Shown: in pieces, positions 1 through 23,797 of the stretch
Numbering within the stretch: position 1 is the stretch's first letter
Layout of the letters: each line of letters begins with the position of its first letter
From: a virus
DNA: 23,797 nucleotides
Direction: 5' to 3' (one strand)
IMG/VR virus record: IMGVR_UViG_3300008218_000055
Span: 1-23,797 of that record
Position numbers and translations under genes: made by a program
The notes under the pieces: generated by a model
Told to the model about the DNA's origin: nothing
What the model saw: the letters and a program-made list of their open reading frames with translations, nothing else
The model's database searches: none

Positions 1-936
1 ACAATATTAGAATCTTTATATAGACAAAATATAGCAAAAAAAATAGCTGTTATTTCTACTGAACTATATAATAATACACGTGAGAGTGGCTTTAATGATA
101 TACAAAATTTAATTGATGAATCAAAAGGTGTCAGTAAGGAAGAGTATGAAAATGTCACTAAAGATATATCTGAATTAATTGAGAATTTAAAAGATAATAC
201 AAAATGGAAATTTAATTTAACGGATTTACGCAATCGGGTAAACGGAATTGGCGAGGGTAATTTAATTATTATCTTTGCCAGACCTGAAAGTGGCAAGACT
301 GCATTCTGGGTTAATTTGGTCGCAGGTCAGGACGGTTTTGCCACACAAGGGGCTAAGGTGTGTGCTCTTATCAATGAAGAGCCGGCAATACGGACTCAAA
401 TGAGATTAATCAATGCACACACTGGCATGAAATTTAATGAAATAAAAGAAAATCCTGTAAAGGCAGGTGGTATGTGGGAAAAAATAAAAAATAATATTCA
501 AATACTAGATACAGTTGACTGGACATTGGAAAAAATAGATTCATATCTAGCCAAAGAGAAGCCAGATGTGTTGGTAATTGACCAACTGGACAAAGTACAT
601 ATTGATGGAAAATTTTTGAGAGGTGATGAAAAACTCAGAGCTATTTATACAGGCGCACGTGAAATAGCTAAGAGACGAGACTGCTCTTTAATTGGAATAT
701 CGCAAGCCTCTGCTGACGCATCTGGTAAATGGGATATGACTTTTGACATGATGGAAAACAGTAGAACGGGTAAAGCTGCGGAAGCAGATTTAATTATTGG
801 TATAGGGTATAAACCTAATTCGGAGTACAGCAATGAAAGCGACAGGAGTTTATCTATTAGTAAAAACAAAATAACTGGTTGGCATGGTAAAATAATGGTT
901 AAAATTGAACCGGGATTATCTAGGTACAGAGATTGA
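1..936 (+). CDS. DnaB-like replicative DNA helicase, C-terminal part (5' end outside window)
   Basis: The reading frame is open from base 1 to the TGA at 934-936, giving 311 visible residues of a longer protein. The visible part contains the RecA-like ATPase core of a DnaB/gp4-type hexameric helicase, which unwinds duplex DNA ahead of the phage polymerase. A Walker A motif ARPESGKTAF lies at visible residues 93-102 (Lys99), close to the DnaB consensus ARPxxGKTAF. A Walker B strand PDVLVIDQLD follows, with Asp194. Next come GISQAS (the DnaB Q-motif position) and a C-terminal stretch ISKNKITGWHGK ending near RYRD, as in phage helicases. About 90 residues before the core belong to the N-terminal or linker region; any primase domain would lie upstream and cannot be judged. 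The stop codon overlaps the next gene's TTG start by 4 bases (TTGA), linking helicase and polymerase in one operon. Confidence 0.88.
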   Translation, partial: TILESLYRQNIAKKIAVISTELYNNTRESGFNDIQNLIDESKGVSKEEYENVTKDISELIENLKDNTKWKFNLTDLRNRVNGIGEGNLIIIFARPESGKTAFWVNLVAGQDGFATQGAKVCALINEEPAIRTQMRLINAHTGMKFNEIKENPVKAGGMWEKIKNNIQILDTVDWTLEKIDSYLAKEKPDVLVIDQLDKVHIDGKFLRGDEKLRAIYTGAREIAKRRDCSLIGISQASADASGKWDMTFDMMENSRTGKAAEADLIIGIGYKPNSEYSNESDRSLSISKNKITGWHGKIMVKIEPGLSRYRD

Positions 937-2969
937 TTACAGTATTTGACATAGAAACATCTTTTCAAAAGGTTGACGGGACAAAAAGGCATGACCCATC
1001 TCCTAAGCATCCTAATAATTTTATTGTAAGTATAGGAATGAATGATAAATATTTCTTTTTTAAACACAATGAGTATCACGGTAAACCTTGTGTGGAAGAA
1101 GTCCAAAATATATTAGATAAAACTACATTGTTAGTAGGACATAATATAAAATTTGACTTATCTTGGATTTATGAAGCTGGATTCTCATATAAATCAAAAA
1201 TATATGATACTATGATTGGTGAATATGTCTTAGCAAGAGGTTTGAAAAAAAGTTTAAAACTAAAGGACTGCTGTTATAGACGAAACTTAACAGAAAAATC
1301 AACTACAGTTGAATCTTACATGAAAAATGGCACGTCCTTTGAAGAAATCCCAATACAAATTGTTGAGCATTATGGTAGACAGGATGTTAAATCGACAAAA
1401 GCTCTATTTTATTCTCAAATGTCAGATTTTAAATTGCCTCGCAACAAGGGATTATTAAAAACTGTTAAGATGATGTGTGAATTTTGTAACACTCTAACTC
1501 GCATGGAAAATAATGGAATCCATATAAATTTAAATCAATTAGATAAAGTAGAACAAGAATTTCAAAATGAATATAACAAGTTACGTATAGAAATAGATGA
1601 GGTAATACATAATAAAATGGGGGATACAAAGATAAACCCCGCTAGTCCAGAACAGTTATCGTGGCTCATTTATGGGGAAAGGGTTAGAGACAAAAAAGCT
1701 TGGGCAAATGAATTTAATATTGGTATTGATAAATATACAAAAAAACCTAAGCGAAGACCTAGAATGAGAAAACTTGAATTTAGAAAAGTATTAACAATGC
1801 ATTTGGTCCCCATTTATAAAACAAAAGCCTCACAATGTGGGGAATGTAGGGGAAGTGGTTATATTCAAAGATATAAAGTTAATGGAGACCCTTATAAAAA
1901 TATGTCAAAATGTATTGATTGTAAATCAGAAGGAGTTGTGTATATAAATACAGATAAAAAAGCAGGCTTTAATGCGAAAGCCCAGTTTGTTTCTGATGTT
2001 TCCGATGGTGGATTCAAAACAGATAGATTTACACTGGAGCGTGTATCAGCTAATAACGAGGAGTTAAAACAGTTTGTCAAGAAAATAATAAGATATAATG
2101 CTTTGGAAACATATCTCTCTACATTTGTTGACGGAATAAAAAAGTATACTAAAAAAAGTGGATTTTTGTATCCTAAATTTATGCAATGTGTTACAGCCAC
2201 AGGAAGGCTGTCAAGCCGAGACCCAAATTTTCAAAATCAACCTAGAGGTGGAACTTTCCCAATAAGAAAGGTTATTGATTCCAGATTTAAAAATGGAAAT
2301 GTAGCTGAGGTAGACTTTTCACAATTAGAATTTAGGATAGCAGTGTTTTTGGCACAAGATAAACAGGGCATGGAAGATATAAAGAATGGAATTGATGTTC
2401 ATAAATATACTGCGGATGTTATCGGGGTATCTCGTCAAGATGCAAAAGGACATACCTTTAAACCTCTTTATGGTGGTATGTCTGGAACCGACAATGAAAA
2501 AAAATATTATAATGCGTTTAAGGAAAAATATAAAGAAATAACTGAATGGCATGAAAAATTACAAGATGAGGCGATTACTTATAAAATTATAACATTACCT
2601 ACAGGTAGAGAATATGCCTTCCCTAAAGCAGAAAGGACACCTTGGGGTGGCTCAAGTTACGCCACACAAATAAAAAATTATCCAGTCCAAGGATTTGCTA
2701 CTGCTGACATTGTACCATTAGCTTGTATTAATATACAGAAACTATTTGATGACAAAAATCTTAAAAGTATCCTAATTAATACAGTACATGATTCTGTAAT
2801 AGCTGATGTTCACCCAGATGAAAAGGATATCGTAGTTGAGTTGATGCGTAAAGGCTCACTTCAAGTCATTGATTCTTTGAAAGAAATTTATGGTATAAAC
2901 TTTAATATACCACTTAATACAGAAATAAAAATGGGAAATAATTGGTTAGACCTAAAATTAATAGCTTGA
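933..2969 (+). CDS. polA: Family A DNA polymerase with 3'-5' exonuclease and DnaJ-like zinc insertion
   Basis: This is the replicative DNA polymerase, 678 aa. The N-terminal DEDD exonuclease has FDIET (Asp6, Glu8), GHNIKFD (Asp75) and YGRQD (Tyr147, Asp151), so proofreading should be active. Polymerase motif A is VDFSQLEFR (Asp461). Motif B is R501-x3-K505-x3-F509-x3-Y513-G. Motif C is VHDS at 618-621, with Ser where most family members have Glu. F509 aligns with E. coli Phe762. Between the two halves lies CGECRGSG (Cys302, Cys305) and, 22 residues on, CIDC (Cys327, Cys330). This is a DnaJ-like CxxCxGxG zinc module, recalled as a trait of HMO-2011-type marine phages. The start is TTG: it overlaps the helicase stop, and the first exonuclease motif begins only five residues later, so a start much further downstream is excluded. 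Confidence 0.95.
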   Translation: MITVFDIETSFQKVDGTKRHDPSPKHPNNFIVSIGMNDKYFFFKHNEYHGKPCVEEVQNILDKTTLLVGHNIKFDLSWIYEAGFSYKSKIYDTMIGEYVLARGLKKSLKLKDCCYRRNLTEKSTTVESYMKNGTSFEEIPIQIVEHYGRQDVKSTKALFYSQMSDFKLPRNKGLLKTVKMMCEFCNTLTRMENNGIHINLNQLDKVEQEFQNEYNKLRIEIDEVIHNKMGDTKINPASPEQLSWLIYGERVRDKKAWANEFNIGIDKYTKKPKRRPRMRKLEFRKVLTMHLVPIYKTKASQCGECRGSGYIQRYKVNGDPYKNMSKCIDCKSEGVVYINTDKKAGFNAKAQFVSDVSDGGFKTDRFTLERVSANNEELKQFVKKIIRYNALETYLSTFVDGIKKYTKKSGFLYPKFMQCVTATGRLSSRDPNFQNQPRGGTFPIRKVIDSRFKNGNVAEVDFSQLEFRIAVFLAQDKQGMEDIKNGIDVHKYTADVIGVSRQDAKGHTFKPLYGGMSGTDNEKKYYNAFKEKYKEITEWHEKLQDEAITYKIITLPTGREYAFPKAERTPWGGSSYATQIKNYPVQGFATADIVPLACINIQKLFDDKNLKSILINTVHDSVIADVHPDEKDIVVELMRKGSLQVIDSLKEIYGINFNIPLNTEIKMGNNWLDLKLIA

Positions 2970-2993
2970 CAGTGCTATTAAAATACCTATAAT
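2966..2993 (+). promoter_or_regulatory. Perfect-consensus sigma-70 promoter at the end of polA
   Basis: TTGACA at 2966-2971 and TATAAT at 2988-2993 are separated by 16 bases. Both hexamers match the bacterial sigma-70 consensus exactly. The -35 element overlaps the polA stop codon (TGA 2967-2969). Transcription should begin near base 3000, upstream of the ATG at 3028 and its GGAG ribosome-binding site at 3015-3018. It would drive the ssDNA-binding protein and the nuclease genes independently of helicase and polymerase, using host RNA polymerase. Confidence 0.8.
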
Positions 2994-3027
2994 CTTGAAT
3001 ATAACAATTAACTATGGAGTAAAACTT

Positions 3028-3921
3028 ATGGTAAATGATTTAGTAAGCTTCAAAACCATGTCTAAGGACGATATTATGCGCCTTACTGGTCAAGAAGATG
3101 ATGCCGGAGGGTCAGGCTCAGTCCTGATACCAAGACTGGCAATAAATAGAGCCGGAGAAGATGATGACGGAAATAAATTGGAATCTGGAACATACACAAT
3201 TTATGACCCCGAATCTGAAAAGAAGGTTTATAGTAAGAAGGGAGAAGTTGTCAAACTAAGACCTTTTATTAGAGCCTATCAATATATGGACTATAACCAA
3301 AAAGAAAATAAATATACTAATAAAACAATTATTTTCAAATCTTGGAAAGATGAAGCATTGGATTCTAACGGTGGAGTTAAATGTGGAAAGATTCCTTTTA
3401 AAGAACTAAATAGTGTTTCTAAAGAAGAGGCATTGAGACAAAAAGATATTAAATGCTATACTTTATTGTATGGATTATTAAATATGAATGCCGTTACGGG
3501 AGAGGGTGAATCTACTGTTCTAAAAGATTTACCAGTTTTATGGCGAGTTACAGGAACAAATTTTAGACCTGTTAATGAAGTTGTAAAAAGTATAAAAAAC
3601 CGTAATAAACTAATTCAAAACGTCAATCTTCTTTTAGGTACTAAAAGAAAAAAGACTGGTAATAATGTTTATTATATATCTGACATTGGTATAGACGATG
3701 CAGAGGTAGAATTTACCAAAGATAACTTTGAGACAATGCAAATGTTTAGTCAAATCATAAAAGATGAAAATATTGAAGTCATTGAATCTTGGAAATCAGC
3801 TCAAGGTAATTCTGAGGGTGGTGAAAACCCAGAAACAATTTCGGGTACTTCTGAAGTAGTTGAAGCTGTTGATACGGCCCCTAAAACTGAGGAAACTCCC
3901 GAACAAGTTTTGGCAACTTAA
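3028..3921 (+). CDS. Probable single-stranded DNA-binding / replication accessory protein
   Basis: The predicted product is 297 aa. I do not recognise it by a signature motif. The call rests on position directly after polA, on a folded N-terminal and central part rich in beta-type segments, and on an acidic unstructured tail (about the last 40 residues, rich in Glu, Thr, Asp and Gly). Such tails are typical of phage SSBs such as T7 gp2.5 and T4 gp32, where they contact replication partners. I chose ATG 3028 because it has GGAG at 3015-3018, nine bases upstream. The in-frame TTG at 2995 lies beside the -10 box of the perfect promoter, so it would precede the transcript start. Its own promoter fits a protein needed in large amounts. 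The stop shares one base with the next ATG (TAATG). Alternatively it is a recombination mediator. Confidence 0.55.
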   Translation: MVNDLVSFKTMSKDDIMRLTGQEDDAGGSGSVLIPRLAINRAGEDDDGNKLESGTYTIYDPESEKKVYSKKGEVVKLRPFIRAYQYMDYNQKENKYTNKTIIFKSWKDEALDSNGGVKCGKIPFKELNSVSKEEALRQKDIKCYTLLYGLLNMNAVTGEGESTVLKDLPVLWRVTGTNFRPVNEVVKSIKNRNKLIQNVNLLLGTKRKKTGNNVYYISDIGIDDAEVEFTKDNFETMQMFSQIIKDENIEVIESWKSAQGNSEGGENPETISGTSEVVEAVDTAPKTEETPEQVLAT

Positions 3922-4805
3922 TGTCTGCGATACTTTCAAAAGTACAGATGTTCTTGGCAGAGGCTAACAAAGCCTCTGTCGAGGTATCGGACGAGTTGAT
4001 TGAAGAATTTGGGGAAGCGTGTAAGGAAGCTTTTAAAAAACAATTTACTGATAAAAGAAAAAAAGAATTTTCTTATAGAATGTCTAATATAGGAAGACCT
4101 TTATGCCAATTACAAATGGAAAAAAATGGCGTTGAGGGAGAAGTATTACCTTATAATTTTAAAATGAGAAATTTATTCGGTGACTTAATAGAGGCAGCAG
4201 CAGTAATAATAATGAAATCTTCGGGTATTGAAATTAAAGATATCCAAAAAAAAGTAAAAATTAAAGACAATGGGGATGAGATACATGGCACAATGGACGC
4301 AAAAATTGGGGGAAAAATATGGGATATTAAATCTGCATCACCATATGCCTTTGAAAATAAATTTGGAGACAATGGGGGCTTTGATGAAATTGCTAAAAAT
4401 GATAACTTTGGTTATGTTATTCAAGGTTATTTGTATGATGAAGCGGATAACACTCCGTTTGGCGGTTGGGTTGTTATCAATAAATCAACGGGTGAATGGT
4501 GTATTACAGAAACTCCTCTTGAAGATGGGGAGCACAAAGAAAAAGCCCTAACAGTAGCAAAAAATAACATCAAACAATTAAAGGAAAATAAACCCTTTAA
4601 AAGATGTTTTGTTGACGAAGAGGAATTTTTCTACAAGAAACCCACCGGTAATAGGGTATTAAGTTTCGCCTGTTCATTTTGTCCCTATAAGAAACCATGT
4701 TGGGGTGATAATTTAAAGTATTTACCACAACAGCAATCAAAAGGTAAAAATCCAAAATGGTTATGGTACACTGAAATAAATAATCCCAGAGTAGATGAAA
4801 GTTAA
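3921..4805 (+). CDS. PD-(D/E)XK exonuclease, Cas4/RecB-like with predicted Fe-S cluster
   Basis: This 294-aa protein shows the full motif set of RecB-family nucleases: HGTMDAKI with Asp126, WDIKSAS with Asp135 and Lys137, and QGYLY (Gln168 to Tyr172, the QxxxY motif of Cas4/AddB relatives). Cys62 (in RPLCQL) and a C-terminal Cys251-x2-Cys254-x5-Cys260 match the one-plus-three cysteine pattern that holds a 4Fe-4S cluster in Cas4 and AddB. The expected activity is metal-dependent exonucleolytic resection of DNA ends, useful for phage recombination or for degrading host DNA. There is no CRISPR array or other cas gene in the window, so a CRISPR role is not indicated. The start codon overlaps the previous stop (TAATG at 3919-3923). 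The end overlaps the following resolvase-like gene by 11 bases. Confidence 0.85.
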   Translation: MSAILSKVQMFLAEANKASVEVSDELIEEFGEACKEAFKKQFTDKRKKEFSYRMSNIGRPLCQLQMEKNGVEGEVLPYNFKMRNLFGDLIEAAAVIIMKSSGIEIKDIQKKVKIKDNGDEIHGTMDAKIGGKIWDIKSASPYAFENKFGDNGGFDEIAKNDNFGYVIQGYLYDEADNTPFGGWVVINKSTGEWCITETPLEDGEHKEKALTVAKNNIKQLKENKPFKRCFVDEEEFFYKKPTGNRVLSFACSFCPYKKPCWGDNLKYLPQQQSKGKNPKWLWYTEINNPRVDES

Positions 4806-5136
4806 AAGTGGAAAGGCAAAAGGAAGAAGACTTCAAAATTGGGTTCGTAGTGAACTATTATCCGGATTCAAAACTTTAACGGATAATGATATTTCCTGTG
4901 CCATTATGGGCGAGAGTGGTGCAGACATTAAGCTATCAAATGTAGCCCGAATGCTTATCCCCTACTGTATAGAATGTAAAAACAAAGAATCGTTTAAGGG
5001 TATTTATGACATTATTAAACAAGCAAATGAAAATTCAAAAACACAGCAAATACCTCTTGGAATTATAAAAATGAATAAAGTTGAGCCATTGGCTATAGTA
5101 GGAGCAAAACATTTTTTTGATTTAATAAGAAAATGA
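4795..5136 (+). CDS. Small PD-(D/E)XK endonuclease, Holliday-junction-resolvase-like
   Basis: The product is 113 aa. An N-terminal basic GKAKGRRLQNWV helix precedes GESGADIKLS with Asp44, then the strand YCIECKNKE with Glu60-Cys61-Lys62 (the E-x-K of PD-(D/E)XK enzymes) and a following helix with Gln76. The order GxxG-RxLQ, GxDI, ECK is common to small phage resolvases and endonucleases that cut branched DNA during recombination or before packaging, analogous in role to T7 gp3. It starts inside the end of the nuclease gene (11-base overlap) and ends with an ATGA overlap into the next gene, so the pair of nucleases is translated together. Specificity for Holliday junctions is inferred, not visible. 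Confidence 0.75.
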   Translation: MKVKSGKAKGRRLQNWVRSELLSGFKTLTDNDISCAIMGESGADIKLSNVARMLIPYCIECKNKESFKGIYDIIKQANENSKTQQIPLGIIKMNKVEPLAIVGAKHFFDLIRK

Positions 5137-5423
5137 AAAAAGATAAAGAAAAAAAAGTAGACTTTAATAAAGCTATTATGATATATATTTCCCCAACAGA
5201 TACAGGCTTTGCGTGTGGTGTATCTAATGAGCCAATTGATTCAGAACAAATGGGAATATTAATGACACTCGCACGTGGAATGATGAGACTTGCTTTACAA
5301 AATCCAGATTTCGTTTTTGATGAGGGAATAAAAGATATATATGATAATTCTAAAGAACCCAGAAAAAGTGATGAAGTTGATTTCAGTAAGTTTTTAGAAC
5401 AAAGAAAAAATAAATTAAATTAA
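5133..5423 (+). CDS. Conserved-looking 96-aa protein of unknown function
   Basis: I do not recognise this protein. It is 96 aa, with a Lys-rich head (residues 1-12), then a strand-like AIMIYISP and a segment TGFACGVSNEP suggesting a small alpha/beta fold. A Met-rich helix MGILMTLARGMMRLALQNP follows (about residues 40-58), then a charged tail. It has no signal peptide and no membrane helix beyond that amphipathic one. Its start codon overlaps the resolvase stop (ATGA 5133-5136), and the oxygenase-like gene begins three bases after its stop. It is therefore part of the replication/recombination operon and probably cytoplasmic. An accessory factor for its neighbours is possible but unsupported. 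Confidence 0.7.
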   Translation: MKKDKEKKVDFNKAIMIYISPTDTGFACGVSNEPIDSEQMGILMTLARGMMRLALQNPDFVFDEGIKDIYDNSKEPRKSDEVDFSKFLEQRKNKLN

Positions 5424-5426
5424 TTT

Positions 5427-6089
5427 ATGGATTATAAAGATTATAAACTAAGAGGAAAAGTTCATATGCCATTTAGTCCTATGATAATGGAATTTGCAAT
5501 ACCCAAACCGTACATAGATATGTTAAACATATATGCAGATAAAATATCCAAGAGTGATAAAAAATCTAAGCAACTGGATTGGTCAGATAATTTGGTTGGA
5601 AATGTCAAGCAGGAGCATAAAATTGAACAACATATTTGGCAAACAAAGCCTCACGAAAACTTACCAAGCCTTTTTAATTGGATAGGAATTTGTGCTAACA
5701 CTTATATCAAAACAAAATTAAATGACGGGGATAAACTTGATAGAGAAAAATCTAAAAAGGGAATTAAGAAGGTATTATTACATAACAGTTGGATTGTTAA
5801 CTCTATAGCAGGAGATTTTAATCCTCCGCATATGCATTTTGGAATGATGTCTGCGGCAGGGTGGCTTAAAATGCCAGAGTCTATAGAGAATAATACAGAG
5901 CGTGAACAGGCAGGATGGATAGAATTTCTACATGGAACTCCTCAATTATTTGTTGATTTTAAATATCCTGTTAAACCACACGTAGGACAAATATTTTTAT
6001 TTCCAGCATGGTTAATGCATGAAGTATTTCCTTTTAGGGGAAAGGGTTTACGAAGAACAATATCATTTAATCTAAGTGTAGAATTTTAA
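5427..6089 (+). CDS. Putative 2-oxoglutarate/Fe(II)-dependent oxygenase
   Basis: The product is 220 aa. The C-terminal half follows the layout of the 2OG-FeII_Oxy_5-like group. PPHMHFG (His135, His137) is followed by SAAGWLKMPE, corresponding to the SGxYYLxxP strand. Then come a GWIEFLHGTP segment, VGQIFLFPAWLMHEVFPF with His198 as the distal iron ligand, and GLRRTISFN with Arg210 placed to bind the 2-oxoglutarate carboxylate. The usual second ligand (Asp or Glu two residues after the first His) appears here as His or is shifted, so activity should be tested rather than assumed. Such oxygenases are frequent in marine phages, but their substrates are mostly unknown; nucleic acid bases or proteins are candidates. 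It sits in the replication operon three bases after the previous gene and one base before the next. Confidence 0.7.
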   Translation: MDYKDYKLRGKVHMPFSPMIMEFAIPKPYIDMLNIYADKISKSDKKSKQLDWSDNLVGNVKQEHKIEQHIWQTKPHENLPSLFNWIGICANTYIKTKLNDGDKLDREKSKKGIKKVLLHNSWIVNSIAGDFNPPHMHFGMMSAAGWLKMPESIENNTEREQAGWIEFLHGTPQLFVDFKYPVKPHVGQIFLFPAWLMHEVFPFRGKGLRRTISFNLSVEF

Positions 6090-6090
6090 T

Positions 6091-6360
6091 ATGAAAAGTA
6101 ATTTATTTTTAGAAAAAGCAAATGAACTTGTAGAAGGTGAGCGTAATAGAGATTATGGTGATAAAGTTATCAACCATACAAATATTGCAAAACTTTGGTC
6201 GGCATATACCGATACAGACATTGATGCACATGATGTAGCAATAATGATGGCCCTATTAAAAATAGCCAGAACTAAATTAGGAAAAGTCAGCGAAGATAGC
6301 TATATTGATATGGCGGCCTATTGTGCAATAGCCGGAGAAATAAAATCAAGAAAGACATGA
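6091..6360 (+). CDS. DUF6378-type protein (MazG-like nucleotide pyrophosphatase fold suspected)
   Basis: The product is 89 aa. The sequence has the pattern I associate with DUF6378: an N-terminal helix with ELVEGERNRDYGD (residues 12-24), IAKLWSAYT, then DAHDVAIMMALLKIAR and the acidic EDSYIDMAAYCAIAGE. The paired acidic helices resemble all-alpha NTP pyrophosphohydrolases, and these proteins are frequent next to phage nucleotide-metabolism genes. No enzymatic activity is established for the family as far as I know. The ATG comes one base after the oxygenase stop, so the two are likely co-translated. It is the last gene of the polycistron before a new promoter at 6386. Confidence 0.7.
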   Translation: MKSNLFLEKANELVEGERNRDYGDKVINHTNIAKLWSAYTDTDIDAHDVAIMMALLKIARTKLGKVSEDSYIDMAAYCAIAGEIKSRKT

Positions 6361-6385
6361 GATGGTGAAACTCATTAATATAAAT

Positions 6386-6427
6386 TTGCCAAAAACTTAT
6401 TTTTTACAATATAATAAATCAAGGAGG
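6386..6427 (+). promoter_or_regulatory. Strong sigma-70 promoter plus AAGGAGG ribosome-binding site
   Basis: TTGCCA at 6386-6391 (5 of 6 to consensus) and TATAAT at 6410-6415 (6 of 6) are spaced by 18 bases. The region lies in the 72-base gap after the DUF6378 gene. Directly downstream is AAGGAGG at 6421-6427, a complete anti-16S match, five bases before ATG 6433. If transcription starts 7 bases after the -10, the leader would begin at about 6422, inside the ribosome-binding site. The real start may therefore lie slightly upstream, or transcripts from further upstream may matter more. Confidence 0.6.
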
Positions 6428-6432
6428 AACAC

Positions 6433-6594
6433 ATGAACTATATTATATCAAAAGAAAACTTACAGAGTTTATTAAATTATCTTGGGACTAGACCGTACTC
6501 AGAAGTAGCTAAACTAGTTGGAACACTAGTTACACTACAGCCCGCACCTGCTGACTCAAAAAATAAAAATGAATCAGCGAAAAAAGCCCAATAA
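6433..6594 (+). CDS. Small 53-aa protein with very strong ribosome-binding site
   Basis: The product is 53 aa. ATG 6433 follows AAGGAGG by five bases and the frame ends at TAA 6592-6594. An N-terminal helical part NLQSLLNYLGTRPYSEVAKLVGTL (about residues 9-32) precedes a Pro/Ala/Lys-rich tail that is probably disordered. The pattern NLxxLLNYLxxRPYxEVxxLI feels familiar from small marine-phage proteins, but I cannot assign a function. The strong promoter and ribosome-binding site predict high expression, as for small early host-takeover proteins. The following frame starts inside its last 26 bases. Confidence 0.7.
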   Translation: MNYIISKENLQSLLNYLGTRPYSEVAKLVGTLVTLQPAPADSKNKNESAKKAQ

Positions 6595-6814
6595 AAAAAG
6601 GAAGCAAAATCTTGCTCCCCTTTTTAAAACTTGTGTGTCTGTTAATAATCATGGTCAATTAATTACGGACCACGAATGGGTTGACCCTAAGAAACTTGTC
6701 GAAGCTTTAGATACCATTGCGTATAAGCACGTATTAGCATCTGTTGTAAGACATTGTATGTCTGACTCAATTAATTTTGATAAAAAATTAAATAGTCTAT
6801 TGAAGACTTTTTAA
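6569..6814 (+). CDS. 81-aa protein of unknown function, last + strand gene
   Basis: I do not recognise this protein. It is 81 aa, with a very basic head (MNQRKKPNKKRKQN) followed by a more ordinary, probably folded part. The latter includes VNNHGQLITDHEWVDPKKL and a helix VEALDTIAYKHVLASVVRHCMSD. The basic head overlaps the end of the 53-aa frame by 26 bases and has no clear Shine-Dalgarno sequence, so translation would depend on coupling. A hairpin lies in the same overlap and could reduce downstream expression. The stop (6812-6814) runs past the stop of the convergent - strand gene by 18 bases. Nucleic-acid binding through the Lys/Arg head is conceivable but not shown. Confidence 0.55.
   Translation: MNQRKKPNKKRKQNLAPLFKTCVSVNNHGQLITDHEWVDPKKLVEALDTIAYKHVLASVVRHCMSDSINFDKKLNSLLKTF
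6593..6625 (+). terminator. Possible hairpin/attenuator after the 53-aa gene
   Basis: Directly after the TAA, an A/G run and AGCAA pair with TTGCT and a C/T run: AAAAA, GG, AGCAA, loop AATC, TTGCT, CC, TTTTT, with single mismatches between blocks. The right arm ends in TTTTT at 6621-6625, so it resembles a weak intrinsic terminator readable on both strands. It lies inside the 81-aa frame, which argues for attenuation rather than full termination. Confidence 0.35.
6794..6812 (+). terminator. Weak intrinsic terminator at the convergent junction
   Basis: AGTCT (6794-6798), loop ATTGA and AGACT (6804-6808) run into TTTTT at 6808-6812, overlapping the stop codons of both converging genes. The five-pair stem is short, so strength is doubtful. 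On the - strand the same stem is followed a few bases later by another T-rich stretch, so it could serve both directions. Confidence 0.35.
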
Positions 6815-7108
6815 TCCTAAAAATTTATCTAGAATTAACTCAATTTCTTCTTCGTTAGCCTCGTCAATTACTTTATATGCCTCGTCCCAATTTCTAGAAT
6901 TTTCATTATCAAGACCTGCGTTCCACCTTCCACCAAGAGAATACTTTGGACTATCGGGAGGAACAAGAGTTTCATCTGATGTTACAGGTGCAACTACATT
7001 ACTTATATATTCCCCTCCTTTTAAACCGGGAAAGACAGTTTGTGAAGATAACAAATCTTCAGTTTGTTCGTTAACATTTAATTTATCTTTATTTGTAATT
7101 TCTGACAT
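6797..7108 (-). CDS. 103-aa protein of unknown function, last gene of the - strand cluster
   Basis: I do not recognise this protein. It is 103 aa and acidic overall. The first half is polar and probably disordered. Then comes PPDSPKYSLGGRWNAGLDNENSRNW and a C-terminal helix DEAYKVIDEANEEEIELILDKFLGL (about residues 74-98). Its ATG shares one base with the preceding stop (TAATG at 7106-7110), so it is coupled to the 129-aa gene. Its stop overlaps the + strand gene end. It has no signal peptide or membrane helix. Its place at the far end of the structural/lysis cluster gives no functional hint. Confidence 0.65.
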   Translation of the reverse strand: MSEITNKDKLNVNEQTEDLLSSQTVFPGLKGGEYISNVVAPVTSDETLVPPDSPKYSLGGRWNAGLDNENSRNWDEAYKVIDEANEEEIELILDKFLGLKSLQ

Positions 7109-7497
7109 TATACATTATATAATTTATTATTGTTTGTTAATGGGTTTGCCGCAACTCCTTGAGGGGTTACGTCCGTTCCTTGGGGGTTTACACCCGTTTT
7201 ATTTCCACCATTCTGAGTATTAATAGGTTGCGTAGGAGCAACATATTGTTGGCCCAATATTGGCATATCTTTTGCCATCATATTTTGAGTTAAAGGTTTG
7301 TCAACCCCAACACTTTGTCCCGATATTGCAGCGTATTGTTCCATTAATTGTCTGAAGTCTAAATCCCTCATAGCTGATACTAAATCAGAAACCATTTGTG
7401 GACGAGTTACTCCGCCTTCCATCCCCATTTCCGGTGTGGTATTTAGGGGGTTTTGCATCAATTGCCTTTTCATGTCTTTTGTTGCTGTTATGGCCAT
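7108..7497 (-). CDS. 129-aa Asn/Gln/Met-rich protein of unknown function
   Basis: I do not recognise this protein. It is 129 aa. The N-terminal half holds MKRQLMQNP, GGVTRPQMVSDLVSAMRDLDFRQLMEQYAAISG, a helical part at about residues 28-60. The C-terminal half is low-complexity, rich in Asn, Gln, Pro, Gly and Thr (TPQGVAANPLTNNN near the end), and is probably a flexible linker. It has no signal peptide or membrane helix. AAAGGA precedes the ATG. The composition suits a small virion-associated or scaffolding-like protein, but nothing fixes this. It is followed by the 103-aa gene through a TAATG overlap. Confidence 0.65.
   Translation of the reverse strand: MAITATKDMKRQLMQNPLNTTPEMGMEGGVTRPQMVSDLVSAMRDLDFRQLMEQYAAISGQSVGVDKPLTQNMMAKDMPILGQQYVAPTQPINTQNGGNKTGVNPQGTDVTPQGVAANPLTNNNKLYNV
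7277..7304 (-). promoter_or_regulatory. Possible internal promoter for the 103-aa gene
   Basis: Read on the - strand, TTGACA (7304 down to 7299) and TATGAT (7282 down to 7277) are 16 bases apart, 11 of 12 to the sigma-70 consensus. The site lies inside the 129-aa coding sequence, so chance in A+T-rich DNA is a real alternative. Confidence 0.3.
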
Positions 7498-7508
7498 ATT
7501 ATTTTCCT

Positions 7509-8153
7509 TTAATTTTCAGCTTCTGCTACTATATTTTTTGAGTTTTCATAAGAAGCTGTTTCGGATTCAGTTACCGGATAGTTAAGTCTAACTTTATTCT
7601 CATAGTCGATGATATTCTTTTCTGCCTTAGTTACATAAACATTTTCTACCCCCACCGATGTACTAAGAAAATCATAAATGTTTATCCCCATTTTATTCCA
7701 TAGGTTTTGAAAGATGTTTGTTGTCTCATCGGCAATTTTTTTTATCTTTTTTTTCTCTGTATCATCTTCAAAAGTAGGTTCAAGTGATGGTGGAACAGAA
7801 AAAGTTATTAAAGGGTCTGCATATGATTTATCTAATAGAGGTCTGTTTATTCTCCTACTTATATTCGTATCTATTCCTTGTAAACCTTTTGTTTGAGATT
7901 TTTTTATAGCAGATTCTTTTGCCATTAATGCTCTTTTGGCTTTTCTTTCGGCATCAACGTCTACAAATTTTTTCTTTACTATTGGTGGTCTAGAACGTCC
8001 TGCATCGCTTTTAGGTGTTACAGCTTTTACCTCTTTAGGTTTAGTCTTAACTATGTTTTTACGTATTGCCTTTTCTCTAGCAGTATCACCACTAGCCTGT
8101 TTGCCACCGCCATAATGCTGTGCCGATTTACCAAATCTACCTCTTTCGGCCAT
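7509..8153 (-). CDS. 214-aa protein with shared SGDxAREx N-terminal motif (paralogue head B)
   Basis: The product is 214 aa with no recognised domain. Residues 21-39 read SGDTAREKAIRKNIVKTKP, matching residues 20-38 of the upstream neighbour at 14 of 19 positions. A Lys/Arg/Pro-rich, probably extended region follows to about residue 100. The middle has FSVPPSLEPTFEDDTEKKKIKKI. The C-terminus is helical and acidic-polar, and is unrelated to the neighbour's C-terminus. The ATG is preceded by AAGGAGAGTAAAA, nearly the same leader as the neighbour's, which points to duplication of a gene head. It has no signal peptide or membrane segment. A virion-targeting or interaction tag followed by different cargo is a possible reading, not a demonstrated one. 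Confidence 0.65.
   Translation of the reverse strand: MAERGRFGKSAQHYGGGKQASGDTAREKAIRKNIVKTKPKEVKAVTPKSDAGRSRPPIVKKKFVDVDAERKAKRALMAKESAIKKSQTKGLQGIDTNISRRINRPLLDKSYADPLITFSVPPSLEPTFEDDTEKKKIKKIADETTNIFQNLWNKMGINIYDFLSTSVGVENVYVTKAEKNIIDYENKVRLNYPVTESETASYENSKNIVAEAEN
8046..8066. repeat. 21-bp direct repeat, copy 1 (copy 2 at 8763-8783)
   Basis: CTTAACTATGTTTTTACGTAT occurs here and again at 8763-8783, encoding the IRKNIVK part of the motif shared by the two adjacent proteins. The same strand, spacing from the start codons and flanking similarity suggest duplication rather than chance. Confidence 0.75.
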
Positions 8154-8165
8154 TTTTACTCTCCT

Positions 8166-8867
8166 TTAAAATTCATAAACTAGTTTAGCATTTGCTACCC
8201 ATTTCTCAGCATTTTCTGTAAGGTTAACACCTGCTTCATATTTAAGGGATTCACTAATTTTCCCCGTTTTATTAAGAGAAGCTTTCAAGTTCTCATCATC
8301 TTCTGTAAGGTCAAGACTTAATTTATATGCAAAGCCTTTACCAATTTCCCCCGTTTTTTCAAGATTAGCTGCCCAGTCCTTTTTAGTTTCTGTAAGTTCA
8401 AGAGATGCTGTATATGTATCCCACGCTTTCTCAATATTAGCTGATTTATCTAAAAGGCCCCAACGGCTAAGTTGGTACAAATTTCCCCATCCAATAGTAT
8501 CATCTATTTCTTCGCCTAATTTTATTGTTTTAGATAAAGTTTTATTATCTAAGTATTTGGGGTCTATGTCGTCTATACCAAGACTACTTAAAATAGCCTT
8601 AACAGTATCTTCTTTGTTTTCTTTTAAATTAACATCTTTTTTTGGCGAAGTAATAGGAGGCGGATGTCTTTCAAGTAAAGAAGGTGATTTATATGGTTTA
8701 GTAGCAGTTGCTTTTTCCCCAATATCCGGTTTAGGCTTTGGTTTAAGTACAAGAGGTTTAACCTTAACTATGTTTTTACGTATCCTCTCTTCTCTAGCAC
8801 TATCGCCACTACCTTTGCCGCTTTCACTTTTACCTTGGAATCCTTTGGGTCCACCATAATCAGGCAT
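8166..8867 (-). CDS. 233-aa protein: shared N-terminal motif plus 29-residue tandem repeats
   Basis: The product is 233 aa. It opens with a Gly/Lys-rich segment, and residues 20-38 (SGDSAREERIRKNIVKVKP) match the head of the next gene. A Lys/Pro linker and a short folded part (KAILSSLGIDDIDPKYL) follow. From about residue 152 it carries nearly three tandem copies of a 29-residue unit. LTE recurs at 158, 187 and 215/216, and KTG at 171 and 200. Alternating hydrophobic residues suggest beta-hairpins. The protein ends in KLVYEF, with a terminal Phe as in outer-membrane beta-barrel proteins, yet it has no signal peptide. I assign no function. AAGGAGAG precedes the ATG, just after the upstream stop. 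Confidence 0.7.
   Translation of the reverse strand: MPDYGGPKGFQGKSESGKGSGDSAREERIRKNIVKVKPLVLKPKPKPDIGEKATATKPYKSPSLLERHPPPITSPKKDVNLKENKEDTVKAILSSLGIDDIDPKYLDNKTLSKTIKLGEEIDDTIGWGNLYQLSRWGLLDKSANIEKAWDTYTASLELTETKKDWAANLEKTGEIGKGFAYKLSLDLTEDDENLKASLNKTGKISESLKYEAGVNLTENAEKWVANAKLVYEF
8169..8414 (-). repeat. 87-bp tandem repeat, about 2.8 copies, inside the 233-aa gene
   Basis: TTCTGTAAG (+ strand view) starts at 8214 (as TTCTGTAAG spanning 8214-8222), 8301 and 8388, exactly 87 bases apart. Surrounding bases are partly conserved, for example CCCCGTTTT before two of the copies. It encodes the 29-residue LTE...KTG unit. Confidence 0.8.
8763..8783. repeat. 21-bp direct repeat, copy 2 (copy 1 at 8046-8066)
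   Basis: Same 21 bases as at 8046-8066, in the equivalent place of the neighbouring gene. The leader AGGAGAGTAAAAATG is likewise identical before both genes. Confidence 0.75.
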
Positions 8868-8878
8868 TTTTACTCTCC

Positions 8879-9319
8879 TTAGTTAGCTAATGGATTACTA
8901 GACTTTGCTTTAATTTCGTCAATAAGAACATCTTGTAATTGATTTTCTTTTGCAACAATTGCAACTTTCTGTCCTAAGTCTGCAACCGAAGCTTCTAATT
9001 GTTTAATGGAATCATTAATAGGTTTAAGATTAACTTTCCTATTTTTTAATTCTGTTATGTCTTCTTTAATAGGTACTAAATCAACTGTTACAATTTTACC
9101 ATCTACAGTTTCAATTCTATCTATTAAGTCAACTTCAAGACTTGCAATTTTATCATTGACTGGCCCTAAATCAACTGTTTGATTTATTACCGGTTTTCTT
9201 TTATCAAGCTCTATAAGTTTTGCTTGGATTTTACCCCATTGTACAAAGCCTGCGCCAATGGCCCCGACAACACCTATTAAGGCTGCAATAGAACTGAGCT
9301 TTGTAACTAAATTATTCAT
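8879..9319 (-). CDS. Membrane-anchored coiled-coil protein with three internal repeats
   Basis: The product is 146 aa. A short N-terminus MNNLVTKLSS leads into one membrane helix (about residues 8-27, IAALIGVVGAIGAGFVQW). A long charged, probably coiled-coil stalk follows. Three related blocks are VDLGPVNDKIASLE (49-62), VDLVPIKEDITELK (79-92) and VNLKPINDSIKQLE (96-109). I chose ATG 9319 because GGAGG lies nine bases upstream. The in-frame ATG at 9340 would add only seven residues, would place that ribosome-binding site inside the gene and would deepen the overlap with the exported acidic protein. With this start it overlaps the previous stop by eight bases. An inner-membrane protein with a stalk would suit a spanin- or holin-accessory-like role, but this is inference from context. 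Confidence 0.7.
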   Translation of the reverse strand: MNNLVTKLSSIAALIGVVGAIGAGFVQWGKIQAKLIELDKRKPVINQTVDLGPVNDKIASLEVDLIDRIETVDGKIVTVDLVPIKEDITELKNRKVNLKPINDSIKQLEASVADLGQKVAIVAKENQLQDVLIDEIKAKSSNPLAN

Positions 9320-11231
9320 TTCGTAATGCCTCCAATTCAATTATTAATTTTTGTTTTTTTCTAGTTATTTCTTCTAGTTTTTTTCTATGAACCTCTACAG
9401 GGTCATTTTCTATATAACTTGCAAGGGTTATTTTTGTATAAATATCTTTGCTATAAGCGCTTAAATCTAGTTGATTATATAATCCTAGATTTACATCCTC
9501 ATATATTTTTTTAGGTTTATAAAAACTAGTTTTAAGATATGCATTTAATGTATTATTATTTTTAAAAAATATATCTTCTTTTGTAAAATTTTGAGTATTT
9601 TTCTTTGCTATTAAAGCTATGTGTTTAGCAACCTTTTTTAAATTCTTCTTTAATTCAGATTCCAATTTTTCAACACTTGTAGTAACTCCTTTCTCTTTAA
9701 TGACGTTTTCTTCCGATTGTACAATTTCTTGCTTTTCACTATCCTCTGACTGTACTTCGGTGTCCTCAGAATCTTCGCTACTGGGTTCATCCTGTTCGGT
9801 TGTGTCTTCGGTTTCATTTTCTGCCACTTCTTTAGTTTCTTCTATTTTTTCTTCAGGTTCCTCTATTGCTTCTTCATTCTCAACAACCTCTGATGGAGCC
9901 TCTTCAATCATTGGTTCTTCTTGTATAACTTCTTCAACAAACTCTTCTTCTATAATTTCTTCAGCAAATTCTTCTTCTACAATTTCTTCAAAAAATTCTT
10001 CTTGTGTTATTCCCTCTTCTTCTAGAAATTGCTCAAATTCTTCTGCCATTCCAGTTTCTTCTATAAAGTCTGTAAATGTTTCTTCAAATTCTTCTTCAAA
10101 CATTTCTTCAAAAAATTCAGGCTCTTCAAATTCTTCTTCAAAGGCAGTATCTTCCATTGCAACTTCTTCAAATTCTTCAAACTCAAAGTTATCAAAAAAG
10201 GTTTGCTCTTCAAATTCTTCAAACTCAAACTCTTCTATAGAAACGTCTTCAAAATCATCAAAAGTAAACTCTTCCTCAAAATAATAATCATCTTCCCAAG
10301 TAAACTCTTCTTCTAAACCAAAGTCTTCTTCAAAGGAATATTCTTCCTCGAATCCAAATTCCTCTTCATAAACCCATTCATCATCCCACGATGATGTAAA
10401 GTCTTCTTCATAAAACCACTCTTCTTCCTGAAAATCACTCAAACTTTCATCAAGAGTATCATCTATTGAATAAAGAGATTCTTCTGTAGTATTATCTAAT
10501 GGGTCATAAGTTGTGCCATCATACGTCATGGTCATTTTAGCACCCAAAAGATTTGGCCCACCTAAGCTTGCAGTTGAGCCATTACCATATCTGCTATCTG
10601 TTCCACTCCATGACCAATCAACTTTATTTGCACCAGTGCTGTTATATATTATAGTATCATTATACTGGCCACATCCCGTAGCTCTTCCATCACTTCCTGA
10701 ATAAGTTGGATATCCACTACAATTACCCTGAAAGCCAACAAGATTAGTTCTTGTTTGTGTTACAGTTGATAATGTGGTTCCATCAGAATTTTCAAGTTCT
10801 ACTGTAATACTATGTGAATCATCACTTCCATACTTTGATTCACAATTACCAGATGAACTTTCACAATTAGCTATATCAATATAATTGTTAAGGGTAATCC
10901 CTTGGTCAAGCATTGATTGTGTTCTGCTTTCATTAGTAAGTGAAATATCATCTACAGATATAGTTGCTGTTCCTGTTACCTCAAAGTCTCCACCTACATC
11001 GTATTTATATCCACAATTAGCCTGTGAAGAATCGCAAGTGACAGTAAAACCATTAAATGTATCACCACTGGAAACATACCCAGAACCACCATCATTAATC
11101 ATCTCAGTAGAACTGGAACCCCAATCTACTCCATCTCCGGCATTAGGTAATAAATTTCCTGTTGTTAAATTTTCTGAATAAACATTTGTAGTCCAAGAAA
11201 TTAGTAAAATACTTAATAATGTTCGTATCAT
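9312..11231 (-). CDS. Exported protein with Cys-rich beta domain and giant Glu/Phe-rich acidic region
   Basis: The product is 639 aa with three visible parts. Residues 1-19 (MIRTLLSILLISWTTNVYS) look like a Sec signal peptide. Residues 20-245 form a Gly/Ser/Thr/Asn-rich, beta-type domain with six cysteines (66, 73, 123, 130, 171, 187), compatible with three disulfides in the periplasm. Residues about 249-509 are extraordinarily acidic: up to 435 they are dominated by Glu/Asp with regularly spaced Phe, Tyr and Trp (EEEF, FEEF), and afterwards by Glu, Ser, Thr and Val. The C-terminal 125 residues turn basic and then coiled-coil-like. It follows the other Sec-exported protein with an ATGA overlap. 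I recognise no enzyme. Metal or cation binding, or interaction with the host envelope or peptidoglycan during lysis or adsorption, are guesses. Confidence 0.75.
   Translation of the reverse strand: MIRTLLSILLISWTTNVYSENLTTGNLLPNAGDGVDWGSSSTEMINDGGSGYVSSGDTFNGFTVTCDSSQANCGYKYDVGGDFEVTGTATISVDDISLTNESRTQSMLDQGITLNNYIDIANCESSSGNCESKYGSDDSHSITVELENSDGTTLSTVTQTRTNLVGFQGNCSGYPTYSGSDGRATGCGQYNDTIIYNSTGANKVDWSWSGTDSRYGNGSTASLGGPNLLGAKMTMTYDGTTYDPLDNTTEESLYSIDDTLDESLSDFQEEEWFYEEDFTSSWDDEWVYEEEFGFEEEYSFEEDFGLEEEFTWEDDYYFEEEFTFDDFEDVSIEEFEFEEFEEQTFFDNFEFEEFEEVAMEDTAFEEEFEEPEFFEEMFEEEFEETFTDFIEETGMAEEFEQFLEEEGITQEEFFEEIVEEEFAEEIIEEEFVEEVIQEEPMIEEAPSEVVENEEAIEEPEEKIEETKEVAENETEDTTEQDEPSSEDSEDTEVQSEDSEKQEIVQSEENVIKEKGVTTSVEKLESELKKNLKKVAKHIALIAKKNTQNFTKEDIFFKNNNTLNAYLKTSFYKPKKIYEDVNLGLYNQLDLSAYSKDIYTKITLASYIENDPVEVHRKKLEEITRKKQKLIIELEALRNE
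9927..10433 (-). repeat. Low-complexity Glu/Phe repeat tract within the exported acidic protein
   Basis: Codons 267-435 consist largely of GAA/GAG interspersed with TTT/TAT/TGG. On the + strand this appears as TCTTCAAATTCTTC-type units recurring irregularly. It is a degenerate repeat suited to slippage and length change. The opposite strand is fortuitously open for over 600 bases with a Ser-rich translation. Confidence 0.7.
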
Positions 11232-11944
11232 TTGTTAACAACATCGCTAAATTTTTTCTTAAGTCTTGTTGTTTTTTCAAGTTGAGTTTCTTCTTCCTTT
11301 ATTTTTTCTTCTTCGATTCTTTTTAATTCATCATCTATTCTAGAACGACTTTCAAGTTTAGCTACATATGTTTCATAATCTGGTCGCTCAATATCATATT
11401 TCTTCCATGCGTTTAATGCTTCTTGTCCAATTTTTCCTTCAAAGGGACAGGGAGTACCCGCCATTTGCATTGCTTCAAAAACTCTTTCATCTTGGCAAAG
11501 TATAGAAACTGATGCTACTTTCATTCCAAAATCATGAAGAACTTTACTTAACTTAATTCTTTCACAGTTTAAATCTCTTACGTGTTTGCCGCCAGAGAAA
11601 CCTAAGACAGGAGAAGAAAAGGACCCACTAACACCCATGCTACAAACATCTTGAGACATTGCAGAAAAACTAGGAGCATTAGCTGAATTTACTGGTATTG
11701 TACTATTATTATTAGTAGTACTTGTCGATGTTGATGTTGAGTCTTCATTATGTGCACCTGAATATGTTGTTTCAGTATTACTTGAGTAACCACCAGTAAT
11801 TGTTGTATTGGACCCAGAAGCATTTGATTGGGTATTGGTTCCCGAACTTGTACCGGTTGTACCAGAGTTAGTTACAGTTCCACCTGCAAATGCATTGCCT
11901 GTAAAAAATAAACAGGTTAGTAAAATGGTCGCAAATTTTTTCAT
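11228..11944 (-). CDS. Sec-exported protein with Thr/Ser/Asn linker and conserved-looking Cys domain
   Basis: The product is 238 aa. Residues 1-20 (MKKFATILLTCLFFTGNAFA) form a typical signal peptide with an AFA cleavage site. A Ser/Thr/Asn/Gly-rich low-complexity stretch follows to about residue 90. Next is a folded domain starting APSFSAMSQDVCSMGVSGSF and containing LNCERIKLSKVLHDFGMKVASVSILCQDERVFEAMQMAGTPCPFEGKIG, with four cysteines available for disulfides. The C-terminus is a charged coiled coil. I recall similar DxCSxxxSG...NCERxKxSKxLxxxGMKVA...LCQDxRVxxAMxxAGTPCP proteins in other marine phages, but no function. It abuts the 77-aa gene (TAGATG) and overlaps the acidic exported protein by ATGA, so the two exported proteins are probably made together and may interact in the periplasm. 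Confidence 0.78.
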   Translation of the reverse strand: MKKFATILLTCLFFTGNAFAGGTVTNSGTTGTSSGTNTQSNASGSNTTITGGYSSNTETTYSGAHNEDSTSTSTSTTNNNSTIPVNSANAPSFSAMSQDVCSMGVSGSFSSPVLGFSGGKHVRDLNCERIKLSKVLHDFGMKVASVSILCQDERVFEAMQMAGTPCPFEGKIGQEALNAWKKYDIERPDYETYVAKLESRSRIDDELKRIEEEKIKEEETQLEKTTRLKKKFSDVVNK

Positions 11945-12178
11945 CTATTCTTCCTCAATTATTTCTAAGATACGAGTCCTCCCATTATATTCCTCTAGTT
12001 CTGTTTCGGCTAAAACCTTATCACACGTTAACATTATATCTTCTGGCGAGACGTTTCTTTCCCCTTCACGTTTTGCTTTTAAACAGGAACTTACTGTAGG
12101 GTGAAAATAATGTTCCTTTAATTTAGCCTCGTCTCCTTCAATTATAAATAGGCATAACGCCATAACCATTTCAATCAT
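11945..12178 (-). CDS. Small 77-aa protein with hydrophobic N-terminus and two or three cysteines
   Basis: The product is 77 aa. A short hydrophobic start (MIEMVMALCLFI, residues 1-12) is followed by EGDEAKLKEHYFHPTVSSCLKAKREGER, then IMLTCDKVLAE and an acidic end. The Cxx(x)KRxxER...CxxVxAE arrangement looks conserved and familiar from marine phages, without known function. The hydrophobic part is short for a membrane span or a cleaved signal, but with Cys32 and Cys52 it could be periplasmic. There is a one-base gap from the 138-aa gene, and it directly abuts the exported 238-aa protein, so it belongs to the envelope/lysis block. Confidence 0.65.
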   Translation of the reverse strand: MIEMVMALCLFIIEGDEAKLKEHYFHPTVSSCLKAKREGERNVSPEDIMLTCDKVLAETELEEYNGRTRILEIIEEE

Positions 12179-12179
12179 A

Positions 12180-12596
12180 TTAACGTCCGTTTGTGTATTC
12201 TAAACTTCGTTGACCATCTTTTAACTTTTCAATATTTTCTGCCATCTTTTCTACTTGTGTTTGTAGAAACTCTATATTTACTTTGTTGTGCATCATGCCG
12301 TCAACGGTTACTTGAATTTTTTCCACCTGCTTGTAAAGGTCCTCGATAAGCATGAATTGAGAAGCATCGTCAGGAAGCGACCCTAAAAGACCACGAGGCC
12401 ACTTGATTCTAAACTCAGTATTCATTACTAAGTCTTTATCCATTATCTCTAATTGTGTGGAGTGCTGATTTAATTTTTCCTGAATACCGAAAAAAGCCCA
12501 TGTTCCGATTGCGACTAATGTTATGAGGCTAGCAACCGTTTTCATAGGCATCTGCACGGCTGCCGATTCTGAAATTCTTAGTGGTTTGTCAGGCAT
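12180..12596 (-). CDS. Single-span membrane protein with coiled-coil tail (138 aa)
   Basis: The product is 138 aa. The N-terminus MPDKPLRISESAAVQMPMKT precedes one membrane helix (about residues 20-38, VASLITLVAIGTWAFFGIQ). Next come EKLNQHSTQLEIMDKDLVMNTEFRIKWPRGLLGSLPDDASQF, a conserved-looking block, and a C-terminal coiled coil (about 85-130) with VEKIQVTVDGMMHNKVNIEFLQTQVEKMAENIEKL. A single-span protein with a long soluble coiled coil, located next to a holin-like protein, could be an inner-membrane spanin-type or holin-partner protein, but no such family is recognised. Its start shares one base with the stop of the multi-span protein (TAATG). Confidence 0.72.
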   Translation of the reverse strand: MPDKPLRISESAAVQMPMKTVASLITLVAIGTWAFFGIQEKLNQHSTQLEIMDKDLVMNTEFRIKWPRGLLGSLPDDASQFMLIEDLYKQVEKIQVTVDGMMHNKVNIEFLQTQVEKMAENIEKLKDGQRSLEYTNGR

Positions 12597-13114
12597 TATT
12601 TTTTAACTAGACTTCCACCAAAATACAATCCAACTATTGCCGACATTAAATGTGTATCCATTGGTGTAATGACTACTCCTGCAAACTCTCTATCCACTAA
12701 CATTTCTTTTTGTTCAATTAGAAATAAAAATCCACGTGATAATTCTGTCCATGTTAAAAAGACCGAAACATCAAATATTACTGGTACAATTTTAGGCCAT
12801 ACGATAATAAAAAAAACCGCAATCAATGCTATAATTCTTCGTGTCCATTGAAATCCTTTATTGTCATAAGCCCGTGCCTTTTCAATAGAAGACATTTGAA
12901 ATTTTGCACGCTCCATAAGCATTACTTGTTGTTGCTGTTTAGCTTTTATTGATTGACCCCAAAGAGTCATAGCACCACCCAATACGCTAGAGCCGAGCAT
13001 TGTAATCATTTCTACAGGTAAACCACCCATTATATTTCCTCCACTTTCAATACTGCCTGATTCTATAACATTTCCGGCAAATACGCCTATTATAGTGGCA
13101 AGCAGCCATTCCAT
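12596..13114 (-). CDS. Multi-span membrane protein, holin candidate
   Basis: The product is 172 aa. Likely membrane segments are at about residues 1-14, 34-52 (VEMITMLGSSVLGGAMTLWG), 92-116 (RRIIALIAVFFIIVWPKIVPVIF) and 154-170. A polar helix with KAKQQQQVMLMERAKFQM lies between the second and third. The layout resembles the 3-TM holins of gene transfer agents and marine phages (GTA_holin_3TM-like). It lies four genes downstream of the lytic transglycosylase in a run of small membrane proteins, the usual place for a holin that opens the inner membrane. The extra hydrophobic ends and the lack of an exact family match leave a structural membrane protein as the alternative. Confidence 0.65.
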   Translation of the reverse strand: MEWLLATIIGVFAGNVIESGSIESGGNIMGGLPVEMITMLGSSVLGGAMTLWGQSIKAKQQQQVMLMERAKFQMSSIEKARAYDNKGFQWTRRIIALIAVFFIIVWPKIVPVIFDVSVFLTWTELSRGFLFLIEQKEMLVDREFAGVVITPMDTHLMSAIVGLYFGGSLVKK

Positions 13115-13116
13115 TA

Positions 13117-13236
13117 TTAATTAATTATTAAAATAATTATAACAATAATAAGTGATGCAAAAAAAATCTTTTGTCCTCTTGACATAAAACCTACAATATC
13201 TTTTACTTCACTTAAAAATTTTTTTATTGTTTCCAT
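13117..13236 (-). CDS. 39-aa single-span membrane miniprotein
   Basis: The product is 39 aa. ATG at 13236 is preceded by AGGGGAG, a strong ribosome-binding site with four to five bases of spacing. The stop at 13117-13119 is two bases before the next ATG. The first half is charged (METIKKFLSEVKDIVGFMSRGQK). Residues 24-38 are almost purely Ile, Leu, Val, Phe and Ala, a membrane span, so an N-in orientation is plausible. It fills an otherwise unexplained 131-base gap between two membrane-protein genes. A holin, antiholin or spanin component are possible roles, none shown. Confidence 0.68.
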   Translation of the reverse strand: METIKKFLSEVKDIVGFMSRGQKIFFASLIIVIIILIIN

Positions 13237-13245
13237 AAGTCTCCC

Positions 13246-13440
13246 CTAATCTGTTAATTTTATAAACGTCCATATAGCTCCAAGAAATGTACCTACAAAT
13301 AAAAATACTTTAAGTCCACCTAAACCCATATGGGATGTTTTATTTAAATCTCTAATTTGTTTCTGCATAATATTTATATCATCACGAATATATTTTATAT
13401 CCGTTTTTAATTCAGAAACATCTTTTTGCCAATCCGTCAT
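13246..13440 (-). CDS. 64-aa XhlA-like membrane protein (coiled coil plus C-terminal span)
   Basis: The product is 64 aa. Residues 3-33 form a charged amphipathic helix (WQKDVSELKTDIKYIRDDINIMQKQIRDL). After GLGGLK, a membrane helix (43-61, KVFLFVGTFLGAIWTFI) ends in KLTD. This layout, a short coiled coil followed by a terminal span, is that of XhlA/hemolysin-type phage proteins that assist holins. The start overlaps the lytic transglycosylase stop (ATGA, 13437-13440), and pairing of hydrolase and membrane helper is typical of lysis cassettes. Similarity to XhlA is by architecture only. Confidence 0.65.
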   Translation of the reverse strand: MTDWQKDVSELKTDIKYIRDDINIMQKQIRDLNKTSHMGLGGLKVFLFVGTFLGAIWTFIKLTD

Positions 13441-13979
13441 TTTAAGTCTCCAAGTATATCTTTAATATAATTTATCGTTTCGGTAGGAACTTCATCATTT
13501 GAAATTTCACCTGCTTGCCATTTTCTAACATTTCCTGGTCCCCAATTATAAGCCATTAAAGCTAATTCATCAGTTCCAAATTTTTTTCTTAAACCTTTAA
13601 AATATTCCATAGCAAATTTAATATTTTTTACAGGGTCAAGTAATTCATCTTTGGTTAAAGTATAATTTATTCCATAACCTGCAGTTTTTAAATTACCCTC
13701 ATCATCTGTTAATTGTGCAGTATTAGCTGTTCCGGGCATAATCTGCATTAAACCTATAGCACCTTTAGGACTTTTTAAATTTGCTCCTCTGCTACTTTCT
13801 TGTACTAGCATTCTATCAAATAATGGGTTCTCAAGATAAAATTTACCATCTACATAGCTTAATCCTATTTTACTCCAATCTGAAGTACCTATTATTTCAT
13901 TTGTTTGGTCATTTATATTAGGTTTAGGTATAGGTACAATCACTTTATTTGTCTGGTCATCTAAATTATTGTTAGCCAT
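13437..13979 (-). CDS. Lytic transglycosylase (SLT / goose-lysozyme-like fold)
   Basis: The product is 180 aa. From residue 55 it shows the SLT domain. LVQESSRGANLKS contains the catalytic Glu61, followed by GAIGLMQIMPGTA (74-86), LDPVKNIKFAMEYFKGLRKKF, and ALMAYNWGPGNVRKW (140-154), with TETINYIKDI near the end. It cleaves the glycan strand of peptidoglycan by forming 1,6-anhydro-muropeptides. It has no signal peptide, so it either needs the adjacent holin-like proteins or acts from the virion during DNA entry. It directly follows the giant internal-type protein with a TAATG overlap, which favours a virion or ejection role as an alternative to endolysin. The first 45 residues are a polar leader with two copies of an xDQTNxxI motif (8-14 and 24-30). 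Confidence 0.9.
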   Translation of the reverse strand: MANNNLDDQTNKVIVPIPKPNINDQTNEIIGTSDWSKIGLSYVDGKFYLENPLFDRMLVQESSRGANLKSPKGAIGLMQIMPGTANTAQLTDDEGNLKTAGYGINYTLTKDELLDPVKNIKFAMEYFKGLRKKFGTDELALMAYNWGPGNVRKWQAGEISNDEVPTETINYIKDILGDLK

Positions 13980-16900
13980 TAATAATACTCCAACATTTGT
14001 TCATAAGTTAAATTTGTTCCACTTGGAGTATATTTTTTTTCTTCTTTAGCTCCAGGAAAAAGAAAGTCTCTAACTTTAGGCAAGTCCTTTACAAGTTTAA
14101 ATAAATTAACTTCATGGTGCGTAAGTGGAATAGTGAAAAGTTTTGGCATAACATATTCCAAATCCATTCCTTTTAGTGCTTCCATAATTGAATCTGCAAT
14201 TTCAGCTTTTCGTATTCTTAGTTCTCTAAGAGCATCTCCCTTTTCTTCAGGGGTCATATCTGCCGCCTTATATCCCCAAAGTCTTTTTTCTTCTCTTGAT
14301 ATTTCACTCATCATATCAAATTGAGTTGCAAGCGTTTTATCTAATAGTAAAATATCTTGTGTATAAGGGTCCTCTATTAATTTTTCAAACTGAACTGGAT
14401 TAGCTTCAGGTCCCTTTTCAAATTTAGCCAATGTATCTACCCTCGTAGATATTTCATTTTGTAACTTATAGGCATCTAATATATTTTGAGTATGCTGATG
14501 TGGGCCAACACTAAATATACGTTTAAGTAATGGTACTTTATTCCAGTCTTTAAATATCCACGGGCTAATCTTTTTTCCCGGTACAAGAGCAGGGTCAGTT
14601 TCTATTCTAGGGGCTGTAAACATTATATCCTCTTTCGGGTCATCACCTCTAAATGGCGGGTCTACCATAAAATCTAAAAAATATTGACCCATTGCACCCG
14701 TATATCCTTTAAGTAAATATTCAAATTGAATTGCACTTAAACCAGTTACACCTAAATTATACTTCGTCCATGCTGTAGCAATTGCAGCATTACTCCAAGG
14801 ATAATACTGAGCGTTTTTCTCTTGACTCTGTTGTACCCATTCTGGAACAATTGCTGAACCAGTAAAGCGTTTATTAAGTGCCAAATCAGCCCAAGGTGAA
14901 ACTATTTGTGGAATAATATCTAATCGTAATTGTTCTGATACAACTTTACTTGCGATTGCAACAAAATCATCCCATGTAAAATCTTCTTTCCCTTCCAACC
15001 ATGAAATCTTTTTTCCATTTATTACTATAGCTTGTGGTCCTAGCCAATCCCAAGTTCTATCCAGAACAGTTGCCATTGCTCCCCATTCAAATGGTTTTGG
15101 AATATATAAAAATCTCTCTTCTATTGGTTTACCCGATTTATCCGGTGAAAGAGGAACTACATAATTCATATCCCTAACGTGTTGGGGTAGTTGGTCATAA
15201 TCTTTATTTCCATGATTTAGATATCTGAAATATAAAGTTGGTAAAGTTAAGGCCGTAGCAATTTTTGAGCCAACAAAGATTTTTTCAGCTTTTGTTAATC
15301 CCTCAAATGCTCTAGCAGACCTATATAAACCTTGAAGTCCTGCATTAAGAAATGGAACTTGTCTAGTTAAAAATGTAATTATATGACTTGTACCATGCAT
15401 ACCAAAGTCTGTTGCTATTTCTCTTGCCTGATATGCTGCTTCTCTTGCACCAACTCCACGCCTTCTTAATTGAGTATATTCTTGAAAACGTGTAGCATAT
15501 TCAAATGTTGAAACAACATCCTCATATCCACGAATAATTTTTCCTCCAGCTCTTAATGGTGCTTTTACAGCAGCTATTGGTAAATCACTTGCCTTATTAA
15601 GAACTCTGTCATAAGGAATATTCATTTCTTTATATAATCTTTTTAATGCATTTTCATTAATATTTGTACGAAGTAATGTTGAACCGAAAGAGCCGCCATT
15701 CATAACAAATTCATGCCACATATCTTGATAGCGCATATCACTTCCATCTGCATTTTTAAGAACTTTCCCATCCCTATCTTTTACAACTGGATTCTTGCGC
15801 CATTGTTTTAAAAGTCCTCCTAAAGATGAGTAAACTGGAATATTAAATTTATTTTTAGATAAAATAGCTGCAGAAGCAGTATCTCTTATAAAGTTTGCCC
15901 ACATAAAAAAGCCAGGGTCATATGTTACGCCACGTGTTAAAAGACCTTTAAATTTTGAAGAAAATGACATAAACTTTCCTAGAAACTTTGTTTCTCTGTC
16001 ATAAAGCGCATTAAAAGATTCAAATAAAAATGGTTGATTTTTAGATACTCGCCATATTTCTAATTTTCTTTTACCTCCTACTAATCTAGTAACCATAAAT
16101 TCATGTTTGTCTAATTGTAGTCTCTTTGGAGAAAAAAATACTAAATCTTCTAGGTTTGATATATCTATACCAGCATCTTCAAATTGTCCTTTTATATTAC
16201 CACTTTCCAAATCAACTTTTATTTGTTGCATTTTTCTTGGCACTTTTTCTGCCCATTTTTCTCCAATATCTTTTGCTGCTTCTTTTTTTGCTAATCTATT
16301 TATTTTTGCAGTTTCCTTTTTATTAAGATTTCTTCCTAATTCTTCCACTTTTTCTGCCTTCAATCGTCTTGCTATAGGTATTGTATTTTGTCTAATTAAT
16401 TCTTCAATGTGTGCAATCTGCAAAAGCATAACTCTATTACGCTCTGCATTTTTTATAATATTAAACATATTTCCCAAATAGCCTTCAACTAAATCTTTTA
16501 AAGGATATTTTGGTACTCCTTCATTATTTGGAATTTTCTTTTTATCCTTAGTTATCTTGCTTCGTAATCCAGATTCCCCAATAGGAGCACCTTTAAATTG
16601 TTTCGATAAAACACTACCGAGTCCACCACCTCCAAAAATTCTTGCAGACTTACCTGCTTCATCCGCAAATTCACGATAAAAAGGTATAAAGTGTGGAGAA
16701 GCTCGTAATTTATCTAATTGTATATCATCAATAATTCCTGAAGCCTTTGCAAGGTCTAAAATAGAATCATTAAATTCATCTACTTCGTCAAGAATTTCAC
16801 TCCATAACTTTCCATTTTTTGCTCTTTTTGTACCAAGACCTGCAGCATTACGAAAAGCCAATTCTACTTTTTTATCGTCACCCCATAATCTTTTTATTTT

Positions 16901-18499
16901 TTCCTCATCTTTTGTATATACACCCGGTACAAACTTATCTGGTTCACCCTTAACTTTTACAAATTTAGCAGGCTCTACTTGTTTTTGAATATTCATCAAT
17001 CGTGATGCAGCCCAATATTGCATAAAAGTTCTGATATCCTTATCAACGGGAGATAATATTTCTCGTAGTGATTTTCTGTTTTTTGCTATTGTCTCAAATT
17101 GACCTTTTCCTTTATTCCATCTAATTTGCCCATGTTTTAGCATAGCTTCCATTATTCCAGCAGCCCCTTGTCTTAAACGAACTTCTTTATACCCACCATA
17201 TTGGTCACTTCCTAGTTTTCTAAGACCTTCTGGGGTTAACTTTCCACTAAATACTTCTCTTCCTAAAAGTTTAGAACCATGATATTGGTCAAACACTTTC
17301 ATTGCAAAATAATCTAAAATTTGCCGTCCCCTAAAAAAATCATTTAATCTTTGTGTAAAGGTTTTTTCCTTTAGCCCTGAACCCATATACGGAAATAATG
17401 GTTCCTTAGTATCAACTAATTTTCTATGTTTTCCTTTTAAGCCTTCATCAAGATTTGTTCTGTGATTCAATAAATTATCAATACCCTTTTTTGCATCTGA
17501 AAGTCTGTCATAAGACCAAGCACGCTTATTATTAATTGTAACATCCCATTTCTTTGTGGCACTATTCCTATCTACAAATATTTCATTTCCACCAACACGG
17601 GCATGATAACTACCTCTTATTGGCTTTCCAGTTTTTTGATTTATTTGAGGAGTAAGATTTAAATCAGTTGCATCTACAGTAGACTTAATTATTCTTTCAG
17701 TAGCCTTTTCTCTTGTATAACTAAAACCTTTTCCAACTCCTCTAAAAATTACTGGGAAAAGACTACCAAGTCCAAATCCCTCTACAGCCCTTTTAAACCT
17801 ATTAAGAGATTCTGTGTCATCGGGGTCAGTTTGTAAAAAATTTGTTACAGGATTTTGTAAATGAGGATATTGTTGTATAAGATTTGATAATGTAGGGTCT
17901 TCTGCCTTAAAATGTACAACATCAGTAATTGCTCCAGCCGCAGACGCTAAACCAAAATCGGCTGCCCAACTTTTTTTAAATTCATTGGCAGCCTTTTTTC
18001 CTCCTTTAAGAAGTTTATATCCTTTACTTAATGCACCAAACCATCCTAAAAATGGAACCATAAATTGAGCACCACCACGAACAAGTCCCTGTTTTACATT
18101 TTCAGGAGGTTCTATATCGGGTAAATTTATTTTATAGTCTTCAGGTAACCATCTATTAATAGTAAAGTTAGCTGCAGAATCTACAGCATCAAAAATTCCA
18201 CCAACAAGCTGTTTTGAATATTGCTGCTCTATATCTGCCCTTTTTCTATAATCTTTTAATTCTTTTTGTTGCCTGTCAGTATCATCGGGGTATAAATTTT
18301 TAACTTTTTCAATTTCTTGGTCTAATCTTTTTTTATATAATACATCCCATTTTGAATCTGAGTCTGGTGTATAAAACTCATCATTTTCTGCAGGGTCTGG
18401 CTCTTCAAGTTCTATAATCTCCTTTTCTTCTTGGTCTAATTTTAAAAGAGCCTTTTCTTCTTTTCTTTTTTCCCACTCTTCGGTAAAATTTTCAACCAT
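13979..18499 (-). CDS. Giant 1506-aa polyvalent / internal virion-type protein
   Basis: The product is 1506 aa, the largest in the window. It has a charged N-terminal region (1-110), hydrophobic glycine-rich patches near 140-165 and 240-260, and a small beta-rich segment near residues 285-345 (YHARVGGNEIFVDRN). A long Lys-rich helical middle follows. The C-terminal region at about 860-1235 contains DPGFFMWANFIRDTASAAI, GYEDVVSTFEYATR, FLTRQVPFLNAGLQGLYR and RFLYIPKPFEWG. This C-terminal block resembles the LPD38-type domain of phage polyvalent proteins, which are packaged and delivered into the host at infection. I see no clear enzyme active site. It has no signal peptide. The position, followed immediately by a lytic transglycosylase, matches podovirus ejection-protein clusters (compare T7 gp14-gp16). 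The domain name comes from pattern memory, not a search. Confidence 0.75.
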   Translation of the reverse strand: MVENFTEEWEKRKEEKALLKLDQEEKEIIELEEPDPAENDEFYTPDSDSKWDVLYKKRLDQEIEKVKNLYPDDTDRQQKELKDYRKRADIEQQYSKQLVGGIFDAVDSAANFTINRWLPEDYKINLPDIEPPENVKQGLVRGGAQFMVPFLGWFGALSKGYKLLKGGKKAANEFKKSWAADFGLASAAGAITDVVHFKAEDPTLSNLIQQYPHLQNPVTNFLQTDPDDTESLNRFKRAVEGFGLGSLFPVIFRGVGKGFSYTREKATERIIKSTVDATDLNLTPQINQKTGKPIRGSYHARVGGNEIFVDRNSATKKWDVTINNKRAWSYDRLSDAKKGIDNLLNHRTNLDEGLKGKHRKLVDTKEPLFPYMGSGLKEKTFTQRLNDFFRGRQILDYFAMKVFDQYHGSKLLGREVFSGKLTPEGLRKLGSDQYGGYKEVRLRQGAAGIMEAMLKHGQIRWNKGKGQFETIAKNRKSLREILSPVDKDIRTFMQYWAASRLMNIQKQVEPAKFVKVKGEPDKFVPGVYTKDEEKIKRLWGDDKKVELAFRNAAGLGTKRAKNGKLWSEILDEVDEFNDSILDLAKASGIIDDIQLDKLRASPHFIPFYREFADEAGKSARIFGGGGLGSVLSKQFKGAPIGESGLRSKITKDKKKIPNNEGVPKYPLKDLVEGYLGNMFNIIKNAERNRVMLLQIAHIEELIRQNTIPIARRLKAEKVEELGRNLNKKETAKINRLAKKEAAKDIGEKWAEKVPRKMQQIKVDLESGNIKGQFEDAGIDISNLEDLVFFSPKRLQLDKHEFMVTRLVGGKRKLEIWRVSKNQPFLFESFNALYDRETKFLGKFMSFSSKFKGLLTRGVTYDPGFFMWANFIRDTASAAILSKNKFNIPVYSSLGGLLKQWRKNPVVKDRDGKVLKNADGSDMRYQDMWHEFVMNGGSFGSTLLRTNINENALKRLYKEMNIPYDRVLNKASDLPIAAVKAPLRAGGKIIRGYEDVVSTFEYATRFQEYTQLRRRGVGAREAAYQAREIATDFGMHGTSHIITFLTRQVPFLNAGLQGLYRSARAFEGLTKAEKIFVGSKIATALTLPTLYFRYLNHGNKDYDQLPQHVRDMNYVVPLSPDKSGKPIEERFLYIPKPFEWGAMATVLDRTWDWLGPQAIVINGKKISWLEGKEDFTWDDFVAIASKVVSEQLRLDIIPQIVSPWADLALNKRFTGSAIVPEWVQQSQEKNAQYYPWSNAAIATAWTKYNLGVTGLSAIQFEYLLKGYTGAMGQYFLDFMVDPPFRGDDPKEDIMFTAPRIETDPALVPGKKISPWIFKDWNKVPLLKRIFSVGPHQHTQNILDAYKLQNEISTRVDTLAKFEKGPEANPVQFEKLIEDPYTQDILLLDKTLATQFDMMSEISREEKRLWGYKAADMTPEEKGDALRELRIRKAEIADSIMEALKGMDLEYVMPKLFTIPLTHHEVNLFKLVKDLPKVRDFLFPGAKEEKKYTPSGTNLTYEQMLEYY

Positions 18500-18501
18500 T
18501 A

Positions 18502-18798
18502 TCAGCTTCCATTATGTGGACTAACCCAATAGCTTTTGCAATCACAGTTAGTACAATTACATTTCGTGCAGTCACCTTCACCACAATGACAATCTTTGTC
18601 GCATTTACAATTTTTACAAATCTTTTTTTGTTTTTCTCTCATCATATTTCCTGTAATATAAACTTCATTTTCATAAGTTGAATCTTCACTTCTTTCTCCA
18701 GAACAACAAGATTCAATTACTTGTTTACATAGTTCACATTGTATGTGACTTTGAATATATATTCCATTTATCCAATTAAAACATAAATGGCAAAACAT
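18502..18798 (-). CDS. Cysteine-rich protein: zinc-knuckle head and metallothionein-like tail
   Basis: The product is 98 aa with 16 cysteines. The head holds Cys3-x2-Cys6 and Cys21-x2-Cys24, a four-cysteine zinc site, then Cys31-Cys32. After a polar linker, residues 61-87 pack ten cysteines as C-x2-C-x-C-x3-C-x-C-x4-C-x2-C-x-C-x2-C-x-C. This is the CxC/CxxC clustering of metallothioneins, with few aromatic residues and Lys, Asp and Asn between. It would bind several Zn, Cd or Cu ions in the cytoplasm. It is coupled by TAATG to the 721-aa protein before it and lies two bases ahead of the giant protein, so it is part of the virion operon. Metal supply or protection, or a metal-loaded virion component, are possibilities. 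A disulfide-rich structural protein is the alternative. Confidence 0.75.
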   Translation of the reverse strand: MFCHLCFNWINGIYIQSHIQCELCKQVIESCCSGERSEDSTYENEVYITGNMMREKQKKICKNCKCDKDCHCGEGDCTKCNCTNCDCKSYWVSPHNGS

Positions 18799-20963
18799 TA
18801 TTCCTTCTTAAAGCGAGCTGGAGGTTCTTCCGCACGTGCTTCTGTTGGCCTAAATATGTTTTTAAATTTTTCTCCAATAAATTCAAGAAGTGCTTCTTCA
18901 TTCTTTTCTCTTTGACCTTTCTCTCCATCTTCTTCTACCTTTGATGGTGGTGTTTCAGCATCAGAATCAATAAATTCTTTTTCATCAAGCCCCGGTAGTG
19001 CCTTATCAGTAGGAGCGTCTGCTCTACTACGCATCTGTAACTGAACCTCATTAATTGCATAGGCATAATCATCTATAATCCTATCAGCAAGTATTTCTAT
19101 ATCTTCTTGTGTTAAATCTTTTGGAAGTCTTCCATCTTGTTGTTGTTGTCGTAATAATAATTGTAGTTCTCTTTGAAACTCTGGAATTGTATGCAACCTA
19201 CTTTCTAATGTTTTAAGTGCCCCAAGAGAATTTAAATCCGTTCCATGCAATAGAACTGAAGCAGTATCCCCAAGACCTTCAATTGGTCTATATTCTTCTA
19301 AATTGAAAATATTATTACGTTTAAAATTAATAATATCATCTAATGCAGATATAGACTTTACATCAGCCATTATACCAGAAGGAGTTACACCTTGTAGAAA
19401 GGCAGAACTTGGTCTAGGCGAATAAGTACGAGCTGTTTGTATACCTGGAGGTATAGGCATCTTTTCGCTTACACCAGGTTCATATGCTCGACCACTTTCT
19501 ATTGTTTTTGTTGCTCGTTCCCCACGATAATAATTATGTAACATTTGAATACGATTATAAGTTAATGGGTCTTTTTTATTATATAATATTTTATCTTGAT
19601 ATCTTTGTCCTATCTCATCTAACATTATTGACCTTTCTGCAGAATCTCCAAGACCTTCAACAGGGTCTATTATAATAGGAATATTTTTAGAATCAGAAAA
19701 AATATACTCATATGGTGTATTTATAAATGGATTTTCCCACTCTTTCGCTGTACCACCTATATAACCTTCTAGGATTTCTTTATCTTTACCTTGTATAGAT
19801 ATTAATTCATCAAGCCAACTTGGATTATAGGATTCAAGTGTTTTAATCATTTCTGCATTAGATGTAGGCATCATAACTTCCATGGTACTTCCTGCTTTCG
19901 CATTCTTTTCAATGTTTTTTCTTATTTTATCAAGAAACCAGTTAGCTTGTCCTTCTTTTTCAGTATCTTTTATTACATTGGCTACTACTCTACCTATTGT
20001 ATGAACAAGTCCAGCATCATCTAAAGCTCCTCCACTTCCGAATTGATTCTGTAAATTCCCAAATCCAAACTCTTCTCCACGCCCTGCTTCTAATGTACTC
20101 CAAACATTACCAACGGCAGTCTGAAATAAAGTTCTATCTTTAATTACTCCAGGAGTTTGTTTTTCTAAATCATCCCATTTAAATATTCTGTTACCCAAAG
20201 TATCTGTTGTAAAAAATGAACTAATATTTTTATAACCCATATTTTGTAAAAAGTCTTCGTTAGCTAATGCCATTCTTTTCTGAGTTTCTTCTGCATCAAC
20301 TCCAACAAGTTCTGGTCCTGGGTAATATTTGGTTAAATCAAGAGGCACTTTATCAGGTGTAGTATCAACACTCACTGGCTGTACTCCCTCTTGTACACCT
20401 ACATTTGGAGTTGTTACTAAAGTTGCTGTATTTTTTGGTATACTACCATAACTAGATAATGCATTATTAATATATGTTTGCCTATCAGTTACACCTTTTT
20501 TATATTGGGCTTCAACATTATAGCCATACATTTCTTGACCCTCTTGACTTCTAGCCAACATATCTTGATGTGCTTTATTTGTTTTATCTCTCCAAAAGTC
20601 TACTCCATAAGCACTTTCTGCTTCCGCTAATACATTATATACACCTTCTGGACTATTTTGAGCTTTATCAAAAAAGCCTCCAGCCCATAACTCATCTGCG
20701 ACATATTTTGGAACACCAGCATCTATAATGTGATTATAAGCACCATATTTTTGAGTTGCTAGAAGTTCTTGACTAGTCATATTATCTATACCTTTTAATG
20801 TAACTGCATCAGTAAACTGTGCATTCCTTTCATCATTTTCTTTTTTTATCCTTGCCTCTTCTTGCCAATCCGTAACCTTTTGCTCCATTACACCACCGGC
20901 TATTTGTCCTACAGGACTTACTGCAACATCTTTTAACAAACTCATTAAACCGCCTAAAGCCAT
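18798..20963 (-). CDS. 721-aa probable internal virion protein
   Basis: The product is 721 aa with no recognised domain. A hydrophobic, glycine-rich head (about residues 1-26, GGLMSLLKDVAVSPVGQIAGGVM) lacks a signal cleavage site and may be a membrane-active segment. A helical region follows (WQEEARIKKENDERNAQF, LLATQKYGAYNHIID). The centre is mixed and soluble. The last 70 residues are acidic to Lys-rich and probably disordered, ending in EEPPARFKKE. Its size, lack of export signal and place between small virion-type proteins and the 1506-aa protein suggest a podovirus internal or ejection protein. GGGG about eight bases upstream supports the ATG. The stop shares one base with the cysteine-rich gene. 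Confidence 0.65.
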   Translation of the reverse strand: MALGGLMSLLKDVAVSPVGQIAGGVMEQKVTDWQEEARIKKENDERNAQFTDAVTLKGIDNMTSQELLATQKYGAYNHIIDAGVPKYVADELWAGGFFDKAQNSPEGVYNVLAEAESAYGVDFWRDKTNKAHQDMLARSQEGQEMYGYNVEAQYKKGVTDRQTYINNALSSYGSIPKNTATLVTTPNVGVQEGVQPVSVDTTPDKVPLDLTKYYPGPELVGVDAEETQKRMALANEDFLQNMGYKNISSFFTTDTLGNRIFKWDDLEKQTPGVIKDRTLFQTAVGNVWSTLEAGRGEEFGFGNLQNQFGSGGALDDAGLVHTIGRVVANVIKDTEKEGQANWFLDKIRKNIEKNAKAGSTMEVMMPTSNAEMIKTLESYNPSWLDELISIQGKDKEILEGYIGGTAKEWENPFINTPYEYIFSDSKNIPIIIDPVEGLGDSAERSIMLDEIGQRYQDKILYNKKDPLTYNRIQMLHNYYRGERATKTIESGRAYEPGVSEKMPIPPGIQTARTYSPRPSSAFLQGVTPSGIMADVKSISALDDIINFKRNNIFNLEEYRPIEGLGDTASVLLHGTDLNSLGALKTLESRLHTIPEFQRELQLLLRQQQQDGRLPKDLTQEDIEILADRIIDDYAYAINEVQLQMRSRADAPTDKALPGLDEKEFIDSDAETPPSKVEEDGEKGQREKNEEALLEFIGEKFKNIFRPTEARAEEPPARFKKE

Positions 20964-20964
20964 T

Positions 20965-21468
20965 TTATTGTCCCCCCGCCATTAAACCTACTTTTTCAGA
21001 TGATTCTTTAATATCTTCTTTAATTTTGGTTATAGATTTTATTCTTTTTGACTCATCAGATTTTTTACTAACATTAAAATCAGCTAATTGTTCTCTAAAT
21101 GTACTATTAGTATGGTCACCTATTAACATTCTAATATTCTTTAATTTTGCCCTCATTCCTATTGCTAGTATTTGATTAAATACGATTTCAGTAAGAAGTA
21201 GACCTAAATCTGGAGTCCACTTTCCTTTTACAAATCCAGAAAATATTACACTTTTTGTTAAAGCTTCAACAGATACTCCCGAATGTAATAATAAAATAAT
21301 TTGTTCCAATTTATTTGGCTCATGTAATAAATCCCAAACAACTTCTGCTGTCTCATCTAGTTTTGTATATTGTGGTGGATGCTCCCATGAAGCATTGCCC
21401 GGAGTATCAGTTAAAGATTGTCCAGGTATTGGTGCGTCAAAAGGATTACGAATATCTGTTGATGCCAT
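20965..21468 (-). CDS. 167-aa probable virion-associated protein
   Basis: The product is 167 aa. The N-terminal segment NPFDAPIPGQSLTDTPGNASWEHPP (residues 8-32) is a Pro-rich, extended block I have seen at the start of marine-phage structural-region proteins. A helical domain follows, with VVWDLLHEPNKLEQIILLLHSGVSVEALTKSVIFSGFVKGKWTPDLGLLLTEIVFNQILAIG. The C-terminus is charged and coiled-coil-like. The hydrophobic stretches look like buried helices rather than membrane spans. It is coupled to the 113-aa gene through TAATG and precedes the 721-aa gene by one base. No enzymatic motif is visible, and a connector, tail or internal protein is inferred from the neighbours. Confidence 0.7.
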   Translation of the reverse strand: MASTDIRNPFDAPIPGQSLTDTPGNASWEHPPQYTKLDETAEVVWDLLHEPNKLEQIILLLHSGVSVEALTKSVIFSGFVKGKWTPDLGLLLTEIVFNQILAIGMRAKLKNIRMLIGDHTNSTFREQLADFNVSKKSDESKRIKSITKIKEDIKESSEKVGLMAGGQ

Positions 21469-21809
21469 TATGCTACCTCTCCGCTATTAATATAAGTGCT
21501 TAATCTTTTTTGCCACAAAAAACTAATTGCACCAGGGTCTTCGGCAATAAGTGGACCAGGAAAACCTGCTACTTTTGAACGACTAACTCCTTCTGGACCC
21601 ATCATAAAAGCACTATAATCCAGTCCTTTAGGTATATAAGCTTGATATGATAAGTCTTGTGCATCTCCACCAAAAACATTTTCTGCTCCTCTTTTAAGTT
21701 TTTCTTTAAATTTATCTGTTATAAAAGAAGTTGCAAATGCCGCTAAAGGATTTCCTCCTCCACCTGCTTTCGTTCCAGAAAAAATATTATTAATTAAATC
21801 TTTAAACAT
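21468..21809 (-). CDS. 113-aa probable virion-associated protein
   Basis: I do not recognise this protein. It is 113 aa, with a helical start MFKDLINNIF, a flexible GTKAGGGGNP linker and a helix LAAFATSFITDKFKEKLKRGAENVFGG. The second half is more structured, with YQAYIPKGLDYSAFMMGPEGVSRSKVAGFPGPL and a C-terminal FLWQKRLSTYINSGEVA. The glycine-rich hinge and amphipathic helices fit a small structural protein. AGAGGAA lies upstream of the ATG. The gene begins 13 bases after the 457-aa gene and ends in TAATG with the 167-aa gene, and the three are always in the same operon here. Confidence 0.65.
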   Translation of the reverse strand: MFKDLINNIFSGTKAGGGGNPLAAFATSFITDKFKEKLKRGAENVFGGDAQDLSYQAYIPKGLDYSAFMMGPEGVSRSKVAGFPGPLIAEDPGAISFLWQKRLSTYINSGEVA

Positions 21810-21822
21810 TATTCCTCTCTTA

Positions 21823-23196
21823 TTATTTCCATAGGCCAGTAAGAAACCGCCCTATTAAATTAAATATTCTATCTCCACTCGCTTTATCAGCTAAGTCAAA
21901 TTCCATTTGTCTTTGTAGAGCAGCAACAGCCATATTATGTGCTTGATTTTGTATATTTTGAGATGCCTCTTGAGTCCACGTTGCCTCATCTCTCCATTCT
22001 TGCCAAAGAGATGATAAAGCAAAGTTAGACATATTTAATAAATTTTGAGCATTTGTTTGATTAACTGCATTTGTTGCTGCAGTATTAGCTGTATTAATTT
22101 GTCTACGCCACTGTGCATTTGATTGGTCTATGACTCTTTGGTTTTCAACATTAAATCTTTCTCTTGAATCTTCTAACTGAGAATTAAATTGATTAATAAC
22201 TGCTGTTCTTTCCGCATTTGCTCTTTCAACTCCTATTTGATTATTTGCGTCCATTGCAGAAATTTTATTTTTTTCACTTGTTGAAAACTGATTCATAGCA
22301 TCTGCTCTTTGTGCATTATTTGTTCTGACTTGCGTTTGTAAACTATTAAAAAATTGGTCTACTTGATTTTGACTAGTTGCATTGAATTGCGCTGCTGCAT
22401 TCTGGGCTGATTGGTCTGAAAATAACTGTGTTTGTCTTGCTGCTAAATTTTGTAAATTAGCTTGTTGTGTATTTGTCAAATTAGCCATATCCATTTTAAT
22501 ATATGAATTGGCATTTGTTATAGCTGCTTGCTGTCTATTATTTAAATTTTGGAAAATCATTTCCTTATAGGCTTGAGCATCAGCCGCAGCAATTGGAGTT
22601 GCCGCTTGCATAACTCCTTGAGCTAAAGCTTCAGCATACATACTTGATGCACCCATTCCTCGTTTAGCCATATTAGCTTCTACAAGTTTTTGTGCTCCAA
22701 GTGCCCATGAAGGAAGATTTGTTCCTGTTGTTAAAGCATTTGTAATTTGTGATTGAAGTCCTGCTAGTTGTCCGGTAACAGTTGCATCAGCAGCTATTTG
22801 CCCAGTTTCAGCAGTCATAGGTTGAGTTACAGTACCTTGAGCTGCTGCCATTGTCGGAGCAGTACCCACAGTTGTTGCTGTATATTGTTGAGCAGCCATT
22901 GTTGCAGGGTCTGTTACTGCTGCTGTCGTTGGTGCAACTGATGGTGTTATTGTTGGTGTTGTAGGAGCTGTAGGTGTTGCGGCTGTAGGTGCAGTTGTAG
23001 CTACTCCAGGTGTTGTTGGTAATTCAACAGTTCTTGCTTGTAATGCTTGAGGTGCTAATAATTTACCTCCTACTGGTAACTCTGGAGTTTTTACAAGTTT
23101 CTTCATTTTCTCCAAAGTTTGTTGTGATGTTACTCCTTGTGGTTGAGGTGTGACACCTGTCGGTAACTGAACTGCTGGTAATTGTATTGTTGCCAT
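21823..23196 (-). CDS. 457-aa Ala/Thr/Pro- then Asn/Gln-rich helical structural protein
   Basis: The product is 457 aa, low in complexity. Residues 1-60 contain repeated QLPxGVT-like and LP motifs. Residues 60-130 are Ala/Thr/Pro-rich, an extended linker. A compact part around 160-205 (LPSWALGAQKLVEANMAKRGMGASSMYAEALAQGVM) precedes a long, regular helical region of about 185 residues (205-390). That region is dominated by Ala, Asn and Gln with periodic hydrophobic and Phe residues, like a rod or coiled bundle. The C-terminus has Trp-rich SLWQEWRDEATWTQE and an amphipathic end FNLIGRFLTGLWK. I know similar Asn/Gln-Ala rods from marine-phage virion proteins, so a fibre, tail or internal-core protein is likely. 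Its start is coupled by TAATG to a 45-aa ORF. Confidence 0.7.
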   Translation of the reverse strand: MATIQLPAVQLPTGVTPQPQGVTSQQTLEKMKKLVKTPELPVGGKLLAPQALQARTVELPTTPGVATTAPTAATPTAPTTPTITPSVAPTTAAVTDPATMAAQQYTATTVGTAPTMAAAQGTVTQPMTAETGQIAADATVTGQLAGLQSQITNALTTGTNLPSWALGAQKLVEANMAKRGMGASSMYAEALAQGVMQAATPIAAADAQAYKEMIFQNLNNRQQAAITNANSYIKMDMANLTNTQQANLQNLAARQTQLFSDQSAQNAAAQFNATSQNQVDQFFNSLQTQVRTNNAQRADAMNQFSTSEKNKISAMDANNQIGVERANAERTAVINQFNSQLEDSRERFNVENQRVIDQSNAQWRRQINTANTAATNAVNQTNAQNLLNMSNFALSSLWQEWRDEATWTQEASQNIQNQAHNMAVAALQRQMEFDLADKASGDRIFNLIGRFLTGLWK

Positions 23197-23333
23197 TATT
23201 TCCCCTGTCTATTATATTTTTTCCACATTTTACGTTTGTGTTTATTTAAAGGTCTACTTCTTGTTGAATGACCTATTGTTGTTTTCTTTTTTATAGGAGT
23301 GAAATACTCACTTCTTGTATATATTAATCCCAT
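23196..23333 (-). CDS. 45-aa very basic miniprotein
   Basis: The product is 45 aa with ATG at 23333; the stop overlaps the next start (TAATG). Residues 1-15 (MGLIYTRSEYFTPIK) look ordinary. The rest is densely basic, ending SRPLNKHKRKMWKKYNRQGK, a pattern I associate with small marine-phage proteins of this position. GGCGG lies about 9 bases upstream. Nucleic-acid or portal-complex binding is a guess. No other frame explains this stretch. Confidence 0.6.
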   Translation of the reverse strand: MGLIYTRSEYFTPIKKKTTIGHSTRSRPLNKHKRKMWKKYNRQGK

Positions 23334-23409
23334 TAAGAAATCCGCCAAAAATAAGTTAAATTAATAAAAAAAGATTGCATTAGAGCCATATACAGCGATT
23401 TAAATGAAT

Positions 23410-23496
23410 CTAGTGACCCAAAGTACCTAATAAGGTATAACTTTTGTTTATGAGCCTGTTAGGGCCCTCTATTAACGTATTCAATAATTTAGCCAT
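23410..23496 (-). CDS. Possible 28-aa miniprotein
   Basis: ATG at 23496 overlaps the end of the 34-aa ORF by eight bases, and the frame ends at TAG (23410-23412). The sequence is MAKLLNTLIEGPNRLINKSYTLLGTLGH, mildly amphipathic. With only 28 codons and no ribosome-binding site of its own it may be chance. The 76 bases that follow (23334-23409) hold no clear gene, promoter or terminator. Confidence 0.3.
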   Translation of the reverse strand: MAKLLNTLIEGPNRLINKSYTLLGTLGH

Positions 23497-23593
23497 TATT
23501 TTTTCTATTTTCTTTATTCCATCGTTTATTCCAAGCCCAATTGCTCATTTTCCCACAATAAACTTCTAATAAACCTAGTATAAAATCTTTCAT
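23489..23593 (-). CDS. 34-aa Trp/Lys-rich miniprotein
   Basis: The product is 34 aa; its ATG shares a base with the tail-assembly-like gene's stop (TAATG). The sequence MKDFILGLLEVYCGKMSNWAWNKRW followed by a polar tail combines a hydrophobic helix and an aromatic-basic patch. The WAWxKRW motif looks conserved and familiar from marine phages, function unknown. Coupling to a clear gene supports it being translated. Confidence 0.55.
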   Translation of the reverse strand: MKDFILGLLEVYCGKMSNWAWNKRWNKENRKNNG

Positions 23594-23797
23594 TATGGTT
23601 TAGTAGGCCAAGTTACATTTTCAACATCTGAAACTGTACTTAAACCGCTTGGTAAATCTCTAAGCTCTTGTCTATAAGTCGTCATTTCTGCCGACATTGT
23701 AACATCGGATAAAGCATAAAAATCTGTCTGTGCTAATAGATAATTTCTTCTTGTTCTTAGTTCAGAAATTGCCCTATCGAAAGCACCATCAGCCCAT
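23593..23797 (-). CDS. Tail-assembly chaperone-like protein, C-terminal fragment (5' end outside window)
   Basis: Only the last 67 residues are visible. The reading frame is open to the window edge and ends at TAA (23593-23595). The visible part contains RNYLLAQTDFYALSDVTMSAEM, then YRQELRDLPSGLSTVSDV and a WPTKP end. This RxxLLAxTDxxxLxDxT...YRQxLRDLP...VxWPxKP pattern is typical of C-terminal domains in phage tail-fibre assembly/chaperone proteins (DUF4376 and Phage_tail_APC relatives). These help fibres fold and are often next to fibre genes, which would then lie beyond the right edge. Confidence 0.75.
   Translation of the reverse strand, partial: WADGAFDRAISELRTRRNYLLAQTDFYALSDVTMSAEMTTYRQELRDLPSGLSTVSDVENVTWPTKP

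Follow-up and report, generated by a model that had tools for sequence, protein, structure and literature searches.

A basic insertion with a DnaJ-like zinc hairpin, predicted at the thumb tip of an HMO-2011-type phage DNA polymerase

The family A DNA polymerase encoded in the phage sequence analysed here (IMG/VR record IMGVR_UViG_3300008218_000055, positions 1 to 23,797; this whole stretch of 23,797 nucleotides is called the window) carries a basic insertion in the loop that joins helices H1 and H2 at the tip of the thumb, and two cysteine knuckles of DnaJ type lie within it. From its location, constraint, DnaJ likeness and charge, all of which were computed, we infer a thumb extension stapled by zinc that would contact DNA, grip the product duplex and raise processivity. 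We would give this reading about an even chance of being right.

The module itself is already known in the HMO-2011 group; what is new is its precise placement at the thumb tip and its basic charge. The fusion of polymerase and DnaJ module, correctly linked to this group in the preliminary description of this sequence, was published in 2019 (PMC6918029), 2021 (PMC8528129) and 2022 (PMC9038755), and PF00684 is noted in the GenBank record of HMO-2011 (GU557055). The excerpts of these three papers available to us hold no thumb placement, charge or test of the module's role. A literature search for thumb insertions, a zinc module in the thumb and biochemistry gave nothing on an HMO-type enzyme among the matches listed, subscription papers being mostly outside its scope.

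The polymerase and the placement of its insertion

The enzyme (Table 1) belongs to family A, as had been claimed (PF00476, E 2.6e-50), and also matches PF01612 (E 4.2e-8) and phrog_17 (E 1.2e-95). Family A polymerase and 3'-5' exonuclease domains are thus both present, and a partial DnaJ central domain with two CxxC knuckles follows C-terminal to the exonuclease, which is the make-up of an HMO-2011-type polymerase.

Table 1. Features of the polymerase and its neighbours in the window
Feature	Position	Strand	Basis or remark
DnaB-like replicative helicase, open from the record's first base	1..936	+	open frame; phrog_19
Family A DNA polymerase with 3'-5' exonuclease, HMO-2011 type, 678 aa	933..2969	+	TTG start; PF00476, PF01612, phrog_17
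Exonuclease domain, about residues 1-170	933..1442	+	PF01612 match 51-159; structure model
Thumb helix H, residues 200-229	1530..1619	+	structure model
Thumb helix H1, residues 239-247	1647..1673	+	structure model
Thumb-tip loop H1-H2 insertion, residues 248-364, 117 aa, net +14	1674..2024	+	
Basic arm at the insertion's N-terminal end, residues 249-296, net +11 in the window	1677..1820	+	
DnaJ-like zinc hairpin (predicted), residues 297-343	1821..1961	+	
Knuckle 1, CGECRGSG, residues 302-309	1836..1859	+	
Inter-knuckle basic loop, residues 310-326, conserved K/R at 313, 315, 322, 326	1860..1910	+	
Knuckle 2, CIDCKSEG, residues 327-334, first Gly lost	1911..1934	+	
Thumb helix H2, residues 365-371	2025..2045	+	structure model
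Palm and fingers, about residues 410-678	2160..2966	+	Pfam, structure model, fold comparison
Conserved gene directly downstream of the polymerase, acidic C-terminal tail (net -8, last 40 aa)	2995..3921	+	

The structure prediction of the whole enzyme suggested in the preliminary description was run with AlphaFold2 on the protein alone, free of metal and DNA, from 61 sequences (the structure alignment took in 61 of 62 representatives). The model has a mean pLDDT of 91.2, with blocks of the insertion at 85-94, and puts the insertion between H1 and H2; the next long helix after H2 spans residues 376-405. Its fold matches the large fragment of Bacillus Pol I (4f3o; Z 36.2, rmsd 2.8 over 526 residues). 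A BFVD search with the whole enzyme returned, among the best 50 of 831 matches, family A polymerases of at most 24% identity and nothing informative on the module.

The sequence of H1, NPASPEQLSWLIY, aligns with Klenow and has NPSSRDHIQ as its counterpart in T7 polymerase, and the Klenow alignment ends at query residue 248 to restart at 382. Because of this gap, and because the modelled H1 and H2 flank the insertion, we place the module in the thumb-tip loop H1-H2. It had been described as lying between the exonuclease and polymerase domains; it is indeed C-terminal to the exonuclease, but it falls inside the thumb of the polymerase domain rather than ahead of that domain.

The thioredoxin-binding domain of T7 polymerase is also a long thumb insertion in a family A phage enzyme, but the two occupy opposite flanks of H1: the T7 domain sits before it, between H and H1, and the HMO insertion between H1 and H2. 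In T7, NPSSRDHIQ begins at residue 335 and the thioredoxin-binding domain precedes it; residues 258-333, which we take to be the boundaries of that domain, have a net charge of +6 and hold no CxxC pair. The idea that the HMO insertion occupies the T7 thioredoxin-binding site was dropped, since the T7 domain comes before NPSSRDHIQ and the HMO insertion after H1. The window polymerase has no thioredoxin-binding domain between helices H and H1, the placement that marks the T7 type. T7 and SIO1 are misaligned here in the multi-polymerase alignment, and the NPSS/FNLGS anchors were used instead. The H1 and H2 helices of T7 polymerase, residues 339-348 and 365-372 (PMC9198812), are joined by a linker of 16 residues. 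The same paper describes crosslinks between nucleic acid and the H1-6c-6d-H2 stretch (346-355, 360-373).

The loop is filled in other phages as well. Eight polymerases, seven from Autographiviridae (JSF7, H4/4, NMeng1, Lullwater, Paso, HenuGS and SoKa) and one from the unclassified Vibrio phage 526E57-1, carry insertions of 88-133 residues at the same place, whereas VpV262 and a second Zobellviridae phage have merely a short basic linker between H1 and H2. Unlike the HMO insertion, the eight are devoid of the Cys quartet and carry little charge (-3 to +6). By eye, the C-terminal part of the HMO insertion resembles the JSF7-type insertions. A profile comparison restricted to the insertions, however, gave a probability of 0.9% for the whole insertion (E 0.06, 13 columns), 1.7% over 2 columns for the N arm and 0.3% over 5 for the C arm, and with probabilities of 0.3-1.7% we claim no homology between the two kinds.

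The cysteine knuckles and their likeness to DnaJ

Cys302, Cys305, Cys327 and Cys330 are encoded in the frame 933-2969 at exactly 1836-1922, just where the preliminary description had put them, with CIDC (residues 327-330) at 1911-1922. The first knuckle is the full CxxCxGxG repeat that had been noticed. The second is, as noticed too, a reduced copy, CxxCxSxG, in which Ser replaces the first Gly; to this we add that the last Gly is retained. Among 20,000 shuffles of the polymerase protein, two CxxC motifs 10-40 residues apart arose in 0.07% and any CxxCxGxG in 0.06%.

Conservation was read from 167 translations, 153 of them distinct, drawn from two viral-contig scans (the best 80 loci of each), seven isolate polymerases and the window. 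Among the 153 are the translation from the window, sequences almost identical to it and some incomplete ones; six non-HMO phage controls were excluded, as was L094, the locus of the window itself. All four cysteines, Gly307 and Gly334 are invariant (153/153), Gly309 is kept in 152, and in 152 there are 21 residues between Cys305 and Cys327. At position 332, where the window has Ser, 127 sequences have Gly and the other 26 have Ser, Ala, Thr or Lys. By comparison, a further pair, CEFC at residues 182-185, is not conserved, its two positions being Cys in 26/153 and 16/153. Taken over its full length, the insertion varies more than the palm: in a sample of 4000 pairs, pairwise identity averages 49% for the insertion and 66% for the palm.

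Two CXXCXGXG motifs have been given for seven new phages and 207 metagenomic genomes of the group (PMC9038755, 2022). Under that strict wording knuckle 1 of the window fits, and knuckle 2, CIDCKSEG, departs from the published form. The second knuckle departs from it in isolates too (CTECDARG in CRP-345, CKDCDTRG in CRP-207), and since these two and the 26 of 153 translations break the same wording, it fails to separate the HMO group.

A profile search had been suggested as a check on the DnaJ likeness, and it went in favour of the likeness at E 7.3e-6 (26.6 bits) for a stretch of 54 residues; the score nevertheless stays under the PF00684 gathering score of 32.7 bits, which was reached by none of the window stretches scanned (26.3 bits for 52 aa; 19.5 bits, E 0.0012, for the whole protein). 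PF00684 matches 32 of the 32 diverse modules scanned. In the reverse direction, a profile of these modules (32 of 49 representatives) run against PDB sequences found E. coli DnaJ (1exk) as its best match (E 1.6e-4), followed by three more DnaJ proteins, and the best-matching stretch of 1exk is the middle repeat pair, II and III. The assignment of the module as DnaJ-like, made at the outset, is thus supported. What the module shares with the cysteine-rich domain of DnaJ (PF00684; 1exk) is the knuckle sequence and the spacing of the middle pair. The repeats of DnaJ pair as I-IV and II-III to hold zinc, the II-III pair forming one site, and the alignment with this middle pair fits the single zinc site that had been proposed as probable. 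DnaJ has four CXXCXGXG repeats and two zinc sites, whereas the polymerase module has two knuckles; one site would therefore be expected.

Structure comparison points weakly the same way. The insertion modelled by itself (mean pLDDT 87.2, from an alignment that took in 58 of 62 representatives) had no Foldseek match at E <= 0.001; the top three rows were DnaJA2, weak at E 0.13-0.14, and VIA-align scores were all weak as well (DnaJA2 Z 2.8, DnaJ Z 2.2, anti-TRAP Z 2.0). BSD2 (E 0.85) and UvrA (35 columns, rmsd 1.6, E 1.7) also appear among the Foldseek matches, neither of them significant, and our guess is that the UvrA stretch is its zinc hairpin. BSD2, UvrA and anti-TRAP are cellular proteins whose function differs from that of a phage polymerase. 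A match of the polymerase to GRXCR1-2_C (E 0.0058) was set aside as weak, and so were matches of some members' modules to anti-TRAP and other small zinc families.

Relatives and neighbouring genes

A tblastn search with the polymerase over 50,697 phage records matched 2908 of them. The best 12, from 11 phages of the HMO-2011 group, show 36.7-58.4% identity over 99-100% of the query, the closest phage match among those listed being the DNA polymerase of Pelagibacter phage HTVC033P (58% over the whole length); the other 48 phage matches listed lie at 21.9-31.8%. Seven of the 11 HMO-type isolates were aligned (CRP-1, CRP-2, CRP-235 and CRP-603 were left out), and all seven have the same insertion and the same four cysteines. 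Scans of the viral contigs with the polymerases of H4/4 and VpV262 gave one locus and five loci, respectively. In ICP2_2013_A_Haiti and Alcaligenes phage QDWS535 (loci L089 and L185), the match to the family A polymerase runs across two neighbouring genes of the annotation. We drew a tree of 26 sequences over 497 columns, with the insertion left out and T7 as root; its deep nodes around the HMO group have support values of 32-41, and for this reason neither monophyly of the HMO group nor a sister group is claimed.

Scanning contigs of bacterial and archaeal genomes gave 64 loci. Eight of them (39.6-57.3% identity; two are twins of two others) carry CxxC...CxxC in frame with the polymerase, 55 (22-32%) show no such pattern, and the remaining one (L196, 50%) begins beyond the module region. 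The eight, found mostly in MAG records, are probably phage contigs. Their labels (L188-L195) read Euryarchaeota, Flavobacteriales, Neomarinimicrobiota, Maricaulis and Rhodobiaceae for the MAGs, besides an uncultured alphaproteobacterium (AG-899-M17), and they may be either stray phage contigs or hints of hosts.

The helicase gene upstream matches phrog_19 over 316-933 (E 1.4e-28). The product of the downstream gene, a candidate SSB or replisome partner, has no Pfam match and hits PHROG just marginally (E 0.094, function unknown). Elsewhere in the window, a putative 2OG-Fe(II) oxygenase lies near the replication genes (5427-6089, + strand; PF13759, E 1.8e-16). A protein of 639 aa on the - strand (9312-11231) contains a long acidic, repetitive stretch rich in Glu and Phe (EEFEEEF-like), and its N-terminus resembles a signal peptide by eye. 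Another - strand frame (18502-18798) encodes 98 aa very rich in Cys (CxxC and CxC clusters), without a hit in Pfam or PHROG at E 0.1; this protein is likely to bind metal.

Charge of the insertion and its possible roles

Residues 249-362 have a mean net charge of +14.5 (range +7 to +23, n=153), as against +9.7 for whole proteins (n=147), and the basic arm (249-296) averages +9.8 over 145 sequences. Lys or Arg occupies positions 254, 271, 273-275, 313, 315 and 326 in at least 92% of the sequences (n=153; 145 for 271-275), reaching 100% at K254, and W257 is aromatic in 98% (n=153).

In this replicative polymerase of an HMO-2011-type marine phage, a strongly basic insertion of 117 residues takes the place of the H1-H2 loop at the thumb tip; its distal part is predicted to be a two-knuckle hairpin, which its sequence relates to cysteine-rich repeats II-III of DnaJ. 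The likeliest mechanism is that a single zinc ion held by Cys302/305 and Cys327/330 would fix the hairpin, so that the basic arm and the inter-knuckle loop (310-326) could run beside the backbone of the duplex where it emerges from the active site. The tighter grip of the thumb on DNA would make the phage enzyme processive without a separate clamp. In Klenow, deletion of the thumb tip (about residues 590-613) reportedly lowered processivity. Thumb insertions that bind processivity factors have a precedent in T7 polymerase and a second in 'HsDNAP', taken here to mean the human mitochondrial polymerase (both PMC7699545).

Some observations speak against a grip on the duplex. The H1-H2 loop does not of itself dictate a grip on DNA, given that the eight other insertions found there carry little charge. 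The rest of the window protein is likewise positive (+8, next to +14 for residues 248-364), and basic surfaces also bind acidic protein tails. DnaJ, BSD2 and anti-TRAP, whose related hairpins are among the matches, are known for binding proteins.

In the main rival, which we consider rather unlikely, the basic, zinc-stapled insertion would be a docking platform to which the phage SSB or helicase binds by its acidic C-terminal tail, and it would couple the polymerase to the fork. T7 offers a precedent, its polymerase binding the tail of the T7 SSB through the thioredoxin-binding domain (PMC7699545), and in the window a helicase gene lies immediately upstream and the product of the gene at 2995-3921 ends in 40 residues of net charge -8. 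Where that tail could be read in relatives (80 of 153), its mean charge is -4.65, against -0.55 for a background of 814 + strand ORFs, called mechanically and each 150 aa or longer. The acidity is only moderate, however, since a charge of -6 or lower is found in 22 of the 80 compared with 8% of the background, and this candidate partner has no functional match in Pfam or PHROG. The helicase tail, for its part, shows no acidity (mean +1.05, n=114 of 153). As evidence for docking, the downstream tail is therefore suggestive but modest.

Zinc might also serve as a structural staple only, stabilizing an insertion that itself touches neither DNA nor a partner. Single-site zinc hairpins often act as folding staples, and eight other phage polymerases fill the same loop with insertions that have no Cys quartet; but the constraint extends beyond the cysteines to K254, W257, K271, K273-R275, R313 and K315, and we find this explanation improbable. 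Still less credible is a clamp that depends on a partner, with a host or phage thioredoxin or glutaredoxin binding the insertion, perhaps through the Cys pairs. T7 does use host thioredoxin in this way (PMC7699545, PMC9198812), but the HMO insertion sits in a different loop from the T7 domain, and the annotation of HTVC033P shows no glutaredoxin among the genes of its first 22.5 kb, most of which are 'hypothetical'. Least probable of all is a chaperone role, with the module recruiting DnaK or holding unfolded clients, for in spite of the likeness to the DnaJ cysteine-rich domain it has only two of the four repeats, and the Pfam scan of the whole polymerase found, unlike in DnaJ (Hsp40), no J domain, the part of DnaJ that drives DnaK. 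A part for DnaJ in lambda replication is mentioned in PMC9038755.

To return to the zinc-stapled grip on the duplex, the placement at the thumb tip and the charge turn an 'unusual domain' into a specific mechanism that can be tested cheaply. Phages of the HMO-2011 type are described as dominating in the sea and as widespread there (PMC9038755), and the gene for their polymerase is used as a marker. We entertain only tentatively, as possible rather than probable, the further notion that one of the most abundant groups of marine phages has a family A polymerase with a zinc-stapled, basic, DnaJ-like clamp built into its H1-H2 loop, working without thioredoxin or a sliding clamp and independent of the solution found in T7. 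If the insertion does grip the duplex, the module would be a compact processivity element.
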